Program-made: the position numbers and the translations under genes
Notes under the pieces: generated by a model
What the model saw: the letters and a program-made list of their open reading frames with translations, nothing else
What the model was told of the DNA's origin: nothing
The model's database searches: none
Part shown: positions 1 to 64,000 of the stretch, piece after piece
Numbering within the stretch: the first letter of the stretch is position 1
Layout of the letters: each line of letters begins with the position of its first letter
Assembly (NCBI GenBank): GCA_945902775.1
Contig: CAMDMY010000002.1
Coordinates: forward strand, 1 to 64,000
Length of the DNA stretch: 64,000 bases
Direction: 5' to 3'
Origin: Chryseobacterium gleum
GTDB taxonomy: Bacteria; Bacteroidota; Bacteroidia; Flavobacteriales_D; Crocinitomicaceae

Positions 1-230
1 ATAAAAAACGGACAACGAAAGAAAATAAATTGTTGACTATGTTAGTGAAAAATCAGAACGAAATCTTGGATCGTCAGGCTACTTTAAGAGCGATTTGGGG
101 TGATGATAATTATTTCAATGGCAGAAGTATGGATGTTTACATCGCTAAATTGAGAAAATTGTTGAAAGAGGATGAAGCGATTGAGATTATGAATGTGCAT
201 GGGAAAGGGTTTAAATTTATGGTAAAATAG
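1..230 (+). CDS. OmpR/PhoB-type response regulator, C-terminal DNA-binding part (5' truncated)
   Basis: The frame is open from the window edge, so the listed ORF start (TTG at 30) is not the true start; the receiver domain lies outside the window. What is visible is the winged-helix effector domain: a TTKEN-type helix start, then LDRQATLRAIWGDDNYFNGRSMDVYIAKLRKLL, where NGRSMDVYIAKLRK is the recognition helix, and the closing wing hairpin VHGKGFKFMV. This pattern is typical of Bacteroidota two-component regulators, which bind direct repeats in target promoters. The partner kinase is probably upstream and not visible. The target is unknown. Confidence 0.88.
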   Translation, partial: KKRTTKENKLLTMLVKNQNEILDRQATLRAIWGDDNYFNGRSMDVYIAKLRKLLKEDEAIEIMNVHGKGFKFMVK

Positions 231-243
231 TTTTATAGTTTTT

Positions 244-372
244 TTAACCACAGAGTTTTTAAAGGAGTTCAGCACCTAGTGGCGCAGAGTTTTTTATGCA
301 GGGTGTAGTTGATTTATTGACACAAACTCTGTGTGACTCTGTGAAAAAGAACTCCGAGTAAACAGTGGTTAA
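244..372. repeat. Imperfect inverted repeat of the 'accacagag...ctctgtg' type
   Basis: TTAACCACAGAGTTTTTAAAGGAGTTC at the left end is the imperfect reverse complement of GAACTCCGAGTAAACAGTGGTTAA at the right end. Between them CTCTGTGTGACTCTGTG pairs with the CACAGAG/CGCAGAG units. The element fills most of the gap between the regulator and the methyltransferase. It resembles small dispersed palindromic elements seen between genes in Bacteroidota, but no second copy is obvious in this window. It could also form an RNA hairpin that acts as a terminator. Confidence 0.5.
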
Positions 373-453
373 ATCCATATATAAAAACATCTAGATTCAA
401 ATTGACTGTTTCTTCACACAATTTTTATATTTTTACAACTTTAATAGAATTGG

Positions 454-1182
454 GTGAAAAATACGATTAAGTACATATTGCAAAAAGTTTTAGGATTCCA
501 ATTCTATCTTTATGTTTTTTCATTGTTCAAGATTCGAACGTTGCGAAATGATTCAAACGAAAAAGACTTCTTTCATTTTCTTTCTTTGTTAAAAGATGGC
601 GAAGGTTCTGTGTTAGATGTAGGGGCCAATATTGGAATTATGACGGCCCATTTAGGTCAACATTTACCTAATACAACCATTCACGCGTTCGAACCAATGC
701 CAACGAATATTTCTGTTTTAAGGAAGATTATCGCGAAATTCAATTTAAAATTGGTAAAATTACATGAAATTGCTGTTGGAGAAACAAGTGGAAGTGTGAA
801 AATGATTCTTCCTCAAAATGGCAAAACGAAAATGCAAGGGTTGAGTCACGTTAAACACGAGTCAATCACGGAATGGAACGAAGGGGAAGAATTCGAAGTG
901 GAATTAGATACACTTGACAATCAATTGAAAACTGAAAAAATTCAAGGTATTAAAATCGATGTTGAGAATTTCGAGTATTTTGCATTGAAAGGAGCGAAAG
1001 AATTATTAGAAAGAGACCATCCAATTATTTATGCAGAATTGTGGGATAATCAAAACCGTACAAATTGTTTTGACATACTTACTTCTCTATCCTACCAGGC
1101 TTTTATTGTAAAAAACAATCAATTGATTTCGTTTGATTCGAATCAACACATAAGTCAGAATTTTATTTTTATTTCGAACTAA
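454..1182 (+). CDS. FkbM family SAM-dependent methyltransferase
   Basis: A 242-residue protein with the Methyltransf_21 (FkbM) pattern: the SAM-binding motif I VLDVGANIGIMTAHLG is near residue 53, the acidic motif II HAFEPMPTN follows, and IKIDVENFEYFALKGAKELL with HPIIYAEL forms the C-terminal half. The family usually O-methylates sugars or polyketides. Next to a Wzx-type flippase, methylation of an exported glycan is a reasonable inference. The start is GTG; no ATG upstream in frame gives a better N-terminus. The protein is soluble with no signal peptide. The exact acceptor is unknown. Confidence 0.8.
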   Translation: MKNTIKYILQKVLGFQFYLYVFSLFKIRTLRNDSNEKDFFHFLSLLKDGEGSVLDVGANIGIMTAHLGQHLPNTTIHAFEPMPTNISVLRKIIAKFNLKLVKLHEIAVGETSGSVKMILPQNGKTKMQGLSHVKHESITEWNEGEEFEVELDTLDNQLKTEKIQGIKIDVENFEYFALKGAKELLERDHPIIYAELWDNQNRTNCFDILTSLSYQAFIVKNNQLISFDSNQHISQNFIFISN

Positions 1183-1260
1183 TTTCATAAATCAATAGGA
1201 TAGGGTTTAAACTATGCTATTGATTGAAAAATTATCCCTCACAAATTAAAAACCGTTTCT

Positions 1261-1268
1261 TAACTTTG
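1261..1268 (+). promoter_or_regulatory. Candidate -7 promoter element TAACTTTG
   Basis: Matches the Bacteroidota TAnnTTTG consensus, 33 nt before the flippase GTG. No clear TTG -33 box is seen at 19-21 nt upstream. Confidence 0.4.
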
Positions 1269-1301
1269 AAATAGATTTTACAGAACGAAAATTCTATATA
1301 C

Positions 1302-2735
1302 GTGCAAAAAAAATTCATTTTAAATTTATTTTTAATGGTGGCTTTGAACCTTTTGGTCAAACCATTTGCTATTTTTGGAATTGATGCTACGGTTCAAAAT
1401 CGAGTGGGTGCTGATGAATATGGCTTGTATTTTTCATTGTTGAATTTGTCCTTTATGTTTAACATCATAATGGATTTAGGGATTAATAATTTCACCGTAA
1501 AAAACATCGCTCAATATCCTCAAATTGTTTCCCGATATATGGGAAAATTATTATCCTTTCGATTGCTTTTATTTTTTATATATGTAATTATCACTTTTAC
1601 ATTAGGGACAATAATTGGTTATGGGGAAAGGGAATTTTACTTATTGATATTTTTAGTAATCAATCAGTTTTTTGTAACTGCCATCGCTTATTTTAGAAGT
1701 CATTTCACAGGATTATTATTCTTTAAAACCGAAGCGCTAATTTCTATTTTAGATCGATTACTTTTAATACTTTTCTGCGGGATACTTTTATTGTCAAGAA
1801 CTGATTTTAAAATCGAATGGTTTATTTGGATTCAAACGGCTTGTTATGGAATTACCGCAATTATTGCTTTTATTCTGATTTTAGTTCAAATCGGAAAACC
1901 AAATTATTCTTGGAATTATGTCTTTTCGTTAGCAGTAGTTAAAAAAAGCATTCCATTTGCCGTTCTGGTTTTATTGATGATGATTTATACGAGAAGCGAT
2001 GCTGTGATATTAGAGCGTTTACATCCTAAAGGAAAACACGAAGCGGGAATTTATGCACAAGGATTTCGTTTGTTAGATGCATTTTTCCTTTTCGGAATGA
2101 TTTTCTCTAATTTGTTGTTTCCAATGTTTGCGAAACTTCTGAAAAAAAAGGAATCCGTACTTCCTTTATTGCGAACAGGGGGTAATTTATTAATTGGAGG
2201 TGCTATGCTGATGATTGGATTCTGTTATACGAACAGTGAATTCATCGTTAAATTGATATATCACACCAATGTGAAAGAATCCATTCCAAGTTTTCAATGG
2301 TTGATGTTGAGTTTTATCGGTATGTGTTTCAGTCTTATTTTTGGAACCTTATTAACTGCTCACGGTAGTTTAGTAACTTTGATTCGTTATTCTTCGTTTG
2401 CTATCGTCGTAAACTTAAGTGTGAATTTTACTTTAATTCCATCTTTAGGAGCCGAAGGAGCTGCAATAGCTGCTTTTAGTACACAAACTTTTGTTGCGCT
2501 TCTTCAATTCTTCTACACTGCAAGATTGTTCGATTTTGAATTCTCAGTGAAAATGGTCAACCGATACATTCTTTACACAATTTCTATTTTTGCTATTTTC
2601 TTTTTTCTACAGACTAAAAAAGTGAATTATGTGCACTTAGTGATTGAACTTGTACTTGGAATCATCGCTATGTTTGCTACTAAAATGATTCATATCAAAG
2701 CGTTGAGAAAGCAGTTCAGAATAGAAGATGTTTAA
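1302..2735 (+). CDS. Polysaccharide flippase (MOP superfamily, Wzx-like)
   Basis: A 477-residue polytopic membrane protein with about 12-14 hydrophobic helices, starting MQKKFILNLFLMVALNLLVKPFAIFGIDATVQNRVGADEYGLYFSLLNLSF, the usual N-terminus of Bacteroidota oligosaccharide flippases. It is predicted to move lipid-linked oligosaccharides across the inner membrane for O-antigen or capsule. The start is GTG, preceded by TAACTTTG. The neighbouring FkbM methyltransferase may decorate the same glycan. A second, different flippase is encoded at 23778-25238, so the two may handle different substrates. Its substrate cannot be read from sequence. Confidence 0.85.
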   Translation: MQKKFILNLFLMVALNLLVKPFAIFGIDATVQNRVGADEYGLYFSLLNLSFMFNIIMDLGINNFTVKNIAQYPQIVSRYMGKLLSFRLLLFFIYVIITFTLGTIIGYGEREFYLLIFLVINQFFVTAIAYFRSHFTGLLFFKTEALISILDRLLLILFCGILLLSRTDFKIEWFIWIQTACYGITAIIAFILILVQIGKPNYSWNYVFSLAVVKKSIPFAVLVLLMMIYTRSDAVILERLHPKGKHEAGIYAQGFRLLDAFFLFGMIFSNLLFPMFAKLLKKKESVLPLLRTGGNLLIGGAMLMIGFCYTNSEFIVKLIYHTNVKESIPSFQWLMLSFIGMCFSLIFGTLLTAHGSLVTLIRYSSFAIVVNLSVNFTLIPSLGAEGAAIAAFSTQTFVALLQFFYTARLFDFEFSVKMVNRYILYTISIFAIFFFLQTKKVNYVHLVIELVLGIIAMFATKMIHIKALRKQFRIEDV

Positions 2736-2860
2736 TTTTAAAATATTTATTTAATCAACCTTGACAAAATCGAAAAGTGATAAAAATCAGGCTACCAGTA
2801 ATTTTCTTTTATCAATATATTAAGCCTTTAAACCTTTAACATTCCTCATTATTCTTTATC

Positions 2861-2923
2861 CTCAACCCCAATCTTAAACTTAACCTTAACCTAATTCTCA
2901 ACCTTAAACTCAACCTCAACAAC
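2861..2923. repeat. Degenerate CTCAAC/CTTAAC low-complexity repeat
   Basis: The stretch is built from tandem variants of a 6-7 bp unit (CTCAACC, CTTAAAC, TTAACC). The strand is G-poor and C-rich, unlike the flanks. It lies in the 274-bp gap before odhA, upstream of its promoter. No function is evident. Confidence 0.6.
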
Positions 2924-2974
2924 AATGAACTAAAATAAATCCAAAAATCTCTTATTTATAAGCATAGAATTGTA

Positions 2975-2982
2975 TAACTTTA
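2975..2982 (+). promoter_or_regulatory. Candidate -7 promoter element TAACTTTA for odhA
   Basis: A one-mismatch match to TAnnTTTG, 27 nt before the odhA ATG. It is the best promoter-like sequence in this gap. Confidence 0.35.
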
Positions 2983-3009
2983 CGCTCCATTATTGTCTAC
3001 AATTAAGAT

Positions 3010-5733
3010 ATGGATAAAGTAACATACGTCGGTAATGCAGATGTCACAGCGATTGACCATTTGTATAAATCATATCAACAAGATCCCGAAAGCGTGGATA
3101 TCGGCTGGAAGAAGTTCTTCGAAGGCTTTGATTTTGCTAGAACCAACTACGAAGATGGTGGCGAAATCCCTGAAAATTTTCAAAAAGAATTTAAGGTTAT
3201 AAATTTAATAAATGGCTACAGAACACGTGGACATTTATTTACACATACGAATCCAGTTCGTGAAAGAAGACAGTACAATCCAACATTAGCGATAGAAAAT
3301 TTTGGTTTAGAAGTAGCTGATTTGGAGACAGTTTTTCAAGCTGGTGAAGAAACTGGAATTGGCGCAGCTACACTGAAAGATATTATTATTCATTTAGAAG
3401 CAACTTACTGTGAATCAATTGGTATTGAGTTCGCTTACATCCGTGATCCTGAAAGAATTGGTTGGTTAAAAAATAAAATTGAATTAAAAAATCGTCCAAA
3501 ATTTGATACAAATCGTAAATTGGAGATTTATAAAAAATTAAATCAAGCGACAAATTTCGAAGCGTATTTAGGTAAGAAATTTGTTGGGCAAAAACGTTTC
3601 TCAATTGAAGGAGGTGAAGCTTTAATTCCAGCTTTAGATTCATTGATTTCAAAAGGATCTGATTTAGGCGTTGAGTACTTCGCAATGGGAATGGCGCATC
3701 GTGGTCGTTTGAATACATTGATTAATATTTTTGAGAAACGTCCAAAAGATATTTTTTCAGAATTCGAAGGAAAAGAATTTGATATTGAACATACTTTTGA
3801 TGGTGATGTTAAATATCATCAAGGATATACTTCACAAGTTGAGTTAAAAAATGGAAAAAAAGTTGGTTTGACTTTATCTCCAAATCCTTCTCATTTAGAA
3901 GCAGTTGATCCAGTTGTTCAAGGAATTGCTCGTGCAAAAATAGATCATATCTTGAAAGACGAAAATAAAGTTTGTCCGGTAATGATTCATGGTGATGCTG
4001 CAGTTGCAGGTCAGGGTATTGTGTATGAAGTAATTCAGATGGCACAATTAGATGGATACCGCGCTGGAGGAACAATTCACATTGTTGTAAATAACCAAGT
4101 TGGATTTACAACTAATTATTTGGACGCACGTTCTTCAACCTATTGTACAGATGTAGCAAAAACTACTTTATGTCCAGTTTTCCACGTAAATGGGGATGAT
4201 ATTGAAGCTGTTGTTCAAACGATTGAAATTGCAATGGAATACCGTCAACAATTCAACCGTGATGTATTTGTAGATTTATTATGTTACCGTAAATATGGTC
4301 ATAACGAAGGTGATGAACCAATGTTTACTCAACCAAATTTATATAAAATCATTGCTAAACATCCGAACCCAAAAGATATTTATTTTGATCAATTGGAGAA
4401 AGAAGGTGTTATTACAAGAGAAGATGCTAAAAAATTAGAAGCAGATTTCAATGCTCATTTAGATGCAGAATATGAAATTTCTCGTAAAAATGATAAAGCG
4501 TTGGTGTATGATTTCTTAAGTACAACTTGGGAAGGATTTAGACACAGTACTTCAGAAGATTTCGAAAAATCACCTGCAACTGGAGTAGATAAAAAGAAAT
4601 TATTAGAATTAGGAGTTAAATTATCGACTTTACCAGAAGGTAAAAAGTACTTCCGTAAAATTTCTAAAATTTTCGAAGATAGATTGAAAGCAATCCAAGG
4701 TGACACTTTAGATTGGGGTTCTGCTGAAATGTTAGCATATGCTTCATTATTAGTTGAAGGTCACCCAATTAGAGTTTCTGGTCAAGATGTGGAAAGAGGA
4801 ACTTTCTCACACAGACATGCGGTTGTTAAAACAGAAGATACAGAAGAAGAGGTAGTTACATTGAATTTATTGAGTGAAAATCAAGCGCCATTTTCAATTT
4901 ATAACTCTTTATTATCAGAATATGGTGTTTTAGGTTTTGAATATGGTTATTCATTGGCTACCCCAAAAGGATTAACAATTTGGGAAGCACAATTTGGAGA
5001 TTTCTTCAATGGTGCTCAAATTATGATCGACCAATTTATAACTGCAGGTGAAGATAAATGGGCTACCCAAAGTGGTTTAGTTTTATTGTTACCTCACGGT
5101 TATGAAGGACAAGGAGCTGAACACTCAAGTGGAAGAATGGAGCGTTTCTTGGTTCAATGTGCGGATGACAATATTCAAGTTGTAAACACAAGTACACCAG
5201 CGAATCACTTCCACTTATTACGTCGTCAATTGAAACGTGATTTCAGAAAGCCATTGGTTGTTTTCTCTCCAAAAATGTTGTTACGTCATCCTGAAGCAGT
5301 TTCAAGTTTAGACGAAATGGCAACTGGTTCATTCCAAGAAGTTATTGATGATGCAGCAGCGAAAGTTGAAAATATTGAAACAGTAGTTTTCTGTTCAGGT
5401 AAATTCTACTACGAAATGAAAGCGAAGGCGAAAGAATTAGGAGTAGATTCAATGGCATTTGTTCGTGTTGAGCAATTATACCCATTACCAAAAACACAAA
5501 TCGACGGAATTATAGCGAAATATAAAAATGCTTCTAACTTATTATGGGCACAAGAAGAGCCTGCTAATATGGGAGCTTGGACCTATTTTGCAATGCAATT
5601 AAGACATTTACCATTGGTAGGTGTTTCTAGAAATGCATCAGCAGCTTCAGCTGAAGGTTCATCTCAATTGCATAAAAAACGTTTGAAAAACTTATTTGAC
5701 GAATTGTTTAAATACGCGTCAGTAAAAGCCTAA
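3010..5733 (+). CDS. sucA: 2-oxoglutarate dehydrogenase E1 component
   Basis: A 907-residue thiamine-diphosphate enzyme that decarboxylates 2-oxoglutarate and succinylates the E2 lipoyl arm in the TCA cycle. Seen in order: the N-terminal E2-contact segment (YKSYQQDPESVDIGWKKFF), MGMAHRGRLN near residue 225, HGDAAVAGQGIVYE near 326 (ThDP/metal region), GYRAGGTIHIVVNNQVGFTT, YRKYGHNEGDEP, and the C-terminal transketolase-like half ending WAQEEPANMGAW. Length is typical for the family. The E2 gene follows after 99 bp on the same strand; E3 is not in the window. Cytoplasmic. Confidence 0.97.
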   Translation: MDKVTYVGNADVTAIDHLYKSYQQDPESVDIGWKKFFEGFDFARTNYEDGGEIPENFQKEFKVINLINGYRTRGHLFTHTNPVRERRQYNPTLAIENFGLEVADLETVFQAGEETGIGAATLKDIIIHLEATYCESIGIEFAYIRDPERIGWLKNKIELKNRPKFDTNRKLEIYKKLNQATNFEAYLGKKFVGQKRFSIEGGEALIPALDSLISKGSDLGVEYFAMGMAHRGRLNTLINIFEKRPKDIFSEFEGKEFDIEHTFDGDVKYHQGYTSQVELKNGKKVGLTLSPNPSHLEAVDPVVQGIARAKIDHILKDENKVCPVMIHGDAAVAGQGIVYEVIQMAQLDGYRAGGTIHIVVNNQVGFTTNYLDARSSTYCTDVAKTTLCPVFHVNGDDIEAVVQTIEIAMEYRQQFNRDVFVDLLCYRKYGHNEGDEPMFTQPNLYKIIAKHPNPKDIYFDQLEKEGVITREDAKKLEADFNAHLDAEYEISRKNDKALVYDFLSTTWEGFRHSTSEDFEKSPATGVDKKKLLELGVKLSTLPEGKKYFRKISKIFEDRLKAIQGDTLDWGSAEMLAYASLLVEGHPIRVSGQDVERGTFSHRHAVVKTEDTEEEVVTLNLLSENQAPFSIYNSLLSEYGVLGFEYGYSLATPKGLTIWEAQFGDFFNGAQIMIDQFITAGEDKWATQSGLVLLLPHGYEGQGAEHSSGRMERFLVQCADDNIQVVNTSTPANHFHLLRRQLKRDFRKPLVVFSPKMLLRHPEAVSSLDEMATGSFQEVIDDAAAKVENIETVVFCSGKFYYEMKAKAKELGVDSMAFVRVEQLYPLPKTQIDGIIAKYKNASNLLWAQEEPANMGAWTYFAMQLRHLPLVGVSRNASAASAEGSSQLHKKRLKNLFDELFKYASVKA

Positions 5734-5832
5734 CTTCGATACGTTTTATAAACCTTTGGTTTCAAAACTACTCAGTCAGCTTGTACGATTAAAGAATAAT
5801 TAATAGAATATTAGAATTAAAAAATATACGAT

Positions 5833-7098
5833 ATGTCAGTTTTAGAAATGAAAGTTCCTAGTCCAGGTGAATCAATTTCAGAAGTAGAAATTGCACAATG
5901 GTTAGTAGCTGATGGTGATTATGTAGAAAAAGATCAAGCAATTGCAGAAGTAGATTCTGACAAAGCGACTTTAGAATTACCAGCTGAAGAAAGTGGTATT
6001 ATTACTTTGAAAGCGGCTGAAGGCGACGCTGTAAAAGTAGGGGCTGTAGTTTGTTTAATTGACACATCTGCTGCTCGTCCAGCTGGAAGTGCTCCGAAAG
6101 TAGAAAAAGCTCCAGAAGTAAAAGTGGAAGCTGCTGCACCAGTTGCTGCTGCACCGACTGCTCCAAGTCCAAATCCAGTGAATGAAAAATCAGCATCTTA
6201 TGCAAGTGGAACACCATCTGTAGCGGCTGCTAAAATCATTGCTGAAAATGGAATCAACCCAGCGAAAGTTGCTGCAACAGGAAGAGATGGACGTATTACG
6301 AAACAAGATGTTGTAGCTGCAATGGCTGCAGGATTCTCTGCTGATGCTGCTCAAGGTTGGGGTGGAACAAGAAACAACAGACGTGAAAAAATGTCAATGA
6401 TGCGTCGTAAAATAGCTGAACGTTTAGTTGCAGTGAAAAACGAAACGGCAATGTTGACGACTTTCAACGAGGTGGATATGAAACCAATCATGGATTTACG
6501 TGCAAAATACAAAGATGCTTTCGCGAAACACCACGATGTTAATTTGGGATTCATGTCTTTCTTTACGAAAGCGGTAACTGAAGCATTAAATTTATATCCA
6601 GCTGTAAATGGTATGATTGATGGAAACGAAGTTGTTTTCAATGATTATGCTGATATAGGTGTTGCTGTATCTTCTCCAAAAGGGTTGATGGTACCAGTAG
6701 TTCGTAATGCAGAACAAATGAGTTTAGCCGAAATCGAAAAAGAAATCAAACGTTTGGCTATTAAAGCCAGAGATGGAAAAATTACACCAGACGAAATGAC
6801 GGGTGGAACTTTCACAATCACAAACGGTGGTGTATTTGGTTCAATGTTGTCTACACCAATCATCAATCCTCCACAATCTGCTATTTTAGGAATGCACAAC
6901 ATCGTTGAGCGTCCAGTAGCAATTAACGGAAAAGTTGAGATTCGTCCGATTATGTATTTAGCGCTTTCTTACGACCATAGAATCATCGACGGTAAAGAAT
7001 CTGTAAGTTTCTTAGTGAAAGTGAAGGAGATGTTAGAAAACCCTGAAAGAATGATCTTTGGAAGTAAAGATCCTCATGCAGTTTTATTAGGATTATAA
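5833..7098 (+). CDS. sucB: Dihydrolipoyllysine succinyltransferase (2-oxoglutarate dehydrogenase E2)
   Basis: A 421-residue protein with one lipoyl domain (residues 1-80, with the lipoylated Lys in [11 protein letters not shown] near 44), an Ala/Pro-rich linker (about 85-120), a peripheral-subunit-binding domain ([32 protein letters not shown]), and the catalytic domain ending in [16 protein letters not shown], which carries the conserved His and Asp. It transfers succinyl groups to CoA and forms the core of the complex. It lies directly downstream of E1, probably co-transcribed, and is followed by a strong terminator. Confidence 0.97.
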
Positions 7099-7147
7099 AA
7101 TGATGTTGAATTATTAATGATTGATTTTTGATCATTTTAAAATAGTA

Positions 7148-7178
7148 AGCCTCGAAGAATTTTCTTCGAGGCTTTTTT
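7148..7178. terminator. Rho-independent terminator (bidirectional)
   Basis: AGCCTCGAAGAA and TTCTTCGAGGCT form a perfect stem with a short AT loop, followed by TTTTTT. It sits between the convergent ends of sucB and the DUF4249 gene and probably serves both. Confidence 0.9.
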
Positions 7179-8049
7179 ATTTTATAAATACCGAAGAACT
7201 ACTCATACCACCAAAAACACCTAAACCATTCGTTATATTAGTATACACTTTTACAGGTTCAGAGAAAAAACCATCAGAATTAACAGCTTTAGAAGTTGAC
7301 AAGATATAATTGTACACTTCCCTTGAAACGTTATACAAAACTACTTTATAGGATTTTTCTCCAGCATAATCATAATTCAGAGCATCCATATATTTTGCGG
7401 GATTAAATTTTACAACTATTTTTTTTGATTGACCATTAAAACCACTGTCATCAAAAAGATAGGAAATTCCTCCATTATCAGAAAAAACTTCATTGTTTTC
7501 ATTGGGAATTAAATAAATAGATTCCTCTTTTTGAAGAGAATCAACAGCGAAAACTTTTAGAATGTATAAATTTTCTGGAGAAGGATCATCAATGGTTAAA
7601 ACTAAATTTTTCTCAGTAGAATTATACTCATTTTTAATAGATGAGGTATCCCAATCTTTTATTTGAACTGCATCAGGAATTGATGTTTCAGATGTCGCAG
7701 TTGAATAACTAGGATGAGTAATTGAAATAGAATAAGAGTGTCCAATTTTTGCTTTTGTACCAAATTCATATTCTCCATTAGAATTTATGGTACTACTCGT
7801 AAAAGTTTCACCCGTTGTCTTGTCAGTCAAAATAAGAGTAGCAGAAGTTGTAATTTCACTCGGACCGGTATTTTGTTCTCCAATCGCAGCTTTGCTTTTA
7901 GATAATGAAATTTTTATAATTGAATCACTTTCAATAATTCCGTTTACAACAATAAAACCATTACCAACATCTCCTTTGAAAGGAATTTCTTTTGTGCAAG
8001 ATAGTACAATAAAAAGCACAGTAATTACTGAGAAATAGATCGTTTTCAT
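7177..8049 (-). CDS. DUF4249 family lipoprotein, TonB receptor partner
   Basis: A 290-residue protein with a lipoprotein signal peptide ending VLSC (Cys18). It then shows the DUF4249 pattern: FIVVNGIIESDSIIKISLSKS, a beta-rich carboxypeptidase-regulatory-like region (NGEYEFGTKAKIGHSYSISITHPSY) and YNYILSTSKAVNSDGFFSEPVKVYTNITNGLGVFGG at the C-terminus. In this family the gene habitually follows a TonB-dependent receptor, as here: its ATG overlaps the receptor stop (ATGA), implying translational coupling. It is probably a surface lipoprotein that helps capture the ligand. The substrate is unknown. Confidence 0.85.
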   Translation of the reverse strand: MKTIYFSVITVLFIVLSCTKEIPFKGDVGNGFIVVNGIIESDSIIKISLSKSKAAIGEQNTGPSEITTSATLILTDKTTGETFTSSTINSNGEYEFGTKAKIGHSYSISITHPSYSTATSETSIPDAVQIKDWDTSSIKNEYNSTEKNLVLTIDDPSPENLYILKVFAVDSLQKEESIYLIPNENNEVFSDNGGISYLFDDSGFNGQSKKIVVKFNPAKYMDALNYDYAGEKSYKVVLYNVSREVYNYILSTSKAVNSDGFFSEPVKVYTNITNGLGVFGGMSSSSVFIK

Positions 8050-10436
8050 TCTGCTGTTTTGTTAGATTTATTTTCTTTTATTTTTTCAAAGTTGAATTTA
8101 AATTTCCAACTGATTGAGGGGATTAATGCAAAAACACTTGCTTGTTTTAACACAACTTTACTTCCTTTTTGTTCCGTAAATAAGAAATATGCATTTTGGC
8201 GATTGTAAACATTGTAAATAGATAACGATAATACCGTTTCTCCCCATGTTTTTTGTCGTGTTCGATTTGCTCCTATATCCATTCTGTGATAAGCAGGCAT
8301 TCTGTAGTTGTTAATGGATGAAAAATAATTAATAGTAGAATTATTAAAATAACCACTTGTTATGGGATTCGGAGCTAATTGATAGGTTTGAGTTGCCAAT
8401 GTAACGGCATTTCCTGTTCCGTAAACGAATACCATTCCAAAGTCCCACGTTTTGTTTGCTTTGTATGTAAGTACCACACTAATATCATTTCTACGATCAT
8501 AACGATAAGGAAATCTTTCACCAAAATTGATATTATCAAATTGTCTTTCTGTCCAACTTAATGTGTAACCAATCCATCCTGTTAATTTTCCTTGTCGTTT
8601 TTCTAGCAGTACTTCTCCACCATAAGCCCAACCTTGACCACTTTCAACTTTAGATTGCCAATCTGTATTTTGACTAAAAAAACTTGCTCCTTCTTTGTAT
8701 TGAATCAAGTGATCCATTTTTTTATAGTATCCTTCTACTACAAAATTGAATTGTTTTTTGATTTCTCTATTATATCCTATACTCACTTGATTAGCAGTTA
8801 CAGGTGCGATTCTCTCCGTTGCAGGAACCCATAAATCGGTAGGTAATCCAATCCCTGTATTCGAAAGTAAATGGAGAAATTGAGCTGTTCTAGAATAACC
8901 AAATTTTAAACTCGAATTTTCAGTAAGAATATAATTAGCTGATATTCTAGGTTGTAATTCGTTGTATGCTTTTTTACCAACGAAAAATGTGCTGTTGTGA
9001 ATACCGTAATTGATTTTTAGTTTGTTTGAAATTTTATGATCGTCTTCTATGTATGAAGATGTTTCGTGTGCAAATTGGTTTGCAGAACCTTCTTTTAGAC
9101 TATAACTTTCAGATTGATATTGTGAACTTGAGGTTGTTACACCTGGTCGAAATGTATGGTAAATATCACTGATTCCAAATTTGATTGTGTGATTTGGATT
9201 TGGTAAATACGTAAAGTCAGTTTTACCCGTCCAATCGTCTATACCAGAATAGTAGAGAAATGAATAACTTGAATTTGTTGAAACTCCATCAGAAATAGAT
9301 GTCGATTTTGAATCACTATAAATGTTAAACAAGTATTTAGAATACGTAAAGGTTGTATTTGTAAATAGTTTAGGTCTAATTTTATAATTCCATCTTATTG
9401 CTGCGATTGCATTTCCCCATTTAATTCCTGTTTCATCTTTAGTAGAATATGAATTGAAATTGTCGCCTCCTCCATAATTAGTCTTAAAAGCAGCTTTATC
9501 TTGGCCAAAATAACCACTTAAATACAAATGGTGTTTGTCGTTTATTTTATGGTTTATTTTAGCATTTAAATCATAAAAATAATATCCACCTTTTGCATCT
9601 TGTTTTTGAAACGGTTTTATTAATGCATCTAAATAGGTTCTTCTTCCGCTAATAATAAATGCAGTTTTACCTTTGTTTAAAGGACCTTCAACTAACAAAC
9701 GACTAGCAATAATTCCGATAGAACCTTCCACATTGAATTTTTGATTATTACCTTCTTTCATTCGCATATCCAATACAGAAGAAACTCTACCACCATAACG
9801 AGCCGGAAAACCACCTTTCGTTAATGTCGTTTGAGATAATGCATCTGAATTAAAAACAGAGAAAAATCCAAATAGGTGAGAAGCATTATAAACTGGTACA
9901 CCATCTAGTAAAATTAAATTTTGATCTGGACCACCACCTCTCACATAGATACCACTTGAACCTTCACCACCCGATTTAACACCAGGCATCAATTGCAGAA
10001 TTTTTAGAACGTCTTTTTCACCTAACAAAACCGGAAGTTTATCCACTTTTTCCATTGATAGTTCCATGGTACCTATATTTGTACTTTCAACACTTCTTCT
10101 AGATCCAGAAGTGGCGGTTACTACTACTTCGTTAAGCTCATTTATTTCACTGACAATGATATTGTGTTCATTCTTTTGAAGTGATGCTTCCAAGAAATAA
10201 GGATCGAATCCAAAATTTGTGATTCTTAGAACGGTAGGCTCATTTGGAATAGAAAGGCTGTAAAAGCCATATTCATTTGTTGTGGTTCCTACTTTATGAA
10301 CTGTGTCATAGATAGTTGCGCCGATTAATTTTTCTCCTGATTTTTTACTAGAAATATAGCCGTTTAACGTTCGACTGTTTTGAGATAAGGCAGAAAAACT
10401 AAGAAAAAGGAGGGCTAGATGAAAGAGTAATCGCAT
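8046..10436 (-). CDS. TonB-dependent outer membrane receptor with N-terminal carboxypeptidase-regulatory domain
   Basis: A 796-residue outer membrane protein. The signal peptide ends near LSFSALSQ; residues about 20-105 form a CarboxypepD_reg-like domain (GATIYDTVHKVGTTTNEYGFYSLSIP); the plug domain follows (VDKLPVLLGEKDVLKILQLMPGVKSGGEGSSGIYVRGGGPDQNLILLDGVPVYNASHLFGFF); the remainder is a 22-strand-type beta barrel rich in aromatic residues. It imports a ligand using TonB energy. It is translationally coupled to the DUF4249 lipoprotein. There is no adjacent regulator or enzyme to suggest the ligand. Confidence 0.93.
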   Translation of the reverse strand: MRLLFHLALLFLSFSALSQNSRTLNGYISSKKSGEKLIGATIYDTVHKVGTTTNEYGFYSLSIPNEPTVLRITNFGFDPYFLEASLQKNEHNIIVSEINELNEVVVTATSGSRRSVESTNIGTMELSMEKVDKLPVLLGEKDVLKILQLMPGVKSGGEGSSGIYVRGGGPDQNLILLDGVPVYNASHLFGFFSVFNSDALSQTTLTKGGFPARYGGRVSSVLDMRMKEGNNQKFNVEGSIGIIASRLLVEGPLNKGKTAFIISGRRTYLDALIKPFQKQDAKGGYYFYDLNAKINHKINDKHHLYLSGYFGQDKAAFKTNYGGGDNFNSYSTKDETGIKWGNAIAAIRWNYKIRPKLFTNTTFTYSKYLFNIYSDSKSTSISDGVSTNSSYSFLYYSGIDDWTGKTDFTYLPNPNHTIKFGISDIYHTFRPGVTTSSSQYQSESYSLKEGSANQFAHETSSYIEDDHKISNKLKINYGIHNSTFFVGKKAYNELQPRISANYILTENSSLKFGYSRTAQFLHLLSNTGIGLPTDLWVPATERIAPVTANQVSIGYNREIKKQFNFVVEGYYKKMDHLIQYKEGASFFSQNTDWQSKVESGQGWAYGGEVLLEKRQGKLTGWIGYTLSWTERQFDNINFGERFPYRYDRRNDISVVLTYKANKTWDFGMVFVYGTGNAVTLATQTYQLAPNPITSGYFNNSTINYFSSINNYRMPAYHRMDIGANRTRQKTWGETVLSLSIYNVYNRQNAYFLFTEQKGSKVVLKQASVFALIPSISWKFKFNFEKIKENKSNKTAE

Positions 10437-10457
10437 ATTTTATGTTTATTGTTGCTG

Positions 10458-10465
10458 CAAATTTA
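10458..10465 (-). promoter_or_regulatory. Candidate -7 promoter element TAAATTTG for the TonB receptor operon
   Basis: On the minus strand it matches TAnnTTTG, 21 nt upstream of the receptor ATG. No convincing -33 TTG was seen. Confidence 0.4.
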
Positions 10466-10596
10466 AAGTAAGTTTTGAGAATGAAACGTTTAAGAGGAAT
10501 TAATATTGTTAAGAATTTGTAAATGTTTTTTAAGTTTATTTTCTGTGAAAAATCTGAATTCTAGAGGTTAATTATCCTAGTTTCATTATTTCCTCC

Positions 10597-10604
10597 TAAC
10601 TTTG
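10597..10604 (+). promoter_or_regulatory. Candidate -7 promoter element TAACTTTG for the MBL hydrolase gene
   Basis: A match to TAnnTTTG 97 nt before the ATG, implying a leader of about 90 nt. The leader contains the repetitive AGTCTAATGTCTAATTTCTAA stretch. Confidence 0.4.
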
Positions 10605-10701
10605 CTATATAATAATCATTTGCAAAGATTATAGTTATTAGGATCTAGACTTAAGTCTAATGTCTAATTTCTAAAAATCGAATGTCTTAAATTTTAATAA
10701 A

Positions 10702-11358
10702 ATGGCTTTACATATAGAAGTTTTTCCTTTCAATCCTTTTCAAGAGAATTCTTACATCATTTCTGATGACAAGAAAAATTGTGTCATCATTGATCCAGGT
10801 TGTTATGAAAGGGAAGAAGAGGAAGCATTGTTGGCTTATATAAATGATAACGGTTTAAAACCTTTAGCGCTTTTAAATACGCATGCTCATATTGATCATG
10901 TACTTGGTAATAATTTCGTACTAGAGAATTTTAAAATTGATTATTACTTGCACAGCGAAGATTTGGTGACTTTAAATTCAGTACCTAATTATGCACATTT
11001 ATATGGTTTTCAAGGATATAAAGTTTCGCCACAACCTTCTCACATTTTAAAAGGTGGGGAAAAATTAGTTTTTGGTGACATTGAATTAGATGTGCTTTTT
11101 ACTCCTGGGCATGCTCCTGGTCACGTTGTTTTTTACAATGCAGAAAATAAGTTTGTTATAAATGGAGATGTTTTATTTAGAGGTAGTTACGGAAGAGTTG
11201 ATTTACCTGGAGGTAGTATGGAGATTCTAAAGAAAACGATTGCTGAAATTATGTTTCAATTACCAGATGATACTTTGGTAATGTGTGGTCACGGACCGAA
11301 TACAACAATTGGGGTTGAAAAACGTTCGAATCATATTTTGTTAGAGTTGGCTCGTTAA
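10702..11358 (+). CDS. MBL-fold metallo-hydrolase (glyoxalase II-like)
   Basis: A 218-residue cytoplasmic protein with the complete metal-binding set of the metallo-beta-lactamase fold: THAHIDH (HxHxDH, near residue 60), FTPGHAPGH, INGDVLFRGSYGRVDLPGG (bridging Asp), and CGHGP near 196. Members of this short family act as hydroxyacylglutathione hydrolase-like thioesterases or on related thiol adducts. The gene ends 3 nt before the start of the glycosyltransferase, so the two are probably co-transcribed. The exact substrate is not determinable. Confidence 0.88.
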   Translation: MALHIEVFPFNPFQENSYIISDDKKNCVIIDPGCYEREEEEALLAYINDNGLKPLALLNTHAHIDHVLGNNFVLENFKIDYYLHSEDLVTLNSVPNYAHLYGFQGYKVSPQPSHILKGGEKLVFGDIELDVLFTPGHAPGHVVFYNAENKFVINGDVLFRGSYGRVDLPGGSMEILKKTIAEIMFQLPDDTLVMCGHGPNTTIGVEKRSNHILLELAR

Positions 11359-11361
11359 TTT

Positions 11362-12483
11362 ATGAGAATTGCCATCAATACCCGTTTTTTGCTTTCATCG
11401 AAGATGGAGGGGTTTGGATGGTATACGTTTGAAGTAGTTAAGCGACTGGTTGAAAATCATCCAGAACACGAATTCATTTTTTTCTTCGATCGTCCGTTTG
11501 ATCAAAAGTTTATTTTTGGAAAAAATGTAACTCCAGTTGTTCTAAATCCACCGGCTCGACATCCTGTTTTATTTGTTTTGTGGTTTGAATTTGCAGTAAA
11601 ACGAGCTTTAAAAAAATACAAGGCAGATTTGTTCTTTTCTCCTGATGGTTATTTATCGTTAAGTTCATCTATTCCACAAATAGCAGTTATTCACGATATC
11701 AATTTCGAACATTTTCCAGAAGACATTCCTCTAACGGCTCGTAAATATTTACGCCATTTCTTTCCTAAATTTGCGAAAAAAGCGGCTAAAATTATTACTG
11801 TCTCCGAATATTCTAAACAAGATATTGTAAATACATATGCTATTTCACCTGATAAAATAAAAGTTGCTTGGAATGGGGCTTCGGATGTTTTTAAACCTTT
11901 ATCAGAAGATCAAAAGCAATCTATTCGCTTAAATTATACTTCAGGAAAACCTTATTTTTTATTTGTTGGAGCTTTGCATCCTCGTAAGAATGTAAAGCGT
12001 TTATTGGAAGCATATGCAATTTATCGTGCTACAGAAAATCCATTGTATGAAATGGTGATAGTAGGTGAATCGCTTTGGAAGAATTCTGGTTTTCAATTAG
12101 AACTATCTGAAAGTGTCAAAAATACAGTTCATTTTACAGGACATTTACCTTTAGAAGAATTAGCTGAAATTATGGGGGCTGCTTCTGTTTTTACTTATGT
12201 GCCTTATTTTGAGGGATTTGGTATTCCTTTGGTTGAAGCAATGAAATGTGGAACACCAATTCTTTCAGGTAATTTAACTTCTCTCCCAGAAGTTGCAGGA
12301 GATGCTGCTTTGTATTGCGACCCGATGAATGTCAACGATATTGCGAATAAATTGATTGAAATCGCTTCAAATGATGTTTTAAGAGTAAGTCTATCTCAAT
12401 TAGGACTAGAAAGAAGTCAATTATTTTCTTGGGATAAATCAGCAGAAATTGTTTGGAATGAAATCGTAAAGAACAAAGTATAA
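11362..12483 (+). CDS. Family 4 glycosyltransferase
   Basis: A 373-residue GT-B protein. The N-terminal Rossmann half starts MRIAINTRFLLSSKMEGFGWYTFEVVKRL; the donor-binding half contains FVGALHPRKNVKRLLEAY near residue 200 and the E-x7-E type motif EGFGIPLVEAMKCGTPILSGNLTSLPEVAGDAALYCDP near 283. It is predicted to transfer a sugar from a nucleotide sugar to a surface glycan precursor on the cytoplasmic face. It follows the MBL gene by 3 nt and converges with the EnvC-like gene only 10 nt away, with no hairpin between. Confidence 0.9.
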   Translation: MRIAINTRFLLSSKMEGFGWYTFEVVKRLVENHPEHEFIFFFDRPFDQKFIFGKNVTPVVLNPPARHPVLFVLWFEFAVKRALKKYKADLFFSPDGYLSLSSSIPQIAVIHDINFEHFPEDIPLTARKYLRHFFPKFAKKAAKIITVSEYSKQDIVNTYAISPDKIKVAWNGASDVFKPLSEDQKQSIRLNYTSGKPYFLFVGALHPRKNVKRLLEAYAIYRATENPLYEMVIVGESLWKNSGFQLELSESVKNTVHFTGHLPLEELAEIMGAASVFTYVPYFEGFGIPLVEAMKCGTPILSGNLTSLPEVAGDAALYCDPMNVNDIANKLIEIASNDVLRVSLSQLGLERSQLFSWDKSAEIVWNEIVKNKV

Positions 12484-12493
12484 ATTATATTAT

Positions 12494-13873
12494 TCAATGT
12501 GCCACCCAAAGAGCAGGGTTCACACATTGTACACTATTACCAACCACCTGATGAATTTCAAAATGAGCAACAGAAACAGAACTATTCGGCGAAATCATTA
12601 ATGACCCTATCGATTGTTTTGTAGATACTTTTGTTCCAGCAGTAACGTATGTGTTTTGTAAATTAGTGTATACTGTTCGATAGTTACCATGTTTAATAAT
12701 TACAACTTTACCTGCTCCAGGAATATTTAAAACACTTGTTACTTCTCCTTCAAATACAGAACGAACTTGAGCACTTTTTGGAGCACTGATATCGATTCCG
12801 CTATTGTTTGTATATACGTTATCCAAAGTTGGATGCGCATTTTTTCCAAATCCTTCAGTTATTGTACCTTTATTTACAGGCCAAGGTAAACTACCCTTAT
12901 TGTTTTCAAAGCTTTTTCCTAATGCTGCTGCTTCTTTTGTTTCGGAGAATACTTCTTCTTTTTTTTCAACCGTTTCTTCTTTCGCTGTTTCGGATTTAGG
13001 TTCAGTTTTGCTCTCTGTTTTTGTTTCCGTTTTAGATGCTATGTTTGCTTCTTTTTTAGCTGCTTTTTTCTTTGCTGCGGCTTCTTCTTTTATTCGTTTT
13101 GCTTCAGCAGCAGCTTTTCCAGCTTTTATATTCGCTTCTGCAATTTCTTTACGAATTGCTGCGTTAATTTTTTCCTTAAGTATTTCTTTTTTGTTTTCGT
13201 CTTCTCTTAATTGAACCATCAATTCGTTTTCTTTCGATTTAAACGATTGATACACTTTTTGTTGTTTTTCCTTATCTTTTAGAATAGATTCATTTTCTTT
13301 TTTCTTATCAGCAAGAATTAACAATTTTAATTGTCTTTCCTTTTCGATGGAAGATATTTCTTCTTTAATTAATCCTTGGTGTTGCTTTATGATAAGGAAT
13401 TGTTTCATTTGAATTCCAGCAATTTTCTCTAAATATTTATTTCTTTTTAGTGCTTGGTAATAATTGTCAGCAGCGAAAATATACATCATTTTACCGTACT
13501 TATTTCGATGCTTATACGAATACAAAAGCATTTTTTTGTATTGAATTTTTAAAGTTTTTAATTTAGACTGAAGTTGTTTTATTTGACTTCCTTTTTTATT
13601 TACCTGAACTTCAGCACCTTTTATTTGATTGTCAAAATTACTAAGTAATTGCTCTCTATATTTAATTTGATTTTCAATGATTTTTAACTCATTAAGAGAA
13701 GCTTCGGTATTTGATTTCGTTTTGTTTAATAACGATTTTGTACTCGAAATTTTACGTTCAAGTTTATCTTGCTCTCTTCTTAAACGTTCACTTGATGTCT
13801 GCCCTATTATGTTTTGACAAAATGTAATTGTCAAACCGAAAAGCAAGACAATTTTAATTATTACACTTCTCAT
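12494..13873 (-). CDS. EnvC-like murein hydrolase activator (coiled coil + degenerate LytM/M23)
   Basis: A 459-residue exported protein. The signal peptide is followed by a long coiled coil (about 25-250), a Lys/Ala/Glu-rich linker with KTETKTESKTEPKSE (about 245-320) and a C-terminal M23/LytM domain (about 340-459: GIDISAPKSAQVRSVFEGEV, VVIIKHGNYRTVYTNL, VAHFEIHQ). The usual zinc ligands look incomplete: HxGxD is replaced by NNSGID and HxHFE by SVAHFE. This matches EnvC-type activators that bind amidases and do not cut peptidoglycan themselves. It is the last gene of the dut operon and overlaps DUF4292 by 20 nt. Likely role: cell separation. Confidence 0.85.
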   Translation of the reverse strand: MRSVIIKIVLLFGLTITFCQNIIGQTSSERLRREQDKLERKISSTKSLLNKTKSNTEASLNELKIIENQIKYREQLLSNFDNQIKGAEVQVNKKGSQIKQLQSKLKTLKIQYKKMLLYSYKHRNKYGKMMYIFAADNYYQALKRNKYLEKIAGIQMKQFLIIKQHQGLIKEEISSIEKERQLKLLILADKKKENESILKDKEKQQKVYQSFKSKENELMVQLREDENKKEILKEKINAAIRKEIAEANIKAGKAAAEAKRIKEEAAAKKKAAKKEANIASKTETKTESKTEPKSETAKEETVEKKEEVFSETKEAAALGKSFENNKGSLPWPVNKGTITEGFGKNAHPTLDNVYTNNSGIDISAPKSAQVRSVFEGEVTSVLNIPGAGKVVIIKHGNYRTVYTNLQNTYVTAGTKVSTKQSIGSLMISPNSSVSVAHFEIHQVVGNSVQCVNPALWVAH

Positions 13874-14684
13874 AACCTTCTGGAATCACTAAAATTAAGG
13901 GTTGTTTTTGATTGACTTCTGATTTTTCATATGTCAAATCAACTGTTATATTATTTCTTGGTGTTTTAATTTTTATTTGTACAATTTTAGGCAATGTAAA
14001 TGTTTCAATCACTTCTCTTTCACTATAATCAACATTTATGGAAGTTGAATCTGAGGGACTTGAAATTTCCATTCGTTTCAGGTGATTCATTTCTTTATTA
14101 ATGAAGTATTTAATTACTAAATCTTCTTTTGCTTTCTTTTCAGTTCGTTTAATTTTATGTTTTCTATGAGAAGAAATAATATAATTATATGGCTCGTGAA
14201 TTTGAAAGTATTTCTGTTCGGAAACATAATCTAAAGGAAGGCCTAAAAATAATTCCTCTAAATTTTTATAATTAAAGTCAATCCCGAAATTATCTTTTAT
14301 ATAGCTTAAGTCTTTGTTAATGTAACATTTATCTTTTTTATTGACTACAGTTAAAGAATCTTTTGTAATGATTGAGTTCACAATCGGTAACTTCATGTAG
14401 GTAATTAACAGATTAATAGCACTGTCTTTTACCATTCTCAAAGATGTCTTTAAATTGATGCTACGATTTGTGTCGCTGTATTCAGTCGTAATTTTAGAAT
14501 AGAAAAAATCTGGTTTTCGAATAGCAATACTATCCAAAACATGAAGTAAATCGGCTGTTTTTCTCCGTTCTAATTTTTCTTCTTCCACTGCTACTTTAGT
14601 TGTTGCACATGAAAAGAGTATTAAACTCAAAAAGACACTATAAACAAGTCTAGTAAAGTGGTTCATAATATTCTTTTTTATCAA
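13854..14684 (-). CDS. DUF4292 lipoprotein
   Basis: A 276-residue protein with a lipoprotein signal ending LFSC (Cys26 from this start; the second Met, MNHFTRL, gives a shorter, equally usable signal and only 17 nt overlap with the upstream gene). The body (VLDSIAIRKPDFFYSKITTEYSDTNRSINLKTSLRMVKDSAINLLITYMKLPIVNSIITKDSLTVVNKKDKCY) has the LolB/LolA-like beta pattern of DUF4292. It sits between the TPR lipoprotein and the EnvC-like gene, its usual place in Bacteroidota. A role in outer membrane lipid or lipoprotein handling is plausible by fold but unproven. Confidence 0.85.
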   Translation of the reverse strand: MIKKNIMNHFTRLVYSVFLSLILFSCATTKVAVEEEKLERRKTADLLHVLDSIAIRKPDFFYSKITTEYSDTNRSINLKTSLRMVKDSAINLLITYMKLPIVNSIITKDSLTVVNKKDKCYINKDLSYIKDNFGIDFNYKNLEELFLGLPLDYVSEQKYFQIHEPYNYIISSHRKHKIKRTEKKAKEDLVIKYFINKEMNHLKRMEISSPSDSTSINVDYSEREVIETFTLPKIVQIKIKTPRNNITVDLTYEKSEVNQKQPLILVIPEGYEKCNN

Positions 14685-16392
14685 TTTTTTTATCTAAGTT
14701 CTTATTGGTCGAACCAAGTGTTTTGGCATTTTTCCAATATTCGATTGCTTTTTCGTTCTTTCCTTCTTTGAAAAGTACGTCACCCATATGTTCTACAATT
14801 ACTTTATCCGATGGACTTGCAGCAATCGCTTTTTCAAAATATTCTTTTGCTTTAGTAAAATCTCCTTTTTGGAATAAAACCCACCCATAAGTATCCATAA
14901 AGTGTGGTTGTCCAGGTGAAATAAGATTCGCTTTTTTAATTAATTCCTCTGCTCTATCAAGATCGATTTTTGATATTGCTAATCGATAGGCATAATTGTT
15001 CATATTTAATGTACTAGCAGGATCTAAAGTAAGCGCTAATTCATAATTGGTTTTGCCTTCGATGGTTCTTTTTAGTCCAAAGTAAGCTTCCCCCAACTGA
15101 CTAAAAATTTCAGCTTGTAATGGCTTATCATTTATTACAATATCTTTTCCCGCTTCTAAAGTTATTGCCGCTTCATCGTATTTTTTTATTTGATTAGCAG
15201 CAATTCCATTCAAAAGGTAAACTGAAGCAACCGAAGGAAACAGTTCTAAACACTCTTTACTATCAGTATACAATTCAGTGTATTTAAGAGCTTGGTATTC
15301 CATTATTAATACTTGATTCCAAATTGTAAATTTACTTTTATCAAATTCTAGTGCTTTTTTATAAGAAGCTAATGCTTTGTCATCTTTTTCAGCTTGTAGG
15401 TAATAATCTCCTTGAATCGAATGTGCTTTTGCATCGGTAGGATATTGTGTTACCATAATATCCACTAATTCAAACATTTCAGGAGTTACTTTCCCATTAC
15501 TTTCTTGTAAATCTATTAAGATTTTCATTTTAGAATCAATATCTACATCTGTACACATAAATCCTTTTGTCATTTCTTCTAACGATTCTTTTTTCTTCCC
15601 TTGTTGACGATAAACATCCGATAAACCTAAGTGAGCACGACCATTTTCGGGATCAGCTTTTGTTAGTTTTTCTAACATTTCAATCGCTTTCTTATCCTGT
15701 TTTGTCTGAAAATAATAATCGATTAATGTACCAATTAAACGAGGATCTTCCGGGAATTCTAATCGCGCTTTATTGATTTCTTCAATTCCTTTATCCGCTT
15801 GTTTATTTTGAACATATAGATTAAATTTTTGAAGAGTTAATTCAGGATTTAATCCTACTTGATCCTCTGTTTTAGCTAATGCTTTTATTGCTTCTGAAAT
15901 TTTACCTAGTTTCACCAGGCATTCTGCATAACCATATAACCATTCAACATTGCTTGGCTCAGTTTTGGTTAATTTTTCAAATCCTTTTAACGCTTCATTC
16001 ATTTTTCCTTGTTCGAAAAACATAAATGATAATTCTTGTGTGTACCAAATATTATTAGGATCAATTTTTGAAGCTTGTTGAATGCATTGAGCTGAACGTA
16101 CTAAATCATTTTTTTGAAGATATAATTGGGACAAAGCATAATAAACGGCGTCATCGTTTTGACGAACTGTTAAACAATAAGCGAAAGCCGCTAATGCATT
16201 GTCAGTTTCTCCTTTTTCTTTTAAACGTAATCCTTCGTGAAATTTCTCGATGTAAGGATAATTCAATTTTGAAACTGAAGGTTTATCTGAATTGACACTA
16301 TTTTTTTTTGTTGCGCAAGAAGAAATGACAAGAGAAATTATAATTCCAATTGCAAGATTTGTAAAGTGAAAATTTGATTTAAATTGCGCCAT
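14650..16392 (-). CDS. TPR-repeat lipoprotein
   Basis: A 580-residue protein with a lipoprotein signal ending VISSC (Cys26), followed by roughly twelve tetratricopeptide units (for example GETDNALAAFAYCLTVRQNDDAVYYALSQLYLQKNDLVRSAQCIQQASKIDPNN and KGDFTKAKEYFEKAIAASPSDKVIVEHMGDVLFKEGKNEKAIEYW). TPR proteins act as periplasmic scaffolds. It starts 5 nt after the nucleotidyltransferase stop and overlaps the DUF4292 gene by 35 nt, so it is clearly co-transcribed. A structural role in envelope assembly is inferred from context. Confidence 0.9.
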   Translation of the reverse strand: MAQFKSNFHFTNLAIGIIISLVISSCATKKNSVNSDKPSVSKLNYPYIEKFHEGLRLKEKGETDNALAAFAYCLTVRQNDDAVYYALSQLYLQKNDLVRSAQCIQQASKIDPNNIWYTQELSFMFFEQGKMNEALKGFEKLTKTEPSNVEWLYGYAECLVKLGKISEAIKALAKTEDQVGLNPELTLQKFNLYVQNKQADKGIEEINKARLEFPEDPRLIGTLIDYYFQTKQDKKAIEMLEKLTKADPENGRAHLGLSDVYRQQGKKKESLEEMTKGFMCTDVDIDSKMKILIDLQESNGKVTPEMFELVDIMVTQYPTDAKAHSIQGDYYLQAEKDDKALASYKKALEFDKSKFTIWNQVLIMEYQALKYTELYTDSKECLELFPSVASVYLLNGIAANQIKKYDEAAITLEAGKDIVINDKPLQAEIFSQLGEAYFGLKRTIEGKTNYELALTLDPASTLNMNNYAYRLAISKIDLDRAEELIKKANLISPGQPHFMDTYGWVLFQKGDFTKAKEYFEKAIAASPSDKVIVEHMGDVLFKEGKNEKAIEYWKNAKTLGSTNKNLDKKIDKKEYYEPLY

Positions 16393-16397
16393 TTAAC

Positions 16398-17405
16398 TTA
16401 AGCAATGATTGAATAATCACTCAAACTTAAATCACGTGCTAAACCTTTGTATTTTGCATTTGAACCTAACATCGAATCTTTCAAATTAGCATTCATTATA
16501 ATTGCATTATCTTGTAAAATACTATTGCTAATTATTGAATTCGTCACCATTGAACCTTTTCCAAGTGAAACGTGAGGACCAACTATTGAGTTTTCTAAAA
16601 TTACGTCTTTAGCAATGTAGCAAGGTGGAATAATAATTGAGTTAATCAATTTAGAATCAGGGTGAACCATCTCTAAACCTTTTGCTCTGTCAAATTCTAA
16701 TACACGTTGATTAGTATAAACAGTAACTTCTTTATTTCCACAATCTAACCATTCAGTAACTTCTCCTGGTTTGAATTTTTTTCCTGATTCAGTTAATCTT
16801 CTTAATGCATCTGGTAATTGATATTCACCACTTTTAATGATATTATTATCAATCAAATATTCACATTCTTTTCTTAAAGCTGCCCCGTCTTTGAAATAGT
16901 AAATTCCAATCATCGCTAAATCTGAAACAAAAGTTTCCGGTTTCTCTACGAAGTCAACGATATTTCCTCCTTCATCTAATTTGATAACACCAAAAGCACT
17001 TGGGTTGTCGATTTGCTTCACCCATAAAATTCCATCTGCATTTGGGTCAATTTTAAAATCTGCTTTGAACAAAGTATCTGCAAATGCAACAACAACTGGA
17101 CCGTCCATTACTTCTTTCGCACACAATACAGCGTGAGCAGTTCCTAATGCTTGTTCTTGATGAAAGATAGTTCCTTTTGCACCTAATTTTCTAGCTACTT
17201 CGATTAATTCAGCTTCAACCTCGTCACCAAAATCTCCAATTACAAACGCAATTTCTTCGATTTTTTCACTGCAAAGTGCTGCAATATCTTCTACCAAACG
17301 GTGAACAATTGGTTTTCCACCAACTGGTAACAATGGTTTTGGAGTTGTTAATGTATGAGGACGTAAACGACTACCTCTACCTGCCATTGGAACTATAATT
17401 TTCAT
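16398..17405 (-). CDS. Sugar-phosphate nucleotidyltransferase with left-handed beta-helix tail
   Basis: A 335-residue enzyme with the nucleotidyltransferase signature MKIIVPMAGRGSRLRPHTLTTPKPLLPVGGKPIVHRLVEDI at the N-terminus, FADTLF for metal binding, GILWVKQIDNPSAFGVIKLDEGGNIVDFVEKPE, and a C-terminal hexapeptide-repeat segment (about 245-320: IAKDVILENSIVGPHVSLGKGSMVTNSIISNSILQDNAII). It makes an NDP-sugar from a sugar 1-phosphate, probably for cell-surface glycan. It follows dut by 46 nt. The sugar and nucleotide cannot be fixed from sequence (glucose-1-phosphate thymidylyl or uridylyl type is likely). Confidence 0.88.
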   Translation of the reverse strand: MKIIVPMAGRGSRLRPHTLTTPKPLLPVGGKPIVHRLVEDIAALCSEKIEEIAFVIGDFGDEVEAELIEVARKLGAKGTIFHQEQALGTAHAVLCAKEVMDGPVVVAFADTLFKADFKIDPNADGILWVKQIDNPSAFGVIKLDEGGNIVDFVEKPETFVSDLAMIGIYYFKDGAALRKECEYLIDNNIIKSGEYQLPDALRRLTESGKKFKPGEVTEWLDCGNKEVTVYTNQRVLEFDRAKGLEMVHPDSKLINSIIIPPCYIAKDVILENSIVGPHVSLGKGSMVTNSIISNSILQDNAIIMNANLKDSMLGSNAKYKGLARDLSLSDYSIIA

Positions 17406-17451
17406 GTATTTATTGTTATGGATGCAACCTTAATTGCAAATGTGAATCAAT

Positions 17452-17886
17452 TTATTTTACTCCCGTGCTACCAAAACCACCTTCTCCTCTGGTTGTATCA
17501 GAAAGTGTTTTAACTTCTAGCCATTGTGCTTGTTCAACTTTCGCGAAAACTAATTGAGCAATACGCTCTCCATTTTCAATAACAAAGTCTTCATTCGAAA
17601 GATTGATTAAAATTACACCTACTTCTCCTCTGTAATCAGCATCGATAGTTCCTGGTGAGTTTAGAACAGTAACTCCTTTTTTCAAAGCCAATCCACTTCT
17701 AGGTCGAACTTGAGCTTCATATCCTTCAGGGATTTCTAAAAATACACCTGTTTTTACAAGTGTTCTTTCTAACGATTTTAGCGTAATTGTTTCAGTTAAA
17801 TTTGCTCTTAAATCAACACCTGCAGAAGCGGTTGTTTCGTATGTTGGCAAAGGATGTTGCGAAGTATTTATAACTTTTATTTGCAT
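17452..17886 (-). CDS. dut: dUTP diphosphatase
   Basis: A 144-residue trimeric-type dUTPase with all five motifs: [10 protein letters not shown] (I), [10 protein letters not shown] (II), [17 protein letters not shown] (III, catalytic Asp), [12 protein letters not shown] (IV), and [10 protein letters not shown] (V). It hydrolyses dUTP to dUMP and pyrophosphate, limiting uracil in DNA. It heads the operon dut / nucleotidyltransferase / TPR / DUF4292 / EnvC-like. A TAACTTTG element lies 26 nt upstream. Just beyond that lies a 21-bp copy of the flippase 3' end, indicating that the flippase was once directly upstream. Confidence 0.97.
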
Positions 17887-17912
17887 CTACTTATATTCTT
17901 TTCAATAACTTT

Positions 17913-17920
17913 CAAAGTTA
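17913..17920 (-). promoter_or_regulatory. Candidate -7 promoter element TAACTTTG for dut operon
   Basis: A minus-strand match to TAnnTTTG, 26 nt before the dut ATG. It lies on the dut side of the direct repeat, so it would have stayed with dut after the insertion. Confidence 0.45.
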
Positions 17921-17933
17921 GTAAAAATTATTG

Positions 17934-17954
17934 TGATTTTTAACTCGCTTTTTT
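17934..17954. repeat. 21-bp direct repeat, left copy (att-like)
   Basis: TGATTTTTAACTCGCTTTTTT is identical to 23772-23792. In the right copy this sequence is the flippase stop region (AAA AAA GCG AGT TAA on the minus strand). Homology stops abruptly on both sides. It marks the left edge of the accessory block. Confidence 0.75.
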
Positions 17955-18033
17955 TGACTAAATTATTTTAGCAGTTTTTAGAGGATAAGTTTTGGATTGT
18001 GATTTAGTTTTTGAACTATGCTTTAATTTGGTG

Positions 18034-18393
18034 TTATTTTGAAGTAAGTTGATTTCTTAGAAATAAAACTTCGTTTTTTAAATTCTCAATTTGTTCTTTG
18101 TATGATTCAATAAGTTCATTTGGTAGATTGTTATTAAATGTCCCATTACCAGACATTGAACAGTTATACCAATAATTGGCAGGACTAAAGCTTAATAAAA
18201 AATCTAATTTAACATCTAATTCTGATGCGATTTTTTCAGCACGTTGAATGTCTAGTTTTGTAGCTCCACTTTCAATTTTTTGATAAGCTTGTTGACTTAT
18301 GCCTATTTGAGTAACTAAAGACTCTTGAGAAATACCTTTTAATTCTCTAAAGAAGCGAATTTTGCTTCCTAAATCCATATAAACTTCTTCCAT
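18034..18393 (-). CDS. XRE-family HTH transcriptional regulator
   Basis: A 119-residue protein. Residues about 6-62 form a Cro/C1-type HTH (LGSKIRFFRELKGISQESLVTQIGISQQAYQKIESGATKLDIQRAEKIASELDVKLDFLL), and the C-terminus (about 90-119: NELIESYKEQIENLKNEVLFLRNQLTSK) is a coiled coil for dimerisation. The downstream ATG (MDLGSKIRF) is an alternative start. It is divergent from the T9SS gene at 18506; the gap contains two palindromes 20 bp apart that overlap its own predicted promoter, implying autoregulation and possibly control of the neighbour. Likely cytoplasmic. Confidence 0.85.
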   Translation of the reverse strand: MEEVYMDLGSKIRFFRELKGISQESLVTQIGISQQAYQKIESGATKLDIQRAEKIASELDVKLDFLLSFSPANYWYNCSMSGNGTFNNNLPNELIESYKEQIENLKNEVLFLRNQLTSK

Positions 18394-18403
18394 ATTTTTA
18401 AGG

Positions 18404-18436
18404 TTGTAAATTACAAGTTTGGGTTGTTATTTACAA
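18404..18436. promoter_or_regulatory. Twin palindromic operators, probable XRE binding sites
   Basis: TTGTAAATTACAA (18404-18416) is a perfect palindrome around a central A. TTGTTATTTACAA (18424-18436) is a near-perfect second copy. Their centres are 20 bp apart, about two helical turns, so both face the same side of DNA. The second sits just downstream of the predicted XRE -7 element, over the expected transcription start. Confidence 0.65.
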
Positions 18437-18437
18437 C

Positions 18438-18445
18438 CAAAGGTA
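18438..18445 (-). promoter_or_regulatory. Candidate -7 promoter element TACCTTTG for the XRE gene
   Basis: A minus-strand match to TAnnTTTG, immediately upstream of the operator pair; transcription would begin inside the second operator. Confidence 0.5.
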
Positions 18446-18470
18446 TAGAATCTTTCTGATTTCACTGTAA

Positions 18471-18478
18471 TACTTTTG
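18471..18478 (+). promoter_or_regulatory. Candidate -7 promoter element TACTTTTG for the T9SS gene at 18506
   Basis: A match to TAnnTTTG 27 nt before the ATG. It is 34 bp from the nearer operator, so XRE control of this direction is possible but not implied as strongly. Confidence 0.45.
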
Positions 18479-18505
18479 TGATTAAATAAACAAATAACTA
18501 TATAA

Positions 18506-19351
18506 ATGAAAAAAATTACCTTTTTCGTTATGTCTTGTATTGCATTACAAGTTCATAGCCAAAGTCAAATGATTGAAGAGCATCATGCGACGATTGAAGA
18601 CACTATTATCAGAATATCTAAACATCTACCTGTTTGGGATTATACAATGTTAGATTTTGATAACTACCCTAATACATTGGATGTTGATTTGAAACAAATT
18701 CAAGATGTTTCTCAAATTTACCAAGCAAATAATTTTACTCCTGAAAATGATACAGTATATGGAGATTTGCCGATTCTTAATTTAACCGAAGATGGAGTTA
18801 ATTTCAACATTATTGGAAAGTACAGTTTTACAAAAGGTCCTAGAGGAAATTTATTATTAGCAAACGATACATTACAAAATTTAGAAAAAATCAATTACAC
18901 TGAAACATATTTTCTAATGTATTTAAGTGATACTCTTGCATCTTACGAAAACACCTATTTTTCATTTTTTGATTTTAATTCCAAAAAATTAATTTTTGAA
19001 ATTTTTGAAAAAAATAAGTCTCTAAAAGGGGATTTGAGTTGGATATACTATGGTATTTCAAATTGTGCCGTTTGTTTAAATAAAGGAAATCAAACGAATA
19101 TCAATATTAATTGTTCTCCAAATCCTTCGTATGATAATTCTATTATTTCTTTTGATTTACCAATTGGTACAGATATTACAATTTCTTTAACTAATCAAGA
19201 TAACACAGTTAATAAAACACTTTACACTGGAAAAGCAAATAACGGACATAATGAATATCAATTTAGTACAAAGAGTTATACTACTGGATCTTATACTTTA
19301 ACAGTGATTACTTCAAATGGAAAATACACAACCTCTTTAATCATTTTATAA
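18506..19351 (+). CDS. Secreted protein with T9SS type A sorting domain
   Basis: A 281-residue protein with a signal peptide (MKKITFFVMSCIALQVHSQ) and no recognisable catalytic domain in the middle. The C-terminal 80 residues are a type A T9SS signal: CSPNPSYDNSIISFDLPIGTDITISLTNQDN, then GHNEYQFSTKSYTTGSYTLTVITSNGKYTTSLIIL. It is therefore exported to the periplasm by Sec and then to the cell surface by type IX secretion. The central region is Asp/Asn/Thr-rich. It is the first gene of a plus-strand run of T9SS cargo, 7 nt before the next gene. Function unknown. Confidence 0.8.
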   Translation: MKKITFFVMSCIALQVHSQSQMIEEHHATIEDTIIRISKHLPVWDYTMLDFDNYPNTLDVDLKQIQDVSQIYQANNFTPENDTVYGDLPILNLTEDGVNFNIIGKYSFTKGPRGNLLLANDTLQNLEKINYTETYFLMYLSDTLASYENTYFSFFDFNSKKLIFEIFEKNKSLKGDLSWIYYGISNCAVCLNKGNQTNININCSPNPSYDNSIISFDLPIGTDITISLTNQDNTVNKTLYTGKANNGHNEYQFSTKSYTTGSYTLTVITSNGKYTTSLIIL

Positions 19352-19358
19352 ATTCTGT

Positions 19359-21377
19359 ATGAAAAATAGTATTATCTTATCAATATTTTTGAGTATTATA
19401 ATCTCATTTAAACTATACTCTCAAGCAAATGGAGGTTTTGAGTATGGTAACTTATCAAATTGGCTTGTTTATACGGGAGCTTCAACTAATCCCCAAAATA
19501 ATTCAACTTTTGTGAATCAAGTTGATCCTTTAAAATTTGGAATTCATCAAAATACAGGACCAAGTTCTAATTATAATCCAGGAGCAGTACCTATGATTGT
19601 TAATGGACAAGATTATTATGGTGGATTTGATATCCCTAGTGAAGGCAAATATTGTTTACGAATAGGACATAATTTAAACAATGGACAAGCTGAAGCAGAA
19701 TTAGTGAAATTTACATTTTTAGTAACACAATCTAATAAAAATTTTATGTTTCGTTATGCTTTGGTATTTGATGATCCAACACATTCTCCTGAAGAGAAGC
19801 CAGATGCATCTATGTATATTCTACCTGGAAATAAGATTACACCAACTAGTTTAGCTGACCTTCTATTATATAATAAAACATTAAAACACATAGTTTCAGA
19901 TATTAAAGATCCATTTTTTAATATTTCAAGAAAAAATCCAACTGTTGCATACAAACCATGGCAATGTGCTTCGTATGATTTATCAGCTTATGTAGGCAAG
20001 ACGGTATCGTTTTGTATGAGGGTGCGTAGATGTACATTGGGAGGTCATTTTGGATATGCTTATTTAGATGGATTAAGTGTACCTATGGTTGCTAAAGCAT
20101 CTTTTACAATACCTAAATTTAAATTTTGTGCAGAAGAACCTATTGTTATAAACCCTTCACCATCAACAGGAGAAGATTCTTATTTTGTTGAAGTTAGAGA
20201 AGAAGGTTCAAATAATCCTCCTATTAATGAATGGTTTACAAATCAACCAGCTCCTTCAGCTTTTGATTTAAAAGCATTTATGTTGAAATATGGAAAAACA
20301 TTTGAGTGCGGTAAAAGTTATTGGATAAAAGTAGCGGTGGCTAGTGAATGTGCTCCATGGAATGAAACTTCTTCAAAAATTCAAATTGTATGTCCATCAA
20401 TAAATGCAGGTCCTGATCTTAATTTCTGTTGTGGTGTAAGTTCATCTGTAAAAATAGGTGAAGTTGCTCAATCAGGTTATACTTATTCTTGGACTTCTAT
20501 CCCTTCAGGTTTTGTAAGCAGTATTGCAAAACCTACTATCTATCCATCAAATAGTAGTAGCCGATCTTATTTTGTAACAAAAAAAGATGCTTTTGGTTGT
20601 ACAGCAAAAGATGAAGTTATAGTAAGGATAGAACCAAAATTTACACTCTCATTAACAAAATTGCCGTATAAAGAATGTGATAATTCTACAAGAGTAAGTG
20701 CAACATTGTCACAAGTGGGTTGTATTGAAAATCCTGAATTTTCAAAATTACATCCACAAACAGATGCATCTTTAATAAATTGGTATTTTATAAGTAATGG
20801 ATCTACTGTAAAGACATATGTTGGTAAAGGGGAGAATATTGTGGCTCCGAATATTGCTGATGGAGTTTTATATGCAGAATACCAAACAAGTTGTTCAAGT
20901 ACTATTCTTAGAGCATCGATGAATATTACATATAATCCTGTTACGAAAAATCGCAATTTGATAGCTAGTAATTCATTTTCACCAAATGGAGATAAAATAA
21001 ATGATGTTTTTAGAATACAAGAAACAGGACCGTTAGCACCTGTGAATATTGGTGATGGACCTGCTTATGACGCATCAGATTTTAAATTGAGATTTTGGAA
21101 TAGATGGGGTGAAAATTATTTAACTGTAGATAAAAATTCCATCGGTAGAACAGGTGCTCTCATGCAAGGTGATATTCAATGGAATGGAAAGGTTGGAGGA
21201 GTTGACCAACAAGTTGGTGTATATACTTATACTTTAGAGATGAAATATTGTGGTTCTACTGAGTTTGTTCAAGTTCAAGCACCTAATAGTAGAAAAGATA
21301 TATGCGTAAGATGGGCTTGGATAGTTTGTATTCAACGAATCAGTGGCTGGGCATCATCTATTAATTTATTAAGATAA
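19359..21377 (+). CDS. Large secreted protein with T9SS type B (gliding-motility-associated) C-terminal domain
   Basis: A 672-residue protein with a signal peptide (MKNSIILSIFLSIIISFKLYSQ). An N-terminal region (GGFEYGNLSNWLVYTGAST... RYALVFDDPTHSPEEKPDASMYIL... YAYLDGLSV) resembles a carbohydrate-binding jelly-roll. It is followed by Ig/PKD-like stretches (NAGPDLNFCCG... YTYSWTSIPSGF) and a type B CTD: NSFSPNGDKINDVFRIQE, FKLRFWNRWGENYL, IQWNGKVGG, VGVYTYTLEMKYC, ending SSINLLR. The segment just before the end (KDICVRWAWIVCIQRISGWAS) is unusual but reads through. It is probably a surface adhesin. Confidence 0.85.
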   Translation: MKNSIILSIFLSIIISFKLYSQANGGFEYGNLSNWLVYTGASTNPQNNSTFVNQVDPLKFGIHQNTGPSSNYNPGAVPMIVNGQDYYGGFDIPSEGKYCLRIGHNLNNGQAEAELVKFTFLVTQSNKNFMFRYALVFDDPTHSPEEKPDASMYILPGNKITPTSLADLLLYNKTLKHIVSDIKDPFFNISRKNPTVAYKPWQCASYDLSAYVGKTVSFCMRVRRCTLGGHFGYAYLDGLSVPMVAKASFTIPKFKFCAEEPIVINPSPSTGEDSYFVEVREEGSNNPPINEWFTNQPAPSAFDLKAFMLKYGKTFECGKSYWIKVAVASECAPWNETSSKIQIVCPSINAGPDLNFCCGVSSSVKIGEVAQSGYTYSWTSIPSGFVSSIAKPTIYPSNSSSRSYFVTKKDAFGCTAKDEVIVRIEPKFTLSLTKLPYKECDNSTRVSATLSQVGCIENPEFSKLHPQTDASLINWYFISNGSTVKTYVGKGENIVAPNIADGVLYAEYQTSCSSTILRASMNITYNPVTKNRNLIASNSFSPNGDKINDVFRIQETGPLAPVNIGDGPAYDASDFKLRFWNRWGENYLTVDKNSIGRTGALMQGDIQWNGKVGGVDQQVGVYTYTLEMKYCGSTEFVQVQAPNSRKDICVRWAWIVCIQRISGWASSINLLR

Positions 21378-21380
21378 ATG

Positions 21381-21388
21381 TATCTTTG
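21381..21388 (+). promoter_or_regulatory. Candidate -7 promoter element TATCTTTG, 5 nt before the ATG at 21394
   Basis: A perfect TAnnTTTG match that would start transcription at or next to the ATG (leaderless mRNA). It lies just after the stop of the preceding gene. Confidence 0.4.
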
Positions 21389-21393
21389 TGTCT

Positions 21394-23328
21394 ATGAATA
21401 AGTTTTTAATTATATATCTATTTATTTCATTGAACACGTTTTCTCAAAAAGAAACAACATGGTGGCCAATTGGTCATCATGTTTTTCTTGATTTCACGTC
21501 CTCTATACCAACTCACAATTACAATTCAAATTTAGATATATATGAGTCTTCAGCTAGTATTTCTGACAGTAAAGGGAATTTATTGTTTTATACAGATGGA
21601 GAAGTTGTTTTTGGTAGAGATAGTTTGCCTTTACTAAATGGTTTAAACATTAATCCTTCGAATACAATTAATTTTTCAACTACTCAAGGTTCACTTTTCT
21701 TAAAAAAGCCTGGTAATAATTCATTGTATTATTTGTTTGCACTACCAGCAAGTTTTAATGGTGTTGGAAATTATTTATTCGAAGCTTTTACGCTTGACAC
21801 TTTACAAAATAATAATAAAGGTGATATCATCAATCGAATCGAAGTGGTAGAAGATTTTTTCACAGAAAAAATGAATGCTACGAAACATTGTGATAGTAAA
21901 AATATTTGGCTCATTTTAGCCCGATTTAAAAGACTTGAAATACCTATTAATGACGATATTCAATTTGACAGAAAAGAGATTGAGTTTTTAAGTTATTTAA
22001 TTACAGAAAATGGATTGCAAATAGAACCTATAAAATCTTCAATTTCAATGGCTTTTGATTTCCCATCTCTTGGGCAGTTGAAATTTAATAATAAAGGAAA
22101 TGAATTAGCTTGTGCCGATGCTGAAGGTATTTCCTTATTTCATTTTGATAAGGAAAATGGTAAGGTCAACTTGAAGCAACGTATTCTTCTACCGTTAGAA
22201 AATGGATACGGGATTGAATTTTCTCCAAATGATGAATTTCTTTATATAAATGAAAAGCAATTTCATTTTGCTTCTAAAACCTTAATTCCCTTATTAGATT
22301 ATAATTGTCCCTCTCAATTGCAACGAGGGTTAGATGGGAAAATTTATAAATATAATTTTCCTAAAAATGAAATATTGATAAGTGCAAATAATGATTGGGT
22401 TTTATTTGGAAATGGAGATAGTTCATTTAAATTTACTCAAATAAAATCACCTGATTCTTTTGGTATGGCTTGTCAATATGATACTTCATTTATTCATGAA
22501 TATCGTCCCAATTATTTTCAAAATGTGCCTGGCCTTCCTAATTTTCCATCTTTTTATTTTAATCATTCTAAAAGTGAGTTTGCTTATTCAGGCGGGTGTG
22601 AAAAAGATTCAACCCGTTTTTATCTTTTAAACTATTCAAATTCAATTGATTCTGTGAAATGGTTATTTGAAAATGAAACAAATATTGGAGATAGTGTTAA
22701 GCATTATTTCTCAAAATCAGGAACTTATCAAGTTGGGTGCATAACTTTTTCTAATGGCATTTCTGATACAACTTTTCAATGTATATCTATATGTGGTAAA
22801 GGAGATACGAATTTACCAAAAATGATCAATTTGTGCGAGTCAAACGCTGGAATAGTTAATGGTATGAATACATGTAGTCTTACTTATAAATGGAGTAGTG
22901 GAGATACAACTTCGGCAATTAAAATAACAAAAGCAGGAGATTATATATTAACAACTAGTAATGGTTGTGGTATTTTTCAAGATACAGTTCATGCATATTT
23001 TGATTGTACAAAAATTCAAGATACAATAAATAAAATACCAAATGTTTTTTCACCTAATAATGATGGAGTAAATGATGAATTTTCAATTGTGCTTGAAAAT
23101 GCAAAATCTTTCAATTATTTTATTGTTAATAGATGGGGGAATACAATCATTTCAAATTCAATTGATGTTCAACAGCAATCAATTAATAATAAGTTCGTTT
23201 TATGGAATGGGAAAAATCCAAAAACGGAAGAATTATGCACGGATGGAGTGTATTTTTATAGAATAGAAATTGTAAAATCTGATAATTCTATTCAAGTAAA
23301 AAATGGCTTTTTACATTTAATTAATTAA
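21394..23328 (+). CDS. Secreted propeller/PKD protein with T9SS type B C-terminal domain
   Basis: The start is moved from the track's GTG (21388) to the ATG at 21394, giving MNKFLIIYLFISLNTFSQ, a clean signal peptide; about 645 residues. The N-terminal two thirds (WWPIGHHVFLDFTSSIP, SASISDSKGNLLFYTDGEVVFGRD, LGQLKFNNKGNELACADAEGISLFHFD, GIEFSPNDEFLYINE) read as a beta-propeller. It is followed by a PKD-like segment (DSVKWLFENETNIGDSVKHYFSKSGTYQVGCITFSNG), then the type B CTD: PNVFSPNNDGVNDEFSI, FIVNRWGNTII, VLWNGKNP, DGVYFYRIEI, GFLHLIN. A surface-displayed, adhesin-like protein, 16 nt after the previous gene. Confidence 0.85.
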   Translation: MNKFLIIYLFISLNTFSQKETTWWPIGHHVFLDFTSSIPTHNYNSNLDIYESSASISDSKGNLLFYTDGEVVFGRDSLPLLNGLNINPSNTINFSTTQGSLFLKKPGNNSLYYLFALPASFNGVGNYLFEAFTLDTLQNNNKGDIINRIEVVEDFFTEKMNATKHCDSKNIWLILARFKRLEIPINDDIQFDRKEIEFLSYLITENGLQIEPIKSSISMAFDFPSLGQLKFNNKGNELACADAEGISLFHFDKENGKVNLKQRILLPLENGYGIEFSPNDEFLYINEKQFHFASKTLIPLLDYNCPSQLQRGLDGKIYKYNFPKNEILISANNDWVLFGNGDSSFKFTQIKSPDSFGMACQYDTSFIHEYRPNYFQNVPGLPNFPSFYFNHSKSEFAYSGGCEKDSTRFYLLNYSNSIDSVKWLFENETNIGDSVKHYFSKSGTYQVGCITFSNGISDTTFQCISICGKGDTNLPKMINLCESNAGIVNGMNTCSLTYKWSSGDTTSAIKITKAGDYILTTSNGCGIFQDTVHAYFDCTKIQDTINKIPNVFSPNNDGVNDEFSIVLENAKSFNYFIVNRWGNTIISNSIDVQQQSINNKFVLWNGKNPKTEELCTDGVYFYRIEIVKSDNSIQVKNGFLHLIN

Positions 23329-23430
23329 AAATCAAATAATATGAAATAAGCCTTGAGAGAAAAACGTTACAATTACTGATGAATTTCAAGATGGCGATTC
23401 CATATGACATTTAAAAACAATAAAATACAT

Positions 23431-23676
23431 ATGAAAACAACAATTTTATCAATTACTTTATTAACCTTATTTGTTAGTTGCAAGAAAACCTATAATTGCG
23501 AATGTAAAGGCTCTTCAACTCAATCTTTAATTTTTACTGAACACAAATCCGTTACTGAAACATCAAAGAAAAAAGCAGAAGAAAGTTGTGTCAAAAAGGT
23601 ATTAGATTATGAAAGTGAGTATAATAAATATTATACAGAAAAAGGGGTTGTCATAATTAATTGTGATCTTCAATGA
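23431..23676 (+). CDS. Small cysteine-containing lipoprotein
   Basis: The start is moved from 23404 to the ATG at 23431, giving MKTTILSITLLTLFVSC with a lipobox Cys17; about 81 residues. The mature part starts KKTYNCECKGSSTQSLIFTEHKSVTETSKKKAEESC and has further Cys in NCEC, AEESC and INCD. No known domain is recognised. It is the last gene of the accessory block and is followed by a perfect hairpin with a T-run. Small lipoproteins of this type are common in Bacteroidota; function unknown. Confidence 0.65.
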   Translation: MKTTILSITLLTLFVSCKKTYNCECKGSSTQSLIFTEHKSVTETSKKKAEESCVKKVLDYESEYNKYYTEKGVVIINCDLQ

Positions 23677-23739
23677 TTTTAATGGTTTGAATTAATAATA
23701 ACTCTCTAAAAACCTACATTATTAAGTTAGTGCGTTCAA

Positions 23740-23779
23740 ATCAATATCTCGATAGCTGTATTACGAGATATTGATTTTT
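23740..23779 (+). terminator. Hairpin terminator at right edge of the accessory block
   Basis: ATCAATATCTCG and CGAGATATTGAT form a perfect 12-bp stem around a 12-nt loop, followed by TTTTT. It ends transcription of the small lipoprotein gene and lies next to the flippase stop codon. Its right arm runs into the 21-bp direct repeat. Confidence 0.8.
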
Positions 23780-23792
23780 AACTCGCTTTTTT
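23772..23792. repeat. 21-bp direct repeat, right copy (att-like, inside flippase 3' end)
   Basis: TGATTTTTAACTCGCTTTTTT, identical to 17934-17954. It contains the flippase stop codon and its last four sense codons. Confidence 0.75.
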
Positions 23793-25238
23793 CAAAGGTT
23801 TTTCAATGAACCAAATTAATCCTAAATACAGTAAAATTAAACTGTTGTTCACACTGATTTGGGCAATCGAACCTGTTTCAAATTCAAAAGTTCCCGCAAG
23901 GAAATACAATCCGATTGCTGAAAATAAATACAAGAAAAATTTACGTAAATTGTATTTTATAGGGTAATAGATCTGACCTAAAATATACGACACTACCATT
24001 TGGAAAGCGTAGACAATCATAGTTGCCCAAGCACTTGCCATATATCCAAATTTAGGAATAAATACCCAGTTAATTGTAATGGTTAAAAAGGCGCCTGAAA
24101 TGGCAATATAAGCACCAAATTTTGTTTGATTACTCAATTTATACCAAATACTTTGATTGAAATAGACACCTAAAAACACATTCGCTAACAGTAAAATTGG
24201 AACTACTTTTAGTCCAATCCAATACGCTTTATTAGGGATAAAAATCACTTTTATTAAATCTACATTTAAAGAAACCAATAAGAAAACTGTACAAACAGCT
24301 GCTACAAAATAATTCATTACTTTGCTGTAAATCTTGTTCTTATCTTCATTTCTTAACTGTGAGAAAAAGAACGGTTCTGCGGCATATCGATAGGCTTGAA
24401 TCAAAATGGTGACCAACATCGATAGTTTGTAACAAGCGCTGTAAATTCCTACTTCGGCTTTTGCTTTTATAAGTGATGCTGCTGTTTGTCCATCGTATAA
24501 GAGATGAACAATTAAAATTCTATCAATTGTTTCATTAACTATTCCGGCTAAACCTCCAATCATAAGTGGAGTTGCATAAATCAACATCTCTTTTGCAATT
24601 TGAGGATTGAATTTGTAGTTGATATTAATGAAATCTTTATATAAAAAAACAGGTTTAACTAATGATGAAAAAAGATTGGCTGAAAGGATAAAAATAACCC
24701 CTTCTTCTGGTCGTTCATTATTGAAAAAGAACAACATTAAAATCAAGTTTAAACCGATATTGACTGCTATAGAAGTTGTTTGAATTGTAGCAAATTTGGC
24801 CGCCTTTTCTTCCGCCCTTAATTTGGCAAGAGGTAGCGCAGAAACAGCATCAATGCAGACAATAGCCCCTAATAAAATGATAAATTCATTGTGTTCGGAA
24901 AATAATAGCGCATCTGCAATGTTTTGATTGAAAGCTAATAGCAGTAAGAAAAATAGAATATTGATTCCTATAACCGTTAAAAAACTATTTGCAAATACAG
25001 CATCTTTGTCGACCTTGTTTTGTAAAAATCGAAAGAAAGCTGTCTCCATTCCGAAACTTAATAGCACCACTAAAAAGGCTACCCAAGCATATAATTCAGA
25101 TACTACACCGTAATCTGAGGTATGTTTGAATACACCAATATAAAGTGGAACCAAAAGGAAATTTAACAACCTACCAACAATACTAGGTAAGCCATAAATT
25201 GCAGTTTGACCCAATAATTTTTTTATCGGGTTCGACAT
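23778..25238 (-). CDS. Polysaccharide / lipopolysaccharide flippase (MOP superfamily)
   Basis: A 486-residue polytopic membrane protein starting MSNPIKKLLGQTAIYGLPSIVGRLLNFLLVPLYIGVFKHTSDYGVVSELYAWVAFL, with about 12-14 helices and an ETAFFRF motif. It is the flavobacterial lipopolysaccharide exporter type that I expect to sit directly upstream of dut; here 5.8 kb separates them. Its last 15 nt including the stop are repeated near dut (17934-17954). It overlaps the enoyl-CoA hydratase stop by one nt. It is predicted to flip lipid-linked sugar units. Confidence 0.88.
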   Translation of the reverse strand: MSNPIKKLLGQTAIYGLPSIVGRLLNFLLVPLYIGVFKHTSDYGVVSELYAWVAFLVVLLSFGMETAFFRFLQNKVDKDAVFANSFLTVIGINILFFLLLLAFNQNIADALLFSEHNEFIILLGAIVCIDAVSALPLAKLRAEEKAAKFATIQTTSIAVNIGLNLILMLFFFNNERPEEGVIFILSANLFSSLVKPVFLYKDFININYKFNPQIAKEMLIYATPLMIGGLAGIVNETIDRILIVHLLYDGQTAASLIKAKAEVGIYSACYKLSMLVTILIQAYRYAAEPFFFSQLRNEDKNKIYSKVMNYFVAAVCTVFLLVSLNVDLIKVIFIPNKAYWIGLKVVPILLLANVFLGVYFNQSIWYKLSNQTKFGAYIAISGAFLTITINWVFIPKFGYMASAWATMIVYAFQMVVSYILGQIYYPIKYNLRKFFLYLFSAIGLYFLAGTFEFETGSIAQISVNNSLILLYLGLIWFIEKPLKKAS

Positions 25239-26014
25239 TAATTTCTAAAGTTTGGTTTACGTTTTTCTAAAAATGCAGTTGTTCCTTCTGTAAAGTCAGC
25301 AGTTCCAAAACAGTTTCCGAATTCGTCTATTTCAACATCGTATCCGTTTACACCATCTGTGAAATTTGCATTTACAGCGCGAATGGCAGAAGCGATTGCC
25401 GAAGCAGAATTATTTAAAATTTTAGAAGCAATTTCTTCTGCTTTTGAAAGTAAGTCTTGAGGTTCAACAACGTGGTTCACCAATCCCCATTTCAAAGCAT
25501 CTTCTGCAGAAATCATTCCAGCTGTGAAAACCATTTCGTTTGCTTTTCCTCTTCCAACTAATTGAGTTAAACGTTGAGTTCCTCCATAACCTGGAATGAC
25601 ACCAAGTGATACTTCTGGTAAACCCATTCTTGCATTCGATGAAGCGATACGAATATGTGAAGCCATAGCTAATTCTAATCCACCACCTAAAGCGAATCCA
25701 TTAATAGCAGCGATTACCGGAGTAGATAAATTCTCTAATAAATTGAATAAAATAGCTTGACCATTTTTTGCTAATTCAGCACCTTGTTTTACTTCGAAAT
25801 CAGAGAATTCTTTAATGTCAGCACCAGCAACAAATGATTTTTCTCCCGAACCAGTTAAAATAATTACACCCGTTCCATTGTCCTGATCCGCACTCGTTAA
25901 TGCTTTGCTCAATTCTTCGATTGTTTGTTTGTTCAAAGCATTCAATTGAGCAGGACGGTTAATAGTAATAATTTGAATGTGTCCTTTTTGTTCAGTAAGA
26001 ATATTTGTATACAT
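25238..26014 (-). CDS. Enoyl-CoA hydratase/isomerase (crotonase family)
   Basis: A 258-residue protein with the oxyanion-hole segments SFVAGADIKEF and AAINGFALGGGLELAMASHIRIAS, and the two catalytic glutamates in GGGLELAMA and MGLPEVSLGVIPGYGGTQRL, as in mitochondrial-type crotonase. Length matches the family. It hydrates trans-2-enoyl-CoA in beta-oxidation or a related pathway. No other beta-oxidation gene is next to it; it abuts the flippase (1-nt overlap), probably sharing a transcript. Confidence 0.92.
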   Translation of the reverse strand: MYTNILTEQKGHIQIITINRPAQLNALNKQTIEELSKALTSADQDNGTGVIILTGSGEKSFVAGADIKEFSDFEVKQGAELAKNGQAILFNLLENLSTPVIAAINGFALGGGLELAMASHIRIASSNARMGLPEVSLGVIPGYGGTQRLTQLVGRGKANEMVFTAGMISAEDALKWGLVNHVVEPQDLLSKAEEIASKILNNSASAIASAIRAVNANFTDGVNGYDVEIDEFGNCFGTADFTEGTTAFLEKRKPNFRN

Positions 26015-26061
26015 AGTTATCCTTTTTTTATCAATTTGTAAATATATCTTTTTTAGACTAG

Positions 26062-26087
26062 AAGATTCAAGATTTTAAGATTCAAGA
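26062..26087. repeat. Short tandem direct repeat AAGATTCAAGA x2
   Basis: AAGATTCAAGA occurs twice, separated by TTTT, in the 125-bp gap between hemJ and the enoyl-CoA hydratase gene. No function is apparent. Confidence 0.5.
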
Positions 26088-26139
26088 CTTACGAATATTA
26101 ACATTTACAAAAGTCTTTAAGCAAAGCGATCTTTTGTCT

Positions 26140-26679
26140 TTAACTCTTGGATCTAATTTTCTTATAAATCTTAATCCCAATCATTAATCCAATAGCAACT
26201 GCGAAGAATCCTAGAGTACCTTTGATCCAATCTAAATTATTTTGAAGTTCAACAAGGAAAACAATAGCAACTAAAGCCAAAGTAGCTACTTCGTTCCAAA
26301 TTCGTAAACCGTTTGATTTCCATTTGAAAACCCCTTTTTTAAGGGCGTTCATTATTTTTTGACACATAAAATGGTAAATCAAAAGCAGAACTATGAAAGC
26401 CAATTTGATATGAAACCAACCTGCGTGTAAGTAGTAATTTGGATTTAATAGAATCATCCAAGTCCCAAAAACAACAGTTAAAACCATTGCAGGAGTTGTG
26501 ATGATCCACCACAATTTTTTCTCCATAATTTGGTATTGATCCGAAAGTATTTTCTTTGCAACTTCCTCTTTTTCTTGTGCTTCCGTATGGTAAATAAACA
26601 AACGAACAATATAAAAAAGTCCAGCAAACCAACTGACTACAAAAATAATGTGAAGTGCTCTTACCGCATTAATATCCAT
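26140..26679 (-). CDS. hemJ: Protoporphyrinogen oxidase HemJ (CopD/UPF0093 family)
   Basis: A 179-residue membrane protein with about four to five helices. The HemJ hallmarks are present: ALHIIFVVSWFAGLFYIVRLFIYHTEA with His10 in the first helix, and GWFHIKLAFIVLLLIYHFMC in the third. HemJ oxidises protoporphyrinogen IX to protoporphyrin IX in heme synthesis. That fits with a genome that makes many c-type hemes (the act operon). A TATCTTTG element lies 4 nt before the ATG, suggesting a leaderless mRNA. Confidence 0.82.
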   Translation of the reverse strand: MDINAVRALHIIFVVSWFAGLFYIVRLFIYHTEAQEKEEVAKKILSDQYQIMEKKLWWIITTPAMVLTVVFGTWMILLNPNYYLHAGWFHIKLAFIVLLLIYHFMCQKIMNALKKGVFKWKSNGLRIWNEVATLALVAIVFLVELQNNLDWIKGTLGFFAVAIGLMIGIKIYKKIRSKS

Positions 26680-26683
26680 ATTA

Positions 26684-26691
26684 CAAAGATA
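26684..26691 (-). promoter_or_regulatory. Candidate -7 promoter element TATCTTTG, 4 nt before hemJ ATG
   Basis: A perfect TAnnTTTG match on the minus strand; spacing predicts transcription starting at the ATG. Confidence 0.45.
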
Positions 26692-26802
26692 ATCTGAATA
26701 ATAGAAAAAAGTAAAAGAACTAATCTAAAAATCCACAATGATTTGTTTATATAGGGAGATTTTGTTGGGTGTTTATAAGCGATTGTATTACTTATAGTTT
26801 TA

Positions 26803-27043
26803 ATTCGGCCGTTCCGCTGGAACTTTTGGGTTCTATTTTTATGATTTCGGACGGGCTTTGTTCATCCTTATAAATTCAGTCGTTCCGCTGGAACTAGATT
26901 CTTCGAATAAGCTTTTATCGGAGCAATCTATTAAATATCAGACTGTTAAATCCCAGATGGATGGTCGATTTTTTAAGGACGGATGCTAATCCGTTCTTAA
27001 AACAAACTATATAAATTAAGTTCCAGAGGAACGGCCGATTTAA
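26803..27043. repeat. REP-like palindromic repeat cluster
   Basis: It fills most of the 482-bp gene-free gap between hemJ and ppk1. CGGCCGTTCCGCTGGAACTT (26806-26825) is inverted at 27018-27037 as AAGTTCCAGAGGAACGGCCG. A direct partial copy CGTTCCGCTGGAACT lies at 26881. Each unit contains the near-palindrome GTTCC-nnn-GGAAC. Inside is TTAAGGACGGAT-GCTA-ATCCGTTCTTAA, a near-perfect hairpin. This composition fits Bacteroidota REP/BIME-type elements. No RAYT transposase gene is in the window. Confidence 0.75.
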
Positions 27044-27149
27044 TGTTTTGGATTTTTTATTGATTATCAACCTTAAAATTCACAAAGATTTGTTCATAGA
27101 TTTCACATAAAATTAATATGAAATCAAAATTAATTTGGGCTTTTTCTTC

Positions 27150-27157
27150 CATCTTTG
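27150..27157 (+). promoter_or_regulatory. Candidate -7 promoter element CATCTTTG, 4 nt before ppk1 ATG
   Basis: A one-mismatch match to TAnnTTTG with the same 4-nt spacing to the ATG as at hemJ and feoB. It supports the start at 27162 over the track's TTG at 27135. Confidence 0.35.
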
Positions 27158-27161
27158 CGAA

Positions 27162-29195
27162 ATGATTTTGTTTAATAGAGAATTAAGTTGGTTGTCTTTT
27201 AATGCACGAGTATTACAAGAAGCAACAGATGAGCGAGTTCCATTGGTTGAAAGAATGCGTTTTTTAGGTATTTATTCAAGTAATATGGATGAATTTTTTA
27301 GAGTTCGTGTAGCCAATCTTCGTCGTATGATTTTAATTGGCGACAAAAAAGTAAGTGGCTTTGAAGGTACACCTAAAGAGTTATATGCAACTATCCGTTC
27401 AGTTGTAGTGAAACAACAAAAACAATTTGAAATTGCCTATAAAAATATTTTGCAAGAGCTTTCAAATCAAGGAATTAAACAATTAGATGAAACTCAATTA
27501 AATGAAGAACAATTAGCAGAATTATACGAATTTTATAACATAAAGTTAAAGCACGAAATTGTACCTATTATTTTAGATCCAAAAACACCATTTCCTCGAT
27601 TAAGAGATTATGCAATTTATTTGGCGATTAAAATGGTTTCTAATGAAACAGATAAAATACAATATGCTTTAGTTAAAATTCCATTGGAATTTCCGAGATT
27701 TTACCGCTTTCAAAAAACGGATAAGAATTATTTCATTTTATTAGATGATATAATACGTGTTCATTTAACCTCCATTTTTTCTATTTTTAGGTTTGATACA
27801 ATTGAAGCTTATACATTTAAATTTACGCGAGATGCTGAATTAAATTTAGATGATGATATTGCAGTGTCATTTATTGATAAGATTGAAAAGAGTGTTAAAA
27901 ATCGTAAAAAAGGAGAGCCGGTTCGTTTTGTTTACGATCAGTTAATGCCTAAAGATTTATTAGATTACTTAACGAAATCATTAAATCTGAAAGGAGCGAC
28001 GAATTTAATTCCAGGTGGGAAATACCATAATTTTAAAGATTTTATGTCGTTTCCTAATTTTGAAAGAAACGATTTTGTGTATGAAGCTCGTCCACCGCAC
28101 GCTCACCCTGATTTAGAAGATAAAAGAAGTCTTCTAAAAGTGGTACTTGACAAAGATGTGATGCTTCATTTTCCATATCAACGATTTGATTATGTCGTAG
28201 ATATGATTCGTGAAGCAGCTATTGATCCAAAAGTTGTGTCAATAAAAATCAATGTATATAGAGTTGCCTATCAATCACAGGTTATGAATGCTTTGATGAA
28301 TGCTGTAAGTAATGGTAAAGATGTTACTGTAGTAATGGAATTGCAAGCACGTTTTGATGAAGCGAATAATTTATACTGGTCGAATCGATTAAAAGAAAAC
28401 GGGGCCAAAGTATTGTATGGAATTCCAGAATTAAAAATTCATTCGAAATTAATACAGATAATACGACATTCGAAAGGAAAAGAACAATTTATAACCTATG
28501 TTGGAACAGGAAACTTCAATGAAAAAACTGCTCGAATTTACGGTGATTTAGGGCTTTTTACTTCAAACCTATCGATTTCAAGAGAAGTTAAAAAAGTGTT
28601 CCATTTAATTGAAAATCATTTCAATAGAGGACTTTTTCGACACTTAATGGTTTCTCCTTTTAATTCAAGAAGAAAAATCATCAACATGATTGATGGTGAA
28701 ATAAGTTTGGCTAAAAAGAAAAAGAAAGGTTGGATTCGATTAAAATTAAACAATTTAACGGATAAAATAATGATCGAAAAATTATACGAAGCAAGTAATG
28801 CTGGTGTAAAAATTGAATTGATTATTAGAGGTGTTTCGTGCATTGTACCAGGTGTAAAAAATCAAAGTGAAAATATCAATGTAATTAGTATCGTTGATCG
28901 TTATTTAGAACACGCTCGTTTTATGATTTTTGGAAACGGAGGTGAACCTTTGTATTTTGTGACAAGTGCAGATTGGATGGAGCGAAATTTAGATAAAAGA
29001 ATTGAAGTTGGTTGTCCTATTTTAAGTGATAATTTAAAAAGAGAATTGGATTTAATTTTTGATTATCAATGGAGAGGGAATAACAAAGCCCGTATCATCG
29101 ATCAAAAACAAAGAAATTTATACAGAGCAAAAGGAAAAAATGAGTCATTTCATTACCAAGAAGAAATGTATAATTACTACAAGATTGATGCTTAA
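27162..29195 (+). CDS. ppk1: Polyphosphate kinase 1
   Basis: About 677 residues from the ATG at 27162 (MILFNRELSWLSFNARVLQEA, the canonical PPK1 start); the track start at 27135 adds nine unlikely residues. PPK1 domains are complete: N-domain with SNMDEFFRVRVANLRR, head domain (PLEFPRFYRF), C1 domain with LKIHSKLIQI (first active-site His) and FNEKTARIYGDLGLFT, and C2 domain with IVDRYLEHARFMIFGNG (second His) and SADWMERNLDKRIE. It reversibly polymerises the ATP gamma-phosphate into polyphosphate. It stands alone downstream of a REP cluster. Confidence 0.96.
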   Translation: MILFNRELSWLSFNARVLQEATDERVPLVERMRFLGIYSSNMDEFFRVRVANLRRMILIGDKKVSGFEGTPKELYATIRSVVVKQQKQFEIAYKNILQELSNQGIKQLDETQLNEEQLAELYEFYNIKLKHEIVPIILDPKTPFPRLRDYAIYLAIKMVSNETDKIQYALVKIPLEFPRFYRFQKTDKNYFILLDDIIRVHLTSIFSIFRFDTIEAYTFKFTRDAELNLDDDIAVSFIDKIEKSVKNRKKGEPVRFVYDQLMPKDLLDYLTKSLNLKGATNLIPGGKYHNFKDFMSFPNFERNDFVYEARPPHAHPDLEDKRSLLKVVLDKDVMLHFPYQRFDYVVDMIREAAIDPKVVSIKINVYRVAYQSQVMNALMNAVSNGKDVTVVMELQARFDEANNLYWSNRLKENGAKVLYGIPELKIHSKLIQIIRHSKGKEQFITYVGTGNFNEKTARIYGDLGLFTSNLSISREVKKVFHLIENHFNRGLFRHLMVSPFNSRRKIINMIDGEISLAKKKKKGWIRLKLNNLTDKIMIEKLYEASNAGVKIELIIRGVSCIVPGVKNQSENINVISIVDRYLEHARFMIFGNGGEPLYFVTSADWMERNLDKRIEVGCPILSDNLKRELDLIFDYQWRGNNKARIIDQKQRNLYRAKGKNESFHYQEEMYNYYKIDA

Positions 29196-29284
29196 TTATT
29201 GATGTTGGATGTTTGATTAAGTGTGCCTATTTAATTCATCATCAAAAATCTATAATTCAAAATCTACATTCTTAAAATTAGGTT

Positions 29285-29292
29285 TAACTTTG
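29285..29292 (+). promoter_or_regulatory. Candidate -7 promoter element TAACTTTG for tatD
   Basis: A perfect TAnnTTTG match 32 nt before the tatD ATG. Confidence 0.45.
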
Positions 29293-29324
29293 AAGCAGAA
29301 AATAGTTAATTCATTATTTTAAGA

Positions 29325-30098
29325 ATGTTCATAGATACCCATACCCATTTATTTTCGGACTCATTTGATGAGGATAGAGATTTCATAATTCAACGTGCAA
29401 TTGATGCGGGTGTTACAAAGTTGTTATTACCCAATATTGATATTTCAAGTATCGATTCAATGCACGCTTTAGCTGCAAAATTTCCTGAAAATTGTTATTC
29501 CATGATGGGATTACATCCAGGCTATATCAAAGAAGATTGGAAAGAACAATTAGCTGTTATCGAAAAACATTTATTTTCAAATGAATACGTTGCGGTTGGT
29601 GAAATTGGAATGGATTTATTTTGGGATAAAACATTCGTAAAAGAACAAGCTGAAGCCTTTACCCAACAAGTTAAATGGGCAAAAGAATTGAAATTACCAA
29701 TCGTTATTCACGCAAGAGATGCCTTTCAAGAAATTTTTGATATCGTTGATGAACTAATAGATGAAAATTTAAAGGGTGTATTTCATTGTTTTACAGGTTC
29801 TTTGGAACAAGCAAATCACATTTTAGGATATAAAAATTTCAAATTAGGAATAGGTGGAGTTTTAACTTATAAAAAAGCTGAATTAGATAAAGTACTAGAA
29901 AATATCGATATTCAGCATTTAGTGTTAGAAACAGATTCTCCTTATTTGCCTCCAACACCTCATAGAGGGAAACGAAATGAAAGTAGTTATTTATTGCACA
30001 TTGCCGAAAAATTAGCCGATGTTTATTCTATTACTTTGAAAGAAGTGGAGCAGGCTACGACAAAAAGTGCTTTAGAAATATTTAAATTGGATGTATAA
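29325..30098 (+). CDS. tatD: TatD-family metal-dependent DNase
   Basis: A 257-residue TIM-barrel hydrolase with the full metal ligand set: IDTHTH (residues 3-8), GLHPGY, VGEIGMDLFW (metal Glu), IVIHARDAF, GVFHCFTGS and LETDSPYLPPTPHRGKRNES. It is a predicted 3'-5' DNase or quality-control nuclease in the cytoplasm. It is followed by the ORF6N gene and then ansA; tatD and ansA are often close in this group, so the ORF6N gene may be an insertion. Confidence 0.93.
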   Translation: MFIDTHTHLFSDSFDEDRDFIIQRAIDAGVTKLLLPNIDISSIDSMHALAAKFPENCYSMMGLHPGYIKEDWKEQLAVIEKHLFSNEYVAVGEIGMDLFWDKTFVKEQAEAFTQQVKWAKELKLPIVIHARDAFQEIFDIVDELIDENLKGVFHCFTGSLEQANHILGYKNFKLGIGGVLTYKKAELDKVLENIDIQHLVLETDSPYLPPTPHRGKRNESSYLLHIAEKLADVYSITLKEVEQATTKSALEIFKLDV

Positions 30099-30128
30099 TT
30101 AAATAACATTTCATTAACCACATAATTT

Positions 30129-31040
30129 ATGAATGATGACTTAAATTTACCACAAAATCAAATTGAACACTTAATCTATTATATTCGAGGAGTATATGTT
30201 ATGTTTGACCGTGATTTAGCAGAAATATATCAAGTTGAAACGAAAGTTTTAAACCAAGCGGTAAAAAGAAATATTGCTCGTTTTCCTGATATTTTTCGAT
30301 TTCAAATAACAGATGAGGAACTTTTCGATATAACTTCAAATTCTGATCGTTCGAGTTCAAGGTCACAATTTGTGACCTTGAACAAAAAACGCGGGAAAAA
30401 TATAAAATACCTGCCTCATGTATTTACAGAACAAGGAGTTGCAATGCTTTCTGCTATATTAAGAAGTGATGTTGCAATTCAAGTAAGTATACAAATTATC
30501 AATGCTTTTATAGAAATGCGCAAGACTATTAATCATCATCAAGGGTTATTACAACGCGTTGAAAATATTGAACGTAAAATTTTAAAATCAGATGATAAAA
30601 TAGAACATATCTTAAATGCAATTGAAAATAAAGAATCTATTCCCAGTCAAGGGGTGTTTTTTGAAGGTCAAGTGTTTGATGCTTATTTGTTTGCAACTAA
30701 AATTATTAGGTCTGCAAAGAAAAGTATAGTTTTAATTGATAACTATATAGATGAAACGACTTTAGTTCATTTATCAAAGAAAGAGAAAAGTGTAAAAGTA
30801 TTATTACTTTGTAAAAATCAAAGTAAACAATTAGATTTAGATGTTCAAAAATCGAATGCCCAATATGGGAATTTTGAAATAAAAAATTTTATTGAAAGTC
30901 ATGATCGTTTTTTAATTATCGATAGTATGGAAATATATCATTTGGGAGCATCATTGAAAGATTTAGGTAAAAAGTGGTTTGCTTTTTCAAAAATGGATAA
31001 AAATTCTGTTGAAAGCATAATGAATAAAATCTCACTATGA
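30129..31040 (+). CDS. ORF6N-domain protein with C-terminal PLD-like region
   Basis: A 303-residue protein. Residues about 10-100 form an ORF6N DNA-binding domain (YIRGVYVMFDRDLAEIYQVETKVLNQAVKRNIARFPDIFRFQITDEE, then YLPHVFTEQGVAMLSAILRSDVAIQVSIQIINAFIEMR), common in phage and mobile-element regulators. A coiled segment follows (about 130-165). The C-terminus (VFDAYLFATKIIRSAKKSIVLIDNYIDETTLVHLSKK... SHDRFLIIDSMEIYHLGASLKDLGKKWFAFSKMD) resembles half of a phospholipase-D fold, with HDR in place of the HxK motif. The coding sequence contains a perfect 29-bp palindrome. Function unknown; it may be a stand-alone regulator or defence-related. Confidence 0.8.
   Translation: MNDDLNLPQNQIEHLIYYIRGVYVMFDRDLAEIYQVETKVLNQAVKRNIARFPDIFRFQITDEELFDITSNSDRSSSRSQFVTLNKKRGKNIKYLPHVFTEQGVAMLSAILRSDVAIQVSIQIINAFIEMRKTINHHQGLLQRVENIERKILKSDDKIEHILNAIENKESIPSQGVFFEGQVFDAYLFATKIIRSAKKSIVLIDNYIDETTLVHLSKKEKSVKVLLLCKNQSKQLDLDVQKSNAQYGNFEIKNFIESHDRFLIIDSMEIYHLGASLKDLGKKWFAFSKMDKNSVESIMNKISL
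30355..30383. repeat. Perfect 29-bp palindrome inside the ORF6N gene
   Basis: GTTCAAGGTCACAA, a single T, then TTGTGACCTTGAAC: 14-bp perfect arms. It encodes SRSQFVTLNK between the two halves of the ORF6N domain. It could be a protein-binding site, a recombination site or an mRNA hairpin. Confidence 0.85.
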
Positions 31041-31086
31041 ATGTTTATTTTAGACGTGAATTTGGATTAAATATAGAAACAAAACA

Positions 31087-32115
31087 ATGACAAATAAACC
31101 AAAATTATTAATCATATATACAGGCGGGACAATTGGAATGATCAATGATCCTAAAACGGGACATTTGGTTAGTTTTGATTTCGATCATATTTATCAGCAA
31201 GTACCAGAATTGGAGCGTTTGCACGTTTCATTGGAGACAATTAGTTTTCATCCTCCTATAGATTCATCTGAAATGAATCCTGTTTTTTGGGCGGATATTG
31301 CTCAAAAAGTATATGATAATTATGCAGATTATGATGGGTTTGTCATTCTACATGGCTCTGATACAATGGCTTATACAGCATCTGCTTTGAGTTTTATGTT
31401 ACAGAATTTAACGAAACCGGTTATTTTAACAGGTTCACAATTACCAATTGGAACCATTCGTACAGATGGAAAAGAAAATCTAATCACGGCGATAGAAATA
31501 GCTGCTTCTAAAAATGAAAAGGGTGAAAGTAGAATACAAGAAGTGGCGGTTTATTTTGAATTTTCATTGTTTAGAGGAAACCGATGTTCTAAAATTTCAG
31601 CCAATCAATTTGAGGCATTTAGTTCACCGAATTACCCAAAATTAGCGGAAGCTGGAATTGAAATAAATTACAATTTAGAGAAAACTTATGTTTCTGAATC
31701 AAAAGAGTTAACGCTTTTTACGGATTTTGATAATCACGTAGCTTTATTGAAAATATTCCCTGGATTTTCGGCAAATGTTTACAAAAATCTATTTGATATT
31801 AAGCAAGTTAAAGGGATTATTATGGAAACGTTTGGAGCAGGAAATGCACCAAGCAATGATGAATTTAGACAATTGATTTCCAATTATATACAAAACGGTG
31901 GAATCATTTTGAACATCACCCAATGTAACTCAGGAAGTGTTCAACAAGGGAAATATGAAACAAGTTCTTTCTTCGATAAAGTAGGTGTGATTTCTGGAAA
32001 TGATATGACTACTGAAGCAGCTTTAGCAAAAATGATGTATTTATTAGGTAGTCAAAATTCGAAAGAAGAGATACAAAGAAAATTGGCAATTTCAATTTGT
32101 GGTGAAATGTCTTAA
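31087..32115 (+). CDS. ansA: L-asparaginase (type I, cytoplasmic)
   Basis: A 342-residue protein without a signal peptide. It has the first catalytic threonine motif IIYTGGTIGMI (Thr15), the second motif HGSDTMAYTASALSFML (near residue 90, Thr-Asp pair) and the Lys of TDGKEN, with GNAPSND and ITQCNSGSV in the C-terminal domain. It hydrolyses asparagine to aspartate and ammonia. It starts 46 nt after the ORF6N gene and is closed by a strong terminator. Confidence 0.94.
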   Translation: MTNKPKLLIIYTGGTIGMINDPKTGHLVSFDFDHIYQQVPELERLHVSLETISFHPPIDSSEMNPVFWADIAQKVYDNYADYDGFVILHGSDTMAYTASALSFMLQNLTKPVILTGSQLPIGTIRTDGKENLITAIEIAASKNEKGESRIQEVAVYFEFSLFRGNRCSKISANQFEAFSSPNYPKLAEAGIEINYNLEKTYVSESKELTLFTDFDNHVALLKIFPGFSANVYKNLFDIKQVKGIIMETFGAGNAPSNDEFRQLISNYIQNGGIILNITQCNSGSVQQGKYETSSFFDKVGVISGNDMTTEAALAKMMYLLGSQNSKEEIQRKLAISICGEMS

Positions 32116-32120
32116 AATAA

Positions 32121-32154
32121 AAAACGGTAGAATCATTTAAGTTTCTACCGTTTT
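32121..32154. terminator. Rho-independent terminator (bidirectional)
   Basis: AAAACGGTAGAA pairs with TTCTACCGTTTT across a 10-nt loop. It lies between the convergent ansA and the envelope gene at 32169, with A and T runs on both sides. Confidence 0.88.
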
Positions 32155-32168
32155 GTTAATTTTGATGG

Positions 32169-33338
32169 TTAGTTAAACTTTGGAGATTTATTGATGTTTT
32201 CTTTTTTACTGATAACATTAAATCCAATACTAGCTCCTATCATTCCTCCGTTTTTAACCGATGAATAAAAAATATTTACAGGAATATTTAATCCTCCAGA
32301 TGTAAATGTTCGTCCAAAACCCATTACCCATTTAGTACTTATTGACACATCACCTCTTGTATCTAAATTTGTTGTATAAGGATATTTTGAATCTGTAGAA
32401 ACACCAGGAGTTGAAGTTTTAGGTAAAGAATTATATGCTTCTTTAGACCAATAATATCCTTCACCTTTTCCATACGTATTATCTTTATCAAAAAATCCTT
32501 TTGATGTTTTTTCGATACCAAAACTTGGTCCGAATGCAATTTCCCATCCTTTTTTCCCGAATCTAAATCCATTCATAAATGTTAATGTAGGAATAAATGA
32601 ACTGTGTTCTAATCCGGAAATATTTATAATAGTTTCAAATAGTGCTGAAAAATTTTCCGTACCAATGTATTGTTTTTCAAACTGATACCCTATCATGCTA
32701 AAAGATGGTACGGTAAGAGCTAATCCACCTTCATCTTCACTTCTTTGAGTAAATTCGCTCAAAGTACCTGTTAAATATGCGTAACCAATTCTTGGTCCAG
32801 AATTATTGATTCGCCCAACATTGTTTGATGTAATTACTTCATTTTTGAACATTAATTTATCCGTTAATTCTTTTTGATTTGTTAAATCGTGCATTTCACG
32901 AATCGTAATTTCAATCATTCTTTGTAATTCAATCTCTTGATTATCAAATTCTTTTACAGCTGTTTTGTAGATAAATTTTGTTTTAATGTCAATTATTTTA
33001 AGACTAACCACAATTTTTTGCCCTAAACGATCGATACTTCCACAAATTATAAAGTCAACTTTTAAAGCACTTCCTAATTGAGTTAAACAATTTAAGCCAA
33101 AACAATTTGAAGCATAAGTTGAATCATTTTTTAACACTTCAGCCATATCGTATTCATCATATACATTGTACTTATTTATTTTAATCAATTCAAGATTAAT
33201 TAATTTAGAAACTATTTTAGGAGTTGCAAAAAGGCCTTGAACCGATGGTGAAGCAACTGCTATACTAGATGTTGATTGTGCGCTTATAGAGAAGAATGTT
33301 CCAATAAACACTGCGATACTTAAAATTTTAGTTTTCAT
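32169..33338 (-). CDS. Exported protein with CsgG-like N-terminal region and beta-barrel-like C-terminus
   Basis: A 389-residue protein with a signal peptide (MKTKILSIAVFIGTFFSISAQ). Residues about 35-150 (IKINKYNVYDEYDMAEVLKND... CFGLNCLTQLGSALKVDFIICGSIDRLGQKIVVSLKIIDIKTKFIYKTAVKEF) have the pattern of CsgG/FlgO/DUF2380-like nucleotide-free domains that sense or assemble in the envelope. The rest (IGYAYLTGTLSEF... FALSMIGYQFEK-type beta strands... VMGFGRTFTSGGLNIPVNIFY) reads like an outer membrane barrel. It follows the 190-aa gene by 26 nt. I do not recognise a named family for the full length. Confidence 0.6.
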   Translation of the reverse strand: MKTKILSIAVFIGTFFSISAQSTSSIAVASPSVQGLFATPKIVSKLINLELIKINKYNVYDEYDMAEVLKNDSTYASNCFGLNCLTQLGSALKVDFIICGSIDRLGQKIVVSLKIIDIKTKFIYKTAVKEFDNQEIELQRMIEITIREMHDLTNQKELTDKLMFKNEVITSNNVGRINNSGPRIGYAYLTGTLSEFTQRSEDEGGLALTVPSFSMIGYQFEKQYIGTENFSALFETIINISGLEHSSFIPTLTFMNGFRFGKKGWEIAFGPSFGIEKTSKGFFDKDNTYGKGEGYYWSKEAYNSLPKTSTPGVSTDSKYPYTTNLDTRGDVSISTKWVMGFGRTFTSGGLNIPVNIFYSSVKNGGMIGASIGFNVISKKENINKSPKFN

Positions 33339-33364
33339 AATTCTGTTTTGATTATTTGTTGTTT

Positions 33365-33937
33365 TTAAAAATTAGCAAGTGTTAAACCTATTATTACTGT
33401 TATATTTATTGCGATTCCAATTAGACAGCCTTTTAAGGTTTTTATTACTCTCCTGTTTGTTACTCCGCCTTTGTAAGCTCTAATTTGCTTTTTAGTTATT
33501 TTAGGGTATTTACTTTTTAAATGTTCAGTAGCATTCAGTTGTAATTCATTCGGTGCAGCAACTGAAATTAAAGCAGGTAGAATACCAAAAACATTGAAAA
33601 TAGAACAGGTTAATGCACCAAATACGGTTGAGCCATTTGATTTTACCTCAGATTCTCCTAATTTTGAGAAATATTTGTTAAGTAATTTTTCTGTTTCGAG
33701 AGAATCTTTTCCAACTAAACTATTTACTAATTGGATTGAAGTTGAAAAAGTATCTTTTTTTATTTCGATTGAATTTGGACTTGTAATTGATTCATTTTTC
33801 TCTTTTTGAATTAAAATTGGTTTACTTATTGAATCTTTTTCATTCCAAGGATTTTTCTCTGCGGGAGTCAACCAAGGATTTTCTTGCGTCATTCCAAATA
33901 AAGGAAGAAGTGTAAGTAAGAGAATAAAATAGTACAT
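33365..33937 (-). CDS. Exported/membrane hypothetical protein with NPW repeats
   Basis: A 190-residue protein with a signal peptide (MYYFILLLTLLPLFGMTQ), then ENPWLTPAEKNPWNEKD, in which NPW occurs twice, a Ser/Ile-rich linker, and a C-terminal part with two hydrophobic stretches (FGALTCSIFNVFGILPALISVAAP and GCLIGIAINITVIIGLTLANF) separated by a basic segment (KSKYPKITKKQIRAYKGGVTNRRVIKTLK). It precedes and probably shares a transcript with the CsgG-like gene. No family recognised. Confidence 0.55.
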   Translation of the reverse strand: MYYFILLLTLLPLFGMTQENPWLTPAEKNPWNEKDSISKPILIQKEKNESITSPNSIEIKKDTFSTSIQLVNSLVGKDSLETEKLLNKYFSKLGESEVKSNGSTVFGALTCSIFNVFGILPALISVAAPNELQLNATEHLKSKYPKITKKQIRAYKGGVTNRRVIKTLKGCLIGIAINITVIIGLTLANF

Positions 33938-33958
33938 ATATCTGTTTGTTTAATGAGA

Positions 33959-33966
33959 CAAATATA
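33959..33966 (-). promoter_or_regulatory. Candidate -7 promoter element TATATTTG
   Basis: A minus-strand match to TAnnTTTG, 21 nt before the ATG of the NPW-repeat protein gene. Confidence 0.4.
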
Positions 33967-34143
33967 TGTTGGTTAATTGGTTATACAAAACTGAATTTCA
34001 CAACTGTTAAATAATATTTGTGAATATCGCAAATAAACATGATTTTAACTGTTGAAAGGGTGATTTTAATTACTTTAATCGAAATTATAAATCTGATGAT
34101 TTTCATTTTAAGCAAATAAGTTGAAATTTAAATCAGTTTTATG

Positions 34144-35154
34144 CTAGATTGTCAACTCTGATTCTATTTTTTGTTTATTCAAATGTATCATTCTTTCAAT
34201 TTTATAAAAAAACGAATTTCTTTCTTTTTCATTTACAACACTAATTAAACTAGAATTAGTCATAATTTTTCCGATCATTTGCTCGGTTTCTTTTACATAA
34301 TTCTCATCTCTTGTTTGTAAATAGTTTAACATATTATGCGTTATAAATAATCCATTTTTTTCATCGGATTTATAACAATAGGTACTATCGGCATTCAACA
34401 TTTCATTAAAATACATTTCGAAATCATTTCCTGAAAAAGTAGCTTGAGTTCCATACATAAATTTTTTACCTGCCTGAGCTTGCGCTTTTAGATGTTTCGT
34501 GAGAAGTTCTGTTTGTTCTAATAAATACAAGGAATATTTAGGGTCTTCAAATAAATAAGAATCAAAATAATATTGAATTTGTCGAAGAAATCCTCTGAAT
34601 AAATCAACATCATATATTTCTTTCGAAGGAATTGTATTATAAATCTGAAGAATTTCTTTTCCTGTTTGAAAAGTCTTTTCAGATATTTTTTCATAACCAA
34701 ATTTCATACTCTCATAATCTCTAATATTGAGGTAAGTTTTCGCCCAAAAGTATAATTTGAAACGAACTAAATGGGGAAAATTTAATAATTGAAAAAGGGG
34801 AGTATCCTTAACTGATAAAACAATCGAGGGATGAGAAAGTAATTTTAATTTTTTAACTCCATCTAAAATACCTTCAAGATAAGAGTCCAAACTGTAATCG
34901 TATTCTTTCAATGAATTATATTCAAAAATCACTCGATTTTGTTTCATATCTAATAGCGTATCAAATGAAATACCATAATGAGAACAAATTTTTTGAAGTT
35001 CATAAATGCTAAAAGGAGTTTCACAACGTGTTCGTCTATAAACAGCATCAGCACTCAAACACAAAACATCTGCTAAACCTCTTCCAATTGTATCTTCATT
35101 TCCAATTTTTTCTTTGATAAGATTGATTAATGTTGCTTGTAAATCGATTTTCAT
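34144..35154 (-). CDS. Hypothetical protein with N-terminal HTH (BetR/XRE-like)
   Basis: A 336-residue soluble protein. The first 70 residues (LINLIKEKIGNEDTIGRGLADVLCLSADAVYRRTRCETPFSIYELQKICSHYGISFDTLLDM) look like an HTH of the XRE/BetR kind. The remainder (about 80-336) is an all-helical, aromatic-rich region (YDSYLEGILDGVKKL, RFKLYFWAKTYLNIRDY, FLRQIQYYFDSYLFEDPKYSLYLLEQTELL) that probably senses a ligand or protein. This architecture recurs in Bacteroidota as unclassified regulators. It is alone on its strand with long gaps on both sides. Target unknown. Confidence 0.6.
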   Translation of the reverse strand: MKIDLQATLINLIKEKIGNEDTIGRGLADVLCLSADAVYRRTRCETPFSIYELQKICSHYGISFDTLLDMKQNRVIFEYNSLKEYDYSLDSYLEGILDGVKKLKLLSHPSIVLSVKDTPLFQLLNFPHLVRFKLYFWAKTYLNIRDYESMKFGYEKISEKTFQTGKEILQIYNTIPSKEIYDVDLFRGFLRQIQYYFDSYLFEDPKYSLYLLEQTELLTKHLKAQAQAGKKFMYGTQATFSGNDFEMYFNEMLNADSTYCYKSDEKNGLFITHNMLNYLQTRDENYVKETEQMIGKIMTNSSLISVVNEKERNSFFYKIERMIHLNKQKIESELTI

Positions 35155-35316
35155 AATATATTCATTCTCAGATTGATTACAAAATAAAGCTTTTTTATTT
35201 GAAATGCACTTCAGATTAGCTAATGAATTTAAAATTAAAGAGGTGTAAACAATGCATCGTGAAGAAAATGTTTTAAAAGATGTCTTTTAACAAAAAAATA
35301 CAAGTAATTTTCCATT

Positions 35317-35952
35317 ATGAATTTTATAGATGTACTTATTTTAATACCAGTAATTTATGCTGCTTGGAAAGGGTTTAAACATGGATTAATAATCGAAGTT
35401 TTTACCTTGTTAGCCTTGGTGGTTGGAATTTATGCTGGGATTCATTTTTCAGATTATGCCGCTAAAACATTGAAAGAATCCTTTTCATGGGATTCAAAAT
35501 ATGTTCCTGTAATTGCATTTACAATTACATTTTTAGCTGTAGGAGCAATGGTTTATTTTGCAGGTAAAGCCATTGAAAGAGTGGTTAAATTAACAGGGCT
35601 AACTCCTTTAAATAAAGGCTTTGGTGTTTTCTTTGCTGTTTTAAAAATGGTTTATTTTATTAGTGTTTTTATCATTTTGATAGAATCATATGATGAAAAG
35701 AGTGATTTCTTTCCTGAAAAAACAAAAGAGGAATCAATTTTGTATAATCCGGTGAAAAAAGTATCAACCGCTACCATTCCTGGTATTTCAGAAAGTACTA
35801 TTTTTCTTAAAAATGCGTTTAAATCGGAAACAGATAGTACAGGACTAACGGTAGATGAGGTAATAAGAGCAAAAGAGATTGCGGATAGTTTAGGAATCGA
35901 TGCAAGTGATGCTTTAAAAATCAAAGAAATTCACGATAAATATGATAAATAG
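35317..35952 (+). CDS. CvpA family membrane protein
   Basis: A 211-residue protein with four predicted helices in the first 125 residues (FIDVLILIPVIYAAWKGFKHGLIIEVFTLLALVVGIYAGIHFSD, VPVIAFTITFLAVGAMVYFAGKAIERVVKLTGLTPLNKGFGVFFAVLKMVYFISVFIILIE), matching CvpA (colicin V production) family proteins. The C-terminus is soluble and charged. Function in this phylum is unknown; the family is linked to envelope stress and cell division. Its stop overlaps the next start by 11 nt. Confidence 0.85.
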   Translation: MNFIDVLILIPVIYAAWKGFKHGLIIEVFTLLALVVGIYAGIHFSDYAAKTLKESFSWDSKYVPVIAFTITFLAVGAMVYFAGKAIERVVKLTGLTPLNKGFGVFFAVLKMVYFISVFIILIESYDEKSDFFPEKTKEESILYNPVKKVSTATIPGISESTIFLKNAFKSETDSTGLTVDEVIRAKEIADSLGIDASDALKIKEIHDKYDK

Positions 35953-36469
35953 ATTTTTAATTATTCCCTTATTATTAACTGTTTCTTTATCAGGTTTTTC
36001 CCAAGATATTGGTGAAAAGAAATTTAATTTTAAGTGGTTAAAGTCAGATATTACTGTTCGTAAATCAGGACCATACATTGGTTTACAACGTGGAGCCTAT
36101 TTAGTGCCTGAATTTGGGGGCGAAATGCAATGGAAAAAGGTAAAATTAATTAAGCCGATTACCAATGCCGTTCACGTTGGTTTTACCTATAATTTTTTGA
36201 GAAATGTACTTGGATATGATATGGGTTATTGGTTTAAAACAGGTAGGTTAAATTTAACATATGGCGCAAATTTGATTTATCGAACTGATTTCACACATGA
36301 TAAAATTGGATTTGCTCCAGTTTTGGGTTTTAAGTTTACCCAACTTCATTTGCAAACGGGATATCATTTTATGGCTCCTTTTTCTCCTGAAATTAAGACG
36401 AATACTTTTTTTGTATCGCTTCGTTTTGTATTGGTAAACAATAGATCAATTGATTTTGATAAGCCTTAA
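35942..36469 (+). CDS. Exported hypothetical protein, probable small outer membrane protein
   Basis: A 175-residue protein with a signal peptide (MINRFLIIPLLLTVSLSGFSQ). The mature part has alternating aromatic beta strands (GPYIGLQRGAYLVPEFGGEMQWKKV, NAVHVGFTYNFLRNVLGYDMGYWF, GRLNLTYGANLIYRTDF, LHLQTGYHFMAPF, TFFVSLRFVLVNN) and ends with an aromatic-rich strand, as in small outer membrane barrels. It overlaps cvpA by 11 nt and precedes the glycosyltransferase pair by 16 nt. No named family recognised. Confidence 0.65.
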   Translation: MINRFLIIPLLLTVSLSGFSQDIGEKKFNFKWLKSDITVRKSGPYIGLQRGAYLVPEFGGEMQWKKVKLIKPITNAVHVGFTYNFLRNVLGYDMGYWFKTGRLNLTYGANLIYRTDFTHDKIGFAPVLGFKFTQLHLQTGYHFMAPFSPEIKTNTFFVSLRFVLVNNRSIDFDKP

Positions 36470-36485
36470 TCAATAATAACTTCAA

Positions 36486-37613
36486 ATGTCAAAACAAAAA
36501 AAAGCGATCGTCTCAGTTACCAATGATTTATATACTGATCAAAGGGTTCATAAAGTGTGTCTTTTTCTAGAAAGTCAAGGGTTTTCAGTAATCTTGGTTG
36601 GTAGAAAACTTAAATCAAGTAAAATACTAGAGCCAAGAACTTATAAAACAAAAAGGTTTAACTTGTTTTTTGATAAAGGAGCGAAATTTTATGCAGAATA
36701 TAATTTTCGTTTATTTTGGTATTTGATTTTTAGAAAAGTAGATGTATTAGTAGCCAACGATTTAGACACTTTATTAGCAAACTATTCAGTAAGTAAATTC
36801 AAACCTTTTAGTCGATTGGTCTACGATTCTCATGAATATTTCACAGAAGTTCCAGAGTTAATCCATCGAAAAAAAGTGAAACAAATTTGGGAGACAATAG
36901 AAGCTTGGATTTTTCCAAAATTGAAAACAATCTATACTGTAAATAGCTCAATTGCAAAATTATATGCTGATAAATATCAAAAAGAAATTAAAGTAGTTCG
37001 AAATATTTCCCCCAGTTGGGAACCTGTGAATTTAAAGTCAAAAAAAGAACTTGGTATTCCTGAAAACAAGAACTTAATTATTTTGCAAGGAGCAGGAATT
37101 AATATTGATAGGGGAGCAGAGGAAGCTATTCAGGCTATGACGTTAGTAGAAAATACCGTTTTAATGATAGTTGGAGATGGTGATGTAGTTTTTCAATTAA
37201 AGACATATGTAATTGATAATCAATTAGTTGATAAAGTGTTGTTTTTTGATAAACGTCCTTATAATGAAATGATGAATTTCACTTACTATGCAGATTTGGG
37301 ATTAACATTGGATAAACCGACTAATATCAATTATCGTTATTCTTTACCTAATAAAGTGTTTGATTACATTCAAGCTGAAACACCAATAATAGGAACGAAT
37401 TTAATTGAAATTTCTAAAATTTTAAGTGAATACGGTGTAGGTGAAATTATAGAGGAATTCACTCCTGAAAATTTAGCACTTCTTATAAATTCAATTTTTA
37501 GTAGTGAAAGTAAATTAGTTAATTTAAAAGCAAATTGTTCGAAGGCGAGAAAAGTATTAAATTGGGAAAGCGAAATAGAAATATTAAAAGAAATTTATTC
37601 ATCCATTGACTGA
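36486..37613 (+). CDS. Glycosyltransferase (GT-B fold)
   Basis: A 375-residue protein beginning MSKQKKAIVSVTNDLYTDQRVHKVCLFLESQGFSVILVGRKL, the typical N-terminal fold of Bacteroidota GT4 enzymes, with the donor half containing NKNLIILQGAGINIDRGAEEAIQAMTLVENTVLMIVGDGD, RPYNEMMNFTYYADLGLTLDKPTNINYRYSLPNKVFDYIQAETPIIGTNLIEIS. It probably adds a sugar to a surface glycan. Its stop overlaps the next gene's TTG start by 8 nt. Confidence 0.85.
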   Translation: MSKQKKAIVSVTNDLYTDQRVHKVCLFLESQGFSVILVGRKLKSSKILEPRTYKTKRFNLFFDKGAKFYAEYNFRLFWYLIFRKVDVLVANDLDTLLANYSVSKFKPFSRLVYDSHEYFTEVPELIHRKKVKQIWETIEAWIFPKLKTIYTVNSSIAKLYADKYQKEIKVVRNISPSWEPVNLKSKKELGIPENKNLIILQGAGINIDRGAEEAIQAMTLVENTVLMIVGDGDVVFQLKTYVIDNQLVDKVLFFDKRPYNEMMNFTYYADLGLTLDKPTNINYRYSLPNKVFDYIQAETPIIGTNLIEISKILSEYGVGEIIEEFTPENLALLINSIFSSESKLVNLKANCSKARKVLNWESEIEILKEIYSSID

Positions 37614-38712
37614 TAAACAAATACATATTGTTGCTTTTGATGTTCCTTATCCAGCGGATTATGGAGGTGTAATCGATATTTATTATCGTATTAAAGCTTT
37701 GTATGAATTGGGATTTAAAATTACATTACACTGTTTCGACTATGGTAGAGGGGAGCAACCTCACTTGTCAGAAATTACTGAAAAAGTATATTATTATTCG
37801 CGTTCAAAAACTATTTGGAATGGACTAAATAAACGCCCTTTTATAGTGGCTTCACGAAGATCAAAAGCAGTATTGAAACGATTATTAGAAGACGATTTTC
37901 CAATCTTATTTGAAGGGATTCATACCGCTTGGTTTTTAGAAAATGCAGTTATTCAAAAACGAAAAACATTTGTAAGAACCCACAATATCGAACATGATTA
38001 TTATACTGCTTTAGCTGAAAATGTTGGTTTTTTGAAAGCACTTTATTTTAAGTTAGAAGCGTATAAATTACATAGATATGAGTCAATTTTGGCGAAAGCT
38101 TCGAAAGTACTTTGCATCAAAGAATCGGATGCAGAGCATATTAGACAATTAAATAAAAACACATTCGTTTTACCAGCTTCGCTTCCTGAACTAACTATTA
38201 AGGAATATGTTCATACAGAGCTATTTGCATTATTTAATGGGAATTTGTCGGTTCCAGAAAATGAAGCTGCCGCTATTTGGATTATTGAAAATATTTGGAG
38301 TAATAATTCCTCTTTAATGCCGCTAAAAATAGCAGGTAAAAATCCTACTGAAAGGCTAATTAAATTAACCAACCAATACAAAATTGCGCTTATTTCTAAT
38401 CCTTCAAACGAAGAAATGGAAGCACTTCTTTCAAAAGCACGTGTACATATTTTGGTCTCAGATCAATCGACAGGAGTGAAATTAAAATTGCTTGCAGCAC
38501 TCCAAACTTCTGGTCACGTTTTGGTAAATGAAAAAATGATAGACGGAACAAATTTAGGCGAATTCTGTACCATTTGTAAATCGGCTGATCAATTTAAAAA
38601 ACAGTTGGTCTATCTTTCTGAAAATGAAATGGATGAAAATAGATTTTTAACTCGTCGTAATTCTATTCTTGATAACTATTCTACAAAGCAAAATTGTTCT
38701 AAATTGTTTTAA
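37606..38712 (+). CDS. Glycosyltransferase family protein (TTG start)
   Basis: A 368-residue GT-B-type protein starting at TTG; the start is supported by the IHIVAFDVPYPADYGGVIDIYYRIKALYELGFKITLHCFDYGRGEQ pattern immediately following and by the 8-nt overlap with the upstream gene. The core includes FVRTHNIEHDYYTALAENV and KASKVLCIKESDAEHIRQ, and the donor half has VHILVSDQSTGVKLKLLAALQTSGHVLVNEKM. It forms a tandem pair with the previous glycosyltransferase. Substrate unknown. Confidence 0.8.
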   Translation: MTDKQIHIVAFDVPYPADYGGVIDIYYRIKALYELGFKITLHCFDYGRGEQPHLSEITEKVYYYSRSKTIWNGLNKRPFIVASRRSKAVLKRLLEDDFPILFEGIHTAWFLENAVIQKRKTFVRTHNIEHDYYTALAENVGFLKALYFKLEAYKLHRYESILAKASKVLCIKESDAEHIRQLNKNTFVLPASLPELTIKEYVHTELFALFNGNLSVPENEAAAIWIIENIWSNNSSLMPLKIAGKNPTERLIKLTNQYKIALISNPSNEEMEALLSKARVHILVSDQSTGVKLKLLAALQTSGHVLVNEKMIDGTNLGEFCTICKSADQFKKQLVYLSENEMDENRFLTRRNSILDNYSTKQNCSKLF

Positions 38713-38780
38713 TAGTAATAAATAAATCGTATTTTTAGCGCTACAATTATTTGTTATACAACTAATTTGCTTTAAATCTT

Positions 38781-41700
38781 TTGAAACATTTTGCTACTAT
38801 AGTTTCTATTTTGTTTTTGTGTTCCATTTTTGGACAAGAGACTGGTATGTGGATGCATCCAAATAAAGGGCAATGGGCTGAACCTATATTGTATAAAGTT
38901 GAATTGGATTATGGAGAAATGTTTATTGAGAAAAATCAATTTACTTATGCTCTAAATGACTTTAAACAGAAAATGTCGCATCAGCACGAAAACAAGTCTA
39001 AATCAGCTGTTGAATCTTCAAAAATTATTGAATCTCATATAATTAAATCAACCTTTAAAAATTCTTCTTGGGCAGGAGTAAAAAATGAAAAATCAATTTC
39101 TTCTTTTTACAGAAATTATTTTCAAGGAAATGACCCACTGAAATGGAAATCAAAGTTAAATAGTTTTAAATTGATTGAGTTTGTTGATTTCTATCCGAAT
39201 ATAGACCTTGTTTTAGATGGGAATAATGAAAAATTTAAATACTCCTTTATTGTTTATCCAAATACGAATCCAGCTCAAATTCAATATGAAATTACAGGTG
39301 CAAATTCAGTTAAGATAGATGAAAAGGGGAATTTAATTATAGAAAATCGATTTGGAAATATTATTGAAGAAAAACCAATTGCTTGGACTTATTCTAAAAC
39401 TGGGAAAAAAGATGTGGAAGTAAATTTTAGTTTGAATGAAAACACAGTTTCATTTCAATTTCCTGAAGGGTTTAATCAAGAAGACACGCTTATTATTGAT
39501 CCAAGTTTATTGTTTTCTACCTTTTCTGGTTCTACTGCTGATAACTGGGGGATGACAGCAACACCAGATACACAAGGAAATTTATTGGCTGGAGGGATTG
39601 TTTTTAATGATGGGGGAGTTTATCCAGTTACTGTCGGCGCTTTTAATACAACTATAAATGGGGGAGATTCTTATGTGTTGGGTTCTTTAATTCAAGGGTT
39701 TGACATTGCGATTTCTAAATTCAATCCAACGGGAACACAACTTTTGTATGCGACATATTTAGGTGGTGCAGCGAATGAAGCTCCTCATAGTTTAGTAACA
39801 AATGGAAATGATGATTTATTTATAATGGGAGTAACCGCTTCTACTAATTTTCCAACTTCTTCTAGTGCTTTTGATAATTCATTTAATGGTGGTCCAGAGA
39901 TTCTTGAGAATGAATTGTTTTATAGAGGAACAGATATTTTTGTTACAAAATTAAGTCAAGATGGTTCTCAATTATTGGGTTCAACTTATATCGGAGGATC
40001 AGGTACAGATGGGGTAAATATTGGAGATTTAAATTATAATTATGGTGACCCGTTTAGAGGTGAAATTATTGAAGGTGCTGATGGATATGTTTATGTTTCT
40101 AGTACTACTCAATCTTCAGATTTCCCGACTGTAAACGCTTCACAGTCCTCATTAAAAGGAAGTCAAGATGCCGTAGTGTTTAAATTGAACAGCGACTTAT
40201 CTTCCATTGGTTGGTCATCTTATTTTGGCGGTTCAGGATTAGAAACAGGTAATTCTATTCAAAAATCTTCAAATGGTAGTTTGTACGTAGCAGGTGGAAC
40301 AACTTCAACTGATTTGCCTTTTTTAATAGGAAATGACCTTTCTTATAACGGAGGTATAGCAGATGGCTATGTAATGCGTTTAGCAAATTCAAGTGGCAAT
40401 ATACTTCAGGGTACTTACATGGGCTTAAACGAATATGATCAAGCTTATTTTGTGCAATTAGATTTAAATAATGATGTATATGTATATGGTCAAACAGAAT
40501 CTAGCTGGCCAATAACTGCAGGAAAATATGGTAATCCTAATTCAGGTCAATTTATTAGAAGGTATAATCAATCTTTAACTTCTATTGTTTGGACAACAAT
40601 GGTCGGAGCAGGAACGGGCTATCCTGAAATTTCACCGACTGCTTTTTTAGTTTCAAACTGTAGTGATATTTATATTTCTGGTTGGGGCGGTCAGGTTAAT
40701 AATCAAAATAGTCAATATGCTCATAATAGTAACACTTCAGGTTTTCCTATAACTGGAGATGCTTTTCAGAGTTTAACAAATGGAGATAATTTTTATATTG
40801 CAGTTTTAGGAAATGACGCTTCAACATTGAAATATGCCACCTTTATGGGAGGAGTTAATGGAAGTTATAACCATGTGGATGGAGGTACAAGTCGTTTTGA
40901 TAAATCTGGAAGAATTTACCATGCTGTCTGCGGGGGATGTGGTAGAAATTTAAATGGGTTTACAACTACTCCTGGAGTATTTTCACCTCAAAATCAAGGT
41001 TCTAATTGTAATTTGGCCGCTTTTAAATTTGAACTAAATAGTTATGCTCCAATTATTGGTTCGGCTGACAGTGTAATTTGTTTACCTGATTCTGTTATTT
41101 TTAAGAATTCAGTTTCTAACGGAAATTCATTTCTTTGGGATTTTGGTGATGGAACAATTTCAAAATCTTTAAATCCGAAACATTATTATTCCATTCCAGG
41201 GAAGTATATTATTAAATTATTAGTAAAGGATACGGTTAATTGTTTTGTGAGTGATTCATTTTATTTTGATGTTCGCGTTGTTCAGTTTTTACCAAGTGTA
41301 GTTATCCCACTTAATCCGGTTTGTGCTGGGAATTCGTTTACTCTTAATGCTTCAGGTGGTTTAAATTATAGTTGGACTCCGACAAATGTATTAAGTAACC
41401 CATTGATTGCCAATCCTATTGCTAAAATATATTCTACAACAAATTTCCAAGTTGTTATTTCAGATGTATGTGGTTCACAAACTTTGAATGTGAATGTGGT
41501 TGTTTTGCCTGTAATCACTAGTCTAACGAATGATACGACTATTTGTTTAGGCCAGTCTGTTCAACTTAAAGCGACAGGTGGTGTTTCATATCAATGGTCA
41601 CCCTCTACTTTTGAACTTAGTAGCTTAAATAGTGTTTCTCCAATTTGCACTCCTTCTCAAACCAGGAAATATTATGTCAATATTACTTCTTTAAATGGCT

Positions 41701-43388
41701 GTATAACAAAGGATTCGGTAATTGTTTCTGTACATCAAAGTGCATTAAAACCGATTGTAGTCGATTCAATTATTTGTATTCAAGATTCTTTAAAGTTGGT
41801 AAATTCAAATGCTTCAAGTGTTAAATTTGATTGGAGTTTTGGTGATGGAATAACATCTAAATTATTTTTACCGACTCATTATTATACTAATCCGGGAACG
41901 TATCCTTTGAAAGTTGTTTTTACAGATACGGTTTATTGTTTTGTCAAAGATTCTATTTTAAAGAATATTAAAGTCAATCAATATAATGGCGGAATTTTAA
42001 CACCCCCTCAGTCAATTTGTCCCAATACTTATTTTCAATTAGAAGCTTTTGGAGGAACTAGTTATTTATGGTCGCCTGCTAACTTGTTAGATAATTCAAT
42101 AATTGCAAAACCAATTGCTACAATTAATTCAGCAACAACATTTACTGTTTTAATTTCAGATGAATGTGGTAGTGGAAATTATACGCTTCCTTTAAGTGTT
42201 TATAGTAATCCACATCAAATCTCATCGGATACTTCTATTTGTATTGGAGGCAATGCTCAACTTTTTGCAATCGGTGGTTCAAGCTATAGTTGGACACCAA
42301 CAAACTCACTGAATAACCCTTTGCTTTCAAATCCAGTTGCAACTCCATTGGTAACGACAAAATATTTTGTAAATATTATTACAGGAAATAATTGTAGTAT
42401 TCATGATTCTACGGTTGTGAAAGTTTTTAATTTTCCACCAATTCCGATTTTAAAAGATTCTGTAAAAACATGCAGATATTCTTCGGTTCAGCTTATTGCC
42501 GATGGAGCTGAGCGTTACAAGTGGTCTCCAAATCAATATATAAATTCAATTATAAATGATACGGTAATTGTGAATCCTTTAAATAGTATAACTTACTATT
42601 GTGATTTTATTAATGCATGCGGTAAAAATGAGGATAGTATTTATATTGAGGTATTAATACCTCAAATTCTACCTGCAAAAGACACTTCTATTTGTCCTAA
42701 TAACTCAGCTAAATTATATGCAAATGGTGGTATAAAATATGATTGGTATTTTAATACAGACTTTATAGGTACTACCATGTTGGATAGTTTTGTGGTTTTC
42801 CCGACAGTAACATCAAATTATAGTGTAGTTGGAACAGATAAAAATAATTGTAAGGATACCGCTTCGATGAATGTAATTTTATATGTCCCAGTTGAAATTC
42901 GAGCTTGCCCAACAATATATGCAATACAAGGAGATATAGTTGAATTATCTACTATAAATAGTCCTGTAGGCATCTATACTTGGTCACCAAATACTTACTT
43001 ATCTTGTGATGTATGTCTCAAACCTTTTGCTAATCCTGATATGGATTTTACTTATAAAGTTAATTTGATAGATTCAAATGGGTGCGTATCATCTGATAAA
43101 GTTCAAATTATATACGATGGATTAATTTTTGTTCCAAATACCTTCACGCCGGATGCACCAATTAATAATATTTTTATTCCCAAAGGTGGAAATATTAGAT
43201 CGTTTGAAATATCAATTTTTGATAGATGGGGTAGTATAGTTTTTACTTCAAATTCCATCAATCAAGGATGGGACGGAACATTTAAAGGAGTAAAATGTCA
43301 AGTTGGTACCTATACATGGAAAATTTTATATGGAGATTACAACCATACTAAAAAAGAACTTGTAGGGCATATTAACTTGTTAAGATAA
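38781..43388 (+). CDS. 1535-residue T9SS surface protein: DUF7948, SBBP propeller, PKD/Ig repeats, type B CTD
   Basis: The start is TTG (38781), needed for the signal peptide MKHFATIVSILFLCSIFGQ; no in-frame ATG lies between it and residue 22 (METGMWM-like). N-terminal domain (about 20-245: MWMHPNKGQWAEPILYKVELDYGEMFIEKN... FYPNIDLVLDG... DTLIIDPSLLFSTFSGS) is of the DUF7948 kind. It is followed by a beta-propeller of SBBP repeats (about 245-750: YLGGAANEAPHSL, YFGGSGLETGNS). PKD domains sit near 780-830 and 1010-1065 (WDFGDGT, WSFGDG). Six Ig-like repeats of the form GG-SY-WSP lie between about 860 and 1320. The type B CTD is at about 1450-1535 (NTFTPDAPINNIFIP... FDRWGSIVFTS... WDGTFKG... 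VGTYTWKI... GHINLLR). Probably an adhesin or gliding-associated protein. Confidence 0.9.
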   Translation: MKHFATIVSILFLCSIFGQETGMWMHPNKGQWAEPILYKVELDYGEMFIEKNQFTYALNDFKQKMSHQHENKSKSAVESSKIIESHIIKSTFKNSSWAGVKNEKSISSFYRNYFQGNDPLKWKSKLNSFKLIEFVDFYPNIDLVLDGNNEKFKYSFIVYPNTNPAQIQYEITGANSVKIDEKGNLIIENRFGNIIEEKPIAWTYSKTGKKDVEVNFSLNENTVSFQFPEGFNQEDTLIIDPSLLFSTFSGSTADNWGMTATPDTQGNLLAGGIVFNDGGVYPVTVGAFNTTINGGDSYVLGSLIQGFDIAISKFNPTGTQLLYATYLGGAANEAPHSLVTNGNDDLFIMGVTASTNFPTSSSAFDNSFNGGPEILENELFYRGTDIFVTKLSQDGSQLLGSTYIGGSGTDGVNIGDLNYNYGDPFRGEIIEGADGYVYVSSTTQSSDFPTVNASQSSLKGSQDAVVFKLNSDLSSIGWSSYFGGSGLETGNSIQKSSNGSLYVAGGTTSTDLPFLIGNDLSYNGGIADGYVMRLANSSGNILQGTYMGLNEYDQAYFVQLDLNNDVYVYGQTESSWPITAGKYGNPNSGQFIRRYNQSLTSIVWTTMVGAGTGYPEISPTAFLVSNCSDIYISGWGGQVNNQNSQYAHNSNTSGFPITGDAFQSLTNGDNFYIAVLGNDASTLKYATFMGGVNGSYNHVDGGTSRFDKSGRIYHAVCGGCGRNLNGFTTTPGVFSPQNQGSNCNLAAFKFELNSYAPIIGSADSVICLPDSVIFKNSVSNGNSFLWDFGDGTISKSLNPKHYYSIPGKYIIKLLVKDTVNCFVSDSFYFDVRVVQFLPSVVIPLNPVCAGNSFTLNASGGLNYSWTPTNVLSNPLIANPIAKIYSTTNFQVVISDVCGSQTLNVNVVVLPVITSLTNDTTICLGQSVQLKATGGVSYQWSPSTFELSSLNSVSPICTPSQTRKYYVNITSLNGCITKDSVIVSVHQSALKPIVVDSIICIQDSLKLVNSNASSVKFDWSFGDGITSKLFLPTHYYTNPGTYPLKVVFTDTVYCFVKDSILKNIKVNQYNGGILTPPQSICPNTYFQLEAFGGTSYLWSPANLLDNSIIAKPIATINSATTFTVLISDECGSGNYTLPLSVYSNPHQISSDTSICIGGNAQLFAIGGSSYSWTPTNSLNNPLLSNPVATPLVTTKYFVNIITGNNCSIHDSTVVKVFNFPPIPILKDSVKTCRYSSVQLIADGAERYKWSPNQYINSIINDTVIVNPLNSITYYCDFINACGKNEDSIYIEVLIPQILPAKDTSICPNNSAKLYANGGIKYDWYFNTDFIGTTMLDSFVVFPTVTSNYSVVGTDKNNCKDTASMNVILYVPVEIRACPTIYAIQGDIVELSTINSPVGIYTWSPNTYLSCDVCLKPFANPDMDFTYKVNLIDSNGCVSSDKVQIIYDGLIFVPNTFTPDAPINNIFIPKGGNIRSFEISIFDRWGSIVFTSNSINQGWDGTFKGVKCQVGTYTWKILYGDYNHTKKELVGHINLLR

Positions 43389-43449
43389 AATAATTACTAC
43401 TTTTTGGTATTAATTGAAAGATTTCAAATAACTTTAAATTTTAAGAATA

Positions 43450-43457
43450 TAACTTTG
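43450..43457 (+). promoter_or_regulatory. Candidate -7 promoter element TAACTTTG for the SDR gene
   Basis: A perfect TAnnTTTG match 19 nt before the ATG. Confidence 0.45.
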
Positions 43458-43476
43458 TATTAAAAATATAAAATCA

Positions 43477-44262
43477 ATGAATTTACATTTAACAGATAAA
43501 AGAGCTGTAGTTTGTGGAAGTACACAAGGAATTGGAAAAGCTTCTGCTATCGAATTAGCGAAATTAGGTGCATCAGTTGTTTTGGTAGCAAGAAATGAAG
43601 AAAAATTGAAAGCTGCTTTATTAGATTTACAATCTTCTGAAAATCAGAAGCATTCATATATTGTTGCAGATTTCTCTAAACCATCTGAATTAGAAGTGAT
43701 TATTACTGAATGGGCATCGAAAAATAAAGTCCATATTTTAGTAAATAATACGGGTGGACCAAAAGGTGGACCAATTAGAAATGCTGCAACAAGTGAATTT
43801 TTAGATGCTTTTAATCAGCATTTAATTTGCAATCATATTATGGTTCAAGCTTTGTATCCAATTATGAAAGAAGAAGGATATGGCAGAATTATCAACGTAA
43901 TTTCTACAAGTGTAAAACAGCCGTTAGCGAATTTAGGTGTTTCAAATACAATTAGAGGAGCTGTTGCAAGTTGGAGCAAAACCTTAGCAAATGAATTAGG
44001 TCAATTTAATATTACTGTAAATAACGTATTACCAGGAGCTACAAATACAGATCGTTTACAAACATTAGCTCAAATAAAATCAGATCAAATAAATGAGTCG
44101 GTTGATTCAATTTTTGAAGAAATGGCATCTGAATCACCAATGAACAGAATAGCTCAACCGGAAGAAATTGCATCAGCAATTGCTTTTTTAGCTTCGCCAG
44201 CAGCTTCATACATAAACGGTATCAATGTACCAGTAGATGGAGGAAGAACGAAGTCATTATAA
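43477..44262 (+). CDS. Short-chain dehydrogenase/reductase with substituted YxxxK
   Basis: A 261-residue Rossmann protein: VVCGSTQGIGKASAIELAKLGASVVLVARNEEKL (cofactor site), VNNTGGPKGGP (the NNAG-like motif), VISTSV (catalytic Ser region), then LGVSNTIRGAVASWSKTLANELG, where the usual Y-x3-K reads S-NTI-R. The C-terminus has VNNVLPGATNTDR and FLASPAASYINGINVPVDGG, as in FabG-like SDRs. Missing Tyr and Lys suggests loss or change of activity; a subgroup of SDRs carries this form. It stands alone with its own promoter and terminator. Confidence 0.85.
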   Translation: MNLHLTDKRAVVCGSTQGIGKASAIELAKLGASVVLVARNEEKLKAALLDLQSSENQKHSYIVADFSKPSELEVIITEWASKNKVHILVNNTGGPKGGPIRNAATSEFLDAFNQHLICNHIMVQALYPIMKEEGYGRIINVISTSVKQPLANLGVSNTIRGAVASWSKTLANELGQFNITVNNVLPGATNTDRLQTLAQIKSDQINESVDSIFEEMASESPMNRIAQPEEIASAIAFLASPAASYINGINVPVDGGRTKSL

Positions 44263-44281
44263 ACTAATTTTAAAATAACTT

Positions 44282-44314
44282 AAAGTCCTTTTCAGTTTTT
44301 GGAAAGGACTTTTT
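44282..44314. terminator. Rho-independent terminator
   Basis: AAAGTCCTTTTC and GGAAAGGACTTT form a stem with one mismatch around an AGTTTTT loop, followed by TTTT. It ends the SDR gene and faces the convergent phosphatase gene. Confidence 0.85.
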
Positions 44315-44345
44315 AGATACTAGATTTTAGAATTAGCTGAAGTTA

Positions 44346-45872
44346 TCATTCTATCAAAACATTTTTACCAGCTTCCACTTTAAATCGTTTGTCCAGAAAT
44401 TGAATTACTTCACTTTTTTTAACAGTTGAAATGTCTAAATATTCTGCAATAACTGCTTTTTTATTGATTTTCAAGGTTAAATATCCATTGTCAATATTGT
44501 TGCAATATTTCATGTTTGGATTATTGATGAGGTATAATTCTTTTCTTTTTTGAGCTTTTTCTAGCGTATAATATTCATCATCATTCGCTGAAGTTATGCT
44601 TGTAACAATAAACTCAACAGCTACATTATCATCTTTAGTTTTGGTTCCTTTTGAATCAGTTTCCATAGCGATTGATCGGTGATAATCTCCAGTTACAATG
44701 ACTGTATTTTTTATTTTATTATCACCTAAAAAGTGTAAGAATTTTTCTTTTTCAAATGGATAACCATCCCAACCATCCATGTATAAATTATCTTTTATTT
44801 TAGAAGGTGAGTACATTGGACCAACAGGTACTTGATTACAAATAATTTTCCACGTTTCTTTTTGTTTCAGATTTTGCGTTAGCCAAGAAAATTGCTTTTT
44901 ACCTAAGATGGTTCGTGTTGAATCAAAGTAATTTACAATTTCAGCACTATCTACTTGTACCGTTCTTTCTTCTATTCTTGTATCAAGGACAATTAGATTA
45001 ATCAAAGAACCAATTGAAAAAGATCTATAAAGGGGTTCATTTAATTTTGGATGAATTGGAAGCCATTCATAATATGCTTGAGTAGCTGCATTTTTTCTGT
45101 TAATGTAACTTCCTTCATTTTCTTGATGATTTTCAGCTCCTTCATTATAGGCATTATCAGCAATTTCATGATCATCCCAAGTTGTTATAATGGGTTTCAT
45201 TTGATGTAATTTCATTAAATCTTTATCCAGTCGATAGAGTGAATAGCGCGTTCTATAATCATATAATGAAATAATTTCATGGGATGGAATGTTTATCCTT
45301 CCAATCGAAGTATCACCATATATACCGATCCCGTACTCATAAATATAATCACCTAAATGAACAACCAAATCAATGGTTTTATCTTCGGCGATGTATTTAT
45401 AATTTGTAAAATATCCCCATTCATAATTGCTACAAGCTGCAAAAGCTATTTTGTATGAATTTAATTTTGATGGTAAAGTTTTAGTTTTTCCAATGATAGA
45501 ATAGGTGCCTTTATTCTCAAAGCGGTAGTATAAAGTTTGGTTTGATTTTAAATTTTCAATGCGCTCTTTTACTGTAAAATCTTTGTCAGTATTCGTAATT
45601 GAGATTCCTTGTTGAATAATTTGAGAGAATAAAGAATCTTTAGAAATTTCCCAATTTACACTTGCTTCTTTTACGGATTTATCAAGTGTTAATTTAGTCC
45701 AAATAACAACACTATTGTTAGTTGGGTCACCACTAGCAACTCCATGATAGAAAGGTGCTAAAGAGGGATTTAAATGTTTAATTAAATCAGGATGTATATT
45801 TAGATTTTCTTGAGAATTGCCTATATTGTGAATTAGTAAAAATAGAATTCCAACGAACAAGTATGATTTCAT
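44346..45872 (-). CDS. PhoD-like alkaline phosphatase family protein
   Basis: A 508-residue exported protein (signal MKSYLFVGILFLLIHNIGNSQ). The N-terminal PhoD_N-like beta domain (FYHGVASGDPTNNSVVIWTKLTLDKSVKEASVNWEIS) leads to a metallophosphoesterase core: AACSNYEWGYFTNYKYIAEDKTIDLVVHLGDYIYEYG, WDDHEIADNAYNEGAENH, LDTRIEERTV, and VTGDYHRSIAMETD. These Asp/His/Asn motifs are the PhoD metal ligands. It hydrolyses phosphomonoesters or diesters in the periplasm or at the surface. A possible promoter TACTTTTG lies 11 nt upstream. Confidence 0.9.
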   Translation of the reverse strand: MKSYLFVGILFLLIHNIGNSQENLNIHPDLIKHLNPSLAPFYHGVASGDPTNNSVVIWTKLTLDKSVKEASVNWEISKDSLFSQIIQQGISITNTDKDFTVKERIENLKSNQTLYYRFENKGTYSIIGKTKTLPSKLNSYKIAFAACSNYEWGYFTNYKYIAEDKTIDLVVHLGDYIYEYGIGIYGDTSIGRINIPSHEIISLYDYRTRYSLYRLDKDLMKLHQMKPIITTWDDHEIADNAYNEGAENHQENEGSYINRKNAATQAYYEWLPIHPKLNEPLYRSFSIGSLINLIVLDTRIEERTVQVDSAEIVNYFDSTRTILGKKQFSWLTQNLKQKETWKIICNQVPVGPMYSPSKIKDNLYMDGWDGYPFEKEKFLHFLGDNKIKNTVIVTGDYHRSIAMETDSKGTKTKDDNVAVEFIVTSITSANDDEYYTLEKAQKRKELYLINNPNMKYCNNIDNGYLTLKINKKAVIAEYLDISTVKKSEVIQFLDKRFKVEAGKNVLIE

Positions 45873-45883
45873 CTTTTTTTATT

Positions 45884-45891
45884 CAAAAGTA
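45884..45891 (-). promoter_or_regulatory. Candidate -7 promoter element TACTTTTG for the PhoD-like gene
   Basis: A minus-strand match to TAnnTTTG, 11 nt before the ATG. Confidence 0.4.
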
Positions 45892-45940
45892 TAAAATCTA
45901 TTCTATTCTTCTCATTAAGAAATCATTAAATTGAATCTCT

Positions 45941-46777
45941 TTATTTATGATGAAAAGCAATCAATGGAATTTTGGTATGATTGACAATTTTTTTAGTGAT
46001 GCTACTGCTTCCAAAAATACGTTCAAATAAACCTCTGTGTTTAGTAGAAACGGCTATCATATTGATGCTTGTTTCTTCCAAATACTCTTTAATTATATCG
46101 TTAATTTCAAGTCCAAATAAGAAGTTAAAAGAAATATAGTCAGATTGAATTTTCTTTTCTACTTTTTCTTTAAATTTCTCCATTCTTTTTATCTCTTCAA
46201 TATGGGTGAATTTACCATTTGCAATATGCAACACTTCTATTCGAGCTTCAAAATTAGTTGCTAATAAAATCAACTCTTGAAGTGCCTCAATATCATGTAT
46301 TTGATAATCAGTTGCATAGATTATTTTTTTTATTTTCTTAAAAGTAGATTTTGCAGGAACAGCAATAACAGGACATGCGACATTTGCAATTACTCGAGCA
46401 GTATTACTTCCCATAAAAATTTCTTTTAATCCAGTAGCACCTTGAGTGCCCATTACGATTAAATCAATTTTTTTATTTTTTACAATTTCTTCGATTTTGT
46501 CAGCAAGTAACCCTTGTTCATTTAAATATTCGCATATAATATGGTTTTTATTTGCTGTTTTTTGAGTTAATGTTTTTAATCTTTTTTCAATACCTTCTTG
46601 TATAAAGATAGATTGTTCTAAAACAATTTCAGGAGAAGTATCAATTCCAGAATAATTATAGTGGAAAGCATGAAAAAGTAGAATTTTAAACTCTTCTTTT
46701 TTTGCTAGTTGAATTGCATAGGTTAATGCATTTTCAGCATTTTTAGAGAAATCGGTTGGTACTAAAATCGTTTTCAT
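45941..46777 (-). CDS. Universal stress protein with tandem UspA domains
   Basis: A 278-residue cytoplasmic protein with two Usp folds. The first (1-140) ends in the ATP-binding type signature MGTQGATGLKEIFMGSNTARVIANVACPVIAVPA (G-2x-G-9x-S/T). The second (about 150-278) ends VSTKHRGLFERIFGSSSITKKIVNHTKIPLIAFHH, where the G-2x-G motif is altered, so only the first domain is likely to bind ATP. Such tandem Usp proteins respond to starvation or redox stress. A palindromic site lies just upstream of the ATG. Confidence 0.92.
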   Translation of the reverse strand: MKTILVPTDFSKNAENALTYAIQLAKKEEFKILLFHAFHYNYSGIDTSPEIVLEQSIFIQEGIEKRLKTLTQKTANKNHIICEYLNEQGLLADKIEEIVKNKKIDLIVMGTQGATGLKEIFMGSNTARVIANVACPVIAVPAKSTFKKIKKIIYATDYQIHDIEALQELILLATNFEARIEVLHIANGKFTHIEEIKRMEKFKEKVEKKIQSDYISFNFLFGLEINDIIKEYLEETSINMIAVSTKHRGLFERIFGSSSITKKIVNHTKIPLIAFHHK

Positions 46778-46779
46778 AA

Positions 46780-46815
46780 TCCACTATTATTATTTGTTTA
46801 TACAATAGTAGTGGA
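46780..46815. promoter_or_regulatory. Imperfect inverted repeat upstream of the uspA-like gene
   Basis: TCCACTATT at the left and AATAGTAGTGGA at the right are near-complementary around a TATTTGTTTATAC core. It lies just before the ATG, where a repressor or activator could bind. No regulator is identified. Confidence 0.4.
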
Positions 46816-46859
46816 TTGAAAGTCAAATTTGTATGATGTGAATCAGTTTGAAGTATGAT

Positions 46860-47249
46860 TTATTTTTTCTTGAATGTATAAACACCATATCCATTTCCTA
46901 TTTCTGTCAATATTAAATCCGATTTCGTACTTTTTGTTAATTCAAAACTTTGTGTTTCATATCCTGATCCGAAAGCACTATTCGGAAAAGCAAATGACAT
47001 AGATCCAGATTTAATTATTGCGTAAATTCCATTTTTAACAACAGTAGTATCATTGATGACAATAGTATAAACGAGTGTTCCACCTTTTCTATCTTTACTA
47101 AATTGAATTGATTTTGAATAATTAGGAGGTAAATTTTCAGAATTAATTGAAATCAGACTCCATTCCCCATCCAATTTTCTATTTATCATACTTTCAGGAC
47201 TACAAGCGCCAAATAAAAACAGTATTAAAAAGATATATATATATTTCAT
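46860..47249 (-). CDS. Small lipoprotein, lipocalin-like
   Basis: A 129-residue protein with lipobox LFGAC (Cys16). The mature part begins SPESMINRKLDGEWSLISINSENLPPNYSKSIQFSKDRKGGTLVYTIVINDTTVVKNGIYAI, with the GxW-type start and beta pattern of lipocalin-like lipoproteins of Bacteroidota. It follows the 48098 gene by 18 nt. Function unknown; a ligand-binding or envelope-maintenance role is only a guess. Confidence 0.65.
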   Translation of the reverse strand: MKYIYIFLILFLFGACSPESMINRKLDGEWSLISINSENLPPNYSKSIQFSKDRKGGTLVYTIVINDTTVVKNGIYAIIKSGSMSFAFPNSAFGSGYETQSFELTKSTKSDLILTEIGNGYGVYTFKKK

Positions 47250-47267
47250 AATCAGTTTTTTATAACA

Positions 47268-48098
47268 TTATTTTGTATTGCGCTTTTTTGCAAAGAAGCG
47301 ATATCCAAAAACAATATTTGTTTGTAAGAAATTGAAACTTTGTTTTGCAATATCTGATGTAAACATGGTTGTTCTAATAGAAGGCATGTTGATATAACCT
47401 GCTTTCAATTCAGTCTGAATGAATATATGATTTATGAATTCAACGTTAAGTCCAATCATTGCTCCTAATCCAAATCCAGCCAAATGAAATTGATCGTATC
47501 TTGGATTGTTTAAAAGTGTTGTATTTGTTCTTGGTACTAAAACACCTCCGCCAAATCCTTCAATAAAACTTACTGTTAATTTCTCTCTATTGTATAATTT
47601 ATCATTTCTTCTAATCTCAGTATTTATGTAATTTAAACCATCTGTATGTTCAAACATTAAAAAATTTGGTTTAATCATAAACGAAGCATTTGAATAAGAA
47701 CCATCATATGCTGTTCCTGAATTTGTTATTGTCCCATCAATTGTTGAAGCTTGCCAAGCTCTCATTACATACTTCATATGATCAACTCCAATTGAAATAT
47801 CGTATTTATCATTTAAGTAATAACCTATCCTTAAATTATATTGAGGAATTGTAATAGTTCCTGGATTTAAATACAATCCTAAATCAAATTTACTTTGACG
47901 GTCCATTGCTTCAACATCAAATAAAGTAAAATCATAATTATTTCCTTTGAATGAAATGTCTGAATTTGAGTACATTGATCTATTCCAACCCCAATAAACA
48001 GAAAAACTTCCTTTTTTAGAAGTTGATGATACAGGTTTTTCATCTTGAGCGAATGAAAAAGTACTAAACGCAAGAATTAAAAATAATGTAAATTTCAT
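47268..48098 (-). CDS. Outer membrane protein-like hypothetical
   Basis: The start is taken at MKFTLFLILAFSTFSFAQ (48098); the track's GTG at 48116 overlaps a TATCTTTG promoter element, and an ATG at 48104 is also possible. About 276 residues. After the signal peptide come strands typical of a small barrel (SFSVYWGWNRSMYSNSDISFKGNNYDFTLFDVEAMDRQSK, YNLRIGYYLNDKYDISIGVDHMKYVM, HLAGFGLGAMIGLNVEFINHIFIQTELKAGY, FLQTNIVFGYRFF). It ends in an aromatic residue pattern close to the C-terminus. It is co-transcribed with the small lipoprotein downstream. Confidence 0.65.
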   Translation of the reverse strand: MKFTLFLILAFSTFSFAQDEKPVSSTSKKGSFSVYWGWNRSMYSNSDISFKGNNYDFTLFDVEAMDRQSKFDLGLYLNPGTITIPQYNLRIGYYLNDKYDISIGVDHMKYVMRAWQASTIDGTITNSGTAYDGSYSNASFMIKPNFLMFEHTDGLNYINTEIRRNDKLYNREKLTVSFIEGFGGGVLVPRTNTTLLNNPRYDQFHLAGFGLGAMIGLNVEFINHIFIQTELKAGYINMPSIRTTMFTSDIAKQSFNFLQTNIVFGYRFFAKKRNTK

Positions 48099-48115
48099 AA
48101 TCATTTTTTGAATCA

Positions 48116-48123
48116 CAAAGATA
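48116..48123 (-). promoter_or_regulatory. Candidate -7 promoter element TATCTTTG
   Basis: A perfect TAnnTTTG match upstream of the 48098 gene. It overlaps the annotated GTG start, arguing for the downstream ATG. Confidence 0.45.
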
Positions 48124-48197
48124 GAATTATAAAATAGTTGATAGGTTTTGGGATGTTAAAGTTTTTGAATGATTATAATCATAAATGTGTAAATCAA

Positions 48198-48329
48198 TTA
48201 TTTCTCTATACTTTTTGAGATTCCGCAACCGTCACACTTTTCATTTTTACCAAAAAATCGCTTGTAAAACCCTCTACCTAGATATACTAAAGAGAATAAA
48301 ATTGCAAGTATAGTTAAGATGATTTGCAT
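48198..48329 (-). CDS. FeoB-associated Cys-rich small membrane protein (missed by ORF track)
   Basis: A 43-residue ORF: one N-terminal helix (MQIILTILAILFSLVYLGRGFYKRF) followed by a cytoplasmic tail with CDGCG (KNEKCDGCGISKSIEK). It starts 4 nt after the feoB stop on the same strand. This is the layout of the FeoB-associated Cys-rich membrane protein family (PF12669-like), small proteins found with FeoAB. The CxxC could bind iron or a metal cofactor. It is too short for the supplied track. Confidence 0.82.
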   Translation of the reverse strand: MQIILTILAILFSLVYLGRGFYKRFFGKNEKCDGCGISKSIEK

Positions 48330-48333
48330 AACG

Positions 48334-50289
48334 TTAACTTAAGATTGAAAATGCTATAAATGCTCCTAAATAGGCTAATACACCCATAAATGCAATTTGA
48401 AAAAGGGGCCATTTCCAACTTTTAGTTTCTCTTTTAACTACTGCTAGCGTAGCCATACATTGCATAGCATATACATAAAACACCATTAAAGAAACGCCAG
48501 TTGCTAATGAATATACTTTTGTTCCATCAGTTCTTTTTTCATCCCTTAATCTGTTTAATAACGATTTGTTTTCCTCGCCATCTTCTTGAACTGCATAAAT
48601 AGTTGCTAATGAACCCACAAATACTTCACGTGCTGCAAATGATGTTATTAATGAAATACCAATTTTCCAGTCATATCCAATAGGCCGAATGATTGGTTCA
48701 ATTGATTTACCAATTATGCCAATATAGGAATTAGCGAGTTTTTCTGCAGCAATTTTATGTTGTTGTTCTTCCGGTGTTAGTTTTTGAAATGATATTTCTT
48801 TTTTAAGAGATTTCTCAACATTTTTCATTCTATCTGATGGACCAAAAGTTGCAAGTGCCCAAAGTATAATCGAAATAGCTAAGATCACTTTACCAGCCTG
48901 TAAAACAAATACTTTTACTTTTTCTAATACATTTAAACTAATATTTCCCCATCGAGGCATTTTATAGGATGGCATTTCCAACAATAAGAAACTCTTTTCT
49001 TTACTTTTAATAAAGAAGTTCATAATAACAGAAACAACTAAGGCAGAAACCAATCCTAAAGCATATAATGCAAATAATACAAGTCCTTGTAAATTAATAA
49101 ATCCGAAAATGAGTTTGGAAGGAATAACCAATGCAATTAAAAGAGTGTAAACAGGAATTCTAGCACTACAACTCATTAATGGTGAAACTAGAATGGTGAT
49201 GATCCTTTCTTTCCAATTACTAATAGTTCTAGCTGCCATTACTCCCGGGATGGCGCATGCTATACTCGAAAGTAATGGCACGACACTTTTCCCATTCAAT
49301 CCAAGTGGTCTCATTAAGCGATCCATGATAAAGACAACTCGGGCTAAATAGCCACTTTCTTCAAGTATTGATAAAAATAAAAACAACAGGGCAATTTGAG
49401 GAACAAAAACAACAACCCCACCAATACCAGGGATAATACCTTGACTAATTAAATCAGAGAAATAACCTTGTGGAAGTGTTTCATTGAGCCATGCACTAAT
49501 ATTGGAAAAAGTTCCATCGATCAAATCCATTGGAAATGAAGCGAAAACATATATAAATTGAAACAGGATAAATAAAACAAGAGTAAAAATTAGATAACCT
49601 AAGATTGGATGAACTAATATTCTATCTATTTTACTACTTTTTGAATCTTCAGTAACCTCTTTTTCTTTTACTACAGAATTTAATAGACTTCTAATTTTTG
49701 TGTAGCGTTTTTCTGTATCAATTGTTTGATTTATTGTGTCATCAATTTCATATAATTGAAAATCATCAATAAATTTTTTATTTGTATTCTGTGGGGTAAA
49801 TGAATGGATTGATTCTTTCAGTCGATCTATTCCTATTTTAACACGAGCACTTGTTTCTACTATTATTACTCCTGGAAATTCTTCTCTTAGTTGTTGGATG
49901 TTAATTTTCTTTCCTCTTCTGTTTGCAATATCAGACATGTTCAATACTAGAATTGAAGGTATTTGAAGGTCGAAAATTTGAGTAAATAGAAAGAGGTTTC
50001 GTTCTAAATTGGAAGCATCGACAATGATAATTGCAAGTTCTGGATAATCTGGATGTGTTTTATCAGCAAGAACTGAATATACAACTTCTTCATCTTTCGA
50101 ACGAGGATAAATACTATAAGTACCTGGAAAATCAGTAATTATGTGTTTTTTATTTTCATAAATGAATTCACCAATTTTTTTGTCAACCGTAACGCCCGGA
50201 AAATTGCCAATATGCTGACGTAAACCTGTAAGCAAGTTAAAAATGGTACTTTTACCCGTGTTAGGATTTCCTAAAAGTGCGATATTCAT
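48334..50289 (-). CDS. feoB: Ferrous iron transporter B
   Basis: A 651-residue protein. The N-terminal G domain has LLGNPNTGKSTIFNLLTG (G1), FPGVTVDKKIGEF (G2), DFPGTYSIYPRS (G3) and LVLNMSD (G4). After a linker come gate and core membrane regions (GIGGVVVFVPQIALLFLFLSILEESGYLARVVFIMDRLMRPLGLNGKSVVPLLSSIACAIPGVMAART; SPLMSCSARIPVYTLLI). Imports Fe2+ across the inner membrane. It has its own promoter-like element (TTG, 19 nt, TAAATTTG) as well as feoA upstream by 55 nt. Confidence 0.97.
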   Translation of the reverse strand: MNIALLGNPNTGKSTIFNLLTGLRQHIGNFPGVTVDKKIGEFIYENKKHIITDFPGTYSIYPRSKDEEVVYSVLADKTHPDYPELAIIIVDASNLERNLFLFTQIFDLQIPSILVLNMSDIANRRGKKINIQQLREEFPGVIIVETSARVKIGIDRLKESIHSFTPQNTNKKFIDDFQLYEIDDTINQTIDTEKRYTKIRSLLNSVVKEKEVTEDSKSSKIDRILVHPILGYLIFTLVLFILFQFIYVFASFPMDLIDGTFSNISAWLNETLPQGYFSDLISQGIIPGIGGVVVFVPQIALLFLFLSILEESGYLARVVFIMDRLMRPLGLNGKSVVPLLSSIACAIPGVMAARTISNWKERIITILVSPLMSCSARIPVYTLLIALVIPSKLIFGFINLQGLVLFALYALGLVSALVVSVIMNFFIKSKEKSFLLLEMPSYKMPRWGNISLNVLEKVKVFVLQAGKVILAISIILWALATFGPSDRMKNVEKSLKKEISFQKLTPEEQQHKIAAEKLANSYIGIIGKSIEPIIRPIGYDWKIGISLITSFAAREVFVGSLATIYAVQEDGEENKSLLNRLRDEKRTDGTKVYSLATGVSLMVFYVYAMQCMATLAVVKRETKSWKWPLFQIAFMGVLAYLGAFIAFSILS

Positions 50290-50293
50290 AAGA

Positions 50294-50301
50294 CAAATTT
50301 A
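50294..50301 (-). promoter_or_regulatory. Promoter-like TTG-N19-TAAATTTG, 4 nt before feoB ATG
   Basis: On the minus strand TAAATTTG lies 4 nt before the feoB ATG. A TTG (50321-50323) lies 19 nt upstream. This gives a complete Bacteroidota promoter, and the transcript would begin at the ATG (leaderless). It sits in the feoA-feoB gap. Confidence 0.6.
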
Positions 50302-50344
50302 GTCACTTTTTATAGAAATTCAAGAATACAGCTATTTGTTAAAG

Positions 50345-50566
50345 TTAAATGACATTTATTAATTTAGCTTCGTCTAATCTTAGCGACAAGACATAGCCAC
50401 CCAAATCGATTGCAATGGGATCTCCAAAGGGAGCTTTAAAAAGAACCTTCAATTTTTTGCCTACAACCAACCCCATCTCCATAAGTTTTGGTTTTAAAGA
50501 AGAATCAATTAAATTGTCAATAGTAACAATTTGACCAGTACGAACAATCGAAAGGGAAGTATCCAT
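50345..50566 (-). CDS. feoA: Ferrous iron transport protein A
   Basis: A 73-residue SH3-like protein: VRTGQIVTIDNLIDSSLKPKLMEMGLVVGKKLKVLFKAPFGDPIAIDLGGYVLSLRLDEAKLINV, which matches the FeoA pattern (MEMGL, GDPIAI, LRLDEA). FeoA is a cytoplasmic partner that modulates FeoB. It starts the feoA-feoB-small Cys protein cluster, with TAACTTTG 19 nt upstream. No Fur-like palindrome is obvious near it. Confidence 0.92.
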   Translation of the reverse strand: MDTSLSIVRTGQIVTIDNLIDSSLKPKLMEMGLVVGKKLKVLFKAPFGDPIAIDLGGYVLSLRLDEAKLINVI

Positions 50567-50585
50567 TTTACATTTTTCTGAATAC

Positions 50586-50593
50586 CAAAGTTA
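50586..50593 (-). promoter_or_regulatory. Candidate -7 promoter element TAACTTTG for feoA
   Basis: A minus-strand match to TAnnTTTG, 19 nt before the feoA ATG. Confidence 0.5.
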
Positions 50594-50679
50594 CAACAAG
50601 CGAATTTATATTTCACTCACCTTTTTAAGGTATTTTAATGATTTTCATCAAGTTTTTGTAAGTCTATTTTTTATGGATT

Positions 50680-51144
50680 TTAATTTACTTCTTTTAAGAT
50701 GGTATTTATAATTTCGATTGATCTAAAGTGTTCTGAATCATTTTTATTAATAAATCTAATTGTAAATATATTTCCATCTAATTTATAGATTATTTTGGTA
50801 GATTCATAGTTGAAAAATTGAATAGAACTCATTTCTTTAATACTTTTTATAGAAGTGATTTTATTCTTTTTGAAAATGGATTCTGACATTAGCATTTCAC
50901 CAATTATTGATGCTGAAACGTATTTTTTTAATTGTGTCAAAAACAATACATAGCCTATTAAAGCAACACTTAATATGGTAAGTGTTTTAAAATTAAAGTG
51001 AAAAAAGTATAGAATAGACAAAGATAAGATGATATAAATGACGGTTGTAATTAAAGAAAATGCTTTAATACTTGCAGTGCCAATAGAAAGATTTATTTTT
51101 TCTTTGTTAGTTATTTTTCGTAATAACCTGTCTTGCTTTTTCAT
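50680..51144 (-). CDS. Small membrane protein, hypothetical
   Basis: A 154-residue protein with two adjacent helices (SIKAFSLITTVIYIILSLSILYFF and LTILSVALIGYVLFLTQL), then a soluble beta-rich region (SESIFKKNKITSIKSIKEMSSIQFFNYESTKIIYKLDGNIFTIRFINKNDSEHFRSIEIINTILKEV) that resembles a small PH-like fold. No family recognised. It is flanked by an iron-related lipoprotein and feoA but with its own possible promoter at 51159. Function unknown. Confidence 0.55.
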   Translation of the reverse strand: MKKQDRLLRKITNKEKINLSIGTASIKAFSLITTVIYIILSLSILYFFHFNFKTLTILSVALIGYVLFLTQLKKYVSASIIGEMLMSESIFKKNKITSIKSIKEMSSIQFFNYESTKIIYKLDGNIFTIRFINKNDSEHFRSIEIINTILKEVN

Positions 51145-51158
51145 CGATGCTATTTTGA

Positions 51159-51166
51159 CAAAAATA
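51159..51166 (-). promoter_or_regulatory. Candidate -7 promoter element TATTTTTG
   Basis: A minus-strand match to TAnnTTTG, 14 nt before the ATG of the small membrane protein gene. Confidence 0.35.
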
Positions 51167-51255
51167 AAAAAACAGAATTTTAATTTTTTTTATTGTCTCA
51201 ATAGTTATTCTTAGTCAGTTGTTAACAATATATAAAGTTTTTGTTACTTAGAGGT

Positions 51256-52293
51256 TTACTCTGTTTTATTTTTTTCATTTTCATTTTTTAAAATGATTTT
51301 TTCTAGATGGGGATAGTTAACCATCAGACGTTGGTGTGAAATAGTCGCAATTTTAAAAAATGTATTTTGATAAGCAAAGGGATGAATTCTACTATGCAAA
51401 CTAATAGGAAAGCTTTTCCAGAAATTATTTAATTTTTCATTTGTTTGTGCACTTGAAATATATTCAACTAGTAATTTAGCATTTTCAAAATTTCGAGCTT
51501 GTTTTACAATACCTATACAATGCATATTATAATAAGCACCTCTTTGTTTTTGATTAGAGAATAATAATTGAAGTTGTAAATCAGTACTGTCATTTCTTTC
51601 AGACATTTTTAAATACGAAGAATAATAGGTCATTAAAACATCTGTTGTCATAATAGGTTTTCCTTCTTGGTCTGTTTCGTTTGCTTGAGAGTGTTGATTC
51701 CTTTTAAATTCATAATACCAATCTTTTGCACCTAATCTCGTTTTCTTTTTAAGTATTGGAGCGAGAAGAGGAACCAAATCAGTTGAATTTTCTAAATCTG
51801 AAGACCATTTATCCATTACTTCAGTATAAAGTAAATCTCCCATTGAGTTTATTGTTGAAACAGAATCATTCTTAGCTACAAAAACGTAAGGGTCAATTCC
51901 AATTCCAAACCAAGTATTCTGTTTTGAGCGATAATGAGGTAAGATTAATTCATTCATTTTCCATGATTTCCATGGTTGGAGTAGATCTAATTTATTTGCT
52001 TTAGAGATTCCGAAGAGTGATTTCAGTATAACAACATCAGCAGTTGTATTAAATCCTTGTTTTTTGAGTTTTTTTAGAATTGTATCAGTTGGAAGATGTA
52101 TAATTTTAACTTTTATATGTTCTATTTGTTGAAATTTCTTAAAAAATATAATTTCTTTACTACTCAAGCAATCAGTATAGATTTTCACACTTTGTTTTGA
52201 AGGTGCTTTAGCAGTTTCAATTATGCATGAAGTTAAACATTTTGAAAACAGTAATATATAGATACTTTTAAGTAATATTTTTCGACTTTTCAT
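51256..52293 (-). CDS. Periplasmic substrate-binding lipoprotein (Fe3+/FbpA-like), orphan
   Basis: A 345-residue lipoprotein (lipobox near LTSC, Cys23). The mature part starts VKIYTDCLSSKEIIFFKKFQQIEHIKVKIIHLPTDTILKKLKKQG, then ADVVILKSLFGISKANKLDLLQPW, NTWFGIGIDPYVFVAKND and MTYYSSYLKMSERND, the order of Fe3+ or thiamine-type ABC substrate-binding proteins (SBP_bac family). No ABC permease or ATPase is nearby, so it is an orphan. Close to feoAB, an iron link is possible but unproven. A promoter-like TATATTTG lies 4 nt before the ATG. Confidence 0.7.
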   Translation of the reverse strand: MKSRKILLKSIYILLFSKCLTSCIIETAKAPSKQSVKIYTDCLSSKEIIFFKKFQQIEHIKVKIIHLPTDTILKKLKKQGFNTTADVVILKSLFGISKANKLDLLQPWKSWKMNELILPHYRSKQNTWFGIGIDPYVFVAKNDSVSTINSMGDLLYTEVMDKWSSDLENSTDLVPLLAPILKKKTRLGAKDWYYEFKRNQHSQANETDQEGKPIMTTDVLMTYYSSYLKMSERNDSTDLQLQLLFSNQKQRGAYYNMHCIGIVKQARNFENAKLLVEYISSAQTNEKLNNFWKSFPISLHSRIHPFAYQNTFFKIATISHQRLMVNYPHLEKIILKNENEKNKTE

Positions 52294-52297
52294 AAGG

Positions 52298-52305
52298 CAA
52301 ATATA
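52298..52305 (-). promoter_or_regulatory. Candidate -7 promoter element TATATTTG, 4 nt before the SBP lipoprotein ATG
   Basis: A perfect TAnnTTTG match on the minus strand with the same 4-nt spacing as at feoB and hemJ. Confidence 0.4.
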
Positions 52306-52391
52306 TTGAGAAAGAAATAATTTATTTTCTATTTCATTCGGAAATAATTTTTTTGTTTTTTTGTTTTTTGTTTCAGCTAGAATAAAACAAC

Positions 52392-52399
52392 TATTTTTG
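52392..52399 (+). promoter_or_regulatory. Promoter-like TTG-N21-TATTTTTG for the HEAT gene
   Basis: TATTTTTG matches TAnnTTTG 19 nt before the GTG. A TTG (52368-52370) lies 21 nt further upstream, completing a standard Bacteroidota promoter. Confidence 0.6.
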
Positions 52400-52418
52400 T
52401 CGTAAAAATCGTTTAAAA

Positions 52419-52988
52419 GTGGGAGAATTAGAGAGCAACAATATAAAACAAAGTCAGAAAATTCAAAAATTAATTGGAGATTTAAATACGGGTGAGGCTT
52501 CTAAAATTAGTAGCGCATTAAAATCTTTGCAGGTAAATGGGGATGTTTCTGTATTAAGACCGCTTGTAGAGCTATTAAAAAAAGATTTGTCTCATGAATC
52601 AAAAGTTGAAATACTTGATTTTTTAGGTGCTTTAAAAGCTACTAATACGATTGATGAAATTATTTCAATTGTAAAAGATGATCATTTTATTTTGCAACGT
52701 CAACAGGTTTTATCTACTATATGGAATTCAACACTAGATTATTCTAGTTTTATTGCCGAATTTGTTGAAATTGCTTGTGAAGGTAATTTTATGGAAGCCT
52801 TAGAATGCTTAACCATTTTAGAAAATTTAGAAGGTCCTTTTGAAGAACACAGAATTTTAGAATGCCAATTACATTTAAAGGATTATATAGAAGATACTGT
52901 TACAGCAAAAGATCCACAAAAAGCTCATATTATGAGTGAAATTGCTATTTTAATAAAGAGTTTTGATTTGAATACTGAAGAAGATTAA
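52419..52988 (+). CDS. HEAT-repeat protein (GTG start)
   Basis: A 189-residue soluble, all-helical protein starting at GTG. It has HEAT-like repeats: ASKISSALKSLQVNGDVSVLRPLVELLKKDLSHESKVEILDFLGALKATNTIDEIISIVKDDHFILQRQQVLSTIWNS. It likely acts as a scaffold or adaptor in the cytoplasm. A good promoter lies directly upstream. It converges with the SPOR gene. Function in this group is unknown. Confidence 0.7.
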   Translation: MGELESNNIKQSQKIQKLIGDLNTGEASKISSALKSLQVNGDVSVLRPLVELLKKDLSHESKVEILDFLGALKATNTIDEIISIVKDDHFILQRQQVLSTIWNSTLDYSSFIAEFVEIACEGNFMEALECLTILENLEGPFEEHRILECQLHLKDYIEDTVTAKDPQKAHIMSEIAILIKSFDLNTEED

Positions 52989-52989
52989 T

Positions 52990-53010
52990 AACCTGAGATT
53001 ATTTCAGGTT
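52990..53010. terminator. Short hairpin between convergent genes
   Basis: AACCTGA and TCAGGTT form a 7-bp stem around an 7-nt loop at the end of the HEAT gene. It lacks a clear T-run, so terminator function is uncertain. Confidence 0.4.
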
Positions 53011-53016
53011 AGTGGC

Positions 53017-53415
53017 TTAATCAATTCTAGGTAAATTAATTAACTCTTTTATAATATAATTGGTTGGAAATTCTTTATCAACTGATGTCTTTACTTTTTC
53101 AGCCTCTAAATGAGTTCTGAAATTACCAACTTTTAAAAAATAATTTGGGGCAGTATAAGTTACATATGTATCAACTTTAGGATACATACTTATAAATTTT
53201 GCTCTTGCATCATCTACTGCTTTTTTTTCTGTATCAAAAAACAATTGTATTCTATATCCTATTATTTGTGGGACAGAAGCAGGAGGTATAATCTCCCCTT
53301 GTTTTTTAACTAAAGCATCAATTCTATAATCTTTTATTATTTCTATTTGATTTTCTTGCGAAAAAGAAATAAGTGAGAAGAAAATGGATATTAAGAAAAA
53401 ACTATTTTTAATCAT
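53017..53415 (-). CDS. SPOR-domain protein
   Basis: A 132-residue exported protein (signal MIKNSFFLISIFFSLISFSQ). The mature part contains a SPOR fold: GYRIQLFFDTEKKAVDDARAKFISMYPKVDTYVTYTAPNYFLKVGNFRTHLEAEKVKTSVDKEFPTNYIIKELINLP. SPOR domains bind denuded peptidoglycan at the division site. As a small stand-alone SPOR protein it may assist cell division. It has a possible promoter at 53437 and is separated from the act operon by a long gap. Confidence 0.88.
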   Translation of the reverse strand: MIKNSFFLISIFFSLISFSQENQIEIIKDYRIDALVKKQGEIIPPASVPQIIGYRIQLFFDTEKKAVDDARAKFISMYPKVDTYVTYTAPNYFLKVGNFRTHLEAEKVKTSVDKEFPTNYIIKELINLPRID

Positions 53416-53436
53416 TTTTACTTTTTTTAATTAGTA

Positions 53437-53444
53437 CAAAAATA
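53437..53444 (-). promoter_or_regulatory. Candidate -7 promoter element TATTTTTG for the SPOR gene
   Basis: A minus-strand match to TAnnTTTG, 21 nt before the ATG. Confidence 0.4.
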
Positions 53445-53668
53445 GGCTAAAAATTGAAACCATTTTTTCAAAATAAAATGTCATTGCTTGATGATTCATT
53501 TTTAGTTTAATTAAATAAAAGTATAAATATCTATTTTTATTTCCTAAAATGGTGTTAATCAACGTAAATGTTAAAATATTTTAATTCCTTCTTATTTAGA
53601 ATGATTTTAAATTAATAAAAATCGCAATAAAATTGTCATAAAACTGTCATGTAATAGCTCTATTCTTC

Positions 53669-53676
53669 TAAATTTG
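53669..53676 (+). promoter_or_regulatory. Candidate -7 promoter element TAAATTTG for the act-cox operon
   Basis: A perfect TAnnTTTG match 47 nt before the actA ATG. A CTG (53645-53647) sits 21 nt upstream as a weak -33 box. The leader that follows contains the inverted repeat at 53681-53703. Confidence 0.5.
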
Positions 53677-53680
53677 CGAG

Positions 53681-53703
53681 TGTCAAAATACGTTTTTTTG
53701 ACA
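53681..53703. promoter_or_regulatory. Inverted repeat TGTCAAAA...TTTTGACA in the act operon leader
   Basis: Perfect 8-bp arms separated by 7 nt, just downstream of the predicted transcription start. It could be an operator or an mRNA hairpin controlling actA. Confidence 0.5.
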
Positions 53704-53723
53704 ATAGATTAACAGTTTTTTAC

Positions 53724-55082
53724 ATGAAAATATCTAATAATCAGATGTTTAGAAACTTTAACAAGTGGTGTTTCGGAATGCTTTCAGCGATGTTATTCGT
53801 TGGAAGTTTCAATGCAAACGCCCAAGGCGAAGCACTTTTCAAAGCAAAATGTGCAAGTTGTCACCAACCACATAAAAATGGTACTGGTCCAAAATTGTTT
53901 CAAGCAAGAACAAAATGGGCAGATGGTGGCGCTAAAGATGGATCTATTTACCAATGGGTAAATAACTGGCAAAATGCTGCTGCAACTGATCCTTATGCTC
54001 AAACTGTTTCAACGTGGTCACCGACTGCGATGCAAGCTTTCCCTGAGTTGAAAAAAGAGGATATTGATGCAATATTGGATTGGGTTGATGCTCAGCCAGA
54101 TCCAGCAACAGCAGCTCCTGATGCTGGTGCGACAGGTGCAACTGGTGAAATGGGTAGTGAAGAATTAACTGAAGAAGATTCTAACTCATGGGTTTGGATT
54201 TTATTAGGGATTATCTTTGTTACAATCATTATGGCAGTTGGTGGTGTTCGTCGCCAATTAAAAAATATAACAGCGGATGCTGCAGGTGAAGAAGTTAAAG
54301 AAGGTGTAACATATACGGATGAGTTCAGAACATGGGCTTGGAAAAATCGTAAATTTGTTATGTTAGGTTCATTAGCAATCTTTATCTCTCTGTGTGTATC
54401 AGGAATTTTAGGATTGTCTACTATAGGTGTTGTTGAAGAATATCAACCATCTCAACCAATCGCTTTCCCTCACGCAATTCATACAGGTACAAATGGAATT
54501 GATTGTAAATACTGTCATAATTCCGTTACTAAATCGAAAAGTGCAGGTTTACCAACAGTTAACGTTTGTATGAACTGTCACAAACAGATCAATGGTAGAA
54601 CTCCAGCTCAACAAGAGCAAATCGCGAAAGTATATCAAGCTGCTGGTTGGGACGCTGAAGGAATGAAATATACTGGAAAAACAAAAGAAATTGTTTGGAA
54701 TAAAGTTCACGTTTTACCTGATCACGTTTATTTCAACCACTCTCAACACGTTGTAGTTGGTGGTGTGGATTGTAAACAATGTCACGGTGATATGACGAAA
54801 CAAGTTGAAACTGCTCAAGTTCAACCAATTTCTGAATTAAATAAAATCGAAGGTAACGTTGTACTTACTAGACCAACTTTAACAATGGGATGGTGTATTG
54901 AGTGTCACGGAGAAAAAGAAATCTCTACAGGATCAATTGATACTAAAGGTGATGGATACTACAATGAAATTCATAAACGTTTGTTGAATAATGATAAAAA
55001 ATTATACAGTAAATATTTAGATGACGGTAAAGTAACTGTGAAAGAACTTGGCGGATGGGAATGTGCTAAATGTCACTATTAA
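53724..55082 (+). CDS. actA: Alternative complex III subunit ActA, multiheme c-type cytochrome
   Basis: A 452-residue exported protein. The N-terminus includes a signal peptide (FGMLSAMLFVGSFNANAQ) and a monoheme cytochrome c domain (CASCH near 43). Two helices follow (about 155-175 and 212-232). The C-terminal part carries five more CxxCH sites: CKYCH, CMNCH, CKQCH, CIECH and CAKCH, the last six residues from the C-terminus. The five-heme half is the ACIII ActA core that passes electrons to the oxidase; the extra monoheme domain lies before it. First gene of the act operon. Confidence 0.92.
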   Translation: MKISNNQMFRNFNKWCFGMLSAMLFVGSFNANAQGEALFKAKCASCHQPHKNGTGPKLFQARTKWADGGAKDGSIYQWVNNWQNAAATDPYAQTVSTWSPTAMQAFPELKKEDIDAILDWVDAQPDPATAAPDAGATGATGEMGSEELTEEDSNSWVWILLGIIFVTIIMAVGGVRRQLKNITADAAGEEVKEGVTYTDEFRTWAWKNRKFVMLGSLAIFISLCVSGILGLSTIGVVEEYQPSQPIAFPHAIHTGTNGIDCKYCHNSVTKSKSAGLPTVNVCMNCHKQINGRTPAQQEQIAKVYQAAGWDAEGMKYTGKTKEIVWNKVHVLPDHVYFNHSQHVVVGGVDCKQCHGDMTKQVETAQVQPISELNKIEGNVVLTRPTLTMGWCIECHGEKEISTGSIDTKGDGYYNEIHKRLLNNDKKLYSKYLDDGKVTVKELGGWECAKCHY

Positions 55083-55112
55083 TTTACGGATAGAAAAACT
55101 TCAAATAAGCAC

Positions 55113-58100
55113 ATGGGAACAAATAGAAAATATTGGAAAGGTATTGAAGAGTTAAAACAAACTCCTGAATTCCTAGAAACGATAGATAAAGAGTTTGCTC
55201 AAGAAATGTCAGTTCAAGAATTTCTTGGAGATGATAACTTAGCAGAATCTTCGACTAATCGTCGTGATTTCATGAAATTTTTAGGATTCAGCGTTGCTGC
55301 AGCTACATTAGCTGCTTGTGAGGCTCCTGTTACTAAGGCTATTCCTTATGTAATAAAACCTGAGAATGTTACACCTGGTATGCCTACATGGTATGCATCT
55401 ACTTACTATGATGGAAATTCATATGCAAGTATACTTGTCAAAACAAGAGAGGGTAGACCTATTTATATCAAAGGAAATGCTGATTATGGTGTTTCTAAAG
55501 GAGCTGTAAATGCTCAAATTATCGCTTCAGTTTTAGGATTGTATGAAGGTTCAAGACTTCAAAATCCTACTATGAATGGAGTTGATAAAGATTGGTCAAA
55601 AATCGATACAGCTGTTAAAGGTGAATTAGTTGCAATTGCTGCTAAAAAAGGAAAAATTGTTTTATTTTCAAATACAATTATTAGTCCTTCTACTCAAGGA
55701 AGTATTGCTGCATTAGCTGCATCTTTAGGGTCAACTCCTGAAAATTCAGTTTTCGAGCATGTTCAATATGATGCAGTATCATATGCAGGTATTCGTTTAG
55801 CTAATCAAGCTTCTTTTGGATTAAATATTATTCCTGATTATAATTTTGCTAATGCAAAAACAATCGTTAGTATCGGAGCTGATTTCTTAGGATCTTGGTT
55901 ACTTTCTGCTCAATATCAATCTGAATATTTAATTAATAGAAATCCAGATGCTGAATGGATGTCTAGACATTTCCAATTCGAAACGGTTATGTCTTTGTCT
56001 GGTTCAAATGCTGATTACAGAGCAGCTATTAAACCATCTCAACAAGCGAATGTAATTGCTTACTTGTTAAAAGGATTTGGTGTTGATGCTGGAGTTTCTA
56101 CTGAATTAGATGCAGATACTCGTAAAAAAGCGGATGAAGCAATTCGTTCATTAAAAGCTTCTAAAGCAGAGTCTTTGGTTGTTGCTGGTTCAAACAATAA
56201 ATCAGTTCAACTTTTAGTAAATAAATTAAATAGTGTTTTAGGTGCTTACACTAAAACAATTAACGTAAACAATCCAGTAAATTTATTCAAATCGGAAGAT
56301 GAGAAAGTGAATAAATTGGTTGCTGATGTTATTGCTGGTAAAGGTCCAGATGCTATTTTATTCTATGGAGCTAATCCAGTTTACACACTAGCAAATGGTG
56401 AACAATTTGGAAAAGCTTTATCTAAAGTGAAATTAACAGTTTCTTTCGCATCTCATGCTGATGAAACAGCTTCTAAATGTAAAATCGTTGCTCCTGATCA
56501 CCATGCGTTAGAATCTTGGAATGATTACAATCCAAAATTAAATCACTACGCAGTTGCTCAGCCAACTATTCGTCCTTTATACAATACTGCTGCTTTTGCT
56601 GAATCATTATTGGTTTGGGCTGGAAAAGCAAGTCGAGGGGGAAAAGATTCGAAAGTTGTTTACGATTTAATGCAGTCTAACTGGGAACAATTAGCTTTCC
56701 CTATACAAACTCAATACAAAGATTTCCATACTTATTGGAGTATGGCAATTCATAATAGCTGTGTAGAATCTCCAGTAGTTCTTGCATCAGCACCATTGTT
56801 TATTGAAGCATCTTTAGCGGGTGTTGCTAGTCATTTACCAAAAGGAAAAGGAACAGAAGTTGTTCTTTACCAAAAAATTGGTATTGGTATAGGAGCTCAA
56901 GCAAATAACCCTTGGTTACAAGAATTACCAGATCCAATTTCTAAAGTTACTTGGGACAACTACATTACTATGAACCCTTCAGAAATGGAAGGTAAATATC
57001 AAACTGTATTTAACCAAGAAGTTGGTTTGAATATGGCTAAAGTAAAAGTTGGTTCAAATGAAGTTACTTTACCTGTTTATCCTTCACCAGGTCAAACTCC
57101 TGGAACTATCGGTATCGCTTTAGGTTATGGAAGAGGAGTAAATGGTGAGAAGATTGGTAAAGCTGCATTCCAAACAAAAGAATACGGTGGACACGTAACG
57201 GATGAAAATGGTAATCCTGCATCAATTGGAGCAAATGTTTATCCATTCGTTAAATTTGAAAATGGAACTCTGAATTTTGATGCTTCAGCTTCAATAAATA
57301 AAGTAGAAGGTTTATATCCAATTGCTGCAACTCAAATTCACCACACGGTGATGGGACGTTACTCAATTGTTCGTGAAACTACTTTCGACATTTATAAATC
57401 AAAAGATAGAACAGCTTTCAATCCTAAACATATGTTATCTGTAATGGATAAAGAGGGTAATCACGTTGAAATGCCTGTTGGAGAAGCTGACCTTTGGGAA
57501 GCTCATCCAGTTGAACATATTGGTCACAGATGGGGAATGACAATTGATTTGTCTTCTTGTATCGGATGTGGATCTTGTTTGGTTTCTTGTCAATCTGAAA
57601 ACAACGTTCCAGTTGTTGGTAAAGACGAAGTAAGAAGAGGAAGAGAGATGCATTGGATTCGTATCGACCGTTACTTTGCTTCGGATGAAGAGGTTGCAGT
57701 AGGTACTCGTAAAGGTGAAATCGATTATCATAAGGCTGAAATAGCATCTGTTAATCCGAAGGTGGTTCACATGCCAATGTTATGTCACCACTGTAATCAT
57801 GCTCCATGTGAGACCGTTTGTCCTGTAGCTGCAACAACACATAGTAATGAAGGATTAAATCAAATGGCATACAACAGATGTATTGGTACAAGATATTGTG
57901 CAAATAACTGTCCGTATAAAGTACGTCGTTTTAACTGGTTTAATTACCCATCATATAAAAAATTCACAGAAGTGAACCCAGCACAAGATGATTTAGGTCG
58001 TATGGTGTTAAATCCTGATGTTACAGTTCGTACAAGAGGGGTTATGGAAAAATGTTCTTTCTGTGTTCAAAGAATTCAAGCTACTAAATTAGAAGCTAAG

Positions 58101-58397
58101 AAAGATGGTACTCCAGTTCAAGATGGTTCATTAGCAACTGCTTGTTCTGAGGCTTGCCCAACTAAAGCAATTACAGTGGGTGATTGGAATGATGTTAATT
58201 CTAAAGTTAGAAAAAGTTCTTCTGATGATAGAGCATACCAAGCATTAGAAGAAGTTGGAGTAAAACCAAATATCTGGTATAAAGTGAAAGTTAGAAACGA
58301 GCACAATCCAGAATTGAATTCACTACAAGTTGAAAAAGAAGTAGCTCATAATGCTGGGCATTCTAAGGCACACGGAGAAAAAAAGAGTCATCATTAA
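55113..58397 (+). CDS. actB: Alternative complex III subunit ActB, molybdopterin-like/iron-sulfur protein
   Basis: A 1094-residue protein with a Tat-type signal (NRRDFMKFLGFSVAAATLAAC near residue 50). A molybdopterin oxidoreductase-like domain occupies about 60-750; as in other ActB proteins it probably holds no cofactor. The C-terminal third carries four cysteine clusters: CIGCGSCLVSC (near 814), CHHCNHAPCETVC, CIGTRYCANNC and CSFCVQRI...CSEACP, typical of three or four iron-sulfur clusters. It is exported folded and is the periplasmic part of ACIII. Its C-terminus is His-rich (GHSKAHGEKKSHH). Starts 31 nt after actA. Confidence 0.95.
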   Translation: MGTNRKYWKGIEELKQTPEFLETIDKEFAQEMSVQEFLGDDNLAESSTNRRDFMKFLGFSVAAATLAACEAPVTKAIPYVIKPENVTPGMPTWYASTYYDGNSYASILVKTREGRPIYIKGNADYGVSKGAVNAQIIASVLGLYEGSRLQNPTMNGVDKDWSKIDTAVKGELVAIAAKKGKIVLFSNTIISPSTQGSIAALAASLGSTPENSVFEHVQYDAVSYAGIRLANQASFGLNIIPDYNFANAKTIVSIGADFLGSWLLSAQYQSEYLINRNPDAEWMSRHFQFETVMSLSGSNADYRAAIKPSQQANVIAYLLKGFGVDAGVSTELDADTRKKADEAIRSLKASKAESLVVAGSNNKSVQLLVNKLNSVLGAYTKTINVNNPVNLFKSEDEKVNKLVADVIAGKGPDAILFYGANPVYTLANGEQFGKALSKVKLTVSFASHADETASKCKIVAPDHHALESWNDYNPKLNHYAVAQPTIRPLYNTAAFAESLLVWAGKASRGGKDSKVVYDLMQSNWEQLAFPIQTQYKDFHTYWSMAIHNSCVESPVVLASAPLFIEASLAGVASHLPKGKGTEVVLYQKIGIGIGAQANNPWLQELPDPISKVTWDNYITMNPSEMEGKYQTVFNQEVGLNMAKVKVGSNEVTLPVYPSPGQTPGTIGIALGYGRGVNGEKIGKAAFQTKEYGGHVTDENGNPASIGANVYPFVKFENGTLNFDASASINKVEGLYPIAATQIHHTVMGRYSIVRETTFDIYKSKDRTAFNPKHMLSVMDKEGNHVEMPVGEADLWEAHPVEHIGHRWGMTIDLSSCIGCGSCLVSCQSENNVPVVGKDEVRRGREMHWIRIDRYFASDEEVAVGTRKGEIDYHKAEIASVNPKVVHMPMLCHHCNHAPCETVCPVAATTHSNEGLNQMAYNRCIGTRYCANNCPYKVRRFNWFNYPSYKKFTEVNPAQDDLGRMVLNPDVTVRTRGVMEKCSFCVQRIQATKLEAKKDGTPVQDGSLATACSEACPTKAITVGDWNDVNSKVRKSSSDDRAYQALEEVGVKPNIWYKVKVRNEHNPELNSLQVEKEVAHNAGHSKAHGEKKSHH

Positions 58398-58416
58398 TTG
58401 AATAAATACAATTGTA

Positions 58417-59859
58417 ATGCATAAGGAAGCGGCAATTAGAGAACCCCTCATATTAGGGCACAAATCGTATCACGATGTTACGGAAGACGTTTGTAGATCT
58501 ATTGAGGACAAAGCACCAAGAATGTGGTATATACTTTTTGGTATTGCTTTAATTATTGGAATTTACGGAGTTGGATGTATTGCCTATTTATTAGGTACTG
58601 GTATCGGGGTCTGGGGTCTGAACAAAACAATTGGTTGGGCTTGGGATATCACAAACTTTGTTTGGTGGGTAGGTATCGGTCACGCTGGTACGTTAATCTC
58701 TGCAGTACTGTTATTGTTTCGTCAAAAATGGAGGATGGCGATAAACCGTTCTGCTGAGGCCATGACAATTTTTGCCGTTTTTATGGCAGGTACATTCCCT
58801 TTGATTCACATGGGTCGTTTATGGGTTGGTTATTGGACAATGCCTATTCCGAATCAGTTTGGTTCATTATGGGTAAACTTTAACTCTCCATTATTATGGG
58901 ACGTATTTGCAATTTCTACGTATTTATCAGTATCATTAGTTTTTTGGTACATTGGTTTAATACCTGATTTTGCTACAATTCGTGACAGAGCTAAAAGACC
59001 TATTCCAAAAAGAATGTATAGTATGCTTGCATTTGGATGGTCAGGTAGAGCTAAAAACTGGAATCGTTTTGAATTAGTTTCTTTGGTTTTAGCAGGTGTT
59101 GCTACTCCTCTTGTATTCTCGGTTCACTCGATTGTATCTTTTGACTTTGCTACTTCTGTTATTCCTGGATGGCATACGACAATTTTCCCTCCTTACTTCG
59201 TTGCTGGAGCTGTATTCTCTGGATTCGCAATGGTACAAACATTGATGTTGGTAATGCGAAAGGCAATGAGATTAGAAGCTTATATTCATGTACGTCACGT
59301 TGAATATATGAACATTGTAATCATGGTAACAGGTTCTATTGTAGGTGTTGCTTATTTAACTGAATTATTTGTTTCTTGGTATTCTGGAGTTGAATATGAG
59401 CAATATGCATTTATAAATAGAGCAACTGGACCATATTGGTGGGCTTATTGGTCAATGATGACTTGTAACGTAATTTCTCCTCAATTAATGTGGATAAGAC
59501 CATTAAGAAGAAGTTTAGTTTTTACATTTATTATTTCAATTGTAGTAAATATCGGTATGTGGTTTGAGCGTTATGTAATTATCGTTACTTCTTTACATAG
59601 AGATTATTTACCATCTTCTTGGACAATGCATTTCCCAAGTCATATTGATTTAGGTGTATACATTGGTACAATTGGAATATTTTTCGTATTTTTCTTATTG
59701 TTTGCTCGATTCTTTCCTGTATTGGCTTTAAATGAGGTTAAAACAATTTTGAAATCTTCAGGTGAATCATACAAAAATGCTCCTAGTCATGGACATGATG
59801 ATCACGGTCATTCAGATCATGGACATGTAGAAGATAATACTAATTCAAACAATCAATAA
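58417..59859 (+). CDS. actC: Alternative complex III subunit ActC, NrfD-like quinol site
   Basis: A 480-residue membrane protein with about ten helices of the NrfD/PsrC type: MWYILFGIALIIGIYGVGCIAYLLGTGIGVWGLNKTIGWAWDITNFVWWVGIGHAGTLISAVLLLFRQ, with the conserved His near HAGTLIS and AMTIFAVFMAGTFPLIHMGRLW. ActC is the first quinol-oxidising subunit of ACIII. Its C-terminus is strongly His-rich (HGHDDHGHSDHGHVEDN). Starts 20 nt after actB. Confidence 0.95.
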   Translation: MHKEAAIREPLILGHKSYHDVTEDVCRSIEDKAPRMWYILFGIALIIGIYGVGCIAYLLGTGIGVWGLNKTIGWAWDITNFVWWVGIGHAGTLISAVLLLFRQKWRMAINRSAEAMTIFAVFMAGTFPLIHMGRLWVGYWTMPIPNQFGSLWVNFNSPLLWDVFAISTYLSVSLVFWYIGLIPDFATIRDRAKRPIPKRMYSMLAFGWSGRAKNWNRFELVSLVLAGVATPLVFSVHSIVSFDFATSVIPGWHTTIFPPYFVAGAVFSGFAMVQTLMLVMRKAMRLEAYIHVRHVEYMNIVIMVTGSIVGVAYLTELFVSWYSGVEYEQYAFINRATGPYWWAYWSMMTCNVISPQLMWIRPLRRSLVFTFIISIVVNIGMWFERYVIIVTSLHRDYLPSSWTMHFPSHIDLGVYIGTIGIFFVFFLLFARFFPVLALNEVKTILKSSGESYKNAPSHGHDDHGHSDHGHVEDNTNSNNQ

Positions 59860-59866
59860 TTCAGAC

Positions 59867-60403
59867 ATGGCAGAGAAAGTTATTTATGCAATGTATGACG
59901 ATGATGATGTACTAAAAGACGGTGCAAAATTATTAGTCGCAAAAGGGGTTAAAGTATCTGATGTATTTTCACCGTTCCCAATTCACGGAATTGATCCAAT
60001 TATTGGAGTTAAGCAAACACGTTTAGGTATTGTTGCGTTCCTTTTTGCAATCACTGGTACATTATTAGCTACATACGGAATGCGTTTCTTTATGATTACT
60101 GATTGGCCAATGAATATTGGAGGTAAACCAAATGGTACTTATTTAGATAATATGTTAGCATTTGTACCAATTACGTTTGAGTTCACAGTAATGTGTGCTG
60201 CACATGGAATGGCAATTACTTATTTGTTAAGAAATAAGACATTACCAGGTATGCCAGCTCAAAATCCAGATCCTCGTACAACCGATGATAAATTTGTTAT
60301 TGAATTAAAACATTCAGAAAATTCTCAATTTTCAGAGGATGAATTACTTTCAATGTTGAAACAAACTGGAATAATAGAAATTGATCAAAAAGAAATTAAT
60401 TAA
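59867..60403 (+). CDS. actD: Alternative complex III subunit ActD (DUF3341)
   Basis: A 178-residue protein: N-terminal DUF3341 region (VIYAMYDDDDVLKDGAKLLVAKGVKVSDVFSPFPIHGIDPIIGVKQTRLGIVAFLFAITGTLLATYGMRFFMI) with two helices, the second near AFVPITFEFTVMCAAHGMAITYLL. ActD anchors and stabilises ActC/ActF in ACIII. It lies 8 nt after actC and 58 nt before actE. Confidence 0.92.
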   Translation: MAEKVIYAMYDDDDVLKDGAKLLVAKGVKVSDVFSPFPIHGIDPIIGVKQTRLGIVAFLFAITGTLLATYGMRFFMITDWPMNIGGKPNGTYLDNMLAFVPITFEFTVMCAAHGMAITYLLRNKTLPGMPAQNPDPRTTDDKFVIELKHSENSQFSEDELLSMLKQTGIIEIDQKEIN

Positions 60404-60460
60404 TTTGCCATAAATCACTGAAAAGTGTTTGATCTGACAAAATTAAACTGATAAAGACAG

Positions 60461-61195
60461 ATGAAAATTAAATTCAAGGCAATAGCAAGTTTAGCAATAG
60501 TTGCAGCGTCTACTTTTATTTTGGGCTCATGTACATCTAATGCTGATAGCTCTGGTACAGAGTATATGCCAGACATGTATAGATCTCCAGCTATTGAACC
60601 ATATGTTGATTATGGTGAAATTAGAGGAAGAGAAAATGAAGGAGTAAAAGGTAGAATTTCCGCATTGGTTCCGCCAGCTAATACAATACCTTATTATGGT
60701 ACTGATTCTGCTACTGTTCATTTAATGTTACCTTATTTCCGTAAGGCTAATGAGGCATTTAAATTAACACATGGTATGTATGGTAATCGTTTGTCCGCAA
60801 ATGATGAATACGCTCTTGCAGTAGGAGATCTTAATCCTTTTAAATTAACTGCTGAGAATGCCGAGATAACTTTCAAAAAAGGGAAAGAGTTATTTACCGC
60901 AAACTGTGCACATTGTCATGGAGAAAAAGGTGATGGAAATGGTCCTATGGTTCTTAGTGGTGCGTATGCAGGAGTACCTAATTACACAACTATTTTAGCT
61001 ACTGAGGGTCAAATGTTCTACTCTATTTACTATGGAAAGGGAGCCATGGGTGCTCATTCTTCATTGTTGAATAAGAAAGAAATTTGGACGTTGGTTCATT
61101 ATGTTAAAAAGTTTCAGAATTCAGCTTATGGAACATTTGCTGCTGATGGTTCAACTGTAGCTACTGCTGTAGTAGCAGATACAACAAAAAAATAA
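60461..61195 (+). CDS. actE: Alternative complex III subunit ActE, monoheme c-type cytochrome lipoprotein
   Basis: A 244-residue lipoprotein (FILGSC, Cys24). After an acidic spacer the cytochrome c domain has CAHCHGEKGDGNGPMVLSG near 150 and a Met ligand region (YYGKGAMGAHSSLL). ActE delivers electrons from ACIII to the oxidase or a mobile carrier. Ends with an Ala/Thr-rich tail. Same strand as the rest of the operon. Confidence 0.93.
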   Translation: MKIKFKAIASLAIVAASTFILGSCTSNADSSGTEYMPDMYRSPAIEPYVDYGEIRGRENEGVKGRISALVPPANTIPYYGTDSATVHLMLPYFRKANEAFKLTHGMYGNRLSANDEYALAVGDLNPFKLTAENAEITFKKGKELFTANCAHCHGEKGDGNGPMVLSGAYAGVPNYTTILATEGQMFYSIYYGKGAMGAHSSLLNKKEIWTLVHYVKKFQNSAYGTFAADGSTVATAVVADTTKK

Positions 61196-61229
61196 GCTAC
61201 TCAAAAAAATAACACATTAACGAAAGAAG

Positions 61230-62432
61230 ATGGAATTCAAAGTAACAAATAAATCAAAAACGCTTACAAATATCCTTTTAGGAGTAGGTGTTTTGTTTAC
61301 TGCAATTGGGATATTTTCTCATGTAGGTGATCACAATCTAGTTCAACGTTTAATGGCGAACGGATTAATTAATGGTTTTTATTTCTTTGCTATTGGCTTA
61401 GGAGCATTATTTTTCCTTGCTTTACAATATGCAACTGAAACGGGATGGTATGCATCTATTAAAAGAGTAATTGAAGCTGTTGCAGGTTTTTTACCTTATG
61501 GTATGGGAGTATTAGCAGTTGTTCTATTAATTATTACTTTTTTAGATGGAGCACATGTTTATTTATGGATGGATCCAGAAACTACTAATCCTGCTTCTCA
61601 TCATTATGATGAAATTATTGATGGTAAATCTGCTTATTTAAATAAACTGTTCTTTTGGATTAGAACATTAGCTTATTTTGTAGTTTACTTTTTATACTGG
61701 AGAGGTTTCAAAAATCGTTCTTTAGAAGAAGATAGAGTTGGGGGAACTGAAATTCACTTTTTGAATTATAGAAAATCTGCTGTATTTTTAGTTTTCTTTG
61801 CTGTTTTTAGTTCTTCTTCAGCTTGGGATTGGTTAATGTCTATTGATGTTCATTGGTTCTCTACTTTATATGGTTGGTACTGTTTCGCAGGTATGTGGTG
61901 TTCAGCAATGACTGTTTTAGTTATGTTGACTATTTACTTAAAAAAATTAGGTTACTTACCAAATGTTAACGATAGTCATATTCATGATTTAGGAAAATGG
62001 ACATTTGCTACTTCTTTCTTATGGTCTTATTTATGGTTCTCTCAATTTATGTTAATTTGGTATGCAAATCTTGGAGAAGAAGTTGTTTATTATATGACGC
62101 GTATCGAACACTATAAATTCTTATACTTTGGTATGTTCTTAATTAACTTTGCTTTTCCAATGGTTGTTTTAATGTCTAGAGAAGCAAAACGTCATGCTGG
62201 TATTTTAACTTTTGTAGGTTGTATTATTCTAATTGGTCATTGGTTAGATGTTTATATTTTAGTTTCTGCTGGTTCTATGGGAGCAACGGCTTCAATAGGT
62301 TTTTTAGAAATTGGTTTAGCTTTAGTTGGAGCAGGTTTTTTTATCAGAACTATACTGAAAAATTTAACAAAAGCACCTTTAACACCGGTAAATCACCCGT
62401 TCTTGGACGAGTCGATTCACCATGAGATTTAA
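61230..62432 (+). CDS. actF: Alternative complex III subunit ActF, quinone-binding membrane subunit
   Basis: A 400-residue membrane protein with about ten helices, a structural relative of ActC: LTNILLGVGVLFTAIGIFSHVGDHNLVQRLMANGLINGFYFFAIGLGALFFLALQYATETGWYASIKRV, with SSSSAWDWLMSIDVHWFSTLYGWYCFAGMWCSAMTVLVMLTIYL in the middle. The length is normal for the family. Starts 34 nt after actE and 28 nt before coxB. Confidence 0.93.
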   Translation: MEFKVTNKSKTLTNILLGVGVLFTAIGIFSHVGDHNLVQRLMANGLINGFYFFAIGLGALFFLALQYATETGWYASIKRVIEAVAGFLPYGMGVLAVVLLIITFLDGAHVYLWMDPETTNPASHHYDEIIDGKSAYLNKLFFWIRTLAYFVVYFLYWRGFKNRSLEEDRVGGTEIHFLNYRKSAVFLVFFAVFSSSSAWDWLMSIDVHWFSTLYGWYCFAGMWCSAMTVLVMLTIYLKKLGYLPNVNDSHIHDLGKWTFATSFLWSYLWFSQFMLIWYANLGEEVVYYMTRIEHYKFLYFGMFLINFAFPMVVLMSREAKRHAGILTFVGCIILIGHWLDVYILVSAGSMGATASIGFLEIGLALVGAGFFIRTILKNLTKAPLTPVNHPFLDESIHHEI

Positions 62433-62460
62433 TAGTAAGTTTATCACAGTCAAATAAATA

Positions 62461-63708
62461 ATGATGGGAAGCAAATTAATTGCATTAATCGTAATAGTAC
62501 TTGGAGTTGTAGCTATAGCTCAATTAGTACGCTTATATGAACTTTCTTCTAAGTTAAGAAATGAAGGAGAACATGAAACTAATAGTCGTGATAACAGATT
62601 AAACGCTCGTTTAATGCTTGTTTTTATGGGATTCCTTTTTATAGGATTCATTTACTTGATGTTAACTTATGGTTGGACAGGTAGAGGTGAAGCAGCATCT
62701 ATTCATGGTAGACAAACAGATTCTCTATTAAATCTAAACTTTGTTATAATTATTATCGTATTTTACTTAACAAATGCTTTATTGTTTATTTTTTCATATA
62801 AATATATTCGTAAACCTGGAGTTAAAGCTTTTTATTTTCCTCACGATAATAAATTAGAAATGATATGGACAGTTGTTCCTGCAGTTGTTTTGGCAATTAT
62901 TATCATTTTAGGTTTGAAAAGTTGGAATACTATTACTGATGATGCTGTTAAAGAATCTATTAATATTGAATTATTTTCAAAACAATTTGATTGGACAGCT
63001 CGTTATTCAGGAGATGATAACACATTAGGTAAATTTGATTATAAATTGACAACTGATAATAACGAATTAGCTTTAATGACTACTAATACAATTGATACGG
63101 CAATTTTCCAAATGGAGAATGGTGTATCAGGTATTAATGCTTTAGAGAAAAAGATAAATGATAAAAAAATCATATTAGTTCCTGAAGAACGTGAAAAAAT
63201 GATTGTTGATTTAGAAAGAAAATCTAGATTAATTCGTATACTTTATCAAATGAGAGGGCATCATGATTCAAAAGTTGATAAGTATGCTTGGGATGATATT
63301 ATTCAAAAAGATACTTTATTTTTATGTGAGAATAAAGAGTATGAATTTAATTTCCGTGCGAAGGATGTTATTCACTCAGCTTATTTCCCTCATTTTAGAG
63401 CTCAAATGAATACGGTTCCTGGTTTAACTACACGTTTTAAATTTACTCCTGATATTACTTCTAAGGATATGAGAGTAAAGATGAATAATCCAAAATTTAA
63501 TTATGTTCTTTTATGTAATAAAATTTGTGGTAGTGCTCATTATAAAATGAAAATGATCGTTGTTGTTTTAGGTAAAGCTGAATTTAAAAATTGGATGGAT
63601 TCTAAGAAAAAATCGTCAACTTTTAAACAAATTTATTTCCCTGTTGCAGCTCCTGCTGCTCCTATAGCGGAAACTGTAGCTGATTCAGCAGTTGTAGTAA
63701 AAATGTAA
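62461..63708 (+). CDS. coxB: Cytochrome c oxidase subunit II
   Basis: A 415-residue protein, longer than the usual 250-300. It has an N-terminal helix, then three more hydrophobic helices (about 50-150), and a periplasmic cupredoxin domain with the CuA ligands VIHSAYFPHFRAQMNTVPG (His) and LLCNKICGSAHYKMKMIV (Cys-x3-Cys-x3-His-x2-Met). The usual Glu between the cysteines is Lys (CNKIC); this position acts through its backbone, so CuA can still form. An insertion of about 90 residues precedes the CuA part. It takes electrons from ACIII and passes them to CoxA. A Pro/Ala-rich tail ends the protein. Confidence 0.94.
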   Translation: MMGSKLIALIVIVLGVVAIAQLVRLYELSSKLRNEGEHETNSRDNRLNARLMLVFMGFLFIGFIYLMLTYGWTGRGEAASIHGRQTDSLLNLNFVIIIIVFYLTNALLFIFSYKYIRKPGVKAFYFPHDNKLEMIWTVVPAVVLAIIIILGLKSWNTITDDAVKESINIELFSKQFDWTARYSGDDNTLGKFDYKLTTDNNELALMTTNTIDTAIFQMENGVSGINALEKKINDKKIILVPEEREKMIVDLERKSRLIRILYQMRGHHDSKVDKYAWDDIIQKDTLFLCENKEYEFNFRAKDVIHSAYFPHFRAQMNTVPGLTTRFKFTPDITSKDMRVKMNNPKFNYVLLCNKICGSAHYKMKMIVVVLGKAEFKNWMDSKKKSSTFKQIYFPVAAPAAPIAETVADSAVVVKM

Positions 63709-63740
63709 TTAATTGAATTTAAATTTAAACATAAAATAAA

Positions 63741-64000
63741 ATGGCGGCAGTAGCGCACGAAGCACACGGACATCACGATTCTCATGGTAACCATGAGTCT
63801 CATGGACACCATGAAGAAAGTTTTGTTTCAAAATACATTTTCAGTCAAGATCATAAAATGATTGGTAAGCAGTTTCTATTAACTGCTGTATTTATGGGAA
63901 TTGTTGCGATGTTATTATCAATTCTTTTCCGTATCCAGATAGCATGGCCAGGTGAAAGTTCAGATTTCTTAACTTTCTTTTTAGGGGAAACTTGGGCTCC
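63741..64000 (+). CDS. coxA: Cytochrome c oxidase subunit I (3' truncated by window edge)
   Basis: An open frame from the ATG at 63741 to the window end, absent from the track. The N-terminus is His-rich (MAAVAHEAHGHHDSHGNHESHGHHEES), followed by SFVSKYIFSQDHKMIGKQFLLTAVFMGIVAMLLSILFRIQIAWPGESSDFLTFFLGETWA, the start of the heme-copper oxidase subunit I with the first helix. It lies 32 nt after coxB in the same operon. Confidence 0.9.
   Translation, partial: MAAVAHEAHGHHDSHGNHESHGHHEESFVSKYIFSQDHKMIGKQFLLTAVFMGIVAMLLSILFRIQIAWPGESSDFLTFFLGETWA

Follow-up and report, generated by a model that had tools for sequence, protein, structure and literature searches.

A regulator and surface-protein gene block flanked by a 21-bp direct repeat between flippase and dut genes in a Crocinitomicaceae genome

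Genes and features of the block

The window analysed here is a 64,000-nucleotide stretch of DNA (contig CAMDMY010000002.1, positions 1 to 64,000). A 5.8-kb block of accessory genes lies in it between the genes for a flippase and for dut, with an exact 21-bp direct repeat at its edges. The features, from left to right, are as follows.

17452..17886, minus strand: host dut, the left boundary gene (NCBIfam dut)
17913..17920, minus strand: dut promoter-like element TAACTTTG, conserved in the genus relatives and intact beside the left repeat
17934..17954, plus strand: left repeat copy TGATTTTTAACTCGCTTTTTT, exact match, immediately upstream of the dut promoter
18034..18393, minus strand: XRE-family regulator, 119 aa (Pfam HTH_3, 6.8e-13)
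18403..18437, no strand assigned: two operator-like sites in tandem, GTTGTAAATTACAAG and GTTGTTATTTACAAC, in the divergent promoter region of XRE and cargo 1
18506..19351, plus strand: cargo 1, 281 aa, signal peptide and type IX secretion system (T9SS) type A tail (Por_Secre_tail, TIGR04183)
19359..21377, plus strand: cargo 2, 672 aa, T9SS type B (CHU_C 2.1e-07, above the Pfam cut-off)
21394..23328, plus strand: cargo 3, ~644 aa, T9SS type B (CHU_C 1.6e-14, above the Pfam cut-off)
23431..23676, plus strand: small lipoprotein-like ORF, 81 aa, outside the conserved module and missing from both Fluviicola modules
23738..23777, no strand assigned: hairpin followed by a T run, a probable terminator for block and flippase, overlapping the right repeat
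23772..23792, plus strand: right repeat copy TGATTTTTAACTCGCTTTTTT, exact match
23778..25238, minus strand: host flippase of the polysaccharide synthase family, the right boundary gene (Pfam PF01943)

The regulator scores 48.9 bits with the HTH_3 model against a curated Pfam cut-off of 23, and carries a C-terminal SFSPANYWYNC..SGN motif and a coil besides this domain. Cargo proteins 1 to 3 each combine a signal peptide, called by inspection and a crude rule, with a C-terminal type A or type B sorting domain, the combination that defines T9SS cargo. The type A call on cargo 1 falls exactly at the NCBIfam cut-off (23.0 vs 23) and under that of Pfam. Four of the five block genes are on the strand opposite to flippase and dut. 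This inventory agrees with the preliminary description of the locus, which had listed an XRE regulator, three T9SS cargo proteins and a small lipoprotein, four of them on the opposite strand, with the proviso that the type A call is borderline. When modelled from two-sequence alignments, the structures of cargo 3 and cargo 2 reached a mean pLDDT of ~39 and ~40, respectively. The lipoprotein-like ORF has only weak matches elsewhere. The block has a GC3 of 0.14-0.18 and a host-like codon composition, and no clear foreign composition signal was seen in it. The hairpin at its right end forms a 14-pair stem (-20.3 kcal/mol over the folded 71 nt; z -4.5) and ends within the right repeat; thus, the insert ends in a predicted terminator that the flippase could use as well.

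The repeat and the flippase-dut junction

Read on the minus strand, the right repeat copy is the end of the flippase gene, AAAAAAGCGAGTTAA followed by AAATCA, and covers its KKAS-stop codons plus 6 nt. The left copy adjoins a conserved TAnnTTTG promoter-like element, with the dut ATG 47 nt beyond it. On the outside of the 21 bp the flanking sequences are unlike each other at both junctions. In the 3.09-Mb genome TGATTTTTAACTCGCTTTTTT occurs at these two sites only (search allowing up to 2 mismatches), its chance expectation in the window is 0.04 matches (up to 3 mismatches), and it is the longest among the exact direct repeats listed for the window. A perfect repeat, a sharp end of homology on either side and a right copy made of the flippase stop region, all of which had been claimed from a first reading of the sequence, are upheld by these results.

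The sequence is AT-rich with a T run and its right copy overlaps the hairpin terminator, as would suit an identity that arose by chance or through a shared terminator motif. The left copy, however, has no hairpin arm, and ~20,000 random pairs of window segments (160 x 250 nt) gave a longest common exact word of 17 nt. With two copies genome-wide, this origin has almost no probability. An assembly effect, in which the draft chromosome absorbed an extrachromosomal circle or a strain variant that bore the 21-mer, is suggested by the state of the genome (168 contigs, 4% estimated contamination) and by the repeat length, 21 being a common small assembly k-mer size. Such a merge would still need two molecules that each truly carry the 21-mer, and both the host-like codon composition of the block and the membership of the module in the same bacterial family speak against it; we regard it as distinctly improbable.

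The junction was compared in 11 same-genus genomes besides the window genome. In nine of them (G001-G006, G008, G009 and G011) the flippase gene is directly upstream of dut with nothing between, the position typical of a flippase of this kind in flavobacteria. Judged from these empty junctions, the block is an insertion in the window lineage between flippase and dut, as had been proposed for its accessory surface-protein genes. When the block was removed in silico, the flippase stop and the dut ATG were 53 nt apart, matching the predicted gap of about 50 nt and somewhat shorter than in the relatives examined (77 nt in G003). The remaining two genomes are interrupted or rearranged. G010 holds a 1.3-kb di-haem peroxidase-like gene, named from its sequence, at the junction. 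In G007, the closest species, the flippase precedes a 289-aa gene together with the ftsZ cluster, and dut precedes a T9SS-like protein and radA (names by inspection); the ancestral state is therefore not readable from the closest species.

The same comparison bears on the converse reading, an ancestral block that the relatives lost by deletion between the repeats. Recombination between short direct repeats does delete segments, and repeats flank ~10-18% of the small variable segments of other species (PMC2884548). Here, however, independent precise losses in nine same-genus genomes would be needed, and the cargo is missing from all other genus members while being found elsewhere in two Fluviicola genomes, so that this history is very improbable.

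The preliminary description had gone further and suggested that the locus could be a new kind of exchangeable surface-protein slot. That proposal is not supported. The 21-mer was not found in the examined flippase-dut loci of relatives, where the best match anywhere has 4-7 mismatches; among them there was neither an empty site with a single 21-bp copy nor other cargo bounded by the same 21 bp. Flippase-dut junctions are interrupted in further genomes, with inserts of 1.3 kb (G010), 3.2 kb (G015), 2.1 kb (G016) and 2.5 kb (G017), but their genes are unrelated and the repeats common to them are at most 9-10 nt. The slot was rejected because these junctions have neither cargo nor repeats in common. 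The next operon junction, between ech and a 179-aa gene, is equally interrupted in G018 and G015, and flippase-dut is therefore not special.

Few parts of the flippase gene vary as much as its tail, whose endings include LKKAS, VKAN, SKSVKQKLS and TKAIS. At the homologous flippase stop of G003 there are 5 mismatches to the 21-mer, which suggests that the post-stop bases of the window flippase are native; the post-stop AGTTAAAA-TCA of the right copy is similar to G003 and G001.

Related modules and the mode of insertion

Cargo 2 was found in 3 of 240 family genomes, and in no other member of the genus. In a putative Fluviicola taffensis type strain (G089; Crocinitomicaceae), the genes for XRE, cargo 1, cargo 2 and cargo 3 have the same order and orientation and adjoin clpP/clpX. 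In the putative Fluviicola sp. Ast373_bin2 (G062), the three cargo genes stand beside rimO and a PorP/SprF-like gene, and two close XREs are on a different contig from them. Both genomes have a cargo 1 homologue at the corresponding module position and a full-length cargo 2 homologue of 43-44% identity; cargo 3, too, has homologues in both, the one in Ast373_bin2 being full-length with 43% identity. The window XRE shares 65% identity with its divergent counterpart in the F. taffensis module and 78% with one in G004, where the cargo is missing. Homology and gene order mark four genes of the block as its conserved core module, an XRE divergent from three proteins predicted to be secreted by T9SS.

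No flanking direct repeat was found at the F. taffensis and Ast373_bin2 module sites. Since the same module occupies these unrelated sites with no repeat, the 21-bp duplication does not belong to the element itself. It looks like the footprint of a single insertion and not like an exchangeable slot, because the module sites differ, the Fluviicola sites have no repeat, and the relatives have neither the 21-mer nor the cargo at flippase-dut.

Mobility machinery was looked for at the block and none was seen: no integrase, transposase or tRNA, no recombinase among the block genes (as first described), and no pair of terminal inverted repeats at the block ends among the 25 longest inverted repeats. 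A transposon or IS composite was rejected on the missing transposase and the unpaired ends. A phage, plasmid or viral carrier was rejected as well, as none was found for cargo 2 or XRE: cargo 2 had no match in phages, plasmids and viral contigs, and for the XRE plasmids gave nothing and viral contigs a single weak match of 39 residues.

The block is probably a horizontally acquired accessory operon with a local regulator; it would have entered this lineage by a single insertion between flippase and dut, through rare recombination without a dedicated enzyme. The integration would most likely have left the 21 bp as a target duplication, by one of two routes: i) staggered-break repair or template switching; or ii) one crossover that joined a transient DNA circle to the flippase end via ~21 bp of identity. 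Such a duplication would spare both neighbours, the flippase keeping its last codons and stop and dut keeping its promoter. Site-specific elements normally target a conserved gene end. The flippase tail is hypervariable, and for these two reasons a one-off duplication by illegitimate or very short-homology integration is favoured. What appeared to be a repeat-bounded slot would then clearly exemplify a surface-protein operon that travels together with its own regulation: sister genomes show the site empty, and two Fluviicola genomes, one of them putatively a cultured type strain, hold related copies.

The nearest known systems that use site-specific enzymes are the CIMEs, or decayed IMEs, whose attL and attR lie at gene 3' ends, e.g. 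rpmG and rpsI of Streptococcus salivarius (PMC7563491). The window block could be a decayed integrative element of this type, with the 21-bp copies as its attL and attR at the 3' end of the flippase gene and an integrase that was lost or acts in trans. Like a CIME, it is cargo-only and has exact short direct repeats at both ends, copied from the 3' end of a gene that stays intact. The expected companions were not found: there is no integrase, integrase remnant or relaxase in the block, no related integrase element at the site in relatives, and no integrase among the ORFs read at the interrupted junctions of G007, G010, G015, G016 and G017. Neither is the same att core present in other genomes, the 21-mer occurring at no relative's flippase end. 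Unlike the target of a CIME, moreover, the site is not conserved, and a hypervariable tail is a poor target for a specific integrase; where the module sits elsewhere, in Fluviicola, the repeats are missing. A CIME-like origin is thus unlikely.

The 10K genomic island of Riemerella anatipestifer, with its tyrosine integrase, 53-bp repeat and tRNA-Arg target (PMC6764341), resembles the window block in being a flavobacterial accessory block between perfect direct repeats, but none of these three features is present here. The likeness is of another kind with the variable segments ascribed to illegitimate recombination, some of which have short flanking direct repeats (PMC2884548). The window block is likewise repeat-flanked and has no recombinase, and its 21-bp repeat is below the RecA threshold of ~30 bp quoted in the same paper. 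Those segments are small and come from E. coli, S. aureus and S. pyogenes, however, whereas the window block is a 5.8-kb operon with a regulator.

The regulator and its family

Sites of the GTTGTNNNNNACAAC type, two or three each and some of them mismatched, are present in the promoters of the F. taffensis XRE and of both Ast373_bin2 XREs, and this operator-like repeat is common to the XRE promoters of three genomes. The exact pattern gave 4 palindromic sites genome-wide vs 7 for a reversed control. Being no commoner than the control, the repeat is backed by its conservation and tandem placement and not by its frequency. No operator common to the whole XRE family emerged: the 54 divergent gaps were no richer in palindromes than shuffles, the TTGT-N5-ACAA type alone being above chance, in 5 loci. 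Since the layout is divergent and the repeat conserved, we infer that the XRE controls the divergent surface-protein operon. It would most likely bind the shared promoter and repress or autoregulate its own gene together with the three-gene operon.

With an alignment of four XREs as the query, 79 places were found in the 240 family genomes, and at 74 loci the upstream gene was readable. The XRE is divergent from that gene at 64 of the 74 loci, vs a background of 58 of 286 other genes in these loci (Fisher p 3e-26); size-matched genes are divergent in 8 of 43 cases. When the XREs were collapsed at 50% identity, 17 of 19 clusters were divergent by majority. The divergent neighbours, short ORFs among which may in part not be genes, fall into 47 unrelated clusters, roughly 29 of them with a predicted signal peptide, an approximate figure because the calls use a crude hydrophobicity rule. 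Among the 59 neighbours scanned with Pfam, 10 carry a T9SS type A tail; others have barrel or enzyme domains. Secretion is mildly enriched over background (p 0.02); the strong signal in the survey is divergent pairing with changing partners, not secretion.

A PMC literature search for pairings of XRE regulators with cargo of type IX secretion returned nothing relevant. We suggest, tentatively and as something possible rather than probable, that the small XREs of Crocinitomicaceae are portable on/off switches, each with its own divergent operator and with an accessory gene or operon that differs from switch to switch and mostly encodes exported proteins. Surface proteins would then be acquired as switch-plus-cargo units, and the window block would be one such unit after a recent move. 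If this wider pattern is true, an uncharacterised XRE family gains a predicted job, the control of an adjacent accessory and often exported protein, that is testable in a cultured freshwater bacterium.

The window XRE shares with the RstR/C1-like XRE/Cro regulators its small size, the HTH_3 domain, a divergent promoter and a palindromic operator-like repeat. Its score with the RstR phage-repressor model NF041951 is 40.2 bits, below the cut-off of 80, and, unlike those regulators, its family is paired with varied exported or accessory proteins and not with phage genes.

Regulator genes of the XRE family outside the block

The genome that holds the window also carries another XRE gene, a paralogue within the same family of small HTH_3 regulators. 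In Fluviicola sp. Ast373_bin2 (G062), two near-identical XRE genes lie in tandem, both with the operator-like repeats (candidate XRE sites). A same-genus relative (G004) has an XRE from which both the cargo genes and the operator region are missing and whose start is overlapped by another ORF; this gene is possibly a remnant.

L119:4621-6835 (G000:C20), XRE paralogue; its divergent neighbour encodes a T9SS type A protein of 583 aa with LamG/Ig domains
L138:450-1443 (G062:C30), tandem XRE pair divergent from a secreted protein at the contig edge
L118:188-532 (G004:C434), XRE 78% identical to the window XRE

Seven divergent partners of XRE family regulators form one protein family of about 170-180 aa, for which no family name was found. 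All seven lack a signal peptide; FPLNLEFE occurs close to the N-terminal start, and YKPxCN near the end in most members. The one member tested with PADLOC gave no match.

L180:688-1212, L181:3397-3915, L183, L184, L187, L188, members divergent from XRE

The flippase-dut junction in relatives

The G010 junction holds a peroxidase-like gene with no flanking repeat. In the closest species (G007) a rearrangement splits the junction, and its dut side carries a 910-aa T9SS-like protein and radA.

L036:1920-2942, di-haem cytochrome c peroxidase-like gene (G010)
L031:6624-11940 and L089:4065-8700, split junction (G007)

Other genes linked to type IX secretion

PorP/SprF-like proteins are frequent partners of type B cargo. 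Such a gene immediately follows cargo 3 in the Ast373_bin2 module and has no counterpart in the window block. Elsewhere in the window, the gene of a large type B protein contains a 134-nt internal repeat (41129 and 41825; 70% identity).

L127:1141-2037, PorP/SprF-like gene (Ast373_bin2)
Window 38781-43388, T9SS type B protein, 1535 aa, with DUF7948, PKD and Ig domains

What the first reader, a model, noticed from the sequence alone, without database searches (positions are those of the whole stretch)
30355..30383. Perfect 29-bp palindrome within the ORF6N coding sequence
GTTCAAGGTCACAA-T-TTGTGACCTTGAAC has no mismatches although it encodes SRSQFVTLNK between the two halves of the ORF6N domain. 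Such symmetry in coding DNA is unlikely without selection. It may be the gene's own operator or a recombination or mRNA-fold site.
Basis: partly seen in the sequence, partly recalled or inferred. Interest (0 to 1): 0.5.

Follow-up and report, generated by a model that had tools for sequence, protein, structure and literature searches.

The report
Regulator gene carrying its own operator
A 29-base palindrome inside a mobile ORF6N regulator gene is very probably the DNA site that the gene's own protein recognises: across relatives the palindrome's bases switch together with the protein's recognition-helix residues, and other mobile regulator families show the same arrangement.

Summary
GTTCAAGGTCACAA-T-TTGTGACCTTGAAC (30355-30383) is a perfect palindrome, the only one of its size in the window (0.0014 expected), 0.24 kb into a 303-codon ORF6N gene.

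Homologues keep the palindrome, not just the peptide. With amino acids held fixed, complementary cells number 1565 against 1348±10 in shuffles. It occurs in two reading frames. G·T and A·C mismatches are equally frequent, so the constraint is on DNA, not on an RNA hairpin.

The decisive result is coupling to the protein. One base of each half-site is predicted by one residue of the protein's own helix 38-47 (window Q43): Gln with A, Glu with G, Lys/Arg with C (176 of 180). Base and residue switch together about 47 times on a tree. Residue 39 tracks a second base. RhuM, another Pfam family, shows such a code in its own helix-turn-helix. DUF1016/YhcG and Bro-N genes also carry fixed coding palindromes; a control family does not.

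So the palindrome is very probably the protein's own binding site. Its most likely use is a portable negative-feedback operator that roadblocks transcription, as shown for C.Kpn2I. Binding is inferred from covariation; the regulatory effect is untested.

The parts
30129..31040 (+). ORF6N gene, 303 aa; PADLOC candidate PDC-S05; single-gene insertion between tatD and ansA
   Evidence: ORF; Pfam PF10543; PADLOC E 7.8e-113; 17 relatives have tatD-ansA without it
30355..30383 (.). Perfect palindrome, proposed binding site of the gene's own protein
   Evidence: conservation; covariation
30365..30365 (.). Half-site base A (pair 3, partner T at 30373), coupled to protein residue 43 (Gln)
   Evidence: 176 of 180 homologues follow Q-A, E-G, K/R-C
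30362..30362 (.). Half-site base G (pair 6, partner C at 30376), coupled to protein residue 39 (Lys)
   Evidence: Lys with G 125 of 126; other residues with A 48 of 57
30240..30269 (+). Codons of helix 38-47 (TKVLNQAVKR), proposed recognition helix; K39 30243-30245, V40 30246-30248, Q43 30255-30257
   Evidence: AlphaFold2 helix 38-47 after helix 27-33; top covarying columns
30345..30401 (+). Codons of the low-confidence (disordered) stretch 73-91 that holds the palindrome-coded peptide
   Evidence: pLDDT below 50
30648..31037 (+). C-terminal PLD-like part of the protein (about residues 174-303; boundary approximate)
   Evidence: Foldseek matches to TrmBL2, Tdp1 and PLD folds; conserved block in A1

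Best explanation
The palindrome is the DNA-binding site of the protein that the gene encodes, placed inside the gene's own coding sequence. The ORF6N protein reads each half-site (AAGGTCACAA) with a helix-turn-helix whose recognition helix is residues 38-47: Q43 reads the A:T pair at 30365/30373 and K39 the G:C pair at 30362/30376. The site most likely works as a portable negative-feedback operator: protein bound 0.24 kb downstream of the start blocks elongating RNA polymerase and caps its own expression behind whatever promoter the mobile gene lands. Shown here: the palindrome, its conservation as DNA, its covariation with recognition-helix residues. Inferred: physical binding, dimerisation and the roadblock.
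For: (1) Symmetry conserved with amino acids held fixed: 1565 complementary cells against 1348±10. (2) Two reading frames, RSQIVT (codon position 0) and VTNCDR or VIKKFDN (position 1), with unrelated peptides. (3) Strand-symmetric constraint: G·T 37, A·C 35. (4) Recognition code: residue 43 Q, E, K/R with base A, G, C in 176 of 180; on a tree 48 base changes, 47 residue changes and 49 joint changes, against 101 joint changes with shuffled residues; supported independent pairs agree 6 of 6, control columns do not. (5) In frame 0 the coupled base is the synonymous third base of a Ser codon: TCA with Q 58, TCG with E 51, few exceptions, so protein-protein coevolution cannot explain it; in frame 1 Q-A 27/27 and E-G 11/11. 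(6) RhuM independently: helix KxTISEH with CGG, QNISLH with AAG, TINYH with CGA, TIGKH with GC half-sites; z 22.9 against median 2.8. (7) The gene has no upstream palindrome and entered an existing tatD-ansA pair. (8) Precedent: C.Kpn2I binds within its own coding region and roadblocks polymerase (PMC6237814).
Against: No binding or expression data. Of 32 palindromes flanking ORF6N genes only 18 follow the code of the nearest gene. Tandem intragenic copies in one gene sometimes carry different core types (13 of 20 alike, 7.7 expected). The 21-mer palindrome is enriched in viral contigs mostly without an ORF6N gene (33 against 0 and 1 for two controls), unexplained. Roadblock strength at such a site is unknown.
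Confidence: 0.78

Rival explanations
1. The protein does recognise the palindrome in its own gene, but not to limit its own expression: the site is a tag or switch used in defence, for example a parking site from which the protein is released when phage DNA with similar palindromes or a phage regulator appears.
For: PADLOC lists the family as a phage-defence candidate; anti-repressor profiles match; the palindrome is enriched in viral contigs.
Against: No defence activity known; viral copies are mostly solo and terminator-like; no link shown between viral sites and hosts with ORF6N genes.
Confidence: 0.12
2. Recombination or mobility site: the palindrome is a target used when the single gene inserts, duplicates or recombines.
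For: The gene is a single-gene insertion; one site with a palindrome array exists with and without an ORF6N gene, and an array was deleted between its first and last palindrome.
Against: No palindrome at the ends of the inserted gene in the window; the site lies at a fixed place inside the coding region of four families; covariation with the recognition helix is not predicted.
Confidence: 0.06
3. Mutational maintenance: replication template switching keeps the arms identical without any function (mechanism described in PMC8794818 and PMC8604942).
For: The process is known to perfect hairpins; explains strict complementarity and changing sequence.
Against: Would not choose one place per family, nor tie the bases to helix residues 29 codons away with about 47 co-switches; flanking coding DNA lacks such stems.
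Confidence: 0.03
4. mRNA hairpin that controls translation or stability.
For: Any palindrome also folds as RNA; early position in the gene.
Against: G·U pairs are not favoured: G·T 37 against A·C 35; a DNA-reading helix covaries with the bases.
Confidence: 0.02

Closest known systems
C.Kpn2I controller protein, transcription-elongation roadblock (Klimuk et al. 2018, PMC6237814)
   Same: A DNA-binding protein whose site lies inside its own open reading frame; bound protein stalls RNA polymerase on its own gene (shown there); mobile defence context.
   Different: Different protein family; no family-wide coding palindrome coupled to recognition residues reported in the passages read; binding and roadblock are not shown for ORF6N.
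LacI autoregulation at O3 (PMC3711431, abstract seen)
   Same: Repressor forms a roadblock on its own gene.
   Different: O3 belongs to the lac system; not a coding palindrome conserved across a mobile gene family.
ORF6N, RhuM, Bro-N and DUF1016 single-gene phage-defence candidates (PADLOC PDC-S05, S23, S04, S02)
   Same: The gene belongs here by profile match.
   Different: The papers searched name no coding palindrome or DNA site for these families.
PARCELs and Rickettsia palindromic elements (PMC2996958)
   Same: Palindromic DNA inside coding sequence.
   Different: Those are dispersed among genes or form tandem surface-protein repeats; no covariation with a DNA-binding helix is described.
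TrmB/TrmBL2 archaeal regulators
   Same: Foldseek's best matches to the model: DNA-binding N-terminal part plus PLD-like C-terminal domain.
   Different: Low TM-scores (about 0.3) and model pTM 0.45; a lead only.

Membership tests
ORF6N (PF10543) | Profile match above the curated cut-off | tested here: met
   98.1 bits, cut-off 27.8, positions 2-86 of 86
PADLOC PDC-S05 candidate | Full-length profile match | tested here: met
   E 7.8e-113 over residues 6-301
PADLOC PDC-S05 candidate | Anti-phage activity | not testable with these tools
   Needs phage assays; most PDCs unvalidated
Intragenic autogenous operator (C.Kpn2I type) | Site lies inside the gene's own coding region | tested here: met
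   30355-30383 inside 30129-31040
Intragenic autogenous operator (C.Kpn2I type) | The encoded protein recognises the site | tested here: inconclusive
   Strong covariation, 176 of 180 with about 47 co-switches; no binding assay
Intragenic autogenous operator (C.Kpn2I type) | Bound protein reduces its own transcription | not testable with these tools
   Inferred only
Rickettsia-type palindromic element | Copies dispersed in many unrelated genes | tested here: not met
   Own genome: only the two ORF6N genes within 3 mismatches; 240 family genomes: nearly all in or beside ORF6N genes
Functional RNA hairpin | G·U pairs tolerated as standard pairs | tested here: not met
   G·T 37 against A·C 35
RhuM (PF13310), DUF1016_N (PF17761), Bro-N (PF02498) share the feature | Perfect coding palindrome at a fixed place | tested here: met
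   Stem of 8 or more: RhuM 18/29 (0.6 expected), DUF1016 15/30 (1.0), Bro-N 7/27 (0.3); control PF05635 none apart from an N-run artefact
RhuM, DUF1016_N, Bro-N share the feature | Covariation of palindrome with recognition helix | tested here: inconclusive
   Clear in RhuM (n=50); DUF1016 (n=17) and Bro-N (n=12) too few

The most novel reading that the evidence does not exclude
Several families of mobile single-gene regulators and nucleases of the phage-defence-candidate class are self-addressed: each gene encodes a DNA-binding protein and carries that protein's operator in a tolerant loop of its own coding sequence, so that regulation travels with the gene and operator and recognition helix evolve as one unit. 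This amounts to a natural, sequence-readable library of protein-DNA specificities across bacteria, archaea and phages.
Probability: 0.65. Interest if true: 0.87.

Novelty: new variant of a known kind. Interest (0 to 1): 0.77.

Why it matters
ORF6N, RhuM, Bro-N and DUF1016 genes are common, mobile and of unknown molecular function. If each gene carries its own binding site, the DNA specificity of every member can be read from its sequence alone, and thousands of self-cognate helix and half-site pairs become available to derive a recognition code. It also offers a mechanism by which a promoterless gene can control its dose after jumping behind foreign promoters, generalising the single experimental case C.Kpn2I, and a directly testable entry into what these defence candidates do.

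Tried and rejected
Peptide conservation alone: rejected by the amino-acid-preserving shuffle and by the second reading frame. mRNA hairpin: rejected by equal G·T and A·C counts. Dispersed palindromic element: rejected for bacterial genomes. Exact-sequence conservation: not so; plasmid members have other cores, e.g. GAGGTTATCAAAAAATTTGATAACCTC. General hairpin richness of coding DNA: flanking coding windows reach stem 8 in 2.5%, and many of those turned out to be RhuM, DUF1016 or missed ORF6N genes. Flanking palindromes as further operators of the same gene: only 18 of 32 fit the code, left open. Strict same specificity of tandem copies: not found. My first null sets included loci fetched by the palindrome pattern itself; I repeated the test on homology-only loci, and the code table on those alone is equally clean. 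PDB sequence search gave nothing. A viral-contig search with one relative as query found no relatives. Coupling in DUF1016 and Bro-N was tested on too few rows.

Full report
What is there. The palindrome at 30355-30383 is exact (14-bp arms, one central base) and alone of its size in the window (0.0014 expected). It lies in a 303-codon gene whose first third is an ORF6N domain; the whole protein matches PADLOC candidate PDC-S05 and phage anti-repressor profiles. The gene is a single-gene insertion: 17 informative relatives have tatD next to ansA without it. No comparable palindrome lies upstream of it. In the AlphaFold2 model this peptide falls in the only long low-confidence stretch, residues 73-91 (mean pLDDT 78, pTM 0.45).

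Conservation of the palindrome as DNA. The genome's second ORF6N gene has GAGGTCACAAATTGTGACCTC, with the outermost pair changed on both sides. Over 163 distinct motif sequences, shuffling codons only among identical amino acids gives 1348±10 complementary cells; observed are 1565 (that set includes some loci fetched by palindrome pattern). On 92 domains chosen by homology only and thinned below 75% identity, perfect stems of 8 or more occur in 34, against 0.38 expected from synonymous redraw. The same palindrome is read in two frames, as RSQIVT and as VTNCDR; the third frame would hit a stop. Members on Segatella and Treponema plasmids have quite different arms that are still palindromic. G·T and A·C cells are equally frequent, 37 and 35, so the constraint is strand-symmetric and acts on DNA.

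The protein reads it. I asked which protein column predicts the base at stem pair 3. One helix answered: residue 43 (window numbering) with z 122, residue 40 with z 50 and residue 44 with z 36, against a median z of 0.86 over all columns; the only other high columns lie in the palindrome-coded loop itself. The table is Gln with A (85), Glu with G (66), Lys or Arg with C (25), four misfits among 180; homology-only loci give 73, 43 and 24. Residue 39 tracks pair 6: Lys with G in 125 of 126, other residues with A in 48 of 57. These pairings are chemically usual (my knowledge: Gln contacts adenine, Arg and Lys guanine, Glu can contact cytosine). On a tree built without the helix and the loop, the base changes 48 times, the residue class 47 times and both together 49 times; with shuffled residue classes the joint count is 101. 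On supported branches only, six of six independent pairs agree, and control columns do not. In frame 0 the base is the synonymous third position of a serine codon, TCA with Gln 58 times and TCG with Glu 51 times, so a protein-protein contact cannot be the cause. The model shows helices 27-33 and 38-47 separated by a turn, the shape of a helix-turn-helix with 38-47 as recognition helix.

Other families. Strong palindromes in flanking coding DNA turned out to lie often in RhuM, DUF1016/YhcG and Bro-N genes, all PADLOC candidates. Loci sampled by Pfam match alone confirm it: stems of 8 or more in RhuM 18/29 (0.6 expected), DUF1016 15/30 (1.0) and Bro-N 7/27 (0.3), mostly at one place and one frame per family; the control family PF05635 shows none apart from an N-run artefact. 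RhuM shows its own code in its helix-turn-helix, for example KxTISEH with TTCGGAA, KQNISLH with TCAAGGA, RTINYH with TTCGAAA, KTIGKH with TCGCAAA. By eye the two coupled RhuM columns align with ORF6N residues 40 and 43 (inference). DUF1016 and Bro-N sets are too small for a verdict.

Mechanism. Shown: an exact coding palindrome, its conservation as DNA, and its covariation with the recognition helix of the same gene's protein. Inferred: binding by a dimer, and the consequence. The site lies 87 nt downstream of the recognition codon in nearly all members (median and both quartiles 87), early in the gene. For a gene that travels without a promoter of its own, a site inside the coding sequence is a place from which feedback works behind any promoter. 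C.Kpn2I is the experimental precedent: its site lies in its own reading frame and bound protein stalls RNA polymerase; the authors suggest wider use (PMC6237814). I put self-recognition at about 0.9 and roadblock feedback, given recognition, at about 0.8. The main alternative use is sensing or self-tagging in phage defence.

What does not fit yet. Palindromes beside ORF6N genes follow the code of the nearest gene in only 18 of 32 cases. Some genes hold two copies with different cores. One site with a palindrome array occurs with and without an ORF6N gene beside it. The 21-mer palindrome is found in 33 viral stretches against 0 and 1 for two permuted controls, mostly without an ORF6N gene nearby; several belong to the same phage lineages and many look like terminators.

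Novelty. No paper found describes coding palindromes or DNA sites for these families (the library lacks most subscription journals and preprints). The kind of mechanism is known from C.Kpn2I; a family-wide self-encoded operator with a readable recognition code, in at least two and probably four families, is a new variant.

Noticed in passing
L158 (G032:C49) 277-494; L127 (G031:C75); L125; L126: Intergenic array of about five different palindromes at one site, with an ORF6N gene inserted beside it in two relatives and the array apparently collapsed between first and last palindrome in one of them.
   Followed up: partly
L208-L340 (viral contigs): The palindrome AAGGTCRCAANTTGYGACCTT is enriched in viral contigs (33 stretches against 0 and 1 for permuted controls), mostly outside ORF6N genes and often terminator-like; reason unknown.
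   Followed up: partly
L366 and L367 (NZ_CP152486.1, NZ_CP152354.1): Two Segatella copri plasmids of 4.1 and 3.0 kb have only a replication gene and an ORF6N gene annotated; their ORF6N palindromes have unrelated arms.
   Followed up: partly
L080 1958-3293: An ORF6N gene with many tandem palindrome-coding repeats (LRSQIVTLEND, LRSQNATI, LRYQNGTSSS), split by a stop codon.
   Followed up: no
L371 499-5234 (Treponema plasmid pTS1): ORF6N gene sits between methyltransferase and specificity-subunit genes of a restriction system; the next gene, annotated Fic, has a Bro-N domain and its own coding palindrome.
   Followed up: no
window 42646-42665: Second perfect palindrome of the window, TTGAGGTATTAATACCTCAA (arms 10), inside a 1535-aa ORF (38781-43388) that looks like a large secreted protein; not related to the finding.
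   Followed up: no
window 32121-32154: Inverted repeat AAAACGGTAGAA/TTCTACCGTTTT between the convergent ends of ansA and the gene at 32169-33338, terminator-like.
   Followed up: no
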